From assembly GCA_029248525.1 (NCBI GenBank), contig JAQWJE010000043.1:62001-126000 (forward strand): DNA of 64,000 nucleotides. Direction: 5' to 3'. This DNA comes from Candidatus Binatia bacterium. GTDB lineage: Bacteria > Desulfobacterota > Binatia > UBA12015. Shown one piece after another: positions 1-64,000 of the stretch. Under the pieces are notes generated by a model. That model saw only the letters and a list, made by a program, of their open reading frames with translations. It made no database searches and was not told the origin of the DNA. The position numbers and the translations under genes were made by a program. Every line of letters starts with the position of its first letter. The first letter of the stretch is position 1.

Positions 1-792
1 GCGGTCGTCTACGAACCGAATGAGCGGCTCCTGCGCTGGTACGAAAACCAGCTCCAGCTCCTCGAGGTCGAAATTCGCCTCGACACAGCCGTCGATGCCG
101 CTCTTGTTCGAGATCTGAAACCCGACGTCCTGCTGCTTTGCCACGGAGCCTCCAAATCGCGACCGAAGATCCCGGGCGTGGATCAGGACCACGTGCTCGA
201 CGGAGACGATTTGCGCAGCCTCCTGACCGGTGGCGAGGATGCAGGTGCTGACAAGAAGATCTCGCGCACCGGACGGCTCGCGGTCCGGATCGGCCGCGCG
301 ACCGGACTCACCACCGACCCCGCCCGCATTCGAAAAGCCTCCTACGCCTATATGCCGATCGGCAAGAACGTGGTCGTCCTTGGCGGCGGCTTGGTGGGCT
401 GCGAGATTGCCGAGTTTCTTGCGGAGCGAGGTCGACGGGTCAAAATCCTGGCGTCAGAAGCAATCCCGGCGTTGGAGATGGCCCACCCGCGCCGCTTTCG
501 CGTCCTGCACGAACTCGAAGAACTCGGCGTCGAGGTTTGCCGAGAGGCCGAGGCCACCGGCATCGATGCCCATTCGGTCTTTTACACGCAGAAAAATCCG
601 GACGGGACCGTCGGCGAAGAAACGACGCCTGCGGATGCGGTGATCATCGCCTCGGGCCTTGAGCCCGCCCCCGAGTTAGCTCGGATGCTCGACGGAATAG
701 CTCCCGAGATACAGGTCCTCGGCGATGCCACAGGTGTCGACTATCTCGAAGGCGCCATCGGCGACGGGTTCCACGCTGCGCGCCGTCTCTAA
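1..792 (+). CDS. NAD(P)H:flavin oxidoreductase, C-terminal part (5' end outside window)
   Basis: The frame is open from base 1 to the stop at 792, giving 263 visible residues. A dinucleotide-binding fingerprint VVLGGGLVGCEIAEFL lies near visible residue 125, followed by a segment with a typical second nucleotide contact. This matches the C-terminal FAD/NAD(P)-binding half of 2,4-dienoyl-CoA-reductase or BaiCD-like Old Yellow Enzyme fusions; such enzymes reduce activated C=C bonds, often of CoA thioesters. The N-terminal FMN barrel and iron-sulfur cluster, if present, lie upstream of the window. It could instead be another pyridine nucleotide-disulphide oxidoreductase. The visible end reads as a normal terminus, with no truncation. 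Confidence 0.75.
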   Translation, partial: AVVYEPNERLLRWYENQLQLLEVEIRLDTAVDAALVRDLKPDVLLLCHGASKSRPKIPGVDQDHVLDGDDLRSLLTGGEDAGADKKISRTGRLAVRIGRATGLTTDPARIRKASYAYMPIGKNVVVLGGGLVGCEIAEFLAERGRRVKILASEAIPALEMAHPRRFRVLHELEELGVEVCREAEATGIDAHSVFYTQKNPDGTVGEETTPADAVIIASGLEPAPELARMLDGIAPEIQVLGDATGVDYLEGAIGDGFHAARRL

Positions 793-893
793 GTCCGATC
801 GCTCCGAAAGCATTCGATACCCGCGGCCTGGTCGCAAGAAGAGGGGCGTGGCGGACGGTCGTGGCGGAGCTACGGGCCGCAAGGCCGCCGGGG

Positions 894-1439
894 CTAGGCG
901 CTGCGCAAATGCAGAGGTTGGCCCTCGCCGGCAAAGCCGCGAACCGACGGTGGCGGCGAGGATGCGGGTGGCTCTGTGGCACGCAGCAAGACGGCTGCTT
1001 CGGCGACTTCCTCGGCGGTGAATTCACGAGTGGAATGGCAAAATTCGACCATGATGCCATTGGGGTCCTGCATATAGATTGAGATGCACCACCCGTGGTC
1101 GACTTCGAGCACGTCGTAGCCGTTGCGGTTCAGTCGGCTGCGATGTTCGTCGAGATCCTCACGAGTCGGTGCATCGAAGGCCACGTGATTCACCCATTCC
1201 GGCAAACCGAGCCCCGTCGAGATCGCCGTGGTGGGCGGCGAGGGAATGTGTTCGTCGTGAATTTCCCAAAACGCAATCATCGAACCGTCCCCGGTATCGT
1301 AGAAAAAATGCTTGGACCATCCCCCCGTAGGCGTGGGGCCCACTTCGACCTTGCTGAGCGTAAATCCCATCGCCTCGCGGTAAAAACAGTCCGTGGCTTC
1401 AGTATTATGGGAAGCGAACGCCAAATGATGATAGGGCAT
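894..1439 (-). CDS. VOC family (glyoxalase/extradiol dioxygenase fold) protein
   Basis: A 181-residue protein with paired beta-alpha-beta-beta-beta modules of the vicinal oxygen chelate superfamily. Candidate metal ligands are H5, E59, H85 and E132, in the expected H/E/H/E order. I start at the ATG at 1439 (MPYHHLAF) because an AGGA-type ribosome site lies about 9 bases upstream; an in-frame start at 1505 would add 22 residues with no fold. The last 30 residues are proline/serine/arginine-rich and probably disordered. Family members include extradiol dioxygenases, glyoxalases and fosfomycin enzymes, so substrate cannot be assigned. It converges on the preceding oxidoreductase and is transcribed away from the oxygenase gene at 1607. 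Confidence 0.8.
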   Translation of the reverse strand: MPYHHLAFASHNTEATDCFYREAMGFTLSKVEVGPTPTGGWSKHFFYDTGDGSMIAFWEIHDEHIPSPPTTAISTGLGLPEWVNHVAFDAPTREDLDEHRSRLNRNGYDVLEVDHGWCISIYMQDPNGIMVEFCHSTREFTAEEVAEAAVLLRATEPPASSPPPSVRGFAGEGQPLHLRSA

Positions 1440-1567
1440 TTCCAGAGTTCCTTTCTCCCGCAGTGTCTCCGGCACCTGCCCCAGCGTCAAGAGCCGGCCA
1501 CTCATATTCCAATCCCGAGGAACGGAGCCCGGATCCGCGACAAGAATAGAGAAGACCCGGGAATCGC

Positions 1568-1593
1568 GAAGAGAAGAGAAGAAAAGAAAAGAG
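1568..1593 (+). other. 26-base uninterrupted purine tract
   Basis: A run of only A and G (repeats of GAAGA type) ends about 13 bases before the GTG start of the phytanoyl-CoA dioxygenase-family gene. It may act as an unstructured ribosome standby region. A separate GGAG at about 1594-1597 is the likelier Shine-Dalgarno element. Confidence 0.5.
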
Positions 1594-1606
1594 CGGAGAC
1601 GAAATC

Positions 1607-2407
1607 GTGACCAGACCCATCGCCACCAGCCTCACCCCAACGGAGAAGAACGATTGGGAAGAAAACGGTTTCTTCGTGCGACGTGGCTTTGCCTCGGGCC
1701 CGACCTGCCGGAAACTCTGGGATCGCGCCGTGGAACTGGCCCGGGCGGAAGTCGCCGGAGAATCGATCGCTCCGGCCTACGTCCTGCGTGAAACGCGCCT
1801 CGACCAGCCAGGACGGCTCGGAGAAGAACGGGCCTCCAAGATCTTTCGCCTGCACCGAGACGACCCGACCTTCCATGCCGGCGCGACAGACCCCGCGCTT
1901 CTGGCCATCATGGCCGACCTTCTCGGGCCGGATGTCGACTGTTTTCTCTCACAATTCATTTTCAAACAGCCCGGGGCACTGGGGCAACCGTGGCATCAGG
2001 ACGCCTTCTACTTCCCCTTTGGTCGCGATCTTCAGGTCGGAGCCTGGTTGGCGATCACCGAGGCCGGGGCGGAAAACAGCCCGCTTTGGGTGCTGCCGGG
2101 ATCGCAGACCGAAGCAGTGCATGACGCCATTACCGACCCGCGACCCGATGCCCCCTTTGGTTACGTCGAGATCGTGGACCACGAAATGGACGGCGCCGAG
2201 CGTGTCCTGATGCAACCTGGCGATTTGCTGGTCTTCCACGGACACCTCATGCACCGCTCGACAGACCACGAGGCTGGCGAGGTCCGCGCCGCGATGGTCT
2301 ATCACTACGCGGAGAGCGCTACCGTGGATCGCACCGAGCAGATCTGGGGCCAGCCCAGCCCGAACAATGACTGGATGACCGTCCTGCGCGACCGTGCGCC
2401 CGTTTGA
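1607..2407 (+). CDS. phytanoyl-CoA dioxygenase (PhyH) family Fe(II)/2-oxoglutarate oxygenase
   Basis: A 266-residue member of the PhyH family, non-heme iron and 2-oxoglutarate dependent hydroxylases. The iron-binding HxD is H130-Q-D132 in the motif PWHQDAFYFP. The distal histidine is probably H216, and R227 in EVRAAMVYHYA would bind the 2-oxoglutarate carboxylate. All facial-triad elements are therefore present. Translation starts at GTG 1607, preceded by a purine tract with GGAG. It lies 41 bases before an MFS transporter on the same strand and is probably co-transcribed. Substrates in this family range from phytanoyl-CoA to ectoine and small secondary metabolites, so the substrate is not fixed by sequence. 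Confidence 0.85.
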   Translation: MTRPIATSLTPTEKNDWEENGFFVRRGFASGPTCRKLWDRAVELARAEVAGESIAPAYVLRETRLDQPGRLGEERASKIFRLHRDDPTFHAGATDPALLAIMADLLGPDVDCFLSQFIFKQPGALGQPWHQDAFYFPFGRDLQVGAWLAITEAGAENSPLWVLPGSQTEAVHDAITDPRPDAPFGYVEIVDHEMDGAERVLMQPGDLLVFHGHLMHRSTDHEAGEVRAAMVYHYAESATVDRTEQIWGQPSPNNDWMTVLRDRAPV

Positions 2408-2448
2408 AGTTGCAGGCCCTCCCATCCCCCCGCTAACCTCGGTGCAAG

Positions 2449-3831
2449 ATGTCTGATGTACCGGAGGACCCCACCGACCCCGTCCCGCCAACGCGAACGC
2501 GCAGGCCCTGGTGGATTCCTTTTTTTCTCGGGGCCATCCCCGACGTTGACGCCAAGTCCCTCACCCTTCTGGGAACTGTCGGTCTGGCCGTCTTCTTTGA
2601 GGCCTATGACCTCTCCTTGCTCACCTCGGCGCTCAGCTTCATTGCCGCTGATCTCGAAATCTCCGAAGAAACCCTCGGCCTTTGGACCGGGCTGATCCGG
2701 CTCGGTGGGCTGCCGGCGTTCGCCTTGTTGCCTTTTGCCGACCGCTTCGGGCGCCGCAAGGTGTTTCTGGCCTCTCTTCTCGGGCTGAGTCTGGCCACTT
2801 TGGCCAGCGCGTTCAGCCCGACGATCCTCGTCTTCGCCCTCCTGCAAATGCTGGCTCGGGTCTCGTTCATCACATTCTCTGCCACCGCAATCGTGATTAT
2901 TTCCGAGGAATTCCCCGCCAAGCATCGCGGCTGGGGCATGGGAATCTTCGGTGCACTGGGCGCTCTTGGCTACGGACTCTCGGCGATCCTTTTCAGCCAG
3001 ATCGAAGTCCTCCCAGGTGGCTGGCGAGCGCTCTATCTGGTGGGAGCCGCGCCTCTGCTCTTCCTGCCGCTTTTCTTGCGCAACGTTCCGGAAACCAAGC
3101 GCTTCGCCGAGATCCAGCAACAGCGTGACGAGCTGGAAGGCCCCACCAGCAACCTTCTCGGCTGGGCCCAACCCATTCGGGATCTCTTCACAACCTATCC
3201 GCAACGCATGCTCGGGGTGACTCTGGCCTGCTTTATCTATGCCGCCTCCGAGTTGGCCGTGATGCAATTTGTTCCCTATTTCATTCTGGAAGAGCATGGC
3301 TGGGAGCCATGGGAATACTCGGCGCTGATCCTGGTCGGCGGACTGATCCCGCTTTGGGCCAACGTCGCGGCCGGACGCCTGGGTGACCGGTTCGGCAGGC
3401 GCCCCGTCGGCATGGTCGTGATGTGCATGCTGCCGCTCGGTGCGATCAATTTTTTTCACGTCTCGAGCGATAAGCTCGCGATCTTCTGGATCATCCTTTC
3501 GTTTGGCAGCGTTGCCGCCAACGTCATGCTGCGGGCGATTGTCACCGAGTCCTTTCCCACAAGCCAACGCAGCACGGCGGCGGGATGGATGACCCTGACG
3601 GGAACGGTTGGCGCAGCACTTGGCTTATGGTCGATCAGTTGGGGCCAAAGCATGGGGTACTCGCTACCCGCCGTGGAGAGCATCGTCAGCTGTTTTGCCA
3701 TCATTGCCGGCCTCGCGCTCTTCCTGCTTCCCGAGACGCGCGGCCTGGAGCTTGAAGAAATCAGCGACGATCCGCACGCGGCCCCACAAGCCGGTCGCCC
3801 CGCGACATCCGGCTCCGAGAACCCGGCCTGA
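2449..3831 (+). CDS. MFS transporter, sugar/organic-acid:proton symporter type
   Basis: A 460-residue membrane protein with 12 predicted hydrophobic segments. The cytoplasmic loop motif after helix 2 is DRFGRRK, repeated in the second half as GDRFGRR, and the C-terminus carries PETRGLELEE, typical of the sugar-porter and metabolite:H+ symporter branches of the major facilitator superfamily. A proline-rich N-terminal tail of about 30 residues precedes helix 1. It follows the PhyH-family oxygenase after 41 bases and may import that enzyme's substrate or a precursor, which is inference from proximity. A hairpin follows directly after the stop. Confidence 0.88.
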   Translation: MSDVPEDPTDPVPPTRTRRPWWIPFFLGAIPDVDAKSLTLLGTVGLAVFFEAYDLSLLTSALSFIAADLEISEETLGLWTGLIRLGGLPAFALLPFADRFGRRKVFLASLLGLSLATLASAFSPTILVFALLQMLARVSFITFSATAIVIISEEFPAKHRGWGMGIFGALGALGYGLSAILFSQIEVLPGGWRALYLVGAAPLLFLPLFLRNVPETKRFAEIQQQRDELEGPTSNLLGWAQPIRDLFTTYPQRMLGVTLACFIYAASELAVMQFVPYFILEEHGWEPWEYSALILVGGLIPLWANVAAGRLGDRFGRRPVGMVVMCMLPLGAINFFHVSSDKLAIFWIILSFGSVAANVMLRAIVTESFPTSQRSTAAGWMTLTGTVGAALGLWSISWGQSMGYSLPAVESIVSCFAIIAGLALFLLPETRGLELEEISDDPHAAPQAGRPATSGSENPA

Positions 3832-3837
3832 TAAAAC

Positions 3838-3866
3838 GGCCCGGCCACCCATGGGGTGACCGGGCC
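3838..3866. terminator. hairpin terminator between convergent MFS and TonB-receptor genes
   Basis: GGCCCGGCCACCC (3838-3850) pairs with GGGTGACCGGGCC (3854-3866) around a three-base ATG loop: 13 positions with one mismatch. Read on the minus strand the stem is followed by GTTTTAT, a short U-run, so it best suits the minus-strand TonB receptor ending at 3958. It may also stop the plus-strand MFS transcript. Confidence 0.7.
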
Positions 3867-3957
3867 GGATGCCAGCAATCTTGCGAGTCCGGAGCCCGAG
3901 GAGACCGGCTCGTCCCGCAGAACTCGCCCGTCAGAACTCGTGGTCGGAACTCGTGGA

Positions 3958-6807
3958 TCAGAACTCGTGGGTAATTTCGAAACCGAAGGCTCGACCCTGA
4001 CCGTAGTAATTCAGGACCGTTCCCAGAACCCGCTGCGAATTGTTCAGCACACCGGTAATCGGTTTCACATTGACCATGTTCTCGCCGAAGAGTGCGACCG
4101 AAGTCTGGCCATCATTGAACAGGTAGGTCAGACGCAGGTTCACGTTGCTATAGGCCTCTTGCAGCGCCGCATTCGGCGTGGCCCCGTTGTTCAAATTGGG
4201 ACTGTGCCACTGAACATCGCTTTGGTAGGACCAATCCACTCGCGGCAACATCAGGCCCGAGAAGAACTCCATGGGAAATTCGACCGGAAAAGGTGTCGTC
4301 AATGCGAGGTAGGAGTTGATCGACGGGACGTAGGAGAACTTCCGTCCCGAGACGTTCTCCGGCAAACCGGTGAGAGGATTCTCGGCCGTGCGCCACTCGC
4401 CGATGCGGGCATCCTGCAAGCCGAGGTTGCCACTGAGCTGAATGAACTCGCGCGGTTGGAACGAGAAGTCGAACTCGATCCCGCGGATATTTGCCTTGGG
4501 CACGTTTCGGGTAAAGGACGCCGAGACGGTCAGGCACTCGTCGAGACGGTCGTCTGTCGGGAGGCAGCCATCTTCCGGAAAAAGCGTTTCGGACGTCGGC
4601 AGCTGCAGGTCCTGATACATGGTCACAAAGCCGGTCAGGTTGGCGGTCAACATCCGATCGAGCCAGACCGTCTTCAAGCCGATCTCGAAGGCATCGGCGG
4701 TCTCGGAATCGAAATAATCTCGATTGCGGGGATCATTATCCAGGGCCCCTCCATTGAAACCGCCGGTCTTGTAGCCCCGAGCGAACTGAAAATAACCCAT
4801 CAAATGGTCGATCGGCGTATCCAAAAGCAGATCTTCGGGCATCGTGGCCTGCAAGGAGATCATCGGCGACCAGTTGGTGAAGTACCTTGTCCCATTCCAG
4901 GGCTCAGGATCACACATCACATCGCCCTCGCGGTACTCGACGACATTTCCTTCGGCGTCATACTCCGGGATCGGACCGGTTCCCTCTCGGCATTCGCCGG
5001 AGCTCGGAAACCGGTTGTTCTCGTAGGGATCTTCACCCGGTCCTGCCAGCAGAGGAACGCAGGTTACCTCCTGGCCCAAATCGTTGACGTTGCCGGGTCC
5101 CGTACCCGGCTGGCAAGCAACCGGCCCCGGGTAAGCGCCCTCAACCGGCTGGATCCGCAGACGGTTGACCGATTTCTTGGTCCGCCCGAAACGAATGCCA
5201 GCGGTTAGATTCAGCCAATCGTTCAAAGCGGCATCCGCCTGACCAAAGATCGAGAAGTCCCAGTTCTTCGTCTTGAACTCCCCATCGGTAATCCCGCCGT
5301 TCACGTCGGCAAGCGTATTGGGGAGAACCTCGAGAAGAGTATTGTCATAAACGGACTCCATCGAGCCAAAGACGCCGGTAACAAAACTGATGCGTCCATC
5401 GAGCGCGGCACCCGTCAACTGTATCTCCTCGGTGATGGACCAACCGTCCCCGGGGGAACCCCCATAAGGGTTGTCGCCGGTCGAAGAGGCTACAAGAATA
5501 TCGTATTGCGTCCCGTCGGCGTCGAAATTGCGATACTCGTTGTACCGGCGGCCCGACGTCAGGAACTGTGTCTGCAGATCTTCGAAAACCGCCAGATCGC
5601 CGATATCCCAGGTCAGAGAACCCCAGACCATGGACGATTGCTGCTTGTAGAAATTCGGCGCGTCCATGTTGACCTTGTAACGAAGCGCCTCCTCGCAAGC
5701 CTCTTTGTACTTCGCCTGATTGTAGGTTCCTTCCGGCGGCCCGCCCAGGGCGGCTGGCAAATCCATAATCGCCTCGAACTGCGAAGGTTGAATATACATG
5801 CAGCGGGAGCCGAGGCCTCGGCTATGGGTCTGGTTCCACAGACCCGAAACATCCAGCACCAGGTCATCGGTGATCAGGAAGCGCAAGCTGCCGAGGAAGC
5901 CCAGATTGTCCTGATTGCCCAGCCACTGGTCGTTGTAGATATTTTTGACAAAGCCACCCTGATTGGTGGAGGCAAAGTTTGCGCGCACCGCCAGGCGGTC
6001 CTGAAAGTCGCCGAAATTGATCGGCACATTCAACATCGCGCGGGTCTGTACGTTGTTGTTGGTCGTATAGCGCAACCGCAAGGAGCCGCCGAGCTCGGAG
6101 TCCGGCTTGGCCGTGGTGATCCGGATTGCGCCACCAGCGCTGTTTTTCCCGAACAAGGTGCCCTGTGGACCCCGCAGAACCTCGATCTGAGTGACATCGA
6201 CCATCTCGGTGATATTGCCCTGCTGTCGCGGCAGATAGACGCCATCCACATACAGGCCGACCCCCTGGTCAAAATAAGGCGCCGGGAAAGAGCCGATCCC
6301 GCGAATCACGAAGGCCGCACCCGCACCCGTGTAGATTGCCTGAAGGTTGGGAACGAGTTCTCCGATCTCGAGCAAGTTGGTCACGTTGGCATCGATGAGG
6401 TCATCAGCCGAGAGCGCGGTCACCGCAACCGGCGTGTCCTCGAGAAGCTCGGTACGGCGACGCGCGGATACAACGATCTCTTCAATCCTGCGCTGCTCGC
6501 CCCTCGACATTTTCTTGGCTTCGCCGTCGGCAAGAAGGGTCTCGGCCTCTTGTTCGCCCATGGCGTCTGCGGTGCTTGTATCATCGATCGTGCTGGTGAT
6601 CGCCGGCTCATAGGCAGGCTCCGGAAGCGGATCCTGCAACGTGCGCTCGGGTGGCGCTGCGGCCTCGGCGGCCGACCCTGCCTGCAGGGCTCCGGCGGCG
6701 TCTTCCTGTGCCTGTGCGAGACCCAAGCCGCTTGCGACATGAAAAATTACCGCAAAAATTACATACTTGACGAACTGCAGATTCGACCGACGACCACTCA
6801 AATTCAT
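3958..6807 (-). CDS. TonB-dependent outer-membrane receptor
   Basis: A 949-residue outer-membrane beta-barrel transporter. The start at 6807 (MNLSGRRSN) is chosen because AGGGGG lies 6 bases upstream and a signal peptide with the core FVKYVIFAVIFHVASG ends at AQAQE; an in-frame upstream ATG at 6957 lacks these. After a low-complexity linker comes a TonB-box-like EEIVVSARRR, then a plug domain with VPNLQAIYTGAGAAFVIRG and the QIEVLRGPQGTLFGKNSAGG signature. The barrel ends in a terminal phenylalanine (ITHEF), as needed for BAM recognition. Its sequence type resembles receptors of sphingomonads and other degraders that import hydrophobic or polymeric substrates; the ligand is unknown. Confidence 0.92.
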   Translation of the reverse strand: MNLSGRRSNLQFVKYVIFAVIFHVASGLGLAQAQEDAAGALQAGSAAEAAAPPERTLQDPLPEPAYEPAITSTIDDTSTADAMGEQEAETLLADGEAKKMSRGEQRRIEEIVVSARRRTELLEDTPVAVTALSADDLIDANVTNLLEIGELVPNLQAIYTGAGAAFVIRGIGSFPAPYFDQGVGLYVDGVYLPRQQGNITEMVDVTQIEVLRGPQGTLFGKNSAGGAIRITTAKPDSELGGSLRLRYTTNNNVQTRAMLNVPINFGDFQDRLAVRANFASTNQGGFVKNIYNDQWLGNQDNLGFLGSLRFLITDDLVLDVSGLWNQTHSRGLGSRCMYIQPSQFEAIMDLPAALGGPPEGTYNQAKYKEACEEALRYKVNMDAPNFYKQQSSMVWGSLTWDIGDLAVFEDLQTQFLTSGRRYNEYRNFDADGTQYDILVASSTGDNPYGGSPGDGWSITEEIQLTGAALDGRISFVTGVFGSMESVYDNTLLEVLPNTLADVNGGITDGEFKTKNWDFSIFGQADAALNDWLNLTAGIRFGRTKKSVNRLRIQPVEGAYPGPVACQPGTGPGNVNDLGQEVTCVPLLAGPGEDPYENNRFPSSGECREGTGPIPEYDAEGNVVEYREGDVMCDPEPWNGTRYFTNWSPMISLQATMPEDLLLDTPIDHLMGYFQFARGYKTGGFNGGALDNDPRNRDYFDSETADAFEIGLKTVWLDRMLTANLTGFVTMYQDLQLPTSETLFPEDGCLPTDDRLDECLTVSASFTRNVPKANIRGIEFDFSFQPREFIQLSGNLGLQDARIGEWRTAENPLTGLPENVSGRKFSYVPSINSYLALTTPFPVEFPMEFFSGLMLPRVDWSYQSDVQWHSPNLNNGATPNAALQEAYSNVNLRLTYLFNDGQTSVALFGENMVNVKPITGVLNNSQRVLGTVLNYYGQGRAFGFEITHEF

Positions 6808-6940
6808 ATGCGCCCCCTGAAGGTTTGTTGCCCACGTACCACGAGACTGCGCGTGGCTGAAACGCTGGACGCCTGTGGCGATGGACCCCGCGAACACCTT
6901 CACTGCTAACGCATCGCGGCATCGAATAACCGCGAACGCT

Positions 6941-6968
6941 TTGACGCAGGATGTCATCCAGCTATTCT
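6941..6968 (+). promoter_or_regulatory. candidate sigma70-type promoter for the gene at 6977
   Basis: TTGACG (6941-6946) and TATTCT (6963-6968) are separated by 16 bases and lie immediately before the ATG at 6977. The predicted transcript would start almost at the initiation codon and so be leaderless, although a GGAAAA element also precedes the ATG. The call rests on pattern only. Confidence 0.35.
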
Positions 6969-6976
6969 GGAAAACG

Positions 6977-8227
6977 ATGACTTCTCAGGACGAGACGCCC
7001 GCAACATCCAGCCAACCCCAACCATTGATCTTGATCGTCTATGGAGCGACCGGGTTCACCGGCCAGTTGGTCGCCACCTACCTCGACACCCACCCTGAAC
7101 TGCGCGGCAAGCGCTGGGCCATCGCGGGCCGCACGAAGAGCAAGCTCGCCGAGTTGTCGGCCAGGCTCGGGGGGCGGCCCGAGACTCTCTGCGTGGACCT
7201 CGAGGATGCCGACGCCGTATCCGCGATGGTCGCGCGGACGGCCGTGGTCCTCAATTGCGCGGGCCCCTACTCCCTCTACAACGGCGCAGCTCTGTTGGGC
7301 GCGTGTGCTCGAGCGGGCGTCCATTACTCCGACCTTGCCGGAGAAGGCTTCTGGCAAGCCGAAATGGTTCAGGCTTTTCACGACCTCGCAGAGCAGTCCG
7401 GAGCGAAAGTGATTCTGGGCGGCGGTGTCGATTCGATTCCTTCCGACCTCGGTGCGTTTGTCGCGGCAGAGGCTCTGCCGGGTGATTCTGACCAGAAGGT
7501 GCAGCTCCGCGGCGTCTATACCCGCTACACCGGGTCGTTTTCCGGTGGCACCTTGAACTCAGGGAAGGCGACGGCGCGAGCGAAAAAATCGGGCAATTAC
7601 AGCGACGCGATGGAAGCAGATCCCTATCTTCTGGCACCCGGAACCACAGGTGCCGAGACCGGAACCCCCGGGACTGCCGATGGCATGGCCGCAGACTTTC
7701 AGTGGGGTTTCGATTCGACCTACGGCGTCGTTTCCACATTCTTCATGGCGCCGATCAACGCCAGAGTCGTGCGGCGCAGCCTCATGCTCCGCGGCGAGCA
7801 CAAGCATACGTCTTACAGCGAGTGCGCAGCCGCAGGGATGTGGATGCGGGTAGCGGGAATGTGGGCTAGTCGCGGGTTCGGCTATTTCCTGGGCGAACCG
7901 ATCAACTTCAAACCAAGCTCCGGGGAAGGTCCGCCCTCGTGGCTGCTACGCGATGGAGGTTTCGAGATCGAGGTGACCGCCACCGCCAACGCGAAGTCCA
8001 CCCGCACGCGAATTTCTGGCCAAGGCGACCCCGGCTATGGCGCAACCTCCAAGATGCTGGCCGAGCTCGGCCTCTGTCTCGCCCTCGATGACCACAGCGG
8101 GGCGTCGCACCGCGCCGGCGTGCTCACGCCTTCCACCGGGTTGGGGCACGCGCTGGTATCACGCCTCGGTCAGGCCCGAGGCGGCAAGTTCATGGAGTTC
8201 GAAACAACGCCGCTGCAGGCGGGTTGA
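6977..8227 (+). CDS. saccharopine-dehydrogenase-like / trans-acting enoyl-reductase family protein
   Basis: A 416-residue protein opening with a Rossmann segment ILIVYGATGFTGQLVATYL around residue 20, the dinucleotide-binding site of the saccharopine dehydrogenase NADP-binding family. The middle contains DLAGEGFW and GGGVDSIPSDLGAF, typical of the trans-acting enoyl-reductase group first known from mycobacterial lipid synthesis. I start at 6977 (MTSQDETP), which has GGAAAA upstream; an in-frame ATG at 6875 would add 34 residues without homology character. It is divergent from the TonB receptor across 169 bases. It probably reduces a lipid or polyketide-like intermediate, but the reaction is not determined. 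Confidence 0.82.
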   Translation: MTSQDETPATSSQPQPLILIVYGATGFTGQLVATYLDTHPELRGKRWAIAGRTKSKLAELSARLGGRPETLCVDLEDADAVSAMVARTAVVLNCAGPYSLYNGAALLGACARAGVHYSDLAGEGFWQAEMVQAFHDLAEQSGAKVILGGGVDSIPSDLGAFVAAEALPGDSDQKVQLRGVYTRYTGSFSGGTLNSGKATARAKKSGNYSDAMEADPYLLAPGTTGAETGTPGTADGMAADFQWGFDSTYGVVSTFFMAPINARVVRRSLMLRGEHKHTSYSECAAAGMWMRVAGMWASRGFGYFLGEPINFKPSSGEGPPSWLLRDGGFEIEVTATANAKSTRTRISGQGDPGYGATSKMLAELGLCLALDDHSGASHRAGVLTPSTGLGHALVSRLGQARGGKFMEFETTPLQAG

Positions 8228-8228
8228 A

Positions 8229-8864
8229 TCACAGCCCCTGAATGCGCAGGCCTGTGCGCTTTCGCTCGCGCATATTGATGCCAATCAAGACCGGCGTCAG
8301 AGCTTCGATGGCCGACGCGTTGACCAAGCCCCCTGCATGTACGGCCCGCAACCCGGTGATCGAATCCGTAAGAACACGGACCTCTGCCAGAGCCGCTGCA
8401 TCATCCGCACACACAAGAACATCCAGATCCAGGGTCGCCGATCGTTTCATCAGCAAGCGGGCGGGCAGATGATGAAAGGCTGCCACCACAGAGCTTCGAT
8501 GTAACTGGGCCTGCAGCCCCAGAGCCAACGACCCCGATGGGGGGATGATCGGCTCGGGTTGACCGTCCACGAAAGCCAGAGCGTTGATCATCGAAACGAC
8601 AATACGTCCCGCGAGTGCTTCTTCGTTCGCAGCAACGACGCCATGAGCCGACTCCCATGGAAGCGCGACGACAACAACCGGTCCGAAACCGGAAGCGTCC
8701 GCATTCGACCCACCCTGAATGCCCGATTGGCCAAGACTGGTCGCCACTTCCGCTGCCCGAGCGGGGTCGCGGGAGCCCAGGCAAACCTCATGCCCCGCCA
8801 TCCCGAGCCTTAATCCAATGCCTTGCCCGGCGTCGCCAGTTCCGCCCAGAATTCCAATCTTCAT
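8229..8864 (-). CDS. npdG: F420H2:NADP+ oxidoreductase (NpdG-like)
   Basis: A 211-residue protein starting MKIGILGGTGDAGQGIGLRL, the NADP-binding Rossmann motif of F420-dependent NADP reductases, followed by GSRDPARA for phosphate binding and VVAAFHHLPARLL, corresponding to the family's AFHN region. The enzyme transfers hydride between NADPH and deazaflavin F420 in the cytosol. Its presence implies that the host makes or uses F420. It sits downstream of the acyl-CoA dehydrogenase operon after a palindromic hairpin, and its 3' end is 1 base from that of the convergent gene ending at 8227. A generic NAD-binding reductase of the same fold is the alternative. Confidence 0.82.
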   Translation of the reverse strand: MKIGILGGTGDAGQGIGLRLGMAGHEVCLGSRDPARAAEVATSLGQSGIQGGSNADASGFGPVVVVALPWESAHGVVAANEEALAGRIVVSMINALAFVDGQPEPIIPPSGSLALGLQAQLHRSSVVAAFHHLPARLLMKRSATLDLDVLVCADDAAALAEVRVLTDSITGLRAVHAGGLVNASAIEALTPVLIGINMRERKRTGLRIQGL

Positions 8865-8885
8865 CGACCCATTCTCCCGCGCAAA

Positions 8886-8903
8886 CGTCGCCTCGAGGCG
8901 ACG
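8886..8903. terminator. 18-base perfect palindrome, terminator-like, at the end of the acyl-CoA dehydrogenase operon
   Basis: CGTCGCCTCGAGGCGACG is fully self-complementary and can fold as a 7-bp stem with a TCGA loop. It lies 10 bases beyond the stop of the minus-strand gene 8913-9995 and is followed on that strand by TTTG. It may end that operon or act as an operator for the downstream npdG-like gene. Confidence 0.5.
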
Positions 8904-8912
8904 GCCGCTCCC

Positions 8913-9995
8913 TCAGGCGGCAAGACCTTGCGCCCGAGCCGCCTGCTCGCGCAGGAACTCCGGCCCGCCCAGTTGATGTCGGGCCACGCCAAGGCGCTTG
9001 AACCAGAAGTGCAGGTTCTGTTCGTCCGTCCAGCCTGTACCTCCATGAACCTGCGTCGATACGCTCGCAATCTCGTGTCCGATCTCCGAGGTATGCGCGA
9101 GGACATGCAGCGACATCAGTGGCGCTTCGCTCGGAAGGGTGTCGAAACTATGCGCCGCATACCACAGAAGCGATCGTGTCGGTTCCAGCTCCGCGATCAT
9201 CTCGGCGCACATATGCTTCACCGCCTGAAAGGATCCGATCACCCGGTTGAACTGCTTGCGCTCCATCGCGTAGGCGACCGCTTGCCCCACCATCGCTTCG
9301 CAAGCACCCAGCGAGTCGGCGGCCAGGGCGATTCGCCCCGCTTGCATCATCCGGGCGATCGCCGGGCCGGCCCCTTCGAAAACCGCCTCCGGCACAACGT
9401 CGGCAAACACCAACTCGGCACTGCACCTAGTCGCGTCGATTGTCAGCAACCGCTCCCGGCCAACCCCCGGGGCATCCGCTCGCACCACCGCAAGCGTCTC
9501 CTCTGACACCGCCACCAAAATAAAATCAGCGCCCATCGCGTCCCAGGCCATCATCGATTTCCCCGAGAGTTTCCCGCCGGCAAGCGTGACACCAGCCTCC
9601 TCACGAACCGACCATAGCTCCGTCACCGCAATGCCAAACTGCAATTCTCCGGCCGCCAGACCCGACAACCAGGGACCCACCGCGTCGCCGCCGACCGCGC
9701 GCAACGCCACCGGGGCCATGATCGCCGACGTCAGGTAGGGCGTTGGTGCCGCCGCAAAGCCCATGGACTGCGCCACCAATGCGGCTTCGAGCAAGGGCAG
9801 ACCGCTGCCGCCATGTTCCTCCGGGACGAGGATCCCGGTCAGACCGAGTGCCCCGAGTTCCTTCCAGATACCCCGATCATTCCAAACCTCGGCCGCGCGT
9901 AATTCACGGATACGATCGATGGAAACCTTGTCGGCGAGAAACCCGCGTGCGGTTTGCTCCAGAAGCTTCTGGTCCTCTGATAATCCAAAATCCAT
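8913..9995 (-). CDS. acyl-CoA dehydrogenase family protein (short partner subunit)
   Basis: A 360-residue acyl-CoA dehydrogenase starting MDFGLSEDQKLLEQTARGFL; the ATG at 9995 sits 2 bases after the stop of the preceding dehydrogenase gene. The usual FAD-loop signature GxSEPxxGSD is not recognisable here, while the C-terminal segment QVHGGTGWTDEQNLHFWFKR is conserved. A short subunit with a degenerate flavin site next to a 400-residue subunit is the arrangement of the heterotetrameric FadE pairs of actinobacterial steroid side-chain catabolism. I infer an alpha2beta2 enzyme for a bulky or branched acyl-CoA. An in-frame extension upstream to 10490 overlaps the neighbour and is rejected. Confidence 0.87.
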   Translation of the reverse strand: MDFGLSEDQKLLEQTARGFLADKVSIDRIRELRAAEVWNDRGIWKELGALGLTGILVPEEHGGSGLPLLEAALVAQSMGFAAAPTPYLTSAIMAPVALRAVGGDAVGPWLSGLAAGELQFGIAVTELWSVREEAGVTLAGGKLSGKSMMAWDAMGADFILVAVSEETLAVVRADAPGVGRERLLTIDATRCSAELVFADVVPEAVFEGAGPAIARMMQAGRIALAADSLGACEAMVGQAVAYAMERKQFNRVIGSFQAVKHMCAEMIAELEPTRSLLWYAAHSFDTLPSEAPLMSLHVLAHTSEIGHEIASVSTQVHGGTGWTDEQNLHFWFKRLGVARHQLGGPEFLREQAARAQGLAA

Positions 9996-9997
9996 GA

Positions 9998-11200
9998 CTA
10001 TTTCCCCTGCGCCGGCTTGGGTTCGCGAGGCATGCCGAGCCCTCGCTCCGAGATGATATTTTTCTGAATCTGAGCCGTGCCCCCGCCGATGATCAACCCG
10101 AGTGAGAACATCGAATGCGTTTGCCAGTAGGCGCGCGCCCGTTCGTATTTCGTGTGCTCGTACAGAACGCCGAGTTCCCCGAGAACATCGAGAGCCAATG
10201 TCGCCATGTCGAAATTGATCTGACAGTTCTGCAATTTCGAGACGAGGCCCGCCACGCCGGGAGACTCGCCCTTCAGGCTGCAGGTCAACATCCGCATCCC
10301 ATGGGTCTTCATCGTCAGCGCCCGCGCCTGCAGCTTCATGAGGCGATCCCGGTAGATCGGGCTTTCGATCGCTGCGACACCATTGATGGTCTCGCGCTGC
10401 ATCAAGTCGCGCACCTTGAGCAATGTGCCTTCCGGGTTTGCGTTCAGGCTGTTTCGCTCGTGCTTGAGCGTCGTATTGGCAACCGTCCATCCGAGGCCTC
10501 GGCCAGCGACGACATTGGTCTTCGGCACTCGAACATCGGTGAAAAACACCTGATTGAAACTATTCTCGCCGAGGTTGCCCGACATCGTCCGCAGCGGTTG
10601 GACTTCGATGCCCGCGGTATCCATCGGCACGAGCACATAGCTGATTCCCTTGTGCTTGGGGGCATCCGGCTCGGTGCGCACCAGCAGGAAGCACATATCG
10701 GCCCGGTCCGCGGTGCTCGTCCAGATTTTCTGACCATTGATGACGAAATCATCGCCGTCTTCCGTGGCCGCCGTCTGCAGGCTGGCAAGATCGCTCCCCG
10801 CCCCCGGCTCGGAATATCCCTGACACCAGAGGGTTTCGCCCCGCATCGTGCGCCCGATCCACGCTTTTTTCTGCTCTTCCGTCCCGTACTCCAACAAGGT
10901 CGGCACGAGCATCGAGGGCCCCTGTGCAGGGAATCCACGCGTCACTTTCGCCCGGTTAAACTCCTCATCCATGATGACCGTCTCGAGCAAATCAGGCTCG
11001 GCCCCAAAACCACCATATTCGGAAGGAATCGTGCGGCCCCAATAGCCATGGTCGAGCTGCTTGGTCAGCCAGTCGATCAGCGGCCCTCGACGGCTCTGAC
11101 TGAGACCGGCATTGTTGTTGAAGTCCGGCTTGTGCTGCTCGAGAAACGAGCGTACTTCATGGCGAAAATCTTCGTACTTTTCTCCGAATTCGAGATCCAT
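9998..11200 (-). CDS. acyl-CoA dehydrogenase family protein (large partner subunit)
   Basis: A 400-residue FAD enzyme that oxidises acyl-CoA thioesters to 2-enoyl-CoA. It carries the flavin-site signature CQGYSEPGAGSDLASLQ and the C-terminal GGGTAQIQKNIISERGLGMPR. Its ATG at 11200 directly follows the TGA of the TIGR03084 gene, and the smaller dehydrogenase begins 2 bases after its own stop, so the genes are translationally coupled. In an acyclic-terpene-like scheme it would play the AtuD (citronellyl-CoA dehydrogenase) role, but the sequence alone does not define chain length or branching. Confidence 0.92.
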   Translation of the reverse strand: MDLEFGEKYEDFRHEVRSFLEQHKPDFNNNAGLSQSRRGPLIDWLTKQLDHGYWGRTIPSEYGGFGAEPDLLETVIMDEEFNRAKVTRGFPAQGPSMLVPTLLEYGTEEQKKAWIGRTMRGETLWCQGYSEPGAGSDLASLQTAATEDGDDFVINGQKIWTSTADRADMCFLLVRTEPDAPKHKGISYVLVPMDTAGIEVQPLRTMSGNLGENSFNQVFFTDVRVPKTNVVAGRGLGWTVANTTLKHERNSLNANPEGTLLKVRDLMQRETINGVAAIESPIYRDRLMKLQARALTMKTHGMRMLTCSLKGESPGVAGLVSKLQNCQINFDMATLALDVLGELGVLYEHTKYERARAYWQTHSMFSLGLIIGGGTAQIQKNIISERGLGMPREPKPAQGK

Positions 11201-12016
11201 TCAGCTAGCCTCCCCCGCCTGCGCGGGACCACGTGTGCCAGGCTTGGGGGGATTGACCGCCCCGCCCGCAAAACATTGAGCAATCGACATCCACCGCGTG
11301 GCAATCGGGCCGGTGACGACCAGCGAGACATCGGCAATATTACGTCCTTGCGTCACGACATGACAGAAGTCCACTGCCGTGCCCCGAATCGACTCCGTCT
11401 CACTCGGGTCGCCATATTCCCAGATCGCTCCCGACGGGGCTTCGAGATGCACATAAGGCATCGGGCCCGGGACTTCCTCCCGACGATTGATGAAGGTCCA
11501 CCCAAACGTCTTCACCCCGATCGCGACAATATTTTGAATTCGATCATCGTAAGTCCGTGAGACGTTGAGGAGATCGTAGATCTCCTGCGAATGAGACCAG
11601 GTTTCCATATAGCGGGCTGTCGTAAACATCCGCACACCCATATCCGGACCAAACCAGGGCAGGCGGCGCTTGGGGTCCGATGCCGACAGGTCATCCGTGA
11701 GCTTCTGGTAGGTCGCCCGCCATATCGCCAGAAGTTCCGGTGGCGAAAGATCCCCCAACTCGTCGCGCGCGATCTCCTGATTGGTTTTGCGCTGCTTGAG
11801 CAACTCGATCAGGGCGTTGCGCTTGGGAATGAAGGCTTCCTCCCCACCCAGCGAGAGGTTGGAGACCAGATCGAAATAATGAAGGTGAGCCACCACGTCC
11901 CAGGGGGTCCAGCCGAGAAATCCGGTTGGCCTCTCCCAGTCCTCGGCGTTCAACGTGGTCAGAAACTCGTAAAGAGTGTCTGCCTCGGCGCGAAAATCCA
12001 CACTTTCCTGCAACAT
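11201..12016 (-). CDS. TIGR03084 family (DinB/maleylpyruvate-isomerase-like) metal-binding protein
   Basis: A 271-residue protein with an N-terminal four-helix DinB-like fold, including GFLGWTPWDVVAHLHYFD with the metal-ligand histidine of the mycothiol-dependent maleylpyruvate isomerase superfamily. A second His cluster, ARYMETWSHSQEIYD, follows in mid-protein. Length and layout match TIGR03084, a family of unknown function common in mycobacteria. The start at 12016 (MLQESVDF) has AAGGA 7 bases upstream; the longer in-frame start at 12115 runs into the neighbouring gene. Both flanks are coupled enzymes of CoA metabolism, so a role in that pathway is likely. Confidence 0.8.
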   Translation of the reverse strand: MLQESVDFRAEADTLYEFLTTLNAEDWERPTGFLGWTPWDVVAHLHYFDLVSNLSLGGEEAFIPKRNALIELLKQRKTNQEIARDELGDLSPPELLAIWRATYQKLTDDLSASDPKRRLPWFGPDMGVRMFTTARYMETWSHSQEIYDLLNVSRTYDDRIQNIVAIGVKTFGWTFINRREEVPGPMPYVHLEAPSGAIWEYGDPSETESIRGTAVDFCHVVTQGRNIADVSLVVTGPIATRWMSIAQCFAGGAVNPPKPGTRGPAQAGEAS

Positions 12017-12032
12017 AAAGAATCCTTTGCCC

Positions 12033-13205
12033 TCAGACCGCCGCCCGGAGGCGGCTCGGGTTGCGCGTCGCCAGCACGTCCACCGCTTCCGCGATGATGT
12101 CGGCGAAGATCTCACCTGCCGGTCTCTGTCGGGTCAACATTCCGGACGCCTGCCCCGCCGCGTTCATCAGCAGATCTTCTCGACCAGCCAGACGAATGGA
12201 ATACTCGAGGTCGGCAATCAGCGAGGCCTGCTGGCCCATCGGCAATGCCTGCAGACCCGAACGCTCCCAAGCCTCGATAAAGGGGTTGGTGATATTGCGC
12301 ATGGTCTTGCCGGAATAGAGACGCGTTACGGCCGTATCCTCTGCCGCAGCTTCGAGGATCCTCTGCTTTTGCAGATCTGGTTGATTGGCTTCGTCGGAGA
12401 CCAGGAATGCAGTCCCGCACCAGGCAGCCTCGGCGCCCATAGCCAGCACCCCGGCCAGGGTTCGACCGCTGGCGATCCCGCCGGCCGCGATCACCGGCGT
12501 CGGCGCGACCGCGTCCATGACTTGGGGGAGCAGCGCGAGGGTTCCCATCCGCCCGGTATGGCCACCCGCCTCGGTGCCCTGCGCCACGACGTAATCGGCA
12601 CCGCCCGCAGCGACGCGTCTCGCGCCGCGCACATTACCGACCAGCGAAAGAATCGTCGTGCCATTCGCGTGCAATGCCTCGGCAAAGGGCTCCGGCGAGC
12701 CGAGACCGGAGGCAAATACCGGCACCTTCTCCTCGAGAACAACCTCCATCTGGCAACCAGCCCAACTTTTGCCCGGAGGAATCCATGTGCCCATGGCGTT
12801 ATCCACCGGTGGAGCTTTCTCCACCGAGATACCCAACTCCTCCGCAATTCGGGCGACACCCTCGAGATACCCTTCGGGAAATTTCTCATCCTGAGGGGCA
12901 AATACAGCCTGAGGGATCTCACCCTCGGGGCGCTCCCAAAGGAAATTCGGAGCCAGCAGGAGATCGACGCCGAAGGGCTTGTCGGTGAGGGAGCGCACCT
13001 TGCGAATTTCGGCTCGGAGTTGGTCGGGCGAGTACGCCACACCTCCGATCATTCCCAAGCCACCTGCATTGGACACGGCCGCACAAAGAGGCGCTGTCGC
13101 GACCGGATCGCCCGTCCCGGCAACAGGCCCCATCCCTGCCAAAATTAGTGGATACTCGATACCGACGCGTTCACAGAACTCCGTCTTCAGCGTAGGTTTT
13201 CCCAC
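12033..13205 (-). CDS. nitronate monooxygenase / 2-nitropropane dioxygenase-family flavin enzyme
   Basis: A 390-residue FMN-dependent TIM-barrel protein. PLILAGMGPVAGTGDP at the N-terminus, NAGGLGMIGG, and the phosphate-binding IAAGGIASGRTLAGVLAMGA near residue 240 are typical of the nitronate monooxygenase and NAD(P)H:quinone-like reductase group. The GTG start at 13205 directly follows the stop of the enoyl-CoA hydratase gene, indicating coupling. Many members in degradative operons are annotated as nitronate monooxygenase without evidence; a role as a flavin enoyl reductase or redox helper for the acyl-CoA pathway is equally possible. Confidence 0.83.
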   Translation of the reverse strand: MGKPTLKTEFCERVGIEYPLILAGMGPVAGTGDPVATAPLCAAVSNAGGLGMIGGVAYSPDQLRAEIRKVRSLTDKPFGVDLLLAPNFLWERPEGEIPQAVFAPQDEKFPEGYLEGVARIAEELGISVEKAPPVDNAMGTWIPPGKSWAGCQMEVVLEEKVPVFASGLGSPEPFAEALHANGTTILSLVGNVRGARRVAAGGADYVVAQGTEAGGHTGRMGTLALLPQVMDAVAPTPVIAAGGIASGRTLAGVLAMGAEAAWCGTAFLVSDEANQPDLQKQRILEAAAEDTAVTRLYSGKTMRNITNPFIEAWERSGLQALPMGQQASLIADLEYSIRLAGREDLLMNAAGQASGMLTRQRPAGEIFADIIAEAVDVLATRNPSRLRAAV

Positions 13206-13940
13206 TCAGCTATCCTCCGAGGCCCATGGGGCCTTTTCTTTTTTCAAAAATGCTCGCATACCGCCTTTGGCCTCATCGCCGCTGAACAGTTCGGCCGACA
13301 GTTTGGCCATCTTTGCGAAGGCATCTTTCTGGTCCATTGCCGGTACCTCATTCACGAGTTGCTTGGCGACCGAAACCGCGTTCGGGCCACCCTTGGCGAT
13401 ATCGCTGACAATCTCGTCGACAGCGCTTTCCAATTGATCCCCGGGGACCGCGTAATTGATCAATCCCATCGCAGCAGCTCGAGTTGCCGAAAAGCGGTTA
13501 CCCCGCAGAAAAGCATCCATCGCGTTGCCACGGTTCATCTTGGGCAAACAAACCACCGAGATAATCGCGGGCACCACCCCGAGGCGCACCTCGGTAAATC
13601 CGAACTTCACATCCTCGCGCGCCACCGAGATATCGAACGCGGCGGCGAGGCCGTTGCCGCCACCGACCACATGGCCATCGATCTGACCGATCACCGGCGT
13701 GGCCGAGGTCTGGATTTTCTCGAGCAGAGCATCAAAGGAAATCGAAGGACGACTCGGAGCTGCCGCGCCTGCTCTTTCCTTCAAGTTTGCACCCGCGCAG
13801 AACGTATTCCCCTCATTGGTCACCACGACCGCACGGATGGCCGGATCGGCATTGGCCGAGTCGAGGGCCTCGTCAAACTGCGTCAACAACTCGCCGCCGA
13901 GGGCATTACGGTTCTCGGAATCCGCCAGAGTGATCTTCAT
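13206..13940 (-). CDS. enoyl-CoA hydratase/isomerase (crotonase) family protein
   Basis: A 244-residue crotonase-fold protein. The oxyanion-hole motifs CAGANLKERAG and GHVVGGGNGLAAAFDISVA are intact, and ADSENRNALGGELL forms the first strand-helix. A GTG directly upstream at 13943 could also serve as start. It is the first gene of the minus-strand operon (hydratase, flavin enzyme, TIGR03084, two dehydrogenases), divergent from the acyl-CoA carboxylase across a 171-base region with a dyad. In an atu-like pathway it would hydrate a 3-methylglutaconyl- or isohexenylglutaconyl-CoA-type intermediate (AtuE role), which is inference. Confidence 0.87.
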   Translation of the reverse strand: MKITLADSENRNALGGELLTQFDEALDSANADPAIRAVVVTNEGNTFCAGANLKERAGAAAPSRPSISFDALLEKIQTSATPVIGQIDGHVVGGGNGLAAAFDISVAREDVKFGFTEVRLGVVPAIISVVCLPKMNRGNAMDAFLRGNRFSATRAAAMGLINYAVPGDQLESAVDEIVSDIAKGGPNAVSVAKQLVNEVPAMDQKDAFAKMAKLSAELFSGDEAKGGMRAFLKKEKAPWASEDS

Positions 13941-14013
13941 CACCCGACGGCTCGTCTCTACTCGTATCTTGCTGATGATTTTCTCCGATTTTCTCTCTGC
14001 TGGGGTAAGTCAG

Positions 14014-14041
14014 CGGTAATTTGGATTGGATTTGATTACCG
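14014..14041. promoter_or_regulatory. inverted repeat CGGTAAT-N14-ATTACCG, candidate TetR-type operator
   Basis: Seven-base arms at 14014-14020 and 14035-14041 are perfectly complementary and span 28 bases in the divergent promoter region between the enoyl-CoA hydratase and carboxylase operons. The carboxylase operon encodes its own TetR-family regulator at 19503, so autoregulation of both arms through this site is a natural inference. Confidence 0.45.
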
Positions 14042-14111
14042 AAGGTGCTAACCCCGTGTCAATGCAAACAGGAGTCACTTCGACTCTCTGAGAACAACGC
14101 AAATCAGGAAA

Positions 14112-15806
14112 ATGCCAATGCAAGAAGAGACGACCAACCAATCCCGGCCCAAACTGCTGGCCTCACCGCTTCGCTCCAATCTCAATACCCGATCCGCGGA
14201 GTTCGCAGAAAACCGCGAGGCGATGCTCGAGCGGATCGACGAGATTGCCAAGATGCTTGCCGAAGGTGCCAAAGGGGGCGGCGAGGCCGCCTTCGAGCGT
14301 CTCGCCAAACGCGGAAAGTTGCCTGTTCGGGAGCGGATCGCGCTGGCTCTCGATCCCGACAGCCCCTTTCTCGAGATCAGTTCTCTGGCCGGCTACGGCT
14401 CCGACTACCCCGTCGGCGGCGGAGCGGTTCTCGGGATCGGCGTGATTGCCGGCGTCGAGTGCGTGATTTTCGCCAACGACCCCACCGTGCTTGGCGGCGC
14501 CCTGACACCTTATGTCTTCAAGAAATGGGAACGCGCGCTCGAGATCGCCCGTGACAACGGCATCCCCTACGTCAGCTTCGTTGAATCAGCGGGCGCCGAC
14601 CTGCGGCGCGGCGGCGAAGGCGGGGGCGGAAAAGATGGCAAGAAAAAGAGCCGTCCCGCACGTACCGACCATTTTGCCCAGACCGGACGGACCTTCTACG
14701 AGACCATCGAACTCTCCAAAATGCGCATCCCGACCGTGTGCGTCGTTTTCGGATCCTCGACCGCCGGCGGCGCCTACCAGCCCGGCATGTCCGACTATAA
14801 TGTGGTCATCAAGGAGCAATCCAAGATCTTTCTGGCCGGTCCACCTTTGGTCAAAATGGCCACCGGAGAAGAATCCGACGACGAGACACTCGGTGGCGCC
14901 CAGATGCATGCCGAGGTCTCGGGCCTCGGCGATTATTTCGCCGAAGACGAATCCGATGCCCTGCGGCTGTGTCGCGAAATCATGTCCCATCTGAACTGGT
15001 CCAAACCCGGACCCGAACCAACCATGCAAGCCGATGAGCCGATCTACGACCCGGAAGAACTGCTCGGGATCGTGCATAAGGACCTCAAGCGACCGCTGGA
15101 CATTCGCGATGTCATCGCGCGGGTTGTCGATGGATCACGCTTCGAGGAATTCAAGCCCCGCTGGGGCTCCACCATGGTTTGCGGATTTGCCTCCATCCAG
15201 GGGTTCCCGGTGGGCATACTTGGCAATAACGGCGTGATCTATCCCGACTCAGCACAAAAGGGCGCGCACTTTGTGCAGCTCTGCAATCAGATCGACCTGC
15301 CCATCCTCTTCCTCCAGAATATTACCGGATTCATGGTCGGACGGGACTTCGAGGAATCCGGGATCGTCAAAAAGGGCTCCCAGATGATCAACGCGGTCAC
15401 CAACTCGACCGTGCCGCATTTGATGGTCGTCGTCGGGAACTCCTACGGGGCCGGCACCTATGCCATGAGCGGGCGTGCTTTCAACAACCGGTTCACATTC
15501 CTCTGGCCGTCGGCGAAAATCGGCGTGATGGGCCCCGAGCAGTTGGCGGGCGTGATGTCGATCGTCCGCCGCAATCAGGCCCTGCGCAAAGGAATTGAAT
15601 TCGACGAAGAGATGGATCGACAACTTGTCGAGGCGGTTATCCGCAGCGAGCGACGCAACGAGCTCGCACTCAGCGCCAGCAGCGCTATCACCGACGACGG
15701 AATCATCGATCCCCGCGACACGCGTACCGTCTTGGGCATGTGTCTTTCCATTGTACGTAACCGCCCCATCGAGGGCGCCGAAGGCTACGGAGTTTACCGG
15801 CTATGA
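14112..15806 (+). CDS. acyl-CoA carboxylase, carboxyltransferase (beta) subunit
   Basis: A 564-residue carboxyltransferase with N- and C-terminal crotonase-like halves. GGGAVLGIGVIAGVEC and GSSTAGGAYQPGMSDYN lie in the first half, and FLQNITGFMVGRDFEESG with GNSYGAGTYAMSGRAF in the second; the QNITGFMVG form is shared by methylcrotonyl- and geranyl-CoA carboxylases. A glycine/lysine-rich insert (GGEGGGGKDGKKK) sits near residue 170 in place of the usual DREHFGRIF-type segment. A second ATG at 14118 has better spacing from AGGA and may be the true start. The alpha subunit overlaps by 4 bases. AtuA-family and TetR neighbours favour a terpenoid or branched substrate, not proven. Confidence 0.9.
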   Translation: MPMQEETTNQSRPKLLASPLRSNLNTRSAEFAENREAMLERIDEIAKMLAEGAKGGGEAAFERLAKRGKLPVRERIALALDPDSPFLEISSLAGYGSDYPVGGGAVLGIGVIAGVECVIFANDPTVLGGALTPYVFKKWERALEIARDNGIPYVSFVESAGADLRRGGEGGGGKDGKKKSRPARTDHFAQTGRTFYETIELSKMRIPTVCVVFGSSTAGGAYQPGMSDYNVVIKEQSKIFLAGPPLVKMATGEESDDETLGGAQMHAEVSGLGDYFAEDESDALRLCREIMSHLNWSKPGPEPTMQADEPIYDPEELLGIVHKDLKRPLDIRDVIARVVDGSRFEEFKPRWGSTMVCGFASIQGFPVGILGNNGVIYPDSAQKGAHFVQLCNQIDLPILFLQNITGFMVGRDFEESGIVKKGSQMINAVTNSTVPHLMVVVGNSYGAGTYAMSGRAFNNRFTFLWPSAKIGVMGPEQLAGVMSIVRRNQALRKGIEFDEEMDRQLVEAVIRSERRNELALSASSAITDDGIIDPRDTRTVLGMCLSIVRNRPIEGAEGYGVYRL

Positions 15807-17743
15807 GCTTCTCCACTCTCCTCATCGCGAACCGCGGCGAAATCGCCTGTCGAATCATGCGCAGTGCCAGCGATATGGGCATTCGGAGCGTAGCCGTTTA
15901 TACGGACGCCGATGCCGACGCCTTGCATGTGCACCAGGCCGACGTCGCCGTCCGGCTTCCCGGCACTTATCTCGACGCCGACGAGATTCTGAAGGCAGCG
16001 GAACTGACCGGGGCCGGAGCCATCCATCCCGGATATGGTTTCCTCTCCGAGAATGCCGGCTTCGCCACCAAGGTGAAGGCAGCTGGGCTGGCATGGGTCG
16101 GCCCCTCCCCCGAGGCCATCACTCGCATGGGCGACAAGATCGAGGCTCGGCAACTCGCGCAGGATGCCGGCGTGCCGGTGCTGCCCGGATCTGACGACGC
16201 CGATGCAGCCGCCGCCGATACAGTGGGCTACCCGCTGCTGGTCAAGGCGGCCGCCGGAGGTGGGGGCAAGGGCATGCGCGTCGTGGAGAGCCCGGACAAG
16301 CTTGAGGAATCGCTCGAAGCCGCACAACGCGAAGCCAAGAGCGGGTTCGGCGATGATCGCGTCTTCCTCGAGCGTTATGTCCCCCGAGCGCGCCATATCG
16401 AAATTCAGATTCTCGGCGACGCCCACGGCAATGCCGTTCACCTCGGTGAACGAGAATGCTCCATCCAGCGACGTCATCAGAAAATCATCGAAGAATCCCC
16501 TTCCCCGCGGATCGACGAAGAGCTGCGCGCCCGCATGGGCGAGGCGGCACTCTCGCTGGCCAGCGTCCTCGGATATGAGTCCGCCGGCACCTGCGAATTT
16601 CTATTCGACGACCAGAGCGGCGAGTTTTTCTTTCTCGAAGTAAATACCCGCCTTCAGGTCGAACATCCGGTCACCGAATGTGTGACCGGAATTGATCTGG
16701 TGCGAGAACAGCTCCGCATCGCCGCCGGTGAAGAGCTCGGGTACGATCAGGAGGCGATCACCTTCGAGGGCTCCGCCATTGAGGCTCGGCTCTACGCCGA
16801 AGACCCCGCCAACGATTTCCTGCCGGCGACGGGCACTTTATTTGCCTTCGAGTATGGCTTTCCGGATGTCCGCTGGGACACCGGGGTCGCCGAGGGTTCC
16901 GTCGTGGGAACCGACTTCGATCCGATGCTGGCCAAAGTCATCGCGCATGCCCCGACTCGTCGGGAGGCGGCCGGACGACTGGCGCTGGCTCTGGAAAACC
17001 TGCATATCGGCGGCGTCACGACCAATCGCGATTTCCTGGCGACCACCCTGCGTCGACCCGAGTTTCTCGATGGGGACACGACCACCGACTTCATCCAGCG
17101 GGTCAAGCCGGATCGCAGCCGGCCTCATTCCGCCGCAGAACTCCGCCAGGCGGCGGTGGCGGCAACACTCTGGCTGCAAGGAGAGAATCGGCGCAATGCC
17201 GGCGCGCTGGGCATGGCGCCCAGCGGCTGGCGTAATGCCGTGATGCCACCCGAAAAGTTGGTCCTGCAGCACGGCGAGGCAGAGATCACGGTGCGCTACC
17301 AATCGCAACGAGATGGAACGTTCCGCCTTGATGAAGATCAGACGGCAACCATCTATGGCCGTTCCGAATATGCCATCGACCTTGAAGTTGGCGGGATCCG
17401 AGCGGAATCCGAAATCTCCACGCAAGACGCCAAGATCCTCGTCAGCATTCCGGGCGGAGATATCGAGTTCGTGGTCCTGCCCCGCTTTGTGCTCCCGGGG
17501 ACGGAAGCATCGGTCGGCGGTCTTACGGCACCGATGCCGGGCAAGGTCATCGAGGTTCGCGTCAGCGAAGGCGATACCGTGCAAGCGGGCGATACACTGC
17601 TGCTGCTCGAAGCCATGAAGATGGAGCACCCGATTCAAGCCCCTCAAGATGGCAAGGTGACCGAGCTTCGTGTCGCAACTGGGGATCAGGTCGAGAATGG
17701 CGCTCTCCTGCTGGTCGTCGATGACCCCGAAGGAAATGAATAA
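15803..17743 (+). CDS. acyl-CoA carboxylase, biotin carboxylase/biotin carrier (alpha) subunit
   Basis: A 646-residue protein with an N-terminal biotin carboxylase domain (LIANRGEIACRIMRSA; ATP-grasp glycine loop KAAAGGGGKGMR; catalytic EVNTRLQVEHPVTE), a middle BT-like linker, and a C-terminal biotinyl domain with the biotin lysine K606 in LLEAMKMEHP. It carboxylates biotin with bicarbonate and ATP, then passes CO2 to the beta subunit. Its ATG overlaps the beta-subunit stop (ATGA), and its own stop overlaps the AtuA-family start by one base, so the three proteins are made as a coupled set. Length fits 3-methylcrotonyl-, geranyl- or propionyl-CoA carboxylase alpha chains. Confidence 0.93.
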   Translation: MSFSTLLIANRGEIACRIMRSASDMGIRSVAVYTDADADALHVHQADVAVRLPGTYLDADEILKAAELTGAGAIHPGYGFLSENAGFATKVKAAGLAWVGPSPEAITRMGDKIEARQLAQDAGVPVLPGSDDADAAAADTVGYPLLVKAAAGGGGKGMRVVESPDKLEESLEAAQREAKSGFGDDRVFLERYVPRARHIEIQILGDAHGNAVHLGERECSIQRRHQKIIEESPSPRIDEELRARMGEAALSLASVLGYESAGTCEFLFDDQSGEFFFLEVNTRLQVEHPVTECVTGIDLVREQLRIAAGEELGYDQEAITFEGSAIEARLYAEDPANDFLPATGTLFAFEYGFPDVRWDTGVAEGSVVGTDFDPMLAKVIAHAPTRREAAGRLALALENLHIGGVTTNRDFLATTLRRPEFLDGDTTTDFIQRVKPDRSRPHSAAELRQAAVAATLWLQGENRRNAGALGMAPSGWRNAVMPPEKLVLQHGEAEITVRYQSQRDGTFRLDEDQTATIYGRSEYAIDLEVGGIRAESEISTQDAKILVSIPGGDIEFVVLPRFVLPGTEASVGGLTAPMPGKVIEVRVSEGDTVQAGDTLLLLEAMKMEHPIQAPQDGKVTELRVATGDQVENGALLLVVDDPEGNE

Positions 17744-19506
17744 TGGCTGACCCGATTCGCATTGCGAACTGCTCCGGATTCTTCGGCGATCGCCTCTCCG
17801 CGGCCAGAGAGATGGTCGAAGGCGGGCCGATCGATGTCCTCACCGGAGACTGGCTCGCCGAGTTGACCATGTTGATCCTCGCACGCAAACGCGCCAAACG
17901 GCCCAGTGGCGGCTACGCACAAACCTTCGTCAAACAGATGGAACAAGTCATGGGGACTTGCATGGACAAGGGGATCAAAGTGGTCTCCAACGCCGGCGGG
18001 CTCGACCCGGATGGATGTGCAGATGCCGTTGCTGCGGCAGCCCAGAAACTCGGCGTTCATCCTAAAATCGCCTACGTTTCGGGCGACGACCTGCTCCCCA
18101 CTGCGGCGGATAGAATCGCCCGGGGCGATTTGTTGAATTTCGAAACCGACGAAGCCATCACGGACGCCACAGCCTATATGACCGCCAACGCCTATATCGG
18201 CTGCTGGGGGATCGTCGAGGCCCTCGAACAAGGCGCCGATATCGTGATCACAGGTCGCGCCACTGACGCCGCGATCGTCTGCGGTCCTGCCGCATGGCAC
18301 CACGGCTGGGCGCGAGACGACTATGATCCGCTCGCGGGCGCCGTCGCTGCAGGCCACGTGATTGAGTGCTCCACGCAGGCGACCGGAGGCAACTACTCCT
18401 TTTTCCACGAGATCCCGAATCTCATCCATCCCGGCTTCCCGTGGGCCGAAGTTGCCGCTGACGGCTCCTCGGTGATCGGGAAACACGATGGCACCGGCGG
18501 CGAAGTGAACGTCGGCACGGTAACCTCACAACTCCTGTACGAGATCGGCGCACCCTCGTACCTGGGCCCTGACGTCACGACACGTTTCGATACGGTCCAA
18601 TTGGAGCAGGCCGGACCCGACCGCGTGCGGATGCACGGCGTCCGGGGAGAGGCACCGCCGGAAACCCTCAAGGTCTGCATCAACAAAGCCGGCGGCTTCC
18701 GGGCCGACGTCAATATATGCCTCACCGGCATGGACATCGAAAAAAAGGCCGCCTTGATCGAAGAGGCGTTCTGGTCGGCGAATCCGTACAACCGCGAAGA
18801 CTACGCCTTCCTCAAGACGCGCCTTTTGCGCAACGACAAAACTGACCCCGACTCCAACGAGCAAGGTGTCGCCATCTGGCGTTGCAGCGTGAAGGATCCC
18901 GATGAAAAGAAGGTCGGTCGTGCATTCTCCAACGCCATGATCGAATTGGCTCTGGCCTCGATCCCGGGCTTTTTCACAATGGGTGGCGGAGTCGGCCCCG
19001 GACGCCCCTATGGCGTGCTCGAGACGGCACGGGTTCCGGCGGCGACAGTGCCGCAAAAGGTCACCTTCCTCGGCATCGGCGGTCAGACCACAGAAGTTTC
19101 TTCGGTCATTCCCCGCCGAGACGTGAAGATCACCGCGCCGGCAGAGCCGGCAGCCACGCCTCCTGCCGGGGACACCCAATCCCTGCCGCTGGGAACGTTG
19201 TTCGGCGCGCGCTCCGGGGACAAGGGGGGCAACGCCAATCTGGGCATCTTCGCGCGCAGCGATGAAGCCTGGACCTTCCTCGACAACCTCCTGACCATCG
19301 ACAAGCTCAAGGAGCTTTTGCCCGAATCCCGGGACCTGGCGATCGACCGACATCGGCTACCCGCCATCCGGTCCCTCAACTTCGTCCTGCACGGGTTTCT
19401 TGAAGAAGGCGTCGCCGCGTCGACGCGACAGGACCCCCAAGCCAAGAGTTTGGGAGAGTGGCTGCGCGCCCGGGTCGTCGACATCCCCGCGAGCCTGCTC
19501 GGGTGA
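17743..19506 (+). CDS. AtuA family (DUF1446) acyclic terpene utilisation protein
   Basis: A 587-residue AtuA-family protein. The core (about residues 5-450) starts IRIANCSGFFGDR and includes GGLDPDGCADAV, DIVITGRATDAAIVCG and TQATGGNYSFF. A second module after a proline-rich linker near residue 470 starts with LGTLFGARSGDKGGNANLG, the AtuA C-terminal ferredoxin-like domain. AtuA is required for citronellol/geraniol growth in pseudomonads but its reaction is unknown. The start overlaps the carboxylase alpha stop (TAATG) and a TetR gene overlaps its end (GTGA). This is the marker gene for an atu-like reading of the cluster. Confidence 0.9.
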   Translation: MADPIRIANCSGFFGDRLSAAREMVEGGPIDVLTGDWLAELTMLILARKRAKRPSGGYAQTFVKQMEQVMGTCMDKGIKVVSNAGGLDPDGCADAVAAAAQKLGVHPKIAYVSGDDLLPTAADRIARGDLLNFETDEAITDATAYMTANAYIGCWGIVEALEQGADIVITGRATDAAIVCGPAAWHHGWARDDYDPLAGAVAAGHVIECSTQATGGNYSFFHEIPNLIHPGFPWAEVAADGSSVIGKHDGTGGEVNVGTVTSQLLYEIGAPSYLGPDVTTRFDTVQLEQAGPDRVRMHGVRGEAPPETLKVCINKAGGFRADVNICLTGMDIEKKAALIEEAFWSANPYNREDYAFLKTRLLRNDKTDPDSNEQGVAIWRCSVKDPDEKKVGRAFSNAMIELALASIPGFFTMGGGVGPGRPYGVLETARVPAATVPQKVTFLGIGGQTTEVSSVIPRRDVKITAPAEPAATPPAGDTQSLPLGTLFGARSGDKGGNANLGIFARSDEAWTFLDNLLTIDKLKELLPESRDLAIDRHRLPAIRSLNFVLHGFLEEGVAASTRQDPQAKSLGEWLRARVVDIPASLLG

Positions 19507-20156
19507 GCGAGAAGGCCACCCAGTCGAGCCCCCGATTCCCCGGGGTCCGGGCCCCGCAACCTCTCCTCGATGCCGAGGCCGAGCATCGCCTGACAGATCG
19601 ACAGAAGGAGATTCTCGACGAACTGGAGACCGCCGGCGCCGAGGATGGGTTTGCCTCCCAAACCATGGCGGAGATCGCCGCCCGCATGAATTGCTCGTTG
19701 CGGACGCTTTATGGCATCGCCCCGACACGTGACGAACTCTTGCTGATTGCGGTGGACCGCCGGCTCCGCCGCATCGGGCGCAAGGCCATCGAGAAGCTGG
19801 ATCCGACGCTTTCCCCCCTGGAGCTTCTGCGCGCTTACCTCGAGGGCGCCAACGCAGCCGTACAACGACAAACCTTTACGTTGTCGAGGGACTTCGCAAC
19901 GGTCAGCGGCTCTCGCCGACTGGCAGATTCACACGAAAATTATGTAATCTCAGTGGTGCAAAAACTTCTGGATCGCGCCGTATCCGAGACCCAGATCCGC
20001 CCCGTGGACACGGCTGCGGTTGCTCATATTCTCGGAGGCTTCGGGCGCGAATTCACCAAACCCGATATCGTCGACATGATCGACGGGACCCCCGACGAGG
20101 CCGCCAACCTCCTGACCGACGTCCTGCTTCGCGGCCTGGTTGCCCGCCAGCCCTGA
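19503..20156 (+). CDS. TetR/AcrR family transcriptional regulator
   Basis: A 217-residue regulator with an N-terminal helix-turn-helix at about residues 55-85 (TMAEIAARMNCSLRTLYGIAPTRDELL), in which the usual YYHF is replaced by LYGIA, and an alpha-helical ligand domain. The GTG start at 19503 overlaps the AtuA stop and is preferred to the ATG at 19458, which would extend into the AtuA frame. Its place inside the carboxylase-AtuA operon parallels AtuR, the TetR repressor of the Pseudomonas atu cluster. The dyad at 14014-14041 is its best candidate operator. The effector is probably a CoA thioester or free acid. Confidence 0.85.
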   Translation: MSEKATQSSPRFPGVRAPQPLLDAEAEHRLTDRQKEILDELETAGAEDGFASQTMAEIAARMNCSLRTLYGIAPTRDELLLIAVDRRLRRIGRKAIEKLDPTLSPLELLRAYLEGANAAVQRQTFTLSRDFATVSGSRRLADSHENYVISVVQKLLDRAVSETQIRPVDTAAVAHILGGFGREFTKPDIVDMIDGTPDEAANLLTDVLLRGLVARQP

Positions 20157-20194
20157 TATTGCAGAAACCCTTGCCACATAGGAAGGTAAATCCC

Positions 20195-21073
20195 ATGAGT
20201 AACGATTCGAACCAGAAAATTCGCACCTACAAGGATGCGGTCGCCCTGATCACAGGAGGCGCCTCCGGAATCGGTGCGGCCATCGCCAAGGATCTGGTTC
20301 GCCGCGGTGCCTCTGTCATTCTCGCCGACCGCCAATTGGAGGCGGCGCAGACATTGGCAACCTCCCTGGGCGCCAAGGCCGAGGCCGTCGCCCTCGACGT
20401 GCGGGACGCCGATCAATTTGCCAGCGTCGTGGAAGGCACCAAGGCTCGGCACGGACGAATCGATTACTTCTTCAACAACGCCGGCATCGGCATCGGTGGC
20501 CCGGTACAAGATCATAGCCTCGAGGACTGGCGCTATACGATCGACGTCAATATTCTCGGCGTCGTCTATGGCGTTCATGCTGTCTTGCCCATTCTACGCG
20601 AGCAGGGCTTCGGCCATATCATCAACACCGCCTCGATGGCGGGCCAGATCCCCTGCCCCGGGCTGACAGCTTACGCCACAACCAAACATGCTGTCGTCGG
20701 ACTCTCCCGCTCACTCCGCGCCGAGTCCGCACAGGCCGGCGTGCAGGTCAGCGCCTTTTGTCCCGGCGTGATTCAGACCGAGATTCTGAACAAGGGCGGC
20801 ACATTCGGACGCAGCATGGGCTGGGCCGACGCAGAGCCTGATGCCGAACAACTGGCGAAGACCAAGCCGATGGACGCCGATGCCTTTGCTCGCGAAGCCC
20901 TGGACCGTGTCGCCGCCAATGATGAGATCATCATCCTGCCGCGTCGATGGTATATGATGGCGCGGTTCGACAAACTCTTTCCGCGCTTGTTCAGCTCCTT
21001 TATCGCCAACCGCTTTGCCAGCGAGGCCTCCCGCCTCGAAAGGCGTGCCGCCAGCGCTACGGCTGGGAAATAA
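20195..21073 (+). CDS. short-chain dehydrogenase/reductase (SDR)
   Basis: A 292-residue classical SDR. The cofactor motif is ITGGASGIGAAIAKDL, the NNAG motif is NNAGIGIGG, and the active-site Tyr-Lys pair lies in YATTKHAVVGLS, preceded by the catalytic serine in NTASMAG. The start at 20195 (MSNDSNQK) has GGAAGG 9 bases upstream; the longer frame to 20159 is less likely. The C-terminal tail with YMMARFDKLFPRLFSSF suggests membrane association or a hydrophobic substrate. It is the last gene of the AtuA operon and could be the alcohol/hydroxyacyl dehydrogenase (AtuB/AtuG role). Its 3' end overlaps the convergent DUF3604 gene by 17 bases. Confidence 0.88.
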   Translation: MSNDSNQKIRTYKDAVALITGGASGIGAAIAKDLVRRGASVILADRQLEAAQTLATSLGAKAEAVALDVRDADQFASVVEGTKARHGRIDYFFNNAGIGIGGPVQDHSLEDWRYTIDVNILGVVYGVHAVLPILREQGFGHIINTASMAGQIPCPGLTAYATTKHAVVGLSRSLRAESAQAGVQVSAFCPGVIQTEILNKGGTFGRSMGWADAEPDAEQLAKTKPMDADAFAREALDRVAANDEIIILPRRWYMMARFDKLFPRLFSSFIANRFASEASRLERRAASATAGK

Positions 21074-23321
21074 AGATCGGCGACGACCATGCGCGAGGCT
21101 CGTGGGGAGCCAGGCACTCATCACCTGTGCTTTGCGGACATGTGGACACATGGATGCAGGCCCCCGCCTCATCCCGCTCGCAACGAAGATTGTCCGCATT
21201 GATACCGGGCATCGGTTCCTCGAACGCCCGCACGTAATACACTGCTTCCCGACCGCTTTCACGAAACTCCGGGTCTTCAAAAGTCGCCATGCAACCCGCT
21301 CGATCGCCCGAGCAGGGAAAAACGCGCCAAGGATCTTCGATCAATTCGCCGATCGGCTCGCCGGCCTTGATTTGCGGGCGAATCCGCACGACCTCGATGC
21401 GACTCAGCGGTCGCCGCTCATCCGTGGGATAATAACACTCGCCCTTGCAGAGGCGTGCCACGTCCGCGGCGCCGAGAGAGCTCAAGGACTCCTCGGGACA
21501 GCCAGGCTTCTGCACCAGAGAGCCGACCGCACGAACCTCAAATCGCGGATTCCGAGAGGACAACCCCTCACTGCCCATCGGCAATCTTCGACCGTCGGCC
21601 TCCAGCCAATCGAACCAAAGAAGAATGCGTGGTCCGCTGGTGCCGTACACTTCTCGCCGCTGCATGCCGTCCCATACGGCATCGCGGTCCCGACCCTCGG
21701 CATGCACGGCAATCAAACCGCCGGTGATCAGAAATGAGCTGGCCCGTTCGGCTTCGAAACGCTGAAACCCCGAGGCGGTCTCGATCGCTTCGGCAAAGGG
21801 GATCGAATTGGGCAGCGGCTCACTCGGGGGCGGCAAGATGACCGAGCTGAGGACACCGAGGCTTTCATCCACAGGCCCCGAAGCCATTGACTCCGTCATC
21901 CCCCGCCGTGCCACTTCCTTGTAGCCGGATCCCGATCGCGCGAAATGATTATCGCTCGACGCCATCAATCCCATCCGAAATCGAGCCGGCGGACCAGGCT
22001 CGGAGAAATCCCCTAGTGCGAGAATATATTGTGCGGAACTTGCGGGTCGGTAATTGAAGCTCGGTTCACGACAATCCTGGCATTGGCCCGCATCCAACCA
22101 ATCTTCCGGAAGGACCCCGGGAACGACCAGATGACCCGCCATGCCGCCTTCGAGATGTCGCGCCCGTGCCAGCGCGGCGCGCTCCTCACAAATGGTCGCG
22201 TCCGTGCCTTCGTTCAGGCAGCGCGCTTCAATGATCTGGCCGGCCCGCCAGCAGGACGGGAGATAGTTGGGTCGCGGGCTCGGACAAATCACCGTGCCAT
22301 CCGGCCCGAGATCAACCGCACGCCAATCTCGGTAGACCTCCGAGTCGCCATGGCCGGAATAGACCTCGATCAGGGTCTGCCGTGCCGGATCATGGTTGCC
22401 GTCGACCAGCTGCTTGTCCCAACTCGCACCCGCCGGAGTGTAAGCGCCCCAGCTGGTTCCATGCGGGATTACGAGCGACGGATAGCCCCAATCATCGAGT
22501 TTTTCGAAAAGCTCGGCGGGCGTCGCGACCGCCTCACGGCAATCGGTGGGCAAATCACGCACCGACACGCCGGTCGGACAATCCCGAATGGCCTCGGTCT
22601 CGGTCAGATAGGCCGCCCAGTCATGGAAGCGCCCCCCCATCAGCAGGGCCGCAGCGCCACGCGGCAGTAGGCCGAGTTCGCCGACATTCTCTCCCGCATT
22701 CTTGGTCGCTGCGATCGGACGCGTCGGGATGTGGCCGTCTTCGGTATCACGCAAGATGACATTCTTGTGCCCGAAATGGGTCTCACGAGTCGGCCCGGCC
22801 TGCGTCCATTCCCAACCCAAAAAGGCGACCAGATCATCCGACGCTCCGGAGACAGCATTGCATTGCCGAATGGCCTCGACCGTCTCCACCCAACGACGTT
22901 CCGAAAGATTCCCTGCATGGTCATTGATCGAGAAGAAATCCAGAGCGGCGCAATGCCTGGCAAAATCGCAGGCGTCCGACGGCGGATGCCCGCCCTCGCC
23001 CCCCACCATCGGCAGGCTGAAGGTGAAGGCATCGGCAGAAAAGGTGGTATGCACGTGCAAATCACCAAAAAGAATTTGCCGTCCATCTTCGCGACCAACA
23101 GCTCTGGCGGCCGCGGCCTGCGTTCGCTCTCCCTCGCGCAGGCTCTCCGGGCTGCGAGCATTGCCTGCGGGACTCCCACGGTCTTCGACGGTACCAAAAG
23201 TGCCACGGCCAGCGACGACAACCGCGACCAACAAGCCGGCAAATAGCAGGAGAACCACGAGGGCTCCTCTTTTCAGAAATGACGACAACGCATGACCTCC
23301 CCGAGGGAAATTTCCTCGCAT
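21057..23321 (-). CDS. DUF3604 domain protein, PHP-like metal-dependent, membrane-anchored
   Basis: A 754-residue protein with one N-terminal hydrophobic segment (ALVVLLLFAGLLVAVVVAG), then a long DUF3604 domain. It opens with the PHP-type metal motif GDLHVHTTFSADA, followed by FFSINDHAGNLSERRW and, later, PHGTSWGAYTP, consistent with a periplasmic metallohydrolase. A TTG at 23288 preceded by GGGGAGG is an alternative start that still leaves a signal anchor. DUF3604 proteins are large and uncharacterised. The high count of paired cysteines in the C-terminal half suggests disulphides and an extracytoplasmic location. The gene's 3' end overlaps the convergent SDR. Confidence 0.85.
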   Translation of the reverse strand: MRGNFPRGGHALSSFLKRGALVVLLLFAGLLVAVVVAGRGTFGTVEDRGSPAGNARSPESLREGERTQAAAARAVGREDGRQILFGDLHVHTTFSADAFTFSLPMVGGEGGHPPSDACDFARHCAALDFFSINDHAGNLSERRWVETVEAIRQCNAVSGASDDLVAFLGWEWTQAGPTRETHFGHKNVILRDTEDGHIPTRPIAATKNAGENVGELGLLPRGAAALLMGGRFHDWAAYLTETEAIRDCPTGVSVRDLPTDCREAVATPAELFEKLDDWGYPSLVIPHGTSWGAYTPAGASWDKQLVDGNHDPARQTLIEVYSGHGDSEVYRDWRAVDLGPDGTVICPSPRPNYLPSCWRAGQIIEARCLNEGTDATICEERAALARARHLEGGMAGHLVVPGVLPEDWLDAGQCQDCREPSFNYRPASSAQYILALGDFSEPGPPARFRMGLMASSDNHFARSGSGYKEVARRGMTESMASGPVDESLGVLSSVILPPPSEPLPNSIPFAEAIETASGFQRFEAERASSFLITGGLIAVHAEGRDRDAVWDGMQRREVYGTSGPRILLWFDWLEADGRRLPMGSEGLSSRNPRFEVRAVGSLVQKPGCPEESLSSLGAADVARLCKGECYYPTDERRPLSRIEVVRIRPQIKAGEPIGELIEDPWRVFPCSGDRAGCMATFEDPEFRESGREAVYYVRAFEEPMPGINADNLRCERDEAGACIHVSTCPQSTGDECLAPHEPRAWSSPIFISQP

Positions 23322-23457
23322 GGTCGGTACCGCGGACCATGCCCTGACCCCTGACTAGCCGAGTTGGGGACTCCGGGTCCAATGCCCCCTTTGGAGACCA
23401 GCTGCCGCCGATCCCACATGCGCCTCCGGAGTTGGTAACACGACGAAGGCCCGGGCC

Positions 23458-24912
23458 TCAGGCAAAGGGTTGGAAGGTCTGCTTCTCGAGCTGCCCCTGG
23501 GCGCTTCGGGCGGCATGCCAGCCGCACATCCCATGCACGCCCCCGCCCGGCGGCGTCGAGGCCGAACAGATGAAGATACGTGGATTGGGTGTGGAATAGG
23601 GGTCGAGGCGCGCTACGGGGCGCGTAAATAGCTGCGCCAGATCCGCTACCCCTCCTGTGATCGCTCCACCCACATAGTTCGGATTCATCGCCGCAAAATC
23701 CGTCGTCCTCATGATATGGCGCGCCTGAATTCGATCTCGAAAACCCGGCGCGAAGCGCTCGATCTGGGATTCGATCGCGCCGGTCATATCCTCGGTCGAA
23801 TTCGCCGGCACATGGCAGTAAGCGTAGCCTGTGCCGCTGCCCTGAGGCGCTCGCGTCGGATCGAAATTACTTTGCTGCACCACCAGCACGAAGGGCTTCT
23901 CGCTATGGTCGCCGCGCCACATTGCGGCCTCGCTGGCCGCGACTTCATCCAGGGTCCCGCCCACATGAACCGTCGATGCTTCAGAGCAACGGGGATCTTT
24001 CCAGGGGATGGGTCCGTCCATCGCGAGATCCAATTTGAAAACGCCCGGCCCGAAGCGGTAGCGCTGCAAGCGCTTGCGGTAGCCAGCGGGCAACGCATCC
24101 CCTGCGATTCGGGCCAACTGGTGCGGGTCCGTATCGAAGAGGTAGACTTTTGCCGGGGGTAGATCGCGGGCCGATGCAACCGGATGGTCGGTGCGCAGTT
24201 CCCCGCCGGACGCACGCAGCAAGGAGGCCAAGGCCGCGGTGATCGCATCCGACCCCCCTTTGGCGACGGGCCAGTCTTCGAGATGGGCCGTCAGCGCAAA
24301 GAGGACGCCCAGCGCCGATGTCATGGGCTGCGAGAGGGGTAGGATCGAATGCCCGGCACATCCCGCCAGAAGCGCCCGTGCGGTTTCCTCGCGAAACAAG
24401 GTCTTTGCCAGAAGGCTGGCGGGCCACATCGCGCGCAACCCGAAACGAACAAAGGAAACTGGATCCTCGGGGAAGCTCAGGGGCCCCAAAGCGTCTTTCA
24501 GCAAACCCTGCCCGTTCGCCAACAAGGGCTCCAGCAAGGATCGATATCGGGGTCCGTCCGAGCCGAGTTCCTCCACCGTCCGATCCAGTGATCGCCACAA
24601 CATGCCAGCCGGTCGATCATCCAGCGGATGCGCGACCGATGCGCCGGGCTTGACCCACTCCAAACCATGTTCTTCGAGAGGGAGCTCCCTGAAAAAGGGC
24701 GAAAGAATCCCCATCGGATGGGCTGCAGAACAAATATCGTGACGGAACCCCGGCAACGTGATCTCGCGGGTATCCGCGCCGCCGCCCAGACGGGACGCGC
24801 CCTCGAGCACCAGCACGGAGGCGCCTTCTCGCGCCAACGCGACTCCGGCAGCGAGCCCGTTGGGACCCGATCCAATAATTACCGCATCGAATTGCTCATG
24901 GGGCTGGTCCAT
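23458..24912 (-). CDS. phytoene dehydrogenase-like NAD(P)/FAD-dependent oxidoreductase
   Basis: A 484-residue flavoprotein with the ADP-binding fold FDAVIIGSGPNGLAAGVALAREG at the N-terminus and GGGADTREITLPGFRHD next to it, as in the CrtI/carotenoid-isomerase and FAD-dependent amine oxidase superfamily. The C-terminal FAD motif FICSASTPPGGGVHGMCGWHAA is intact. I start at ATG 24912 because the alternative TTG at 24936 lies inside an inverted repeat; the Shine-Dalgarno is unusually close to 24912, so the start is uncertain. It is divergent from the DUF3556 gene. Family roles include carotenoid desaturation and lipid oxidation; no phytoene synthase is visible nearby. Confidence 0.87.
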   Translation of the reverse strand: MDQPHEQFDAVIIGSGPNGLAAGVALAREGASVLVLEGASRLGGGADTREITLPGFRHDICSAAHPMGILSPFFRELPLEEHGLEWVKPGASVAHPLDDRPAGMLWRSLDRTVEELGSDGPRYRSLLEPLLANGQGLLKDALGPLSFPEDPVSFVRFGLRAMWPASLLAKTLFREETARALLAGCAGHSILPLSQPMTSALGVLFALTAHLEDWPVAKGGSDAITAALASLLRASGGELRTDHPVASARDLPPAKVYLFDTDPHQLARIAGDALPAGYRKRLQRYRFGPGVFKLDLAMDGPIPWKDPRCSEASTVHVGGTLDEVAASEAAMWRGDHSEKPFVLVVQQSNFDPTRAPQGSGTGYAYCHVPANSTEDMTGAIESQIERFAPGFRDRIQARHIMRTTDFAAMNPNYVGGAITGGVADLAQLFTRPVARLDPYSTPNPRIFICSASTPPGGGVHGMCGWHAARSAQGQLEKQTFQPFA

Positions 24913-24921
24913 TCCTTCAAG

Positions 24922-24938
24922 GTTTGGCACAACCAAAC
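24922..24938. promoter_or_regulatory. inverted repeat GTTTGG-CACAA-CCAAAC in a divergent promoter region
   Basis: Perfect six-base arms with a five-base spacer lie between the divergent oxidoreductase (start 24912) and DUF3556 gene (start 24984). Size and location fit an operator for a dimeric regulator; no regulator gene is adjacent. Confidence 0.4.
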
Positions 24939-24983
24939 GGAATTGTCGCTGACCGCCCTTCGGTCGGCCAGTCGAGGAACCTC

Positions 24984-26666
24984 ATGAGCGAAACACAGGA
25001 CTTTGAAACCACCGACGATATCCACGAAATGCGGGCGCAGCCCTATGCCCGGCAGCTCCACACGATTTGCATGCGTTGGGCGATGGGGAAGATCGCGACG
25101 CCGATCGGCGTCTATATCGGCTACCTTGTAAAATACCTGCTGCTCTTTATCGGCGGCTGGTGGCTTTGCTGCCTTGCCATCCCGGGAGCTGGCGGCTGGA
25201 GCGACTTCAGCACCTGGGCCTTGACCGGCGCCGCGTTCCAGAAGGCCGTGCTATGGTGTCTGTTCTACGAGGGAATCGGGCTGGGTTGCTCCTCGGGGCC
25301 GATGACCGGCCGCATTCTGCCTCCGATCGGGGGCATTCTGCACTTTGCGAGGCCGGGAACCACACGCCTCCCCCTCTTTCCCCAGATGCCGCTCTGCGGA
25401 GGATTCCGCCGCAGCCGCCTCGACGTGGCGCTCTACTTCGCCATCTACGCATTCCTGCTGCATGGGCTGATCGCGGCCGAAATCACATCGGCAATGATTC
25501 TGCCGCTGGTCATTCTTCTGCCCATTCTTGCCTTGCGCGACAAAACGACCTTCGCCGCCTTTCGCGGGGACCACTATTATCTGGCGCTGGTCGCACTCTG
25601 GTATATCGATACACCCGGCGAGGCCTGGATCGCGGGCAACAAGGCCGTCTGGTTCGGCGTCTGGTTCTGGGCCGCCACCTCCAAGCTCAATCAACACTTT
25701 CCCTCGATCATCGCTGTGATGTTGACCAATAGCCCGTTTATTCCGACATCCATCCACCGGCGACTCTTCAAGGACTTCCCGAAAGATATGCGCCCATCCT
25801 CGGTTGCGGCGACGCTCGCACATTTCGGCACCTTCGCTGAGTACGCTTTCCCTATCGTCCTTCTCTGGAGCGCGGGGGGCCCCATGACGCCGTATGCCCT
25901 GATCGCCATGGTGCTCTTTCATTCCTTCATCGCCGGCAATGCACCAAGCGGCATGCCGGTGGAGTGGAATATCATGATGGTCTATGGGGGGTTTGTTCTC
26001 TTCGGACACTTTGCCGAAGTCCCTCTGATGGCCCTGATCGGAACCCCCTGGTTACTCGGTTTCCTTCTCGCCATGCTGGTCTTTGTCCCTTTATTGGGGA
26101 ACTTCGCACCGCAGCACGTCTCGTTTCTGCAGGCGATGCGTTATTACGCCGGCAACTGGGCCTACAGCATCTGGCTTTTCCGTGACGATTCGATCGACAG
26201 GCTGCACCTGCTGACCAAAGGGATCCCCACCATGAAGGAACAGTTGGCTCGGCTCGTCGAGGACGAGGATGAGGTTGCGATGTCCTGTGCCATGACCCCG
26301 GCTTTTCGGCTTATGCATATTCAGGGACGCGCAGCGCACGTGCCTCTGGCCATCGCCGGTGGTGATATGAGCCGTTACGAATGGCAGGATGGTGAAATGG
26401 TTGCTGGCATGGTGCTCGGATGGAACTTCGGGGATGGCCACCTCCACGACGAGCAACTGCTCGATGCGGTACAGGAGCAATGCCATTTCGAAGAGGGCGA
26501 ATTACGAGTCGTTCTGGTCGAGTCGCAGCCACTGCTTGGCCGCTCCATGGCCTGGCGGGTCGTGGATGCAAAAACGGGCCAGATGGCCGAGGGCGAATCC
26601 ATGATCAAGGATATGATCGAGTGGCAGCCCTGGCCAACCGGCCCGCGTGCAGAAGCCTTCAAATAG
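24984..26666 (+). CDS. DUF3556 family polytopic membrane protein
   Basis: A 560-residue membrane protein with roughly eight hydrophobic segments in the first 400 residues and a soluble C-terminal domain of about 150. GLGCSSGPMTGRILPPIGGILHFARPG and TTRLPLFPQMP match the DUF3556 pattern known from mycobacterial membrane proteins. AGGAAC 5 bases before ATG 24984 fixes the start; the ATG at 24924 lies in the divergent promoter. Its fold recalls HTTM/lipase-maturation membrane proteins, but the function is unknown. The divergent flavin oxidoreductase and the downstream MaoC gene suggest lipid metabolism. The 3' end is 2 bases from that of the convergent MaoC gene. Confidence 0.8.
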   Translation: MSETQDFETTDDIHEMRAQPYARQLHTICMRWAMGKIATPIGVYIGYLVKYLLLFIGGWWLCCLAIPGAGGWSDFSTWALTGAAFQKAVLWCLFYEGIGLGCSSGPMTGRILPPIGGILHFARPGTTRLPLFPQMPLCGGFRRSRLDVALYFAIYAFLLHGLIAAEITSAMILPLVILLPILALRDKTTFAAFRGDHYYLALVALWYIDTPGEAWIAGNKAVWFGVWFWAATSKLNQHFPSIIAVMLTNSPFIPTSIHRRLFKDFPKDMRPSSVAATLAHFGTFAEYAFPIVLLWSAGGPMTPYALIAMVLFHSFIAGNAPSGMPVEWNIMMVYGGFVLFGHFAEVPLMALIGTPWLLGFLLAMLVFVPLLGNFAPQHVSFLQAMRYYAGNWAYSIWLFRDDSIDRLHLLTKGIPTMKEQLARLVEDEDEVAMSCAMTPAFRLMHIQGRAAHVPLAIAGGDMSRYEWQDGEMVAGMVLGWNFGDGHLHDEQLLDAVQEQCHFEEGELRVVLVESQPLLGRSMAWRVVDAKTGQMAEGESMIKDMIEWQPWPTGPRAEAFK

Positions 26667-26668
26667 GC

Positions 26669-27154
26669 TCAGGAAGAGAACATCAATCGAGTCACCCACT
26701 CGGCCACGACGGCAGGCCGGTCGGACCCCTCGACCTGAACGGTCATTGTGCGCATGGTCTCCAGCGAGGTTCCCTTCAACGTCACGCGAGAGAGCATCCG
26801 GTGGACGCGAATCTTGCTGCCAACAGGAACCGGACTGGGGAAACGAACTTTGTCGAAGCCGTAATTGATCCCCATGGTTATGCCATCATAGCGTCCTGGC
26901 TCGGCCGTATTCGGCGTCAATGCGTCGAGGTGCGTGAGCATCGAGAGGGTAAGAAACCCGTGGGCAATCGTGGTGCCGAAAGGCGTGGCCTTGGCCGCCT
27001 CCGGGTCCACGTGGATGAACTGATGGTCTTCGGTCACATCGGCGAATTGATTGATGCGATCCTGAGTGATCTCCATCCATTCACCGGTAGACTCCTCGGT
27101 TCCTTCGACGGCTTTCCACAACTCATAGGCTTTCGCAGCGGCACTATCGGACAT
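26669..27154 (-). CDS. MaoC-like (R)-specific enoyl-CoA hydratase
   Basis: A 161-residue single hot-dog-fold hydratase. The hydratase-2 catalytic pair is the Asp and His of ADVTEDHQFIHVDPEAA, followed by PFGTTIAHGFLTLSMLTHL. Length is that of stand-alone MaoC proteins such as Mycobacterium HtdZ/Rv0130. It would hydrate trans-2-enoyl-CoA to (R)-3-hydroxyacyl-CoA in the cytosol. A strong AGGAG precedes the ATG. It lies downstream of menB on the same strand, separated by 123 bases that contain a long dyad at 27220-27254, so it probably has its own regulation. Confidence 0.9.
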   Translation of the reverse strand: MSDSAAAKAYELWKAVEGTEESTGEWMEITQDRINQFADVTEDHQFIHVDPEAAKATPFGTTIAHGFLTLSMLTHLDALTPNTAEPGRYDGITMGINYGFDKVRFPSPVPVGSKIRVHRMLSRVTLKGTSLETMRTMTVQVEGSDRPAVVAEWVTRLMFSS

Positions 27155-27219
27155 AATCGCTCTCCTTTTTTGTCCCGGCCATGCAAGAGATCGCCCGGGC
27201 TCACAGATATATTCAGAAC

Positions 27220-27254
27220 TCTAGACGTAACGATCCGAGACCAGATCGTCTAGA
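27220..27254. promoter_or_regulatory. large CTAG-containing dyad between menB and maoC-like gene
   Basis: The right arm GATCGTCTAGA (27244-27254) is complementary to TCTAGACG plus ATC of the left arm (27220-27235), giving an 11-bp stem with a five-base bulge and the loop CGAGACCA. It lies 24 bases beyond the menB stop and 66 bases before the MaoC start. No T-run follows on the minus strand, so an operator is as likely as a terminator. Confidence 0.45.
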
Positions 27255-27277
27255 ATCATCCCAGCCTCGAAAATTGA

Positions 27278-28177
27278 TCAGAAGTGCCAGGGAAAGCGCG
27301 AGAAGTCCCGCGGACGCTTCTCCAGAAAGGCATCCCGCCCCTCTTCGGCCTCGTCGGTCATATAGGCAAGACGCGTCGCTTCGCCGGCAAAGACCTGCTG
27401 TCCCACCAAGCCATCATCGATCAGATTGAAGGCAAATTTGGCCATCCGCTGCCCCGTCGGACTCTTGGTATTGATCTCGCGCCCCCACTCCAGCGCGGTA
27501 TTCTCCAACTCCGCATGAGGGACCACTTCATTGACCATCCCCATCTGATGGGCCTCGGTCGCTGAATAGCTGCGCCCGAGAAAGAAAATCTCGCGAGCTC
27601 GCTTCTGGCCCACCTGTCTCGCCAGATACGCCGAGCCAAAACCGCCATCAAAGGAAGCCACATCCGTATCCGTCTGCTTGAAAATCGCATGCTCGCGCGA
27701 AGCGAGCGTCAGGTCCGCTGTGACGTGCAAGCTATGGCCACCGCCAACCGCCCAACCGGGCACAACCGCGATCACGACTTTCGGCATCATGCGCACCAGT
27801 CGCTGGACTTCCAGAATATGCAATCGCCCGGTCTTCGCGGGATCAATGCTCGCTGCATCGTCGCCTTCGGCGTATTTATACCCGTCACGGCCGCGGATCC
27901 GCTGATCCCCACCTGAGCAGAAAGCCCAGCCGCCATCCTTTGCCGAGGGGCCGTTGCCCGTCAAAATCACGCAGCCGACATCGGTCGACATCCGCGCATG
28001 GTCGAGCGCCCGGTAGAGTTCATCCACGGTCCGTGGACGAAAGGCATTGCGCACATCGGGCCGATCGAAAGCAATACGGACCGTGCCGTGCGCATGGGCG
28101 CGATGATAAGTGATATCGGTAAAGTCGAAGCCGGGGACTTCTGCCCATAATTTTGCATCAAACGTCTCGGAAACCAT
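27278..28177 (-). CDS. menB: 1,4-dihydroxy-2-naphthoyl-CoA synthase
   Basis: A 299-residue crotonase-family enzyme with the features that set MenB apart: FCSGGDQRIRGRDGY, PGWAVGGGHSLHVTADLTLAS, FDGGFGSAYLARQVGQKRA, and a C-terminus ending SRFPWHF. MenB closes the second ring of o-succinylbenzoyl-CoA during menaquinone synthesis. Length (usually 275-310) fits. No other men genes are visible nearby, so either the pathway is dispersed or the enzyme acts on another o-substituted aroyl-CoA. The stop is followed by a long dyad and then the MaoC-like gene. The AUG at 28177 is the plausible start with no stronger alternative. Confidence 0.9.
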   Translation of the reverse strand: MVSETFDAKLWAEVPGFDFTDITYHRAHAHGTVRIAFDRPDVRNAFRPRTVDELYRALDHARMSTDVGCVILTGNGPSAKDGGWAFCSGGDQRIRGRDGYKYAEGDDAASIDPAKTGRLHILEVQRLVRMMPKVVIAVVPGWAVGGGHSLHVTADLTLASREHAIFKQTDTDVASFDGGFGSAYLARQVGQKRAREIFFLGRSYSATEAHQMGMVNEVVPHAELENTALEWGREINTKSPTGQRMAKFAFNLIDDGLVGQQVFAGEATRLAYMTDEAEEGRDAFLEKRPRDFSRFPWHF

Positions 28178-28223
28178 TCCGAGATCTTAACCGGAAGATG
28201 TCGATGCGGCGAATTACCTCTCG

Positions 28224-28241
28224 AGGCGGCAAAGACCGCCT
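28224..28241. terminator. GC hairpin downstream of the MATE gene
   Basis: AGGCGG and CCGCCT (28224-28229, 28236-28241) form a perfect six-base stem around CAAAGA, 10 bases past the stop of the minus-strand MATE gene. No U-run follows, so it is terminator-like only. Confidence 0.4.
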
Positions 28242-28251
28242 GTCGATGGCT

Positions 28252-29649
28252 TCAGACCTGCTTCAGCTTCCAACGTCCGGTACGGAACCAACCGATAATC
28301 AGGACCGCCTCGAGCACAATCGAGACGAACATGGCTGTCCAGACCCCATCGAGGCCATAGCCCAGAGGCACCGCCAAAGCCCAGGCCAGAGGAAGCTTGA
28401 TCGGCCAATTCGAGATGAAGGCAGCCAACATGGGCGCGCGAGTATCGCCGGCGCCGTTCATCGCCGCCACCAGAGGGACCGTTGCCGAACTCGCCCACAT
28501 GCTGACTGCGAGAATCCGCAAGAAGCTGCTGCCGATCGAGACCACTTCGGGCGAATCGTCGAAGAAGGCGATGAACTGCTCTGCCACCGATCCATAAAAA
28601 ATCATGAACACAAAACCCAGCGCAATCGAGATTCGCAGACCACGACCCACCGCACGGGCAGCCTGATCCGGAAGTTGTGCGCCGAGATTCTGGCCCACCA
28701 AAGTCGCGATCGCCGCGGTCAGCCCGGCCAGCGGAATCCAGTTCAGATTAAAGGCCCGCAGAGCCACTCCGAAAGCCGCAACCGATGCATCGCCAAAAGA
28801 GGCGATCACGCGCAACAGAATAAAAGTCGAGACCGGGCGGGCCATCATTGATATACTTGCCGGCACACCGATCCTGATAATGCGCGCAAACTCGGAGATT
28901 TTAAAACGCAGTCGCGCGCCCGAAGGCCGTGGAAGCGGCCAGGAGCGCCACCAGCTCCACGCGACAAAAAAACTCATCCCGAAGACGTGCGCCACAATAT
29001 CCGCAATCGCCGCCCCCGGAACACCCAAACCCAACCATCCGATGTCGACACCGAAAAGAAATTCTTCGCCGGGAGCAAAAATAAACAGCGGATCAATCAC
29101 GACATTGATCGCGACGGCACCTACGTTGATCCACATCGGTGTCTGGGTATCACCCGCCGCTTGGTAGGCGGCGCCCATCGCCATCCCGAGAAACATCAGG
29201 ACCTGCGAAAAAAGCGAGATCGAAAGATAGGGGATGGCCAGCGAACGGACCTCCTCACTCACACCGAAAAAGCCGATCGCTGCCGGAGCGATCCACGGCG
29301 CCAACCCGAAAAGAACAAGGCCCATGCCCACGCCGAGCGCGATCGCATGCATCGCGGCGAACCACGCCCCTTCGCGATCACCACTCCCGACACCGCGGGA
29401 AACCAGCGCCACGGTTCCGGTATGAACCACTTGCGTAAAACCGAAAAGAATAAAGAGCACATGGCCGCAGAGGGAGACCGCGGCGACAGCCGTCGTTCCG
29501 AGGTGGCCGATCCAATAGAGATTCGCGACGAGGAAGAGAGCGATTGTGGAGTTCGACAACGCTACGGGCCAACCCAAAGCCAGAATCTGACGATAGCCGG
29601 ATCCCGGACCGGACCAATCTTCTGTACCGTCCGGTTTCGCCTCAGCCAT
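28252..29649 (-). CDS. MATE family efflux transporter
   Basis: A 465-residue inner-membrane protein with about 12 hydrophobic helices in two similar halves, the layout of multidrug and toxic compound extrusion carriers. ILALGWPVALSNSTIALFLV, FLGMAMGAAYQAAGDTQTP and its second-half counterpart AAMNGAGDTRAPML are the diagnostic repeats of the family. Transport is probably driven by sodium or protons. The gene stands alone, 74 bases beyond menB and divergent from nothing. Substrates of this branch (NorM/DinF-like) cannot be read from sequence. Confidence 0.92.
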   Translation of the reverse strand: MAEAKPDGTEDWSGPGSGYRQILALGWPVALSNSTIALFLVANLYWIGHLGTTAVAAVSLCGHVLFILFGFTQVVHTGTVALVSRGVGSGDREGAWFAAMHAIALGVGMGLVLFGLAPWIAPAAIGFFGVSEEVRSLAIPYLSISLFSQVLMFLGMAMGAAYQAAGDTQTPMWINVGAVAINVVIDPLFIFAPGEEFLFGVDIGWLGLGVPGAAIADIVAHVFGMSFFVAWSWWRSWPLPRPSGARLRFKISEFARIIRIGVPASISMMARPVSTFILLRVIASFGDASVAAFGVALRAFNLNWIPLAGLTAAIATLVGQNLGAQLPDQAARAVGRGLRISIALGFVFMIFYGSVAEQFIAFFDDSPEVVSIGSSFLRILAVSMWASSATVPLVAAMNGAGDTRAPMLAAFISNWPIKLPLAWALAVPLGYGLDGVWTAMFVSIVLEAVLIIGWFRTGRWKLKQV

Positions 29650-29732
29650 AGATGGCGGTCTTAGCCTGCTTTACCCCCGAACAACAGACGAGAGACGAAA
29701 GGAGTTTCTACAAACGAGGACGCAACTTCGGA

Positions 29733-31028
29733 TCAGGAGCCAAAATAGGCAAAGCTTTGGGCGAGGAAGACCGGATAGGGAATCGGACTATGCTCTGAAG
29801 GCTGGTTCTGGGCCAGCACGACCCCGACAACGCCCTTCTTCGGACTCACAAAAAAGGTTGTCGCATAATAGCCCGACCAGAAGAAATCGCCGTCCTCATC
29901 GATCATCGGGGACGCGTCCGCATCAACCACTACGGCCAGGCCGTAGCCCCAGCCGAGGCCGTCGATGCCCTCCTCGACCAAAACGCCCTCGGTGATATGA
30001 GCTGTCGTCATCTCGCGGACGGTGCTGGCGGAAAGGATCCGGGTCCCATCGTAAGCCCCGTCATTCCACAACATCAGAGCGAATCGAAGATAATCGCCTG
30101 CTGTGGAAACCAGTCCGCTCCCGCCGGGTGTCCAGAAGGGCGCATCACTTGCGGGCATCGGCACCAATTCCAGCTCCCCATCAGCATTTTGAGTATACAT
30201 CGCTGCAATCCCCTCGCGCCGGTCGGTCGGCGGGAGGAAACTGGTATGCTCCATCCCCAGCGGCAAGAAGATCTGGTCGCGGAGAAACTCGTCAAAAGGC
30301 TTGTTGGCCGCGACCTCCACCACGCGGGCGAGAACGTCGGCGGACCAACCATATCGCCAGCGCTCACCGGGTTGTTCATAGAGAGGCGCGGACAAGAGAC
30401 GCACCACCCGATCGCCCAACGAACCCGATCCGGCATAAATATCATTCGAGGCCCAAACCCGACCGAGGTCGGAATCCTCATCCTTGGCTCCGATACCGGA
30501 TTGGAACATCAGCAGATCGCGAACCGTCAGCGGGCGCCTCAGCGGCTCTGTCGGAAATGTGCCGTCGGGACGAAGATCCTTGCTGGTGGCAACGCGCAGA
30601 TCAGCCGCCTGCGGAATAAACTCGGCGACAGGTGCTTCGAGTTGCAAGCGACCTTGCTCGATCAAGATCATGGCGGCGACCGCGGTCACCGGCTTGGTCA
30701 TTGAAGCTAGCCGAAATCGAGTATCGATGCGCATCGGCAGTCCCGCCTCGCGGTCGGCATAGCCGGCACTCACCGCTGAAACGACAACCCCGTCACGGGC
30801 GAACGCAGCCACGTAACCCGACTGCAATTCCAGCCAGGCGCTCATACCGAGGAACACCTTGAGGGATGCCTCCGCGATCGAGCCCAGCGGTTTCATTTCC
30901 GTCTGTTCGGCACCTGCCGGTGGCAACTCCAGCGTTTCACTCCGAGTGCAACCCAACGCCAGGCTGAAGCACAAAGCCCCCAGCAGCAATCGCGGCCAGA
31001 CGACCCCCGTCGTGATTCGCCTTGCCAC
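29733..31028 (-). CDS. serine hydrolase, beta-lactamase (class C)/esterase family lipoprotein
   Basis: A 431-residue secreted hydrolase. The GTG start at 31028, 8 bases after the stop of the preceding hydrolase gene, yields a compact lipoprotein signal with lipobox ALGC; the longer frame to 31208 overlaps that neighbour. The active-site SxxK is SMTK within FRLASMTKPVTAV, and WRYGWSADVLARVVEVA holds the second motif tyrosine. This resembles EstB-type esterases and D-aminopeptidases rather than true beta-lactamases. The product is expected to be anchored in the envelope. It forms a two-gene operon with the alpha/beta hydrolase lipoprotein, suggesting joint breakdown of an ester or amide substrate. 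Confidence 0.87.
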   Translation of the reverse strand: MARRITTGVVWPRLLLGALCFSLALGCTRSETLELPPAGAEQTEMKPLGSIAEASLKVFLGMSAWLELQSGYVAAFARDGVVVSAVSAGYADREAGLPMRIDTRFRLASMTKPVTAVAAMILIEQGRLQLEAPVAEFIPQAADLRVATSKDLRPDGTFPTEPLRRPLTVRDLLMFQSGIGAKDEDSDLGRVWASNDIYAGSGSLGDRVVRLLSAPLYEQPGERWRYGWSADVLARVVEVAANKPFDEFLRDQIFLPLGMEHTSFLPPTDRREGIAAMYTQNADGELELVPMPASDAPFWTPGGSGLVSTAGDYLRFALMLWNDGAYDGTRILSASTVREMTTAHITEGVLVEEGIDGLGWGYGLAVVVDADASPMIDEDGDFFWSGYYATTFFVSPKKGVVGVVLAQNQPSEHSPIPYPVFLAQSFAYFGS

Positions 31029-31036
31029 GTGCGTCG

Positions 31037-32158
31037 TCAGTTCCCCGCCTGCTCGAACTCCAGTCCGACATCCGGGAAATGACCCAGAAGGTCCTCGCCC
31101 ATGCCCCGAGCAACCGAATCGATGCCGAACAACTCGCGAACAAAGGAAGTCACGGCATGGTTCACAATCGGCCAGCCTTCTCGCACCGGGAGGGCATCTT
31201 CCTGACACCCATCGGTGCCCAGTCGCGCGATGTTTTCAGGCACCGGCAGCCCGGCGCGTTCGGCAATATCGATGATCCCGCCATCCTCATCCCCGATCGC
31301 ACAGAGGTCGGAGACAGCAAGGTGGCCGCCTCTCTCGAGGATCAGAAAGCGCTTCGGCCCCGGAGCGGCTGCGTATCCATCTCGCAACCCTTGCAGGCCG
31401 ACCGATTTGTCGATGGCCCCCGCGATCCACAAGGAGGGGCGATCCGGGAAATTACCGGATCGACTGCCACCGCCAGTCATCGGCACGTAGGCCAGAACAT
31501 CAGCTTCCGACGCAAATCGCGTCGCTGTGCCAGCGCCGGCCGAGTGGCCCACGATCACGAGGCCGTCGGTCACCGCCAGTCCCTCCAGCAAATGCCCGGG
31601 CGTGCCGGATGCTTCCACCAGAGCGTCCACAGCCATCCGGGTGACCACCACATCGTCCATCGGCATATCCGGAGCAAAGCCAAGTGCTGCGGCAAGACCG
31701 CGCTCGAGGTAGTCCACGGAGACCACGACAAAACCCCAACTAGCGAGGTGGGCCGTCATGAAAGTCGATTGGGTGCGAAAGGCAGAATAGCCATGCGCGA
31801 AGATCGTGGTGGGGAACGGCGCATCGCCCGAAACCTCGATGTCGCGGTAGGCCTCCTCCACAAAAGGAGGGTTCGCATCGGGGTCGAGCAAGCCATCGAT
31901 CACCGGGGGCAACCATGAGCGGATGAAATACTCCTCGCGGTCCACGCCCGCCTCGGCGCCGGGATCCGCCGGATACCAGATCTCGACCTCACGATCCGCT
32001 AGATTCAAAGTGGTCACACCGGCCACATAAGGCCCCGGAACATCGAAAAATTCGGTATCCGCGCTTGAGGAGCCGGAACAAGCGGCCAGACCAAGGCTTA
32101 AGGTTGCGACCAAAAATCGGGTGAGAGACGGAGACGGAGACGGACATTGGTTAATCAT
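31037..32158 (-). CDS. alpha/beta hydrolase lipoprotein (chlorophyllase/PAF-hydrolase-like)
   Basis: A 373-residue protein with a lipoprotein signal (LSLGLAAC, acylated C27), then an alpha/beta-hydrolase domain. The oxyanion loop is IFAHGYSAF near residue 120, the nucleophile S206 sits in VIVGHSAGAG, and the likely catalytic His is in ERGGHLAVSD. The long beta-strand start with PYVAGVTTLNLADREVEIWYPA resembles chlorophyllase, platelet-activating-factor acetylhydrolase and dienelactone-like secreted hydrolases. The substrate is probably an ester reached in the periplasm. It is followed after 8 bases by the serine hydrolase lipoprotein. Confidence 0.85.
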   Translation of the reverse strand: MINQCPSPSPSLTRFLVATLSLGLAACSGSSSADTEFFDVPGPYVAGVTTLNLADREVEIWYPADPGAEAGVDREEYFIRSWLPPVIDGLLDPDANPPFVEEAYRDIEVSGDAPFPTTIFAHGYSAFRTQSTFMTAHLASWGFVVVSVDYLERGLAAALGFAPDMPMDDVVVTRMAVDALVEASGTPGHLLEGLAVTDGLVIVGHSAGAGTATRFASEADVLAYVPMTGGGSRSGNFPDRPSLWIAGAIDKSVGLQGLRDGYAAAPGPKRFLILERGGHLAVSDLCAIGDEDGGIIDIAERAGLPVPENIARLGTDGCQEDALPVREGWPIVNHAVTSFVRELFGIDSVARGMGEDLLGHFPDVGLEFEQAGN

Positions 32159-32210
32159 TGCCCCATGTTGCCGAGTTCCGCGTCTGGATACAACCCGCTA
32201 CCCACCCGAC

Positions 32211-32226
32211 CACCCGTGCTCGGGTG
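32211..32226. terminator. GC hairpin downstream of the sulfatase
   Basis: CACCCG and CGGGTG form a perfect six-base stem with a TGCT loop, 12 bases beyond the sulfatase stop on the minus strand. No U-run follows. Confidence 0.4.
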
Positions 32227-32237
32227 CAATCGACCCT

Positions 32238-34068
32238 TTATCGGCGCCGCTTGACCTGAATCACAATTGGGGCAGGAGATTCATCTCCGATCTCGACGCT
32301 CACAACCTTGCTTCCTCGAACAGGGCCACGAGACACGCGAATGCGTGCCACCCCGGGATTCAAAAAATCGAAATCGAACTTGCCTTCCTGATCACTAAGC
32401 ACGTCCAGCCACCGCCCATAACCAACCGGCGTCGAAAGCATCGCGCCCGCGACAGGCAACCCGTTCTGGTCCACAACCTGCCCTTGCAAACCAATCTGGC
32501 CTGGCCGCTCCATTTCGGAGCGAGGATTCCCGACCAGTGGGAGGTAAGCTCCGTGCTGTGCCCACGGCAAACTGATCTCGAGCCGACGCTCGGCCTGCCC
32601 CCGATAGACCAATTCCCCCCTTTGGATGAACCGGCGACGGCTGGAGAGCGTATAAGTCCCATGGGGCAAGTTGGGGAAACGGAAATAGCCCGATGGTCCA
32701 GTAATGGTACGCAACTTCAGCAGTCGCCCCTCTGGACTCCGTCCTTTCAATTGGAGCCCAATACCAGCGACAGGTTCTGCGTCGACATCAACAAAACGAC
32801 CGGCCACGTCCAGTAATGCTGCCGGAGTGCTCAGCTTGTTTTCAAAGTCGGCAACGGCTGCCCGAGCCTCGGGGAGGATATCACTCCGCTCAGCGATTTG
32901 ATTGCTCAGCTCGTCAGGGTCCTCGTTGATCGAATAGATTTCCTCGGTGCCGTCGCTATTATGCACGTATCGCCAATCCAACCCTCGAACAAAGTGGTGA
33001 GTCGTGGCAGCAGGCTCCCCATTCAAACGAACTTCCGCCTCGCCAACCAGATGATCCGTGCCGGTGGGTGTCCCATTGACAATATTCGGAAGAAGCGTTC
33101 TTCCCCAGCGACCAGAAACCTGCGGCAGGCCCCCGAAGTCCAACAGCGTCGGGAACAAGTCAACCATGGACACCAGATCGTCCCGAAGCACACCTGCCGG
33201 AACCGTATCCGGCAATGAAAACACCAAAGACGTTCGAAAACCCTGCTCGTAAATGCTCGTCTTGCCTCTGGGCTGCCCGCCCAGAGCGGCACCCGGACTG
33301 CCCAACTGCCATCCATTATCCGAGGCGTAGACAATCAAGGTATTTTCGTGCAGTCCGCGACTTTCCAGCTCAGCGAGGACCTCGCCAAGGACATCATCCA
33401 TCCACAATAAATTCGCGAGATACTCGATCGTCCAATTTGAAAGGCCCAGGCCCCAAAAACGAGCCCTATAGGTATCCGCCGCATTGAATGGGCTATGCGG
33501 CAGCTTCGGTGCCAGCCAGGCAAAGAAGGGAGCGCCCTCCGTGGTATCGAGGAAATCGCGAAAAGGACCTATGCCCTCCCGCCCGAATTGGTCGCCGACA
33601 CTGGAAAAGAAACCCGAACAGCACGATGTCGCCATCCCGGAGGTGAAGCCTGCGTCCAGATAGGTGCCCTCCCAAAACTTTCCACCCTCGAAAGATACGT
33701 AGCCTCGACGTGCCAGCTCGCGGGGCAAGGTACGAAAGTGTGCCGACTCGCGACGATATGGGATATCACCCGAGGCAGCTTCGATGGAGCCCAGCCGCTG
33801 CATCCATTGGACAGAATGCATCCCGGACAAAAAAGATTCGCAGCGACGGCCAACAGGTACTGGCCGTATTGTGCGCATTTGTAAAAACGGTGCCGGACTC
33901 CGCAAGCTCGTCGAGGTTCGGCGTCAAAGCGAATGGATGGTCGAGAAACCCGGCATGGTCCCAGCCGTGGTCGTCCCCAATAAACAAAACGATATTCGGC
34001 TGGTTCGCGCCAGCGGCGCCCGAGCCCAGAAGGAAAAACATCGCGACAAGAATGATATATTTACGCAT
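32238..34068 (-). pseudogene. secreted sulfatase with carboxypeptidase-regulatory-like repeats, frameshifted at the active site
   Basis: The N-terminal frame starts at 34068 (MRKYIILVAM, signal peptide to AAGANQ; GGGGA upstream) and carries NIVLFIGDDHGWD, the sulfatase metal site, then C72 in STCWPSLR, the formylglycine position. It then leaves frame. The rest (SGMHSVQWMQRLGS onward, VYASDNGWQLG) reads in the frame shifted by one base and ends at 32238. Removing one base from the A6 run at 33829-33834 (T6 in the mRNA) restores CWPSLRIFLSG, full family spacing. The CxPSR arginine is a leucine. The C-terminal 200 residues form two carboxypeptidase-regulatory-like beta domains. It may be a true pseudogene, a sequencing indel, or a slippage site. 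Confidence 0.7.
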
Positions 34069-34215
34069 CGTCGTCCCCAACAGGTACCCTAAGGCGCCGT
34101 TCCCTCCCAGCATCTAATTTGGCTTGAAAAAATCTTCTTTATGGCGTCCTTTCGCTCGGCATGGCGAACCTCTGTCTGCACCAGCTAAAGAAGCGATATG
34201 CAGGAGTCCGGATCG

Positions 34216-34947
34216 ATGAATTCACCCAACTTCGGCGATCTCCGCGCGAGTCGCCTGAGACAAGTCGCCCTTGGCTATCGGCTTCTTGCCGCCCAGAGAT
34301 GGGGCGATCTCGGCGACGGCCATATCAGCGCGCGTGACCCGGAGCATACCAATGCTTTCTGGATGCTACGCCTCGGCGTCTCCTATCATCAGGCCACGAT
34401 CGACGATCTGGTTCTGGTCGACGATCGTGGCGAGATCATTGACGGTAAAGGCGACATCAATAGGGCAGGATATTTCATCCATCAGCCGATCCTGCTGGCG
34501 CGCCCCGAAGTCACCAGCGCCTGCCACGTGCATACCGGATGGGGCACGCCCTTTTCCGCAGAAGCCCGAGCGATCGAGCCGATCTCGCAGGAGTCCACGC
34601 TTTTTTTCGAAGACCATGCGCTTTTCGATGACGAAGAGGTTCAGATCATGAGTACGGCCGGGGGAACACGGATTGCGAAGGCGCTGGGCGCACACCGCGC
34701 CGTGATTCTCCGCAACCACGGGCTCCTGACCGTCGGCAATCGCGTCGACGCCGCTGTCGGTGCGTTCGTCTTGATGGAACGGGTGGCCGAGGTCCATATG
34801 AAGGCCCGGGCCGCTCGACCCATCTCGCCGGCCAGCGCTCGACTGGCCCGCGACGACCTGAACCGCCTGCAATCCGCGCGCGGGGCATTCTGGTCAATGG
34901 TCGAGAGGCATATCGGAGATTCTCGCACCATCGAGATGCGACGATGA
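34216..34947 (+). CDS. class II aldolase/adducin family protein
   Basis: A 243-residue member of the class II aldolase/adducin fold. GDGHISARDPE (residues 33-43) matches the phosphate-loop GNxSxR region. H104 and H106 in SACHVHTGWGTPFSA are zinc ligands, and the third histidine is in ILRNHGLLTVG. I prefer ATG 34216, with AGGAG 9 bases upstream, although ATG 34198 is also possible. Members cleave or isomerise sugar phosphates, or act as decarboxylating enzymes on hydroxy acids. The gene is divergent from the sulfatase and overlaps the following hydrolase by 4 bases, so the two are co-translated. Confidence 0.87.
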   Translation: MNSPNFGDLRASRLRQVALGYRLLAAQRWGDLGDGHISARDPEHTNAFWMLRLGVSYHQATIDDLVLVDDRGEIIDGKGDINRAGYFIHQPILLARPEVTSACHVHTGWGTPFSAEARAIEPISQESTLFFEDHALFDDEEVQIMSTAGGTRIAKALGAHRAVILRNHGLLTVGNRVDAAVGAFVLMERVAEVHMKARAARPISPASARLARDDLNRLQSARGAFWSMVERHIGDSRTIEMRR

Positions 34948-35870
34948 GCGCTCCGATCCTGATTCTCGCACTCGCAGGCGTTGCTCTCCTTGTGGTGCAT
35001 ATTCGCGCCAACCGCGAGACCATCACCGCCACCGAGTTCCGCGAGGATTCGGTTTACGACACCGCGGTCCTGAGCGACGGCACCACTGCCTTCCGCGACC
35101 TTGGCCCGCGGGAGGCTCCCGTGCTGGTGATCATTCATGGGGCAACACTCGGCTCTGTTGCCTACGAAGAATACTACGAGCCTTTCCTGCAGGGAGGCTA
35201 TCGGGTCGTTGCGTACGATGAATATGGCCGCGGCTTCTCGGATCGCATCCGCATCCCTCTCGACATGGACTGCATGCGGCGCCAACTCCTCGAACTGCTT
35301 GACCACCTTCAGGTCGATCGCGCCGTGCTCTACGGGATCTCTCTGGGCGGTGCGATTGCCGCACGGTTTGGAGCTGCCCATCCCGACCGAGTCACCGCAA
35401 TCGGATATCAGGTACCGCTGATCCGTGGCGCGACCTCTCCGTTGGTGGCCATCGGTCGAATTCCTCTCCTCAACAGATTCCTGATGCGCGTCCTGCTCAC
35501 GCCCAAAATGATCCAACGGGGCGAGGCCGTCGACGTCGACGATCCCCGTGGACAAGCGGTTTTTGATCATTTTCGCGAACAGTTTTCAGTCATCGGCACC
35601 GAGAAAGGTCTGCTCTCCATGCTGACAGGCGACTTGCTTGGCGATCGACTGGCCGATCATCAGGCCATTGCACGGGCTGGCACGCCTGTCCAATTTGCTT
35701 ACGCGACCGATGATCCCGAAATCGCGCCAGCGCTTGTCGAAGAAGCCATCGCCGCGTATTCGGAGCCTGATGTCGCGCGCTATACGGGCGGACATTTCTT
35801 CTCGACCGGGCGGCAGACAGAACTCGCAGGGAAGCTCCTCGCGTTCCTCAAGCAGGACGGATCGGGATAA
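34944..35870 (+). CDS. alpha/beta hydrolase
   Basis: A 308-residue hydrolase whose first 20 residues form a hydrophobic anchor or signal (PILILALAGVALLVVHI). The oxyanion region is VIIHGATLGSVAYEEYY, the nucleophile is in LYGISLGGAIAARFGA, and the late catalytic His lies in YTGGHFFSTG. It belongs to the large ester, epoxide and C-C hydrolase superfamily, and the substrate is undetermined. ATGA overlap with the class II aldolase indicates coupling. The 3' end is 9 bases from the convergent DUF1214-like gene. Confidence 0.87.
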   Translation: MSAPILILALAGVALLVVHIRANRETITATEFREDSVYDTAVLSDGTTAFRDLGPREAPVLVIIHGATLGSVAYEEYYEPFLQGGYRVVAYDEYGRGFSDRIRIPLDMDCMRRQLLELLDHLQVDRAVLYGISLGGAIAARFGAAHPDRVTAIGYQVPLIRGATSPLVAIGRIPLLNRFLMRVLLTPKMIQRGEAVDVDDPRGQAVFDHFREQFSVIGTEKGLLSMLTGDLLGDRLADHQAIARAGTPVQFAYATDDPEIAPALVEEAIAAYSEPDVARYTGGHFFSTGRQTELAGKLLAFLKQDGSG

Positions 35871-35879
35871 CCATCGAGT

Positions 35880-37277
35880 TCAAAAGCAGCGGAAGCGCTG
35901 TTGGACATGCCGCTGCCGGACTTTGATTTCAGCCTGTCGCTCCTCCGAAGAAAAAGTCGGCGTATCTTTCGGTAAATGATCTCTGACCTCGCCAAAGGGA
36001 ACCTTGCGACACCTGACCTGCGGCCAATCTTTCTTCTCGGGCGTTTGGGAATACGCCCAACGAGGCGCCACGAATACTTCCGGATGCCCGCTGGTATCTA
36101 CCCAATTCTGCACCCCGGGATCGCCATGCGCGATCACCCAGCGAAGTCGACCGTCCGTATCGACACGCGCTTGAGCACCGTTGCGACTTCCGACTCGATG
36201 CGCGTACTCAAGCGATTCACCCCACAGATTGCCCAGCTGCAGACCTACATACTGCGGCGTTTCAAGAATCTGATTCTCCACGATCAAAGCCTCGTCCGGA
36301 CCGAGCGCCGCGATGGTGCCCGCGTATAAATTCGTGCTCATGCCCCCCCCGGTGGCGAGACCGGCAACGTTCATCTGGTTGAACTCGTTTCGGCGAAAAC
36401 CGATGCCGGGCAAAGTCCCGGGGCGCTCGCCGTAGGTTCCCATCAGAATTGTCCAGAAAGCATTCCAGAACTGGATCTGGTTCCGGGCTGTCTGGCCGCA
36501 ACGCCGCAGTTCCGCGGCCGCGCGATCCGTCGAATAGATGGGCGGGACCTGCCCCACCCTGTCGAGACAGGAAATCTCCAGATGGATCGCCTCCTCGATA
36601 CTCCAATCGTAGAACAGCTGCCGGCCGCTGATATAATCGGCGAAGCGCTCCGGGCCGCGCTCCGGATCGGTGGGATGCGGGCTATCCATATGCCGGAACG
36701 TCGATACGAAATTGCCCGTCCAATCGGCGGGACGCCGGGGCGCGAAGAGGATTTCGAACGACCCATCCAACGCGACTTCGATTGTCGACGAATCCAGACG
36801 ACCCGTCTGAGCCTTGGTGCCCGGCATCAACTCGGTCAGGTCACCTGAATCACCCGCCAGGACTCCCTCGCTCGCTTCAAAAATCATATAGTGCGGGGCT
36901 TTGGGCGCCGTGCAAACCGCACCCGGATCGCGCCAATGCGCATGGTCCCCGGTTTGACCACGGACCAAATAACTCTCCCGCCCGTCAATCGCGGCATAAA
37001 AGTAGATCGCATCCGCATTATCGATCGTTGCCCGAGTGATCGGCGACAAGGCATTATGAAATTGGGGCTGCTGGGGATCACTATGAAAGGCTCTCTCGAT
37101 TGCCGCATGCAGATAACCCATCAAATAGCGGTAGCCCTCCGCGAGCATGCGGTCCGAGGCCGGCGCCGGCATTCGATCGGGAACATCGAGACAATCGCGC
37201 GCCTCCCCGAGACTCGCCATCATATCGTCCCAGGCGGCCTGTAACTCGGATGTGGCTTCTTCGGGGCTTCGTCTCAT
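35880..37277 (-). CDS. DUF1214-like protein of unknown function
   Basis: A 465-residue soluble protein with no signal peptide. The C-terminal segment SRNGAQARVDTDGRLRWVIA, followed by HGDPGVQNWVDTSGHPE and PRWAYS, resembles DUF1214-domain proteins of mycobacteria and other lipid degraders; the N-terminal 200 residues are all-alpha/beta with no recognised motif. AAGGAG lies 6 bases before ATG 37277. DUF1214 proteins have no known reaction but often sit with sterol and lipid catabolic genes. Two short inverted repeats lie in its 156-base leader. The assignment is by sequence pattern only and could be wrong at family level. Confidence 0.6.
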   Translation of the reverse strand: MRRSPEEATSELQAAWDDMMASLGEARDCLDVPDRMPAPASDRMLAEGYRYLMGYLHAAIERAFHSDPQQPQFHNALSPITRATIDNADAIYFYAAIDGRESYLVRGQTGDHAHWRDPGAVCTAPKAPHYMIFEASEGVLAGDSGDLTELMPGTKAQTGRLDSSTIEVALDGSFEILFAPRRPADWTGNFVSTFRHMDSPHPTDPERGPERFADYISGRQLFYDWSIEEAIHLEISCLDRVGQVPPIYSTDRAAAELRRCGQTARNQIQFWNAFWTILMGTYGERPGTLPGIGFRRNEFNQMNVAGLATGGGMSTNLYAGTIAALGPDEALIVENQILETPQYVGLQLGNLWGESLEYAHRVGSRNGAQARVDTDGRLRWVIAHGDPGVQNWVDTSGHPEVFVAPRWAYSQTPEKKDWPQVRCRKVPFGEVRDHLPKDTPTFSSEERQAEIKVRQRHVQQRFRCF

Positions 37278-37304
37278 TTGGGCTCCTTGACCGGCGACAC
37301 AACG

Positions 37305-37332
37305 CCCTGAGAATCAGGGGGTCTGGCGCCAG
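37305..37332. promoter_or_regulatory. pair of adjacent palindromes upstream of the DUF1214-like gene
   Basis: CCCTGA-GAA-TCAGGG (37305-37319) is followed 3 bases later by the 10-base palindrome CTGGCGCCAG (37323-37332), within the leader of the minus-strand gene starting at 37277. They may be regulatory, or terminate the upstream SDR transcript. Confidence 0.35.
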
Positions 37333-37433
37333 GTGCTCGACGCCATAGCATCACCTCCACCGCAAGCGGTCTAGCGCCGCACTGGACGCTCCAGAAAGCC
37401 GACCGAACCACCATATCAGAGGAGAACTCGGTG

Positions 37434-38327
37434 TTACTCTCCAGATGCTGGCGCCGGCCGATGGTATTTCTTTCCGTCCCAACCGGGCCATAACTCCAGC
37501 TCGGCACAGACACGATGGCTATGGATCGTACTTCCCGAGCGCGCCGCGGCCTCGGGCGCCGTCGCCAGCCAGACTATGACCGCCGCAGTCACTTCCGGCG
37601 GCGCTCCGTCCCAGACCGCATCCAGATCTGTTTTGGCCCCGCGCAGGGCGCGCATCGTATCGGTCGGCGTATAACCGGGGTCGATATTGAAGGCTCGAAT
37701 CCCGTCGGCAGCATGCTCGTGGTGCAGAATCGGCACCATCCGATGCAACGCACTCTTGGAAGCGGCGTAGGCATAGCCCCAACCACCCTGCCCGACCGGT
37801 CCGGGCGGATCGGCGTGCCCCGACCGCGAAGTCATATTGATGACGGTCCCACCGCCGGCCCGCAACATTCCGGGCAGAAGTTTCCGCATCAACTCCAAAG
37901 GCGCCACGCAATTGCCTTCGAGTAATTTTCGGAACTCCCGCACAGGAATATCCTCGAGGCGGTCCATTCTGCCTGCCCCCTGATAGATCGCATTATTGAC
38001 CAGAATATCTACCGGCCCCCAGATTTCCGCGACCCGCTCGGCGGCCTGCTCCACCTGCGCCAGGTCCAGCAGGTCCATCGGAATCTCGAGGACCTCGCCT
38101 CCAAGTGCCTGAATCTCCGCGGCCGTCGTCTCCAGGCTTCCCGCAACCGGGACCTCTTTCGGCCGCACAGACGAGGAACCCGAGACCCGCCCCTGGCCTT
38201 CCAGCCGAGTCCTCGCCGTGATGGCTACAGCAAAGCCGGCCGACGCCAAAGCCAGCGCTGAAGCCTTGCCGATACCTCGGCTTGCACCAGTGACCATCGC
38301 AATTCGTCGTTTCATACGATTTCTCAT
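37434..38327 (-). CDS. short-chain dehydrogenase/reductase (SDR)
   Basis: A 297-residue SDR. The cofactor motif is MVTGASRGIGKASALALASAG, NNAIYQGAG replaces the usual NNAG, the catalytic serine is in INMTSRSG, and the Tyr-Lys pair is in YAYAASKSALHRMV. An insert of about 20 residues (RLEGQGRVSGSSSVRPK) lengthens the second helix region. ATG 38327 (MRNRMKRR), with AGGGCG upstream, is preferred to the longer frame from 38456, which would run into the divergent P450 gene. Substrate is unknown; the divergent P450 45 bases away suggests a paired oxidation of the same lipid or steroid-like compound. Confidence 0.87.
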   Translation of the reverse strand: MRNRMKRRIAMVTGASRGIGKASALALASAGFAVAITARTRLEGQGRVSGSSSVRPKEVPVAGSLETTAAEIQALGGEVLEIPMDLLDLAQVEQAAERVAEIWGPVDILVNNAIYQGAGRMDRLEDIPVREFRKLLEGNCVAPLELMRKLLPGMLRAGGGTVINMTSRSGHADPPGPVGQGGWGYAYAASKSALHRMVPILHHEHAADGIRAFNIDPGYTPTDTMRALRGAKTDLDAVWDGAPPEVTAAVIVWLATAPEAAARSGSTIHSHRVCAELELWPGWDGKKYHRPAPASGE

Positions 38328-38372
38328 GAATCGCCCTAGGCGGACGACTCCATCGGATGATACCGAAATTCC

Positions 38373-39614
38373 ATGGCGAGCGAGAACGAATCGAGAAAAA
38401 TTCCTTTGGGGCTGCGGCTGACACCTTTCGACGAAGAATTTCGCCGGGACCCGCACCCGCGCCTGAAGGATCTGCGTGAGCTATGCCCGGTCCATCGCGA
38501 CTCCGAATTTAATCAGGTGGTCATCTCGAGTGAAGAGTCCGCGCGCGAGATTATCCGCGACCACAGCCTCGGAGTCGACCCACGCAAAGCCAACCCCGAA
38601 GATAGCGTCCAGCAATTTCGTCCTCCGGATGATTCCGAGCCTTCGATGCTCTTTCTCGATGATCCCGACCACCAGCGACTTCGCAAGCTGGTGGCGCCCT
38701 CCTTTGCCCCGAGAAAAGTCGAGGCAAAACGTCCGATGATCCGCGAAATCGCCAAAACGCTCGTGGCCGCGATTCAACCCGACCACAAGGGAGAATTCGA
38801 TTTGATCGATGCGCTCGCCGGACCATTGCCGGCGGTCGCGATCGCCAAGATTCTGGGCATCGACCCGGCGCTACAAAATCAGTTCAAGGAATGGTCCGAG
38901 ACGGCGTCCGCCGCTTTCTTCACAGGGGCGCTCGACCCGAGCCTGCAAGAACCTGGGGCGGCGGCCGTCGAAAGCCTGCGCGAACTTTTCGCTCAGGAGA
39001 TCGAACACCGCCAGGGTGGAGGCACCGACGACCTGATCGGACAGATGGTCCATGCCCAGGAAGACGGCGACCGCTTTACCAAAGAGGAAATTCTGACGAT
39101 GTGTAATCTCTTGCTGGTCGCCGGCAATGTCACCACCTCCGACCTGATCGGCAATGGCGTACGCATACTTCTGCAACACCCTCAGCAACTGGCCGTGGTT
39201 CAGGAAAACCCCGAACTGCTGCCCAACGCCGTCGAGGAGATGCTCCGCTTCGACCCTCCCGTCACCGTGACCGGTCGAATCACGCCCGAGGTGATGGACA
39301 TCAAGGGTGTTGAGGTCGGTGCCCGTGAGTCGATGACCGTGATGCTGTCGGCGGCCAACCGAGACCCCGCCGTCCATCGCGAGCCCGAGAAATTCCTGGT
39401 CGACCGCGACGATCCCCAGCATCTCTCGTTCGGCGGCGGCGCGCATTTCTGTGTCGGCTCCCACCTTGCCCGAATTGAGGCACAGGAGGCCATTGGTGCC
39501 CTGCTCGCGAGATTCCCGCGACTCGAACTGGTCTCGGGGAGCGAAGAATGGAAACAAGTTCCCGGATTTCGAGGCATGGCGAAGGTGCTTCTGCGCAGTC
39601 CCGACGATACCTGA
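38373..39614 (+). CDS. cytochrome P450
   Basis: A 413-residue soluble bacterial class I P450. The heme-binding loop is SFGGGAHFCVGSHLARIEA with C360 as thiolate ligand, the ExxR of helix K is E289-M-L-R292, and the I-helix motif is AGNVTT (250-255). The I-helix acid usually found before the threonine (AGxD/ET) is valine here, so proton delivery to oxygen may differ. It has no membrane anchor and needs a ferredoxin and reductase, neither of which is nearby. It is divergent from an SDR and convergent with an acyl-CoA dehydrogenase. Substrate is probably a fatty, terpenoid or steroidal compound, but this is inference. Confidence 0.93.
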   Translation: MASENESRKIPLGLRLTPFDEEFRRDPHPRLKDLRELCPVHRDSEFNQVVISSEESAREIIRDHSLGVDPRKANPEDSVQQFRPPDDSEPSMLFLDDPDHQRLRKLVAPSFAPRKVEAKRPMIREIAKTLVAAIQPDHKGEFDLIDALAGPLPAVAIAKILGIDPALQNQFKEWSETASAAFFTGALDPSLQEPGAAAVESLRELFAQEIEHRQGGGTDDLIGQMVHAQEDGDRFTKEEILTMCNLLLVAGNVTTSDLIGNGVRILLQHPQQLAVVQENPELLPNAVEEMLRFDPPVTVTGRITPEVMDIKGVEVGARESMTVMLSAANRDPAVHREPEKFLVDRDDPQHLSFGGGAHFCVGSHLARIEAQEAIGALLARFPRLELVSGSEEWKQVPGFRGMAKVLLRSPDDT

Positions 39615-39686
39615 GGGGGCTTCTCGACCTCTTGGCCCCGCGGCCGTCACCACCCAACCGAAGTCCGGCGAACCTCGCGTAAACGA

Positions 39687-40862
39687 TCAGAAGTTTCGTG
39701 GCAGACCGAGACCGCGAGTCGCGATGATATTTTTCTGGATCTCGCTGGCACCGCCACCGATGGTATCCACGACCGTATAGCGGTAGCTCCGCTCGAACCG
39801 GCCGTCGATCGGAGCCTCGTCTGAGTCGGGGCGCAGAACCGCGTCCGGGCCCATCATGTCCAAGGCCGCATTTGCGGCTCGCTGACCGCTCTCGTTCATG
39901 AAGAGCTTGTAGTAGGATGCCTCCACCGTCGGAATAGCATCCCGCAAAGCCTTGGACACCACCAACCGCTGGAGATTCCTCGAGACCTGTAGTTCCGTCG
40001 CGATTTGCGCGACCCGCCGGCGAACTTCGTTATCTTCCTGAAGGGGTTTGCCATCCCGCGTCGACGTTCGCGCCCAATCAACGATCGCCTCGACCTTCTT
40101 CTCCAGAACCCCAATCGGCATCATGGTGAAGCGTTCGAGATCAAGTGCCTCACAGACGTAAATGAAGCCCTGTCCCACCTCGCCGACAACATGGTCGTCG
40201 GGCACGAAGACGTCATCAAAAAAAACTGCGTTCGTACGCTCGTCGCCGATCGTATCAATGGGGTCGATCTTGAGGTTGGGATGATCCATCGGGATCAGAA
40301 ACAACGTGATGCCGCGATGCTTGTTGTCGGGATCCGTGCGCGCCCCTACCCAATACCAGTCTGCAAAATGTGCCGATGTCGTCCAGGTCTTCTGGCCGTT
40401 GAGCATCCAGCCATCGCCGACCTTGTCCGCTTTCAGCTGCATGCTTGCGGCGTCGGAGCCGGCGCCGGGCTCGCTGTAGCCGATGGCGAACTCAACCTCG
40501 CCGCGCATGATCTTGGGGAGGAATTTATTCTTCAAAAACTCGGAGCCATGGCGAATCAGGGTCTTGCCGACCTTGCCGACCGATTTCCCGGGCTGCGGTG
40601 CACCAAACCGAGCAAGCATCTCGCAGAGAATGAAATCATAGATTCCCGACCGCGCCTGCCCGCCATATTCCTTGGGCCAGGACATGCCGAGCCAACCGTT
40701 TTCCCCCAACTGCTGGATAAAGCGGCGTTTCGCAGGCGTGTCGACGGTTTGTGATAACTGCTCGCCTTGGGGATCGAAAATCTCCGGGGAAGCCACACTT
40801 TCCAAAAACGTGCGGACTTCATCCTTAAACTTCAGCTCTTCGGGACCGAGATCAAAATCCAT
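39687..40862 (-). CDS. acyl-CoA dehydrogenase
   Basis: A 391-residue FAD acyl-CoA dehydrogenase. The start MDFDLGPEELKFKDEV at 40862 matches family N-termini, whereas the in-frame start at 40916 adds 18 unlike residues. The flavin signature IGYSEPGAGSDAASMQ and the C-terminal IGGGASEIQKNIIATRGLG are complete. The type resembles large-subunit FadE enzymes of steroid and branched lipid oxidation; no short partner is adjacent. It converges on the P450, with 72 bases between the stops and no clear terminator. It probably oxidises acyl-CoA to enoyl-CoA in the cytosol and feeds electrons to ETF. Confidence 0.92.
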   Translation of the reverse strand: MDFDLGPEELKFKDEVRTFLESVASPEIFDPQGEQLSQTVDTPAKRRFIQQLGENGWLGMSWPKEYGGQARSGIYDFILCEMLARFGAPQPGKSVGKVGKTLIRHGSEFLKNKFLPKIMRGEVEFAIGYSEPGAGSDAASMQLKADKVGDGWMLNGQKTWTTSAHFADWYWVGARTDPDNKHRGITLFLIPMDHPNLKIDPIDTIGDERTNAVFFDDVFVPDDHVVGEVGQGFIYVCEALDLERFTMMPIGVLEKKVEAIVDWARTSTRDGKPLQEDNEVRRRVAQIATELQVSRNLQRLVVSKALRDAIPTVEASYYKLFMNESGQRAANAALDMMGPDAVLRPDSDEAPIDGRFERSYRYTVVDTIGGGASEIQKNIIATRGLGLPRNF

Positions 40863-40938
40863 GGGCAAAAGCCTATCAGCACCCTGAGCGGAGTGCACGA
40901 AAGAATCTCGGCGCAAAATACCAAACGCACGGCGAGGA

Positions 40939-40962
40939 CAACGGGCCCGACCAGGCCCGTTG
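40939..40962. terminator. GC hairpin downstream of the SPFH gene
   Basis: CAACGGGCC and GGCCCGTTG form a perfect nine-base stem with loop CGACCA, 20 bases past the stop of the minus-strand SPFH gene at 40983. No U-run follows on either strand. Confidence 0.45.
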
Positions 40963-40982
40963 CGCCGATATTCTTCCAGTGG

Positions 40983-41870
40983 CTATTTGTCCTCGCCAAG
41001 GTGCATCAACGGCAGTGGCGTAGGACTGTCGGAATTGAGGAAATAAACCTTGGCAGCCGGGTCCTTGGAAATCGACTCGAGCGCCTGCAAGGCCTGCAAT
41101 TTCACGTAGTTCGGGTTATCACCGATCGCTTTATTGATACTGGCAATCTCATACGCTCGCGCATCGGCGAGGACTCGACGCATCGCGGCTTCCTCTTCGG
41201 CCGCGCCTCTTTCGGCTTGCGCTTGGGCGATCTTTTGTTGCTGCTCGGTTCGGAACCTTTCCAGTTCGGCTTTTTGTTTTTCGACTTCCTGTTCCCGTTC
41301 CTTTTTCTCCTCGATCGCCTTGGCGATGAACGGCGGCAGCGAAATATCACGGATCAGGACCGCATCTACCTGCACACCCTTGGGGGTCAGGTACTCCTGC
41401 ATGCCCAGAAGGATAGCCGCCTGCAGTTTTTCCTGAGTCTCTTCGAGGAAGAAATCTTCTGCTCGCCGCACGGTCTTGCCCTGCTCCCGGATCAACGAGC
41501 GAAGCTTCGGAACAAGTTGCACCCGAAGCACATCCGTCAAGGTCCCGGTCTCCCTCAAAATCCGAGGGGTATCTTCGCGGATGATATTATACTGCACGCT
41601 CACATCGACCTGCGTCTGGAGCTGATCCTGACTGGGGACCTGAGCCTTCTCGAGGTGTGTCTTTTCGCGCACATCATAGGAGCGGAAATCGTAGAGGGGG
41701 TTGACCGGAATATGCAGCCCGGCCTCATAAGGATCCTCGAGGACATCGCCGAAAAGCGTCGCCACAGCCACGTGCCCCGGCGGGACGCTCTCATAGAACC
41801 GACTTCCCACCAAAACCAGAACGATCATCACGATGGGCACTGCCAAACCTGCAAAAGTACTTTTGTTCAT
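40983..41870 (-). CDS. SPFH/Band 7 (prohibitin-like) membrane protein
   Basis: A 295-residue protein with one N-terminal transmembrane helix (FAGLAVPIVMIVLVLVGSRF), a Band 7 domain (residues about 30-180, YESVPPGHVAVATLFGDVLE) and a long charged coiled coil rich in Glu/Lys/Gln (about 200-255). This is the layout of prohibitins and HflC/HflK-like scaffolds, which form ring assemblies in membranes and modulate proteases. AGGGGGAG before ATG 41870 fixes the start; a longer frame to 42062 has no such site. It is a single-gene unit here, lacking an NfeD or HflX-type partner. Its role in this organism is unknown. Confidence 0.88.
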   Translation of the reverse strand: MNKSTFAGLAVPIVMIVLVLVGSRFYESVPPGHVAVATLFGDVLEDPYEAGLHIPVNPLYDFRSYDVREKTHLEKAQVPSQDQLQTQVDVSVQYNIIREDTPRILRETGTLTDVLRVQLVPKLRSLIREQGKTVRRAEDFFLEETQEKLQAAILLGMQEYLTPKGVQVDAVLIRDISLPPFIAKAIEEKKEREQEVEKQKAELERFRTEQQQKIAQAQAERGAAEEEAAMRRVLADARAYEIASINKAIGDNPNYVKLQALQALESISKDPAAKVYFLNSDSPTPLPLMHLGEDK

Positions 41871-41943
41871 ATCTCCCCCTGTCACAATCCATGCCGCAGG
41901 ACCAACCCCGCCCCGCCAAACCGCCCCAAACGGGCCTGACCGC

Positions 41944-42615
41944 TCAGTCCAGCTGGAACTTCTGGCGCAGTTCGAGGAGCGAGTCGCCCCAATGGTCTTC
42001 CCATTGTACTCCCAGAAGACACTTCGCGCGACGGCCCAGCGCCCAACCTTCGGTGATCGCATCCATCACGGGCGGCAGCAGTTCCGGCTGATAGAGGACC
42101 ATCTGCAAAGGCCGGCTGGCAATGATCATCGCAGGATAGGGTGCCGGCGTTTGCGCTACCGTAAAACTGACCACACGAACCTCGCCGAGCGGCGTTGTAT
42201 CGAACCCTGTGAGTACGTGAAAAAGGTCGTGCAGCTGAAAGCCTCTCTCGGCAAGGTGCCCAACGTCTTCGCCACGCGCTCGATGGGCCGGAATGAAGGC
42301 GGATTCGCGCAGCAGGTTGGCATCGAGCTCGTTATCGTCCAGATAATGGGCAAAGGTTCGACCGAGGGTTCCCTCCGGCAGATTACGGAGCGCATCGACA
42401 TCCGGCGAAGGGCTCAAATACCGGTCCGCAAGCATCTGCTCGGCAGCCGGATTCTTGCGAGCCAGCGCGTCGAATCCGTTCAAGGCATCCGGGTCGCCGT
42501 GTTCCATATAGTCCAGAGCGAGCGGAACCGAGGCTCGTGGGTCCCAACTTTTCAGAGACCGTAAAAGGCTTTCTACCAGTTCGGGCGCGAGATCGGGCGA
42601 CTCCGGTGCGCTCAT
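41944..42615 (-). CDS. Coq4-like protein
   Basis: A 223-residue protein with the zinc motif HDxxHx11E of the Coq4 family, seen here as H129-D130-L-F-H133 and E145 in LHDLFHVLTGFDTTPLGEV. Coq4 takes part in ubiquinone head-group modification in eukaryotes and some bacteria, where it has been linked to oxidative C1 decarboxylation. Its ATG overlaps the stop of the preceding amidohydrolase by 4 bases. A menB gene lies 14 kb away, so the host might make both menaquinone and ubiquinone, or this protein may act on another quinone or isoprenoid. It is the most confident ubiquinone-linked gene in the window. Confidence 0.8.
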   Translation of the reverse strand: MSAPESPDLAPELVESLLRSLKSWDPRASVPLALDYMEHGDPDALNGFDALARKNPAAEQMLADRYLSPSPDVDALRNLPEGTLGRTFAHYLDDNELDANLLRESAFIPAHRARGEDVGHLAERGFQLHDLFHVLTGFDTTPLGEVRVVSFTVAQTPAPYPAMIIASRPLQMVLYQPELLPPVMDAITEGWALGRRAKCLLGVQWEDHWGDSLLELRQKFQLD

Positions 42616-44282
42616 GAGCGCACCACCCGCCCGGGCAAGGCACCTTCCGGGTCAACTTGATCCACGCCCTCTTCGCGCAAAACTTCGCCGGCGACCACCA
42701 CCGCCCGCATTCCTTCAGCCGGTGCAATCAATCGATCGGCGCCTCCGGGAAAATCATGCACGCGCTCCAGTTCGCCGCACCGAACCGTTGCCGGATCAAA
42801 GATCGCCAGATCGCCCGTCTGACCGGGTGCGATTCGACCGCGATCAGCAAGGCCGAAGAGATCGGCGGGCTCGGAGGTGAGCTTGCGGACAGCCTCCTCC
42901 ATCGAGAGGACCTCTTTCTCTCGCACCCAGTGGCCCAAAAGGTGCGTCGAGGCACCGGCATCGCAAAGCTGGCTGGCGTGCGCGCCCGCATCCGAGAGTC
43001 CCAAAACCACGGTTTTGTCCGACAACAACTCGGCAACGACGTCCTCGTCCCGATTGGCGACCGCCATTCGGAAGGAGACCGCCAGTTCTGTCTCGAGGGC
43101 GAGATCCAACATGGCCAGCACCGGCGACTGTCCCTTTCGCGCGCCCACATCCGTCACCGAGACTCCTGCAAGACTGTCATCGGTCGGGTGTCGCGACACC
43201 CACATATGATCCATCGAGAAAATCCCGATGGTCTTTTGGGTGGCCTCCTCGAATGCAGCACGGAAATCAGGGTCCGAGTACAGGCGCATCTTGCCAGCCT
43301 TGTCGGCCGCAAATGCAGGCTTCATCGCCGGGATACTGCCGAAGGGAAACGGGGCGCCCATATCAAATTCGAGCATCAAGGGTCGACCCGTTACCTGCGG
43401 ATAGACCTCGATTCCGGCGGCCTGATGCTCTGCGGTTTTCTCCAGCACCTTGCGGTGCCCATCGGGGCCGAACAAGCCGCCGAGCAGCGCGGTCCAGGTC
43501 ACCGGACGCCCGATCCGCTGCTGAATTTCAGCCAACTCATCGAAAAGGAGGCCCTGCCCGATCGTCGACTGGAAGGTGCCCTTGCCAGCTTCTCGCAAAC
43601 AATCCCCCAGCGCGAGAATTTCCTCGTGTGCCGCCATCCGGCTGGGGACCGGGTTGCCATCATAACCTACATGAGTCGGTGCCTTCGAGGTCGCGAAGCC
43701 TAGCGCTCCCTCCGCGAGGGCAGCGGCAACCAGAACCCGCATCTCCTCGATCTCTTCGGGACTCGCTTCGCGCGACACGGCGTCTTCTCCCATCACCCAG
43801 GTCCGGATCGGGGTATGCCCGACCATGGCGCCGACATGGATCGCCGTACCGCGAGACTCGATCGCCGACAGGAATTCTCCGAACGTGCTGAAAGGCCATT
43901 CCGCACCCAATCCTGCCTGCAGAGCATCCAGCGACATTCCCTCGACGTTCTCGAGGGTCCGCAGGATCAAATCGCGATCACGTGGCTTGGTCGGTGCCAC
44001 ACCAAAGCCACAGTTCCCGAGAATCACGGTCGTCACTCCATGCCAGGGCGAAATCGTCATCATCCGATCCCAGAACACCTGTGCGTCGTAGTGCGTGTGA
44101 ATGTCGACAAACCCGGGAGCGACTATCGCACCTTCGGCATCCACCTCGCGAGCCCCCTGCCCCTTCAAGGCACCGATATCCACGATACGGCCGCCACGCA
44201 CGCCCACATCCCCGCGGAATGCAGCCGCACCCGTTCCATCGACAACCGTGCCCCCTCGCACGAGAAGATCGTACTCTGCCAT
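42612..44282 (-). CDS. N-acyl-D-amino-acid deacylase-like amidohydrolase
   Basis: A 556-residue metal-dependent amidohydrolase. The first metal motif is PGFVDIHTHYDAQVFWD, a metal-bridging cysteine lies in GNCGFGVAP, and a catalytic Asp is in LGLSDAGAHASQLCDAG. A C-terminal beta domain closes the barrel. D-aminoacylases and dihydropyrimidinase-like enzymes share this pattern; release of acyl groups from N-acyl amino acids or acyl homoserine lactone-like amides is plausible. The Coq4-like gene overlaps its end by 4 bases. A paralogue lies at 45313-47034, with a secreted phosphatase-fold gene between them. Confidence 0.87.
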   Translation of the reverse strand: MAEYDLLVRGGTVVDGTGAAAFRGDVGVRGGRIVDIGALKGQGAREVDAEGAIVAPGFVDIHTHYDAQVFWDRMMTISPWHGVTTVILGNCGFGVAPTKPRDRDLILRTLENVEGMSLDALQAGLGAEWPFSTFGEFLSAIESRGTAIHVGAMVGHTPIRTWVMGEDAVSREASPEEIEEMRVLVAAALAEGALGFATSKAPTHVGYDGNPVPSRMAAHEEILALGDCLREAGKGTFQSTIGQGLLFDELAEIQQRIGRPVTWTALLGGLFGPDGHRKVLEKTAEHQAAGIEVYPQVTGRPLMLEFDMGAPFPFGSIPAMKPAFAADKAGKMRLYSDPDFRAAFEEATQKTIGIFSMDHMWVSRHPTDDSLAGVSVTDVGARKGQSPVLAMLDLALETELAVSFRMAVANRDEDVVAELLSDKTVVLGLSDAGAHASQLCDAGASTHLLGHWVREKEVLSMEEAVRKLTSEPADLFGLADRGRIAPGQTGDLAIFDPATVRCGELERVHDFPGGADRLIAPAEGMRAVVVAGEVLREEGVDQVDPEGALPGRVVRS

Positions 44283-44306
44283 GAATTCTGTCCTCTTTCC
44301 CTCTAC

Positions 44307-45311
44307 TTAATTACACTGCAAGTCGACCTGGACGCCGACATGATCCGACGGCCAGCAAACCGGATTCGGAAGCGGACCGCACGTCGGAGCAAACGGATTT
44401 GGTGCGTCTGCAAACAGAGCCGTTCTGGCGCCATCTCCGTCCGGATCACCGGCCGGCTCGATCCTGCCGGAACATCCGGCGCCCGGCAGGCTCGGCACCA
44501 CGAAAATAAAGTCGATGCGAACCGACTCCCCGAGCGCCGGCGATTCCAGACCTTCGAGGCTGCCGTCTTCGCGACCGGCAGTGCAGCCGATACCGGTTGT
44601 CGGATCACACTCCGGGTGACCAGCCTCCAGATACGCATCAGCCCAGCCACGTTCGGTAAATTGTCGATAGGTAAAACTGCCCGGGCGGGCATTGAAATCA
44701 CCCGCAACAAGCGCCGGATTCGGTCCCTCATGGCGTTCTTCAATCCATTGGGCCATCTGGACCGCCTGGCACTCCCTGCGGGTTCCGGCCCCTGCATCCT
44801 CACAGACGGCCGGACAGTCGATGGCATCGCAGCGATCCCTGCCGCCATCAGCACCAGAGGCAAGGTGCGTGGAGAAGACGTCGACCGGCCCGGTCGGATG
44901 GTCCACCTGCACATGCAAGACGGCTCGAAACTCGCCAAAGAGCCGCAACTGGTCCGCTTGCAGAATCGGATAACGCGAAAGCACGGTTTCGTCGTCCACT
45001 CTCAGCAAAACGTCGCCTTGCACGACGTCATAAGGGAAGGGACAAACCGTCGCCGCCCAGCTCTCGAGGAGGTCGACGGAAGGGGGAAAAATCTCCTGCA
45101 GCGTCACCACGTCAGGGCACCCGGCGTCCCGCACCCACGCCGCCAGGAGTTCCGATCGATCCTCCAGTCGGCACGATGCACTCTCGGCCGGGCAAAAAAT
45201 ACCGTGCAGAAAATTAAGATTGGCCAGCGTGATATGCGGCGCAGGCGAACTCGATCCCCCACATCCCGCCAGAACCAACGCAATCAGGATTGCCTCGACA
45301 CGCCCTCGCAT
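44307..45311 (-). CDS. endonuclease/exonuclease/phosphatase family lipoprotein
   Basis: A 334-residue protein with a lipoprotein signal (MRGRVEAILIALVLAGC, acylated C17) and an EEP fold. VVTLQEIF supplies the catalytic Glu, VDVFSTHLASGADGG and LVAGDFNARPG the Asp/Asn, and a final PSDHVGVQVDLQC the Asp-His pair. Many cysteines suggest disulphides outside the cytoplasm. The family includes sphingomyelinases, inositol phosphatases and nucleases; an extracellular phosphodiesterase is plausible. Start 45311 follows the stop of the upstream amidohydrolase by 1 base (TAG, A, ATG). A longer start at 45380 lies inside that gene. Confidence 0.85.
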   Translation of the reverse strand: MRGRVEAILIALVLAGCGGSSSPAPHITLANLNFLHGIFCPAESASCRLEDRSELLAAWVRDAGCPDVVTLQEIFPPSVDLLESWAATVCPFPYDVVQGDVLLRVDDETVLSRYPILQADQLRLFGEFRAVLHVQVDHPTGPVDVFSTHLASGADGGRDRCDAIDCPAVCEDAGAGTRRECQAVQMAQWIEERHEGPNPALVAGDFNARPGSFTYRQFTERGWADAYLEAGHPECDPTTGIGCTAGREDGSLEGLESPALGESVRIDFIFVVPSLPGAGCSGRIEPAGDPDGDGARTALFADAPNPFAPTCGPLPNPVCWPSDHVGVQVDLQCN

Positions 45312-45312
45312 T

Positions 45313-47034
<1,722 letters not shown>

Positions 47035-47082
47035 ACCTGTCCCCTCTCGGAATCATCGAGACTAGACCATAGGACCGGGGTT

Positions 47083-47097
47083 CGGAAAGCATTTCCG
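47083..47097. terminator. 15-base perfect hairpin between lipase and amidohydrolase operons
   Basis: CGGAAA and TTTCCG pair around GCA, flanked by CCGG on both sides (47076-47079 and 47104-47107). It lies 44 bases past the lipase stop and 49 bases before the amidohydrolase start, both on the minus strand. No U-run follows, so a terminator or an operator are both possible. Confidence 0.4.
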
Positions 47098-47140
47098 CAC
47101 AACCGGCAGAATCGGGCCACTGTGGGTCTCTGTAAAGCCC

Positions 47141-49030
47141 CTATCGGGCAACGGATTCGGTTGCGTTTGCGGGGGGTTGCTTGCCATCGGGCGCCTCGAG
47201 ATGACGCAGCAAAATTCGCTTCACTTCGGCCACGGTATGAGGATTCGACTGCAGGGAATGGCTGGAACGAATGATCACTTCAGATTCCGCCGCCTCCAGA
47301 TGGGCGCTATCGTAGGCGACCACGCCATCATTTCCGCGCCTCGCAAAGCCTTCGCCCTGAACCCCGATGACCGAATGTACGGGCACGCGACTCGACATCG
47401 GGACTTCCGCCATGATCGTGTTGAACCGACTGTTCGGCACCATATTATCGACCGCGGTGAGGGCCCCCACGGGTTGCACTTCGAAAGGATTATCCCCCTT
47501 CGCGAGAGCCTGTGCCGGCACCACAAACAACTGCCAGGGCAACTGCACGATCCGTTGCGAAACCCGCACCATCCCGGATCCCATCTTGCCGAGCCGGCCG
47601 CCGGCCACAAAGCTGCCACGATGAGGGGTGGCCAGGAAGATCGCTCGCGTCACTTCCGGTAGAGGTTTGAAAATCAGAATCTCCCGCAGATCCACCACGC
47701 CCTCGACGTCCGTATCTTCGGGTCCGGGCACATTCAGGCCCAGCGACTTGTAGTCGATCACTGTCGAATCCGAAATCGCCAGACGCACCAGAAGGCCGCC
47801 CTGACTGTGGCCGATCAAAACAATCTCGCGCAACGCCGGGTCTTCGCCTTCAGGGTCAAGGCGCGCGACAAGACTTGTGATCGACTCGCGGAGCAGCGCC
47901 GTCGAATAGACGATTGGATTGCCGCTATTATAAGTAAAAAACCAGAATTGATACCGGTCGCCCAGTTGCGGATCGTTGCGCAACTCATTGACCAAACCGG
48001 CCCATCGCCCCGGGCTCGAAGCCGTTCCGTGCACCAGAATCACCGGAATCCGGCCGGGCGCATACGGCTCGATCATCCCGAGCCCAGCAAGTTCGGCGTC
48101 TTCGTTGATCCCGAAAAAAGACCCGATTTCCCGGCGGAGCGGTGAGCTCTCCCCGAGCAGATGAGCATAGGCGGTCGTTGTCTGGGCCTCGAGAGGCACG
48201 GACTCACCGCGGACTTCGATGCTGCCCTCCTTGAGAGGGTCCAGCAACTCCAACCGTCCCGTCGCTGTGCCCGCAGCCACATCCGACAGGCTCCCCTCGA
48301 TTCGCAAAAATGCCGTCGCGGGAATCGCCAGATTCTCCGGGAAGGGATCCGGGGAGCCTGGCTCCGCGGGGCGACGCTCCGCAATCAAGGGTGCGCCCAT
48401 TCCGGGGCGACGATAGCTGGCGGCCAATCCTTCCACTTCAAATTCGTCGGCCGGCAAAAACACGTCGAAGCTGACGCCATGGGGCCAGGTCACCGAGGTC
48501 CGCGGGACTTCGATCCGGATGTCACCCACGGGGAGTTTTCGGACGCCGGCGATCGGTTCGAAAGCGCCAGTCTCTGCCGAGCGAAACGCACGCGGTAGCG
48601 CTCGGTTGTAGACATCTGCGGCGATCCTGGTTCGCGGATCCCATTTATCCTGAGCGGTTTCCTGACGGTCGAAGAGATAGAGATAGGCGTAAACAGCTGC
48701 TCCCAGATAGGCCGCGCGATCATCGTTTTTCTGTCCGATCAGAAAAGAGATTTCAGCCAGGGCGAGGATCTGGTCCTGCGAAGGTTTGCGCAGAGCCTGC
48801 CCATACAGCCCCGAGAGAGCAAGTCGCGGGGATTTCTCGTAAATCGGATCGAGGGCCGCCCGGCTCAGAACAATGCGGGTGAACCGACTCGGCTCGCCCG
48901 AATCCAGAACGCTGGCCGAGTCCTGCTGATAAACGTCGCGCGGGCCAACCCGACGGGCCGTTACCGGAGAGCCGCATCCTGCCAGAAAAACGAGACAGGC
49001 GAGTATCAAGGAAATATGTGCGCGTACCAC
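47141..49030 (-). CDS. lipase/esterase-like alpha/beta hydrolase lipoprotein
   Basis: A 629-residue envelope hydrolase. From GTG 49030 the N-terminus is a lipoprotein signal ending in VFLAGC, with the longer frame to 49219 running into the DUF4105 gene. The first 320 residues form a predicted TPR/beta-rich region of unknown type; the second half is an alpha/beta hydrolase with VILVHGTASSPGRWAGLVNEL as oxyanion loop, nucleophile in EIVLIGHSQGGLLVRLA, and a late GNDGVVAYDSAHL plus RSSHSLQ for the Asp/His. This resembles large lipoprotein lipases and PGAP1-like hydrolases. No strong Shine-Dalgarno sits at the expected distance. It is expressed with the DUF4105 protein. Confidence 0.83.
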   Translation of the reverse strand: MVRAHISLILACLVFLAGCGSPVTARRVGPRDVYQQDSASVLDSGEPSRFTRIVLSRAALDPIYEKSPRLALSGLYGQALRKPSQDQILALAEISFLIGQKNDDRAAYLGAAVYAYLYLFDRQETAQDKWDPRTRIAADVYNRALPRAFRSAETGAFEPIAGVRKLPVGDIRIEVPRTSVTWPHGVSFDVFLPADEFEVEGLAASYRRPGMGAPLIAERRPAEPGSPDPFPENLAIPATAFLRIEGSLSDVAAGTATGRLELLDPLKEGSIEVRGESVPLEAQTTTAYAHLLGESSPLRREIGSFFGINEDAELAGLGMIEPYAPGRIPVILVHGTASSPGRWAGLVNELRNDPQLGDRYQFWFFTYNSGNPIVYSTALLRESITSLVARLDPEGEDPALREIVLIGHSQGGLLVRLAISDSTVIDYKSLGLNVPGPEDTDVEGVVDLREILIFKPLPEVTRAIFLATPHRGSFVAGGRLGKMGSGMVRVSQRIVQLPWQLFVVPAQALAKGDNPFEVQPVGALTAVDNMVPNSRFNTIMAEVPMSSRVPVHSVIGVQGEGFARRGNDGVVAYDSAHLEAAESEVIIRSSHSLQSNPHTVAEVKRILLRHLEAPDGKQPPANATESVAR

Positions 49031-49070
49031 ACCCAGACATTGCGGGTCTGCGCGCTCCTGCGCAAGCCCC

Positions 49071-50060
49071 TCAGGGCTGTGGTTCGGCAAAGCCACCCGG
49101 TAATCCCTCGCGGATCCTGCGAGAATAATCCCCGTCCAGTGGCGAGCCCGAGACTTTCTCGTCAAAACGACTTTTCGCCCGCAATTCCGCCATCGGAAGC
49201 GACCCATCCAGCGCCCCACGCTCGTAGCCCAATTCGTCGATTCGTCCGTTCACCAACAATCGAGGATCCCAAAAATTTCCGCGACCCACATGCTGCATAT
49301 GAACGCGAATGGTCGTCGTGCAGTTCTGCGCCGCTGCATTATACCAGGCAGGATCGACCGCGAGAGCATTGATCCCTTCCACGTAGTCGAGCAGCAATGC
49401 CCTTGCCGTCGCCGGATCCAGATTCAGGCGGTACATATAGAGGTCTTCGCCCCGGTAATTGGATCGAACCCCGAGAACATCACGCTCATCGGCGACGACA
49501 TAGTAGAGTTCATATTGTCGAAAGAACCCGAGCACCGCGGAATAGGACTCACCTTCTTCCTTCCGGGTCTCGATCGAGATTGCGAGCGGCGGGCCCTCGG
49601 CGAACTCCCAACTCATAATCGTATGCGCGATATAGGGAGATCCCCAGTAGGACAGAACCAGGTTGACGCCCAATAACTGGTCCAGATTCCAAGTTCGGGT
49701 CTCCCAGTTCACGTCGAAATCCGTCTCGCTTCGGTAGTGAAAGTTTCGCACATTGCGGATGGTGAGGCGTGAACCTTCGATGACAGCCTCGGCTGGATGG
49801 GCAACGTCCGCCATCCAGGGTCGATCCTGCTGCGGCGGGATCTGCACCCACCAGACCAGCACCAGGCCCAGCAATCCGAAAAAGCCCGCGCAACCGGTTC
49901 GGCGCGACCGGTGGAAGAAAAGGAGATAGAGGGAAGCTCCGGCAAAAGTCAACGCCAGCAGTGCCCGCAAGGACTTTGCCTCCGGACCGTCCACAAAAAG
50001 AGCTGCCGTGCCGAAAAGAACCAGAGGCATCGACAATATACTCAGAATCCGCAGCAACAC
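49071..50060 (-). CDS. DUF4105 (Lnb-like N-terminal) membrane protein
   Basis: A 329-residue protein with three hydrophobic segments in the first 80 residues and a periplasmic domain. RTWNLDQLLGVNLVLSYWG, HTIMSWEFAEG and the catalytic-like CTTTIRVHMQHVG match DUF4105, the domain at the start of LNB-type and related surface enzymes, with a cysteine followed by histidine of papain-like type. Its proposed role is a lipoprotein acyl or cysteine-type transferase; Lnb itself is a lipoprotein N-acyl transferase in Gram-positive bacteria. The lipase-like lipoprotein starts 40 bases after its stop, so both may act on envelope lipids or lipoproteins. Confidence 0.8.
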   Translation of the reverse strand: MLLRILSILSMPLVLFGTAALFVDGPEAKSLRALLALTFAGASLYLLFFHRSRRTGCAGFFGLLGLVLVWWVQIPPQQDRPWMADVAHPAEAVIEGSRLTIRNVRNFHYRSETDFDVNWETRTWNLDQLLGVNLVLSYWGSPYIAHTIMSWEFAEGPPLAISIETRKEEGESYSAVLGFFRQYELYYVVADERDVLGVRSNYRGEDLYMYRLNLDPATARALLLDYVEGINALAVDPAWYNAAAQNCTTTIRVHMQHVGRGNFWDPRLLVNGRIDELGYERGALDGSLPMAELRAKSRFDEKVSGSPLDGDYSRRIREGLPGGFAEPQP

Positions 50061-50144
50061 GGGTATCGATTAACACGACAGGATTTTTTTCGGAAGAATC
50101 CGCTGCGGCTCGCAACTCGCGACAGACTGTTCTACTCCTGCCGC

Positions 50145-51440
50145 ATGTCGAAGCAGAATCCCGCCCCCTTTGCGCCCAGCGCAGGCTACTCCAGCTTTGT
50201 TCTGATCGTATTATTGCTCGCCTACATCCTGAATTTTGTCGACCGGCAGGTTCTGGCGCTGGTCGCCGAGGACGTCAAGGCCGATATGGGCCTGACCGAT
50301 TCCCAGCTCGGGTGGCTGCTGGGCCCCGCCTTTGTTCTTTTTTATACGCTCGCCGGACTTCCGCTTGCGCGCCTTGCCGATCGCACCTCGCGAAAGAATG
50401 TGGTCGCTGTCGGGCTCGCGGTATGGAGCGGCATGACCGCACTCTGCGGCGCCGCGATGACCTTTCCCCAGTTGCTGTTCGCCCGTTTTGGCGTCGGCAT
50501 TGGCGAAGCTGCCGGAACGCCGCCTTCGCACTCTCTGATTGCCGACTATTTTCCACCCGAACGGCGCGCCACTGCTCTCGGGATCTACGGGTGGGGCATC
50601 TTCTTCGGCACGGGATTCGGCTTTGCGCTGGGCGGCATTCTGCTGGAAACTTTCAGCTGGAGAGCTGCGTTTTATATCGCGGGTGCGGTGGGAATTCCGG
50701 TGGCTCTCGTTCTGGGGCTGACGGTTCGCGAACCACCTCCGGGGGTTTCCGACGGAGCCGTCGAAGTCGAAACCCCCGCGATGAGCGAGGTTGTGCGCAC
50801 CCTCTTTGCCCGACGGAGCTTTCCCCTGCTCATGATCGCCGCCTCCTGTCAGGCTTTCCTCGGCTATACGATCCTGTCATGGGGCGCGACGTTCTTGCGG
50901 CGTTGCCTCGAACTCTCCGGGCGAGACGCGGGAATTCAGTTCGGCCTCGCAGCCGCGATCTCCGGCGCGATCGGCGTCACCCTGGGCGGATTGCTCGCCG
51001 ACCGACTCTCCCGTCGAGATGCCCGTTGGTTCGTCTGGATTTCAGCCGCGGGCTCCTTGCTCGCCCTACCCTTCGCGCTGGCATTTGCATGGGCCGAGAG
51101 TGCACCTCTCGCTATCGCGGTATTTTGTCCGTTCTACCTGCTCAACAACCTCTACGTCAGTTCGCTCTGGACGCTGGTCCAGAATCTGGTCTCCCCCCGC
51201 ATGCGATCCATGGCGGCCGCGACGCAACTCACCGTACTCAATATCGTGGGACTCGGCGCCGGCCCGCTGGTCGCCGGCTACGTCAGCGAGGTGCTGGAAC
51301 CGGAATACGGTGTGGATGGATTGCGTATCGCCCTGACGATCGCCGCCGTGGTCGGCAGCGCGGCGGCCATTTTCTTCCTGATGGCCGGACGTTCCCTGCG
51401 CGAGGATCTCGCACGCGTAAACCCCACGGGCAATGCGTGA
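50145..51440 (+). CDS. MFS transporter, Spinster-like
   Basis: A 431-residue 12-helix carrier. LAYILNFVDRQVLALVAEDV at helix 1 and LADRTSRKNVVAVGLAVWSG as the A-motif place it with Spinster-like MFS proteins, which transport sphingolipid-related or organic-anion substrates in animals and unknown compounds in bacteria. Start at 50145 (MSKQNPAP) leaves a normal short N-terminus; the longer frame from 49797 would run through the divergent DUF4105 gene. No clear Shine-Dalgarno is visible. It converges with the aldo/keto reductase gene, 12 bases between stops. Confidence 0.87.
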   Translation: MSKQNPAPFAPSAGYSSFVLIVLLLAYILNFVDRQVLALVAEDVKADMGLTDSQLGWLLGPAFVLFYTLAGLPLARLADRTSRKNVVAVGLAVWSGMTALCGAAMTFPQLLFARFGVGIGEAAGTPPSHSLIADYFPPERRATALGIYGWGIFFGTGFGFALGGILLETFSWRAAFYIAGAVGIPVALVLGLTVREPPPGVSDGAVEVETPAMSEVVRTLFARRSFPLLMIAASCQAFLGYTILSWGATFLRRCLELSGRDAGIQFGLAAAISGAIGVTLGGLLADRLSRRDARWFVWISAAGSLLALPFALAFAWAESAPLAIAVFCPFYLLNNLYVSSLWTLVQNLVSPRMRSMAAATQLTVLNIVGLGAGPLVAGYVSEVLEPEYGVDGLRIALTIAAVVGSAAAIFFLMAGRSLREDLARVNPTGNA

Positions 51441-51452
51441 GCCCCGATCGCC

Positions 51453-52337
51453 CTAGATGGACTCGAGGGCACCCGGTGAAAACAGGGGCTCGAGTTTCTC
51501 GCGGACCTGCAGTTCTTCGATCTCGGCCGGCGCCGGGCATTCGCGGCGATTCGCCGCCGCCCCCAGGATATCGGGAAGCAAGGTCGCATCACTCGAGGAA
51601 TTGAGAAAGGTTCCCGGGCGATCCAGCACCCAGGCAACCAGCATCGCGATGTCTTCGGGGTCGCGTAGCGGCTCGTACCAACTGAATTTGCGAGCCTCAT
51701 CATCCTGCCACCGGCGTCGCGCGACGGCCTTGATCGTCTGCAACGCGACCTCGCGCTCTGCACAAACTTTGGCGAGTGCCTCGAAATCTGCGGCATAGTC
51801 CGGCTGGGCCATCATCATCGGGTTATAGGGTAAAAGGACGGCGTCGAAAGGAAATCGCTCCAGACTTTGTCGATGGCGGGCAGCCACCTGAGTCCCGTGC
51901 CCGGTGACACCGATAAACCGGCAGAGCCCTTCCTCACGCGCCTTTACCAGCGCCTCAACCGCTCCCCCCGGAGCAAAGGCCTGCTCCCATTCCGATTCAT
52001 CCACCAGATTATGAAGCTGGATCATGTCGACGGAGTCGATCTTCATCCGCTCAAGCGATCTTTCCAGACTCGCTCGTGCCCCGGGGCCGTCACGCTCGCC
52101 TGCCTTGGTCGCCAGGAAAAACTCGTCCCGGTGGCGCTCCAGCCACGGCGCCAAACGATCTTCGGCCGCACCATAGGAGGCCGCGACGTCGATATGGTTC
52201 ACCCCGGACTGCCGCAACAAATCCAGAACCCCCTCGGCCCGATCGGGCTTCATCCCCCCCAGAGCGGCGGCCCCGAAAAGAATTCGACTACTTTGATGCC
52301 CGGTTTTGCCAAAGGGGATTCGCTCGATCATGTCCAT
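51453..52337 (-). CDS. aldo/keto reductase family protein
   Basis: A 294-residue (alpha/beta)8-barrel aldo/keto reductase: RIPFGKTGHQSSRILFG at the start, the catalytic Asp-Tyr in HIDVAASYGAAEDRL, Lys in FFLATKAGERDG, and the fourth residue His in MIQLHNLVDE. Start at ATG 52337 or 52331 (ATG GAC ATG); a longer frame to 52424 overlaps the neighbouring MFS gene. The C-terminus (GAAANRRECPAPAEIEELQV) is less conserved than in AKR5-type enzymes. It would reduce carbonyls with NADPH; the substrate is unknown. Confidence 0.87.
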   Translation of the reverse strand: MDMIERIPFGKTGHQSSRILFGAAALGGMKPDRAEGVLDLLRQSGVNHIDVAASYGAAEDRLAPWLERHRDEFFLATKAGERDGPGARASLERSLERMKIDSVDMIQLHNLVDESEWEQAFAPGGAVEALVKAREEGLCRFIGVTGHGTQVAARHRQSLERFPFDAVLLPYNPMMMAQPDYAADFEALAKVCAEREVALQTIKAVARRRWQDDEARKFSWYEPLRDPEDIAMLVAWVLDRPGTFLNSSSDATLLPDILGAAANRRECPAPAEIEELQVREKLEPLFSPGALESI

Positions 52338-52401
52338 AGTATGGACCAAAGCGCGCAACCGATCGAGTCGATCGACGCCGAAACCCCGGGCTTGGTGCGT
52401 C

Positions 52402-53838
52402 CTATTTCGAGCGCCGCGCCTCAAGCTGTTTCTGAATATCGAGATAACGCTCTCGGGTGATGCTGTAACGGGTCAGGAAAAAGAATCCGGCGACATAGAA
52501 GAGAATCATGCCCGGACCCGCGACGATGCCCAACCAGAAGATCTTTTCCGGCGAAACCGTTGCCACAGAGGCCTGCAAGGGGAAATCGATCCATTCAATC
52601 GCCATGCCGCCCATCAGATTCCCGACCCCGCCGACGGCCTTGAGGGCAAAAGCATTCGCAGCGCCAAAGACACCTTCCTGCCGGATACCTGTCTCCAGTT
52701 CACTCTCATCGATGGTGTCCATGAACATCGAACCCAGAAGAATCCCCATCGCCACCGCCGGGATCAGCGACACCATCAGATGAACCGTAATCAGTGGCAG
52801 GAGCATCGGGCTCCCGTTCTCAGGAAGCAATCCGAGCAACCGTCCCGCCACCGGCAGCGGCCCCCAGACGAGGAGAAACGCCGCGATTCCGATCGCCGTG
52901 CGGCGCTTGTCGGACAGGCGCGTGACAGGACGGGTCGCCACCACCGCCACCAGCACGGCAACCGCGAGGAAGAGTCCGAGCCGAGCGATATCCGCGTCGG
53001 TAAACTCCCAGAAATAAGTGTTCATGTAGAGGCCGAAGACCTCCTGAAAATTCGCAGCCGCCGATACGATGATACCGCCAAAAAGAATCATTCGGAACGA
53101 TTCATTCCGGAGCGCGTTGGTGATCTCGCCCCAGAAAGCACGGAACCCCAGCGGCGTGGCTTCGGCGACACGTAGCTGCGGCACCAGGCGCTGGGTCCCG
53201 GCAGTCGCGATGAACATCCCGATCGCCGCAATCCATGCGCCCCAGAAGCCGATCGCCTGGTAAGCCTCCGGATTCATCCGCCCGCCGGGAACCGCCGGGA
53301 TCAGAACGAGCCACGCCAACTGGGTCAAACCGAGTCCCCCTACCCAACCGAGCAGGAAACTGATCGAGATCAATCCGGTCCGTTCGTCATAATCATAGGT
53401 CATCTCGGGCAGAAGGGCGTTGCGCGGAATCATATGGAGGGTGAGCGATTGCCGGACGGCGATCGACAACCCCGTCATCCAGAAAAAGAGCTCCGTCTCG
53501 CCCAGCCCGGCGGGCGGCGAGAGCAGGCCGTAGACCGATAACCCCATCGGCAGAATCGCGGCATACATCCAGGGGTGACGACGGCCCCAGCGGCTGCGCG
53601 TATGATCGGATAAATAGCCCACCAGAGGATCCGAGACCGCATCGAAGCACATCGCCAGAAAGAGTGCGGTACCCGCAAGCGAGCCCGGCAACCCCAACAC
53701 ACCCGTATAGTAGAACAGAAGAAAGGTGTTGAAGACCGAGTTCTTCACACCCTCGGCCATCGCCCCCGATCCGTAGGCGAATTTCAGAAAGGCCGGGACC
53801 TTTCCATGATTGCCCGCGGAAGATCCCTTTGAATCCAT
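52402..53838 (-). CDS. MFS transporter, glycoside-pentoside-hexuronide:cation symporter type
   Basis: A 478-residue membrane protein with 12 hydrophobic segments. The N-terminus FAYGSGAMAEGVKNSVFNTFLLFYYTGVLG and FDAVSDPLVGYLSDHTRSRWGRRHPWM are diagnostic of the GPH (MelB-like) branch, in which the Asp pair of DAVSDP binds the coupling cation. Start 53838 (MDSKGSS) has AGGGGC upstream and the longer frame to 54081 is rejected. Substrates of GPH carriers are usually glycosides, but lysophospholipid and drug carriers are also known. The gene is divergent from a VOC protein across 169 bases that contain a short direct repeat. Confidence 0.87.
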   Translation of the reverse strand: MDSKGSSAGNHGKVPAFLKFAYGSGAMAEGVKNSVFNTFLLFYYTGVLGLPGSLAGTALFLAMCFDAVSDPLVGYLSDHTRSRWGRRHPWMYAAILPMGLSVYGLLSPPAGLGETELFFWMTGLSIAVRQSLTLHMIPRNALLPEMTYDYDERTGLISISFLLGWVGGLGLTQLAWLVLIPAVPGGRMNPEAYQAIGFWGAWIAAIGMFIATAGTQRLVPQLRVAEATPLGFRAFWGEITNALRNESFRMILFGGIIVSAAANFQEVFGLYMNTYFWEFTDADIARLGLFLAVAVLVAVVATRPVTRLSDKRRTAIGIAAFLLVWGPLPVAGRLLGLLPENGSPMLLPLITVHLMVSLIPAVAMGILLGSMFMDTIDESELETGIRQEGVFGAANAFALKAVGGVGNLMGGMAIEWIDFPLQASVATVSPEKIFWLGIVAGPGMILFYVAGFFFLTRYSITRERYLDIQKQLEARRSK

Positions 53839-53909
53839 GCCCCTGCCTAGCTCACATCCCCCCGGAACCTGCAAGCAGCTCGCGGCCGAACGTTGCCGCA
53901 CGGCGACTC

Positions 53910-53928
53910 CGTTTCGAATCTCGTTTCG
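53910..53928. repeat. direct repeat CGTTTCG-N5-CGTTTCG in the divergent MFS/VOC promoter region
   Basis: Two identical seven-base units with a 12-base period lie about 70 bases before the MFS start and 80 bases before the VOC start. A one-turn spacing can bind a regulator on one DNA face, but two copies alone may be chance. Confidence 0.3.
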
Positions 53929-54007
53929 CCGGTGGCGCACCGCGCCTGCCCTCCAAACGAAAACGCGAGCATCGACTTTTGCCGCCGTTCCTGAAATCCA
54001 GAGAGGT

Positions 54008-54460
54008 ATGCTGCGGTTCAACCATATGGAATTGACTCTGCCGCCGGGCCATCTCACCCGAGATCGCGAGGCGATTTCCACTTTCTACAACGAGATCTTC
54101 GATTTCGAATGTTTCGATGTCCCGATCTTCGAGCAACAGGGGCTCCTGCTGCGCACCGATCCCGAGACCAGCCAGTTTCTCCTGATCACGGAACAGGAAA
54201 ACCACCTGCAATCGCCGGGCTATGACCATTTGGGCTTTCTGTGCGACGACCGAGACAAGGTGGACGAGATTCTGGCCGCGTGCCGCGAACGACAAGCCAC
54301 CATGCCCGAAATCGAAATCAAGGAGTACGATGATCTGGTCATCGGGCCGACCACCGTCCATGCCTTCTACGTGCGCTACCTTCTGCCGATCTGGTTCGAT
54401 GTGCAGGTGATCGAATACGCCGACGGCAGCGCGCCCGCGCGCGACTGGCATTTTGGCTGA
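54008..54460 (+). CDS. VOC family protein
   Basis: A 150-residue single-module vicinal-oxygen-chelate protein. H6 in MLRFNHMELTL, H80 in SPGYDHLGFLCDD and the C-terminal E137 in WFDVQVIEYADG are the metal-ligand positions, as in glyoxalase-type proteins. The ATG at 54008 (GAGAGG immediately upstream) is the first methionine consistent with the fold; the longer frame to 53810 is arginine-rich and lies in the divergent promoter. The response regulator gene begins on the next base after its stop, so the VOC protein may be the first gene of the regulatory operon. Function is unknown. Confidence 0.78.
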   Translation: MLRFNHMELTLPPGHLTRDREAISTFYNEIFDFECFDVPIFEQQGLLLRTDPETSQFLLITEQENHLQSPGYDHLGFLCDDRDKVDEILAACRERQATMPEIEIKEYDDLVIGPTTVHAFYVRYLLPIWFDVQVIEYADGSAPARDWHFG

Positions 54461-55180
54461 ATGAACCGCCCGGCCCCAGCCGATCGACCGCGTATCCTCC
54501 TGGTGGATGACGACGCGGAGCTCTGCGAACTGGTCGCCACTCTCCTCGAGCAAAATGGCATGCAGGTTGACACCAGCCCCGACGGCTCGTCAGGGCTGGC
54601 ACGGGCGCGCGAAGAATCCCACGATATTCTCATCCTCGATGTCCAGCTCCCGCTACTGAACGGATTCGAAGTTCTGCGCGCCCTGCGCAAGGACTCTTCC
54701 CTGCCGGTTCTGATGCTGACCGCACGCGGAAGTGAGGAGGACCGCTTCACCGGCCTCGAGCAAGGTGCGGACGACTATCTGCCCAAACCGTTTCACCCGC
54801 GCGAGCTCATCGCTCGGATCCGGGCCATTCTGCGACGCACCCAGAGGTCCGAGGACGCGCCTTCCCCGGAGCGAAAAGTCGGCGATCTCCGCCTGCATAC
54901 AGGTCGCCGTGAGGTCCGGGCCCATGGGAAATTGCTGAGCTGTACCGGTGCCGAATTCGAGATTTTAGCCTGCCTGATGGCGTCCCCCGGCCACCCGATC
55001 GATCGCGAGAATCTGGTGCAAGCCGCACTGGGGCGCGACTACGACCCACGCGACCGCAGCCTCGACGTCCATGTCAGTCATCTTCGGAAACGGCTGCAGG
55101 AAGGTGGCGTCGAAGGCGCACGCATCGTGACGGTCCGTGGCGAGGGATATTTGATCGCCCCCGCGGGGAGCCACACATGA
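54461..55180 (+). CDS. OmpR/CpxR-type response regulator
   Basis: A 239-residue two-domain regulator. The receiver has acidic VDDDAE (residues 15-20), phosphoacceptor D60 in LILDVQLPLL, T87 in LMLTARG and K109 in YLPKPF. The C-terminal winged helix spans about 135-235 and ends with DVHVSHLRKRL and GEGYLIAP. This is the OmpR/PhoB class that binds direct repeats. Start ATG 54461 abuts the VOC stop. The sensor kinase overlaps its stop by 4 bases (ATGA). A direct repeat at 56523-56537, downstream of the kinase gene, is a candidate target controlling the DUF1592 operon. Confidence 0.93.
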   Translation: MNRPAPADRPRILLVDDDAELCELVATLLEQNGMQVDTSPDGSSGLARAREESHDILILDVQLPLLNGFEVLRALRKDSSLPVLMLTARGSEEDRFTGLEQGADDYLPKPFHPRELIARIRAILRRTQRSEDAPSPERKVGDLRLHTGRREVRAHGKLLSCTGAEFEILACLMASPGHPIDRENLVQAALGRDYDPRDRSLDVHVSHLRKRLQEGGVEGARIVTVRGEGYLIAPAGSHT

Positions 55181-56526
55181 ATCGACTCTTTCTGAAAATT
55201 TTCGTTTGGTTCTCGGCCGCCGGCCTCCTGACCTTCGGGATCAGCATGGGCGTTTGGCAGCTCACCCTGCCGGGCGCTGATGATCCCTTCACGGCCTTCG
55301 GGCTCGCGCCACAGTCCGCGCGATTTGCCGACGGGCAGATCGTTGAAGTCGACCGCCTGCACGCGATGCGCGAGCCTCTGAAGTGGGTGGCCGAGCACGG
55401 CTTCAACCTCGCCGTCTATCTTCGCAATGGATCGCCCCTTCTCGAGTCGACCGAAAACCTCCCGCCCGAAATGCGCGCACTCGCCCTCGCCAGCATGGAG
55501 CGAGAAACCGCTCTGGCACAGGAGGGCCCCTCCGGCTCGCTTCTCTTTGCCTCACTCATCTCCCCCGATCTGGCGATCGTCAGCCAGATCCCGCCGCGAC
55601 GCCCCGACGCCAGCCTGCAAATTCTGCTTCTGCGCTGGGCCGTGCCGCTCCTCACCGGCCTGCTGCTCTGCCTCGCTCTGGCGCGCTATATCAGCAGCCC
55701 GGTGGAAAAGCTGCGAGAGGCCACAGCCCAACTCGCCGCAGGAAATCTCGAGGCACGCCTTGGCGATGCTCTGGGCAACCGGCGCGACGAACTGGCCGAT
55801 GCCGGCCATGCCTTCGACCAGATGGCGGATCAAATTCAGGAACTGGTCGAGAGCGAACGACGCCTGCTCGGCGATATCTCCCACGAGCTTCGATCGCCCC
55901 TGGCCCGCCTTGCCGTCGCGGTCGAACTCGAACGAGGCGCAGCCGAGACGGCCCGTCCGATGCTCGATCGGATCGATCGCGAACGCGAACGCATCGACGA
56001 GTTGATCGGCGAACTCCTGCGCCTCACTCGCTTGCGCGAAGGGGCCTCGCTCGAAGCCGAGCAGGCTGTCGACATGGCAGCTCTGGCCCGCGAGGTGGCT
56101 CTCGATGCCGAGTTCGAGAGTCAGATCGACAAGCGCCATGTCGATGTCAGCGCCGAGGGTTCGATCCGGGCGCGAGGGGAGGCTTCCCTGCTGCGCAGCG
56201 CTCTGGAAAACCTCGTCCGTAACGCATTGCATTATACCGCGCCCGACAGCGCGGTTCGGATCCGTGTCCTCCAGCGCGGCGACCGCATCGAGATCGTGGT
56301 CCGCGACCATGGCAGCGGCGTCCCGGCCGACGCCCTGCCACGACTTTTCGCGCCTTTTTACCGGGTCGACGAGTCCCGCACCCGGCAAACCGGGGGCACC
56401 GGTCTGGGCCTGGCGATCGTCCAGCATATCGTGGCCCGCCACGGCGGCCAGATCCATGCCGAAAACGCCGAAACCGGTGGTTTGGAGGTCAAAATCGACC
56501 TCCCGGCGGCCCTCGGCGATGGTTAA
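55177..56526 (+). CDS. sensor histidine kinase (CpxA/EnvZ-like)
   Basis: A 449-residue membrane kinase. TM1 is LFLKIFVWFSAAGLLTFGI, a periplasmic domain of about 110 residues follows, then TM2 AVPLLTGLLLCLALARYI, a HAMP linker, and a HisKA domain with H236 in LLGDISHELRSPLARLA. The ATP domain has N-box ALENLVRNALHYT, G1 DHGSGVP and G2 GGTGLGLAIVQH. The periplasmic sensing part has no recognised fold. ATGA overlap with the response regulator shows a matched pair. Being directly upstream of the DUF1592 operon, it likely senses envelope state or the system's own products; this is inference. Confidence 0.93.
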   Translation: MNRLFLKIFVWFSAAGLLTFGISMGVWQLTLPGADDPFTAFGLAPQSARFADGQIVEVDRLHAMREPLKWVAEHGFNLAVYLRNGSPLLESTENLPPEMRALALASMERETALAQEGPSGSLLFASLISPDLAIVSQIPPRRPDASLQILLLRWAVPLLTGLLLCLALARYISSPVEKLREATAQLAAGNLEARLGDALGNRRDELADAGHAFDQMADQIQELVESERRLLGDISHELRSPLARLAVAVELERGAAETARPMLDRIDRERERIDELIGELLRLTRLREGASLEAEQAVDMAALAREVALDAEFESQIDKRHVDVSAEGSIRARGEASLLRSALENLVRNALHYTAPDSAVRIRVLQRGDRIEIVVRDHGSGVPADALPRLFAPFYRVDESRTRQTGGTGLGLAIVQHIVARHGGQIHAENAETGGLEVKIDLPAALGDG

Positions 56527-56537
56527 GAAATCTTAGG
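56523..56537 (+). promoter_or_regulatory. TTAAG-AAATC-TTAGG direct repeat, candidate response-regulator box
   Basis: Two near-identical TTAxG half-sites sit 10 bases apart, immediately at the end of the sensor kinase gene and 54 bases before the DUF1592 start. The spacing is that of OmpR/PmrA-class operators. The core TAAGAAATCTTA is also a 5-2-5 palindrome, which could be an alternative reading. Confidence 0.4.
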
Positions 56538-56559
56538 CTTGGCGGGCCTTGTCAGATGG

Positions 56560-56571
56560 GCCTGAACAGGC
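56560..56571. promoter_or_regulatory. inverted repeat GCCTG-AA-CAGGC in the DUF1592 leader
   Basis: Perfect five-base arms lie 20 bases before the ATG at 56591. It could affect initiation of DUF1592 translation or bind a regulator; it is short enough to be chance. Confidence 0.3.
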
Positions 56572-56590
56572 AAATATTCCTGCTCTCTCT

Positions 56591-58666
56591 ATGGATTTTC
56601 TGCATCACCTGATTGAAGACCCCGCCTACCGTCACGTGGTCCTGAACCATATTCCGGTGACCGGCTTGCTGGTGGCGGCGATCGTCCTGTTCGCAGGGGT
56701 TGTTTTGCGCCAACGGAACCTCTGCCTGATGGGTCTGGCCCTGGTCGCCGGGACCGCCGGCGCCACGCTGATCGTGATGCCGGCCGGGGAAGAAGCCTAC
56801 CCCATGGTCTACGATACGCTCGGGGGCCCCGCGCGCGAACTACTCGATCGCCACGCAGACCTCGCCGGCAAATGGGCCTATCTCCTGATCGTCAACGCCG
56901 CGCTCGCAGCGATCGCGTTCGGACTGGCCGCCCTTCGGCCCCAAACCACCACGCTTGCCAGCGGCCTCGTTGCCCTCACGACCCTGGTCTCGCTGGGATC
57001 GGCGTTTGTCATCGCCGAAGCGGGCGGCCGCATTCGCCACCCCGAATTCGCCAACTTTGTCCGGGCGGACCCCGACGCAAAGGTAGTCGGGGGTCCGGTC
57101 GCGATGCGACGATTGACCGCCGAACAATTGGCCCGATCGGTCCACGAGGTCTTCGGCGAGGATATCGAAGTCATGGGCCGCTTCGACCCCGAGGTCCGCC
57201 ACGCCGGCCTGTTGGCCGTGGGCAGCGGGCGGCTGACCGTCAGCCCCGCCGGCTTCGAGCAGAACGAAGCATTGGCGACCAGTATCGCCGAGCAGATCCT
57301 GACCGAAGAAAAACGAGAACGAATTATGCCGTGTGTTCCCGCAAGCGAGACCGCGGCGGATGCGACCTGCACGGAAGCCATGATCCGGCAGGTCGGGGAA
57401 CAACTCTTCCGGCGACCTCTCTCCGAGGAAGAAGTTCAGGTCCGCGTCGATGCCGCCACCCAAACCGCCACCGAGATGGCGGACTTCAACGCCGGACTGG
57501 AGCTGGCGCTGGCCAGCCTTCTGGTCGCCCCCGATTTTCTGTTTCGGATCGAGCGCACGGAAGTCGATCCGAGCGATCCCGCGCAAGAGCGCCTCACCGA
57601 CGACACCTGGGCGACCCGTGCCAGTTTCCTGCTCTGGGATGCACCGCCAGATGCGCAGCTCCGGAAAGCAGCCGCAAGCGGGGCTCTCGCAGACCCGGCC
57701 GAACGAGCACGACAGGTCGACCGCATGCTGGCCTCCGAGCGCAGTCAGGACGGCGTGCGAGCATTTTTCGCCGACCTTCTCCGTTTCGAGGATTTACTGA
57801 GCACCCCGAAGGACCCTGTTCGCTATACATTTTGGAACCAGCAGATTGCCGACGATGCGCGCGAGCAAACGCTCCGCATTATCGCAGACCACCTGCTGAC
57901 TCGAGATCTGCCCTACCCCGGCCTTTTCACCACGCGACGCTCCTATCTCACACGCAGCCTGGGCCCGATCTATGCGGTTCCCGTGCGTAGCGCTCGGGGC
58001 TGGGAAGACACCGAATTCCCGCCCGGCCATATCCGCACCGGCCTGCTCTCCAACGCTTCTTTCCATATCCTGCACTCGCACCCGGGGCGCAGTTCCCCGA
58101 CACTGCGCGGTCAGTTCATCCGCGAAGCCCTGCTCTGCCAAACCGTGCCGCCGGCACCTGCCGATGTCGAATTCGCGCTCTTCAATGATGATCAGAACGA
58201 AGAGTTGCGCACTGCACGAGAACGACTCGCCATTCATGCCGCGAACGGAAGCTGCCGGAGCTGCCATCAAATGACCGATCCGATCGGCCTTGGCCTCGAA
58301 TCCTTTGATGGGATCGGGCGTTATCGCACCCGCGAAAACGACGCCGTTATCGATGCCTCGGGCGACCTCGACGGGGTCAGTTTCGAAGACCATATCGGTC
58401 TCGCCACAGCTTTCGCCCAACATCCCAAGCTCGGCCCTTGTCTGGTCGAAAATCTCTATCGCTACGCGGTCGGCCGCGAGCAAGTGGAGACCGAGGAGGC
58501 GCTGCTTGTGCGTCTGTCTCGGGACTTCACCGAGGAGGGCTACCGAATCCGCCCTCTGCTGCGCGCCATCGTCCTGAGCGACGGCTTTATAACCGCTCCA
58601 TCCGCAAACCCGCTTGCCAATATCCAGCAAGCGACATCGGGCCCCTTGCCCGGAGGTGATGCATGA
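56591..58666 (+). CDS. DUF1592-type cytochrome protein with N-terminal polytopic membrane domain
   Basis: A 691-residue protein. An N-terminal four-helix membrane region (about residues 1-155) contains RHVVLNHIPVTGLLVA and HADLAGKWAYLL, His-rich as in DUF2231 membrane heme proteins. A DUF1587-like segment (AMRRLTAEQLARSVHEV), DUF1595 (FRRPLSEEEV), DUF1592 (LASLLVAPDFLFRIE) and DUF1588 follow, with C555-R-S-C558-H559 as c-type heme site, then DUF1585 (YRYAVGREQVETEE). Most planctomycete-type relatives instead have a soluble N-terminal cytochrome. I start at ATG 56591; a TTG at 56549 is possible. The DUF1552 gene overlaps its end by 4 bases. Reaction is unknown, probably electron transfer in the envelope. 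Confidence 0.85.
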   Translation: MDFLHHLIEDPAYRHVVLNHIPVTGLLVAAIVLFAGVVLRQRNLCLMGLALVAGTAGATLIVMPAGEEAYPMVYDTLGGPARELLDRHADLAGKWAYLLIVNAALAAIAFGLAALRPQTTTLASGLVALTTLVSLGSAFVIAEAGGRIRHPEFANFVRADPDAKVVGGPVAMRRLTAEQLARSVHEVFGEDIEVMGRFDPEVRHAGLLAVGSGRLTVSPAGFEQNEALATSIAEQILTEEKRERIMPCVPASETAADATCTEAMIRQVGEQLFRRPLSEEEVQVRVDAATQTATEMADFNAGLELALASLLVAPDFLFRIERTEVDPSDPAQERLTDDTWATRASFLLWDAPPDAQLRKAAASGALADPAERARQVDRMLASERSQDGVRAFFADLLRFEDLLSTPKDPVRYTFWNQQIADDAREQTLRIIADHLLTRDLPYPGLFTTRRSYLTRSLGPIYAVPVRSARGWEDTEFPPGHIRTGLLSNASFHILHSHPGRSSPTLRGQFIREALLCQTVPPAPADVEFALFNDDQNEELRTARERLAIHAANGSCRSCHQMTDPIGLGLESFDGIGRYRTRENDAVIDASGDLDGVSFEDHIGLATAFAQHPKLGPCLVENLYRYAVGREQVETEEALLVRLSRDFTEEGYRIRPLLRAIVLSDGFITAPSANPLANIQQATSGPLPGGDA

Positions 58667-60000
58667 AAAATGAATTCACACGAAGGCGATTCCTGCGCGG
58701 AACCATGGGAGCGTCGGCATTCGCTCTCGGACTGCCACTCCTCGATATTTTCCTGAACGACAACGGCAGCGCGCTGGCTTCCGGCGCCCCGATGCCGAAA
58801 CGTTTTGGCACCTGGTTCTGGGGATGCGGGATGAACCCCGAGCGCTGGGACCCCAGGCAGATTGGTTCGGGCTATGAGCTTTCTCCCGAACTCCAACCGG
58901 TGGCCGGCATCCGCGACGAGTTGAGCATCATCAGCGGCTCGAGTGTGCTGCTGGCGGGCGAAACGAATCAGGTCCACTACACCGGGATCATGGGCAGCCT
59001 GACCGGCGAGGCCCCGACCAAGCACGGGGAGTCGGACCTGCCTACGGTGGACGTTCTGATCGCCGACGAAATAGGCCAATCGACGCGCTTCCGTTCGCTG
59101 GAACTGGCCGCTACCGGTGTTGCCAAGCATAGCTACAGCCAGCGGAACCCAAGTGTACAGAACCCCAGTGAAATTTCCCCCCTCTCGCTCTACCAACGCG
59201 TCTTCGGTTCGGGGTTCCTCGACCCCAACGCCGCGGATTTCGCGCCGGACCCGCGAGTGATGTTGCGCAAAAGCGCTCTCTCCGCCGTTCTCGCAGATCG
59301 CCAGCAGCTCGACGCGGCGCTGGGGGCCACCGATCGCGCACGACTGGACGAGTACTTCACTGCCTTGCGGCAGCTGGAAAAACAATTGGAGCTGCAACTG
59401 CAAAAACCGCCCCCTCTGGCCGCCTGCGCCCCAGTCGACAGCCCCGAGAATGCGCCCGCGGGGCTCAACGTCGATAACGTGGTCGAGAACCACAAACTGA
59501 TGGCCGAAATTCTGGCGATGGCATTGGCCTGCGACCAGACGCGAGTGTTCAATATGGTGTTCTCCGATCGCGCCTCAAGCCTGCATGCGCCGGGAAGTTC
59601 CGACACGCACCATACGCTCACCCACGAGGAACCACGGGACGCCGAACTCGGCTACCAGCGCAATGCCACCGACTTCATCCTGAAAACGATGGGTGCCTGG
59701 GCCACCTTTGTCGAGACGCTGCGAGCCGTACCCGAGGGCGATGGCACCCTTCTTGACCACTGCCTCGTGATGGCGCACTCCGAGACCTCCGACGCGAATA
59801 CGCATAGCGTAACCGGCCTGCCCTTCATGATCGCGGGGCGCGCCGGCGGCAAAGTCAAACCCGGCACGCATGTCCGCACCATCGGCGACTCGTCGTCCCG
59901 CGTCGCGCTCACGATGCAGCAGGCCATGGGTTTGCGGACGAGTCGCTTCGGCGTCCGCCAGAACGAAACCGCCAAACCCATTACGGAGATCCTGGTCTGA
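58663..60000 (+). CDS. DUF1552 domain protein, Tat-exported
   Basis: A 445-residue protein with a twin-arginine signal MKNEFTRRRFLRGTMGASAF, implying export in folded, probably cofactor-loaded form. The DUF1552 domain follows: FGTWFWGCGMNPERWDP, LSIISGSSVLL, HTLTHEEPRD and MAHSETSDANTHS. DUF1552 and DUF1592 genes are nearly always paired in Planctomycetes and Myxococcota, where their function is unknown; a partner oxidoreductase or hydrolase of the sulfatase/DUF1501 class is suggested by the fold. ATGA overlap upstream and 1-base overlap (TGATG) with the lipoprotein downstream show coupled translation. Confidence 0.9.
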   Translation: MKNEFTRRRFLRGTMGASAFALGLPLLDIFLNDNGSALASGAPMPKRFGTWFWGCGMNPERWDPRQIGSGYELSPELQPVAGIRDELSIISGSSVLLAGETNQVHYTGIMGSLTGEAPTKHGESDLPTVDVLIADEIGQSTRFRSLELAATGVAKHSYSQRNPSVQNPSEISPLSLYQRVFGSGFLDPNAADFAPDPRVMLRKSALSAVLADRQQLDAALGATDRARLDEYFTALRQLEKQLELQLQKPPPLAACAPVDSPENAPAGLNVDNVVENHKLMAEILAMALACDQTRVFNMVFSDRASSLHAPGSSDTHHTLTHEEPRDAELGYQRNATDFILKTMGAWATFVETLRAVPEGDGTLLDHCLVMAHSETSDANTHSVTGLPFMIAGRAGGKVKPGTHVRTIGDSSSRVALTMQQAMGLRTSRFGVRQNETAKPITEILV

Positions 60001-61193
60001 TGAAAAAAATAGCCCCGATCGCTCTCGGCCTCGCCGGCCTGCTTCTAATGTCCTGCGAAACCTCCACCACAAACGACAAAGGCGACGGCGACGCAGTATC
60101 CGCAACGACATCCGCCAAGGCTCCGGCGAATGAAACCCTCGGCTTTGTCATCTCGGCCTGGCGCGACGAGATTCCGCGCAACGTCGAGGGCGGGTGTCCG
60201 GAAGGGCTGAACATCACAGAAGCCGATCACTACAAGGTCGACATTCGAGACTACTATAAACGCGCCAAGGAGATCGGTATGGACGAGGCGTCGGCCGAGC
60301 TTTACGGCGGGGACGCCTGCAAGGATCGAACCTCACAACCTGACCCGGGCTATCGCAGCTTCGGCGGACCCACCACGATCGATGGTCTGGACCTCGACGG
60401 AAAAAACTCGAGCAAGGACAGCGGCGAGGGATGCGCGCACAACGACTTCGTCGGCCCGAACGGGGAGACCGGGATCGACAACCAGCATTGGCGACTGATG
60501 GGATGCACGTTGGGCTACCAACCCGACGGACAGATGGATCGCATGTGGGCCAGCGGGAATTTCATCAAGGAAGGCATCCCGATGCTGATCGAAATCACCG
60601 GCGTGGATGATCGTCGTAATGACCCCGAAGTCGAGGTCCGTCTGATGTCCAGCGGAGACTCCGTCTCGGTGGACTCCAACGGACAGGTGGTCCCGCAGCT
60701 CAGCATGCAGGAGCACCCCAACGACCGCTACCACAACACGCCCACCCGCGGACGGATCGAGAACGGCATTCTCTACACGGAACCGACCGACCTGTGGCTG
60801 CGCGTCAAGCAGCAGGTCATCGACGTGGATTTCCATTACCGGGACGCGCAGATCCGCGCCGAGGTTCTGCCATCGGGCGAGATCCGTGGCATTCTGGGTT
60901 TCTACTGGGACGGGGCAAACTTCTTTGATGCGATGAACAACCATAATATCGGCGGCCGCCATAGCGGTCGCATCGGAGCCCATACCCGCGGCTACGCTTG
61001 TGCGGGCATGCATTATGAACTCGATCGGGTCATGGATGGACATCCGGACCCCGAGACCGGAAAATGCACGAGCATGTCGACGATGATCCATTTTGCTGCC
61101 GTGCCCGCCTTCGTCATCCCGGCGGAGGAGGAGCAGGAGACGACAGCCCCGGCCCAACAGACCCGGCGCGCTGCCGATCAGGAGCAAAGCTGA
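60000..61193 (+). CDS. lipoprotein of unrecognised family, paralogue 1
   Basis: A 397-residue lipoprotein (signal MKKIAPIALGLAGLLLMSC, acylated C19). I recognise no known domain. The body has conserved cysteines shared with the next gene (GGCPEGLN, GDACK, GCAHNDF, GCTLGY, YACAGM, GKCTS) and motifs DGLDLDG, TGIDNQHW, ITGVDDRRND and HPDPETGKC. The repeated Asp-Gly and NDP-type loops suggest calcium or other metal binding, and the sequence is mostly beta. Its start overlaps the DUF1552 stop by one base and its stop overlaps the next start by one. Being in the same operon as DUF1592/DUF1552, it is probably a partner or substrate-binding subunit of that system. Confidence 0.85.
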   Translation: MKKIAPIALGLAGLLLMSCETSTTNDKGDGDAVSATTSAKAPANETLGFVISAWRDEIPRNVEGGCPEGLNITEADHYKVDIRDYYKRAKEIGMDEASAELYGGDACKDRTSQPDPGYRSFGGPTTIDGLDLDGKNSSKDSGEGCAHNDFVGPNGETGIDNQHWRLMGCTLGYQPDGQMDRMWASGNFIKEGIPMLIEITGVDDRRNDPEVEVRLMSSGDSVSVDSNGQVVPQLSMQEHPNDRYHNTPTRGRIENGILYTEPTDLWLRVKQQVIDVDFHYRDAQIRAEVLPSGEIRGILGFYWDGANFFDAMNNHNIGGRHSGRIGAHTRGYACAGMHYELDRVMDGHPDPETGKCTSMSTMIHFAAVPAFVIPAEEEQETTAPAQQTRRAADQEQS

Positions 61194-62323
61194 TGAACCG
61201 CTCCGGATTGTTGCTCGCAGCCATCTTCGCGGCAACCCTTCTCCCGGCGTGCGAACAAGGCGGCGGGGCTTCGGCCCCACAAGCAGAGCCCCCCATGGCG
61301 GCCGCACCCTCCGAAACTCTCGGATTTGTGATCTCGGGCTGGCGCGAAGCAATCCCCGACGACGTCACCGGCGGTTGTCCCGACGGCTTGAATATCACCG
61401 AGTTCGAGCACCTGGGCATCGACGAAAAAGCTTTTCGTGCGCGGGCCAAAGAGCTCGGTGGTTACGCAAAGGCCGAAGCGGAAATGCTTCCGGCCGATGC
61501 CTGCAAGGCACGCAAAGCGGTTCCGGATCCCGGCTTCCGCACGTTTGAGGGCCCGGCGATCGTCGCCGGACTGGACCTTGATGGCGAGAACACCAATACG
61601 AACGCCGGCACAGCCGCTTGCCCGCATGCTGATTTCACTGGCCCCGACGGGGCTACCGGCATCGACAACCAATACTGGCGGGCCTACGGCTGCGTCGCAG
61701 CCCACCAACCCGGCGGGCTGGCCGACCGCATGTATGCCAGCGGAAACTTCATCCGCGAGGGCATCCCGATGCTGGTGGAAATCACCGGCGTCGATGATCG
61801 TCGCAACGATGATGAGATCGAGATTCGCATCCTCTCCAGCGCAGATACCGTCTCGCTCGATGCCAACAACAAGGTGATCCCGCAGCTAAGCATGCGGGCG
61901 CATGAAGAAGCCCGATATCGCAACACGCCCACACGGGCCCGTATCGTGGACGGCATCATCACCAGTGAGCCGACCGACCTCTACCTGCGATTCAAACAGC
62001 AGGTCATCGACAATGAATTTTACTACAAGGACGCCCGGATTCGAGCCGAACTCCTCGACGACGGCAGCCTGCGCGGCGTCATCGGCTTCTATTGGGACAC
62101 CGACAACCTGCATGATGTGATGAACAACCACATGATCGGGGAGAACTTTCATAGCGGCCGCATTGCTGCCTCCACCCGAGGCTATATGTGCGCGGGCATG
62201 GACTATGCACTCGACCGGATGGCCGACGGCCACCCGGATCCGGAAACCGGGAAATGCACCAGCCTCTCGGGAGCCAACCTCTTCGAGGCCATTCCCGCAT
62301 TTGTCATCATGCCGGAAGCCTGA
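61193..62323 (+). CDS. lipoprotein of unrecognised family, paralogue 2
   Basis: A 376-residue lipoprotein (signal MNRSGLLLAAIFAATLLPAC, acylated C20) clearly homologous along its whole length to the preceding gene: ETLGFVISGWRE, GLDLDGENTN, TGIDNQYWR, LVEITGVDDRRND, KQQVIDNEFYYKDA and HPDPETGKCTS all align. Six cysteines are shared. Divergence is spread through the protein, so the duplication is old and both copies are under constraint. Start 61193 overlaps the stop of paralogue 1 (TGATG); the longer frame to 61064 overlaps it. The two may form a heterodimer or bind different ligands. Confidence 0.85.
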   Translation: MNRSGLLLAAIFAATLLPACEQGGGASAPQAEPPMAAAPSETLGFVISGWREAIPDDVTGGCPDGLNITEFEHLGIDEKAFRARAKELGGYAKAEAEMLPADACKARKAVPDPGFRTFEGPAIVAGLDLDGENTNTNAGTAACPHADFTGPDGATGIDNQYWRAYGCVAAHQPGGLADRMYASGNFIREGIPMLVEITGVDDRRNDDEIEIRILSSADTVSLDANNKVIPQLSMRAHEEARYRNTPTRARIVDGIITSEPTDLYLRFKQQVIDNEFYYKDARIRAELLDDGSLRGVIGFYWDTDNLHDVMNNHMIGENFHSGRIAASTRGYMCAGMDYALDRMADGHPDPETGKCTSLSGANLFEAIPAFVIMPEA

Positions 62324-62377
62324 ATTGCCCCCTACCACCTGCTTGTCCGCGCCCAAGGGGATGCGCTAAGGATCGGC

Positions 62378-63457
62378 GTGCACGAAGACGAATTACGAGA
62401 AGCATTCGAAGGCTGGCTGGCTCGCCGCAAACCGGAATTTGGCGAATTGAAGCTCGGGGCGTTCGAGATGCCCCAGTCCGGGTTTTCGGCCAAGACCGTT
62501 TTTGTTCCAGCGCACTACCTCGAACACGGACAGTCGCGCGAGACCAAAGTGGTCCTGCGCATGGAGAGTCCCGAGCCCGCGATTTATCCAAAGCAGGCCC
62601 CCGACCTCGATGTCGAGATCGATGTCCAATACCGCGCCATGGAAGCGCTGCACCGCACCGGCGCGGTCCCCCTGGCGCCATTGATCGGCTACGAAGCTGA
62701 TCCGCAAATTCTGGGTACGCCTTTCTTCGCGATGGAGTTCATCGGCGGGCATGTAATGATCGAAAACCCGCCCTATACCGAGGCTGGATTTTTCGCCGAG
62801 GCCTCGCCTGCCCGCCGCCGCGAGATCATTACCGAAGGACTCTCGCTGGTTGCGCAATTCCATACTATCGACTGGCAAAAGGCCGGCTTCGAATGGTTGC
62901 TCGGCCCCGGCGAGGAAGGCTCTTTGCTGCGCCAACTTCAAATCTGGGAAGATTACGCCAACCGCGAACTGCAAGGCCGAGTGCACCCGACTCTCGCACT
63001 CGCCTTCCGCTGGCTCGCACATCATGCACCGGCGGACCTCACGGCCGGACTCAGCTGGGGCGATTCGCGTCCGGGGAATATCATCTTTGGTGACGACCGA
63101 CCCCTGTGCATCACGGACTTCGAGAATATTGCCGTTGCGCCAGTCGGTATCGATCTAGGTTGGTGGCTGATGTTTGATCGAAGCCAACACGAAGCGGTCG
63201 GCATCGAGCGACTCGAGGGCGAACCTTCACGCGAGGAGCAGCGCGAGATCTACGCCCGAGCCGCAGGAATCGCTACCCCCGACACCCAATGGTTCGAAAT
63301 CTTCGCAGGCGCGCGCTACGCCGCTATCGTGGTCCGTGTAATGAACCGGCTTGTCGAACGGGGCGATATGCCTGCCGACCATAATATCTGGATCGAGAAT
63401 CCAGCTGCCGATACGCTGCAGCAGCTTCTGGATGTCTTCGAGATCACTGATGCCTGA
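62378..63457 (+). CDS. phosphotransferase family protein (APH fold)
   Basis: A 359-residue kinase-like protein of the aminoglycoside phosphotransferase fold, of the type related to ACAD10/ACAD11 N-terminal domains. The catalytic loop is SWGDSRPGNIIFGD, where the usual HGD histidine is Trp-Gly-Asp, and DFENIAVAPVGIDLGWW supplies the DFG-like metal site. A GTG start at 62378 has AAGGA 6 bases upstream. ACAD10/11-type kinases phosphorylate 4-hydroxyacyl-CoAs, so a role in hydroxy-lipid breakdown would suit the window. The gene is 54 bases downstream of the lipoprotein operon and overlaps the next gene by 8 bases. It may be co-transcribed with either. Confidence 0.85.
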   Translation: MHEDELREAFEGWLARRKPEFGELKLGAFEMPQSGFSAKTVFVPAHYLEHGQSRETKVVLRMESPEPAIYPKQAPDLDVEIDVQYRAMEALHRTGAVPLAPLIGYEADPQILGTPFFAMEFIGGHVMIENPPYTEAGFFAEASPARRREIITEGLSLVAQFHTIDWQKAGFEWLLGPGEEGSLLRQLQIWEDYANRELQGRVHPTLALAFRWLAHHAPADLTAGLSWGDSRPGNIIFGDDRPLCITDFENIAVAPVGIDLGWWLMFDRSQHEAVGIERLEGEPSREEQREIYARAAGIATPDTQWFEIFAGARYAAIVVRVMNRLVERGDMPADHNIWIENPAADTLQQLLDVFEITDA

Positions 63458-64000
63458 GAGCAAGCCTCCCGAAGCATCCGGGGGCCACGAACTCGACTCG
63501 TTTCGCACCGGTTTACGAATCGCACACCCGCCCGACCCCGAGCAACTATCTCGGGAACGCGCGCAGTTGGCCGCGGTCGCGACGCAAGGCCTGCCCACCC
63601 GACTGCGCACCTATGCGTCACTGATCGGCCCCGGCTATCTGCAAAGCGCGATGACGCTAGGCGGGGGCACAGCGACCGCAGCCCTCTTCTCGGGCGCTGT
63701 TTTCGGATACTCGCTTCTCTGGGCCGCCCCCGTCGGCATGCTTCTGGGCGTGATCATGCTTGCAGCCGTCGCCCACCAGACGCTCTCCACCGGGATGCGA
63801 CCGCTCGAGGCCATGCGCGTCTATGCGGGCAAACCCTTTGCTATTTTCTGGGCACTCGGTGCCCTGCTCTCCTCGGTCATCTGGCATTTCTCGCACTACG
63901 CGCTCGCCTCCGCGGTGGTCGTCGACATGACCGAAGCTGTGGGTTTCCCCGGTCTCCCGCCCATCGCCGCGGGAACGATCATCCTGGTCTGGGCGATCGC
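63450..64000 (+). CDS. Nramp-like divalent-metal transporter, N-terminal part (3' end outside window)
   Basis: 183 residues are visible, starting MPESKPPEASGG at 63450, with 8 bases of overlap on the preceding kinase gene. After about 55 hydrophilic residues come the Nramp-type segments IGPGYLQSAMTLGGGTATAA, FGYSLLWAAPVGMLLGVIML and STGMRPLEAM. The helix-1 metal-binding DPGN of canonical Mn/Fe carriers is not present; the aligned place reads LGGGT. This suggests a non-canonical Nramp-related protein with another substrate or mechanism. The C-terminal helices, including the second-half metal motif, lie outside the window. Confidence 0.75.
   Translation, partial: MPESKPPEASGGHELDSFRTGLRIAHPPDPEQLSRERAQLAAVATQGLPTRLRTYASLIGPGYLQSAMTLGGGTATAALFSGAVFGYSLLWAAPVGMLLGVIMLAAVAHQTLSTGMRPLEAMRVYAGKPFAIFWALGALLSSVIWHFSHYALASAVVVDMTEAVGFPGLPPIAAGTIILVWAI

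Follow-up and report, generated by a model that had tools for sequence, protein, structure and literature searches.

Organization of the split sulfatase gene

The window analyzed here, a 64,000-base stretch of a 4.27 Mb source genome (59 contigs, 98.9% complete), carries on its minus strand a sulfatase-like gene that can be read only in two successive frames (Table 1). The first half, reading MRKYIIL...TASTCWPSLR, begins with an N-terminus that by eye resembles a signal peptide, passes through the metal motif GDDHGW to the nucleophile motif and closes with out-of-frame residues before its stop codon. The second half belongs to an open frame of 561 aa from stop to stop (33923-32238), in which no additional stop or shift in reading frame was found. 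Pfam Sulfatase (PF00884; curated cut-off 25 bits) matched each half separately, at profile positions 1-57 in the first (E 1.4e-10, 41.4 bits) and 79-300 in the second (E 6.3e-21, 75.4 bits). The original prediction had proposed a one-base frame change that joins two stretches of conserved sulfatase just after CWPSLR, at an A6 run on the plus strand (33829-33834), and the frame change in the assembly, the presence of the run and the conserved nature of both halves were all confirmed.

The neighboring genes are ordinary. One flank carries an aldolase/adducin-like gene of class II together with an alpha/beta hydrolase; the other has genes for an esterase-like protein, a beta-lactamase-family protein and a MatE transporter. 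The window gave no match in Rfam.

Table 1. Coordinates of the split gene and associated features in the window
Feature	Position	Strand	Remarks
Divergent (putatively recombinant) block	32893..34169	.	1277 bases aligned with the same-species allele, identity 84.9%
First half	33766..34068	-	ATG at 34068 to TGA at 33766-33768; 100 aa ORF
Nucleophile Cys motif CWPSLR	33855-33838	-	In the first half
Frame junction	33829..33838	-	One-base difference vs the intact allele aligned at 33836; T6 run after it
Second half	32238..33833	-	Separate frame, FLSGMHS through the stop at 32238; holds the remaining sulfatase domain and an SGSH_C-like part
Carboxypeptidase-regulatory-like domains	32274..32801	-	Two matches in this range, at the C-terminal end of the protein

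An intact allele in the same species and a divergent block

The within-species comparison was made with one same-species genome, MAG UBA12015 (presumably the same as G007; the record is listed as Myxococcota), in which the gene is open. The intact allele (locus L061) lies on a 3,862-base contig, DLYX01000206.1, as a frame of 620 aa from stop to stop, and the G007 protein and the DLYX01000206.1 protein are 100% identical. It bears the motif CWPSLRTFLSG and matches the Sulfatase domain along its full length (E 2.5e-41, 142.4 bits). A structure prediction of this allele, in which the two window halves were the only other rows, reached a mean pLDDT of 30.5 and was discarded, and a scan of viral contigs with its catalytic domain found nothing.

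Between the window and the same-species genome, 468 mismatches were counted in 48,393 bases, and the most divergent part is a 1.28-kb block on which 1084 of the 1277 aligned bases agree with UBA12015. The block starts upstream of the start codon and ends within the gene, with identity changing sharply at both edges; the flanks agree at 99 or 100 of 100 bases in each 100-base stretch, except for a six-base in-frame difference at 32139-32144. Correspondingly, dS falls from 0.39 inside the block to 0.012 in the 216 codons of the gene that follow it. The mosaic is plain in the alignment, and it is read most simply as homologous exchange involving a divergent strain or a close species, with either of the two lineages compared as the possible recipient. 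A close paralogue in its own genome is unlikely as the donor of the block, the next best match of the second half in that genome (G000) having E 8.7e-15. That the lesion falls inside this block is a point absent from the original prediction. Elsewhere in the window, milder divergence from the same-species genome occurs at approximately 40751-45750 and 1000-5250, with a maximum of 28 mismatches per 250-base interval (41001-41250).

Position of the extra base and soundness of the assembly

Upon alignment with the intact allele, MAFFT and blastn agreed on 33836 as the site of the extra base, which immediately precedes the T6 run and does not lie within it. This placement is the more parsimonious one, short of proof, given that the bases beside the junction also differ between the alleles. 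A slip within the run, as originally proposed, would put Ile directly after CWPSLR, and this residue occurs in 0/23 other members of the clade described below, which have Thr (13), Ser (7) or Ala (3) in that column (all 23 aligned; 22 read by a pattern allowing T, S, A or I, and L164 by eye). The proposed length change in the run is therefore not what the alignments favor. By length alone, a lesion would fall in the 33-base motif of this approximately 1,830-base gene with a chance of approximately 2%, a coincidence that was noticed post hoc.

A single-base lesion adjoining a homopolymer, with no other decay, is also what an assembly or sequencing artefact would look like: the gene would be intact and the base a consensus error, caused for instance by merging of reads from two coexisting alleles inside the divergent block, and the block coincides exactly with the place where the species has two alleles. 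Against this, the extra base aligns outside the run, and away from contig ends it is the only uncompensated one-base difference in approximately 116 kb compared, of which 48,393 bases are from the window and 67,489 from other sulfatase loci. The latter represent 21 of 29 such loci, with eight having no passing match. The sulfatase loci contributed one 2-base difference (L026:1098). The remaining one-base gaps in the window vs. G007 are compensated nearby, are net in-frame or lie near a G007 contig end; the last group comprises those at 3943 and 26642, of which 26642 sits at the start of L065 at a place that L066 spans without a gap. Moreover, among the runs of six or more bases that were compared (36 from the window, 59 from the sulfatase loci), 94/95 showed no change of length, and the sole run with an adjoining gap is the one beside the lesion. 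These comparisons speak for a sound assembly, although one base, especially in a block with two alleles, stays beyond their reach, and we consider an artefact unlikely but still a serious competitor of a genuine break.

Far less probable is that slippage on the T6 run, either transcriptional or translational or as phase variation, restores the frame and switches the enzyme on and off, as the original prediction had also entertained. The run does lie at the junction between two conserved halves, but the difference aligns before it, and its slipping would leave Ile where all 23 relatives have Thr, Ser or Ala. Further, the intact allele has T5 at this place and most other relatives lack a T run there, runs of this length are invariant between the two genomes as given above, and six-base A/T runs are common in the window (12 A6 and 4 T6). 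The change of length in a repeat run, variable among relatives, that marks phase-variable genes was therefore not seen here.

Age of the break

The two alleles, compared over 388 codons of the block, have a dN/dS of 0.204. Among 21 relatives (L164 not included), 107 columns are conserved to at least 80%; the broken allele departs from the conserved residue at 17 of these and the intact allele at 18. Where the alleles differ from each other, more relatives side with the intact one at 26 sites and with the broken one at 20, a split that hints weakly at slightly relaxed selection in the broken allele, or at nothing. Given the low dN/dS, the absence of any excess of change at conserved columns and the lack of a second stop or shift, the break appears to be late. 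The remainder of the allele looks like selected protein, which places the break after the two alleles had largely diverged. A single lesion, an intact close relative and no relaxed selection are the features by which a recent pseudogene would be recognized and are what is seen here, and the suggestion that the lesion is very recent in an otherwise conserved gene has thus held up well.

Among the other sulfatase homologues of the genome, a Thr-type gene (L027; C49:813125-814012, minus strand) contains an in-frame TAA, as does its counterpart in the same-species genome (99.96% match), and it is perhaps an older, shared pseudogene. While L027 indicates that older broken copies may occur in this species, the view that the gene described here is likewise an old, long-decaying copy, an ordinary pseudogene with stops and decay elsewhere, is scarcely tenable in light of its one lesion, its dN/dS and its unremarkable conserved columns.

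A clade of sulfatase homologues without the motif arginine

When 148 genomes of the class were searched at E 1e-70, 24 matches were obtained, distributed over 12 genomes including the own one; apart from the window copy, there are 23 matches in 11 genomes (L061 and L148-L169). All 23 and the window copy keep the nucleophile Cys, and none of them has Arg at the motif-Arg position, where Leu (20 members and the window copy), Met (2) or His (1) is found instead. The original prediction had noted the change of the motif arginine to leucine; this is true of the letters, but it is no lesion, with Arg being present in 0/23 relatives. As the replacement is clade-wide, Leu is not a sign of decay.

The best solved relatives are carrageenan sulfatases and arylsulfatase A, and the comparison with formylglycine-dependent sulfatases (SulfAtlas S1, PF00884) reveals both what is shared and what is replaced. 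In addition to the domain, the metal ligands and the Cys, the columns of Asp13, Asp14, Lys113, His211, Asp317, Asn318 and Lys375 (AtsA numbering) are kept in 23/23 members. Unlike in S1 sulfatases, the Arg55 of CxPxR and the His115-equivalent base are replaced throughout the clade, the His115 column being Trp in 23/23, followed by Glu or Asp in 20/23, and the window copy is frameshifted in addition. Six canonical Cys-type homologues of the own genome, aligned together with the clade, have Arg in 6/6 and His115 in 5/6. At the curated cut-off, the genome yielded a single FGE and no anSME. When the 28 intact homologues of the genome were aligned, the nucleophile column held Thr in 20 rows (counted by eye), and canonical Cys plus Arg in seven only.

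A tree was built of the 23 members together with eight further homologues from the own genome, of which seven have Arg and one lacks it. All clade members lie to one side of a branch supported at 76/85, which makes a single origin of the clade likely but not firm. The homologue without Arg is L030 (C49:675262-676602, minus strand), a Cys-type protein with CKPSM that sits beside the clade on a long branch. A phylum-wide search of 395 genomes, a different sample, at E 1e-70 gave a match in G000 only, which says only that the clade is uncommon outside its class.

Discussion

We interpret the locus, with a probability of roughly 0.7, as an allele in a Myxococcota bacterium that has recently lost its function and lies partly on a recombinant tract. 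The gene would code for a sulfatase-like hydrolase of the non-canonical, Arg-less clade, probably a secreted one. The catalytic half of the gene sits on a 1.28-kb tract that looks as if it derived from homologous recombination with a divergent strain or a close species; it is the exchange and its direction, not the mosaic itself, that we infer. Before, during or after this exchange, a one-base insertion at the active-site motif would have put the metal ligands and the nucleophile Cys in one frame and the remaining enzyme in another, and no active enzyme should result from the broken allele.

The residues missing from the clade are those that, according to Barbeyron et al. 2016 (PMC5066984), handle formylglycine: Arg55 stabilizes the formylglycine, and His115 acts as the base in releasing sulfate from the formylglycine intermediate. 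On these assignments, the clade lacks both formylglycine-handling residues. The same source, which covers 4058 sequences, gives the share with the motif Arg as 99% and names eleven exceptions; nine of these have Leu or Ile, come from Lentisphaerae and Planctomycetes and 'may be inactive'. The present clade resembles these nine putative sulfatases in carrying Leu at the motif Arg, but differs from them, as they are presented there, in that it comprises 23 members in 11 genomes of one Myxococcota class and in that His115 is also gone. A precedent for turnover by an unmodified Cys can be found in the choline sulfatase of Ensifer meliloti, a Cys-type enzyme that is reported to turn over slowly without formylglycine (PMC6189696); unlike the clade, however, it keeps CxPxR (a peptide ending in CAPAR), and it was unmodified owing to the expression host. 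Our literature search found no paper on the clade itself; subscription journals lay mostly outside its coverage, so we do not claim that none exists.

Given that the Cys and the metal site are retained along with the remainder of the active site, it is conceivable, though on balance doubtful, that the clade members are not dead sulfatases but working enzymes that use an unmodified Cys, or else another chemistry or substrate. If this were true, the replacements Arg55 to Leu and His115 to Trp would have swapped precisely the residues that handle formylglycine.

In itself, the frameshift would be of an ordinary kind, one of approximately thirty sulfatase homologues having been lost, probably in the recent past. 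More generally, the locus illustrates that a 'mutation' in a motif can be misread when relatives are not compared. The altered active site of a conserved and often multi-copy clade may outweigh the frameshift in interest, and the clade could serve to test whether environmental Arg-less 'sulfatases', for which inactivity has been suggested in print, have a different chemistry.
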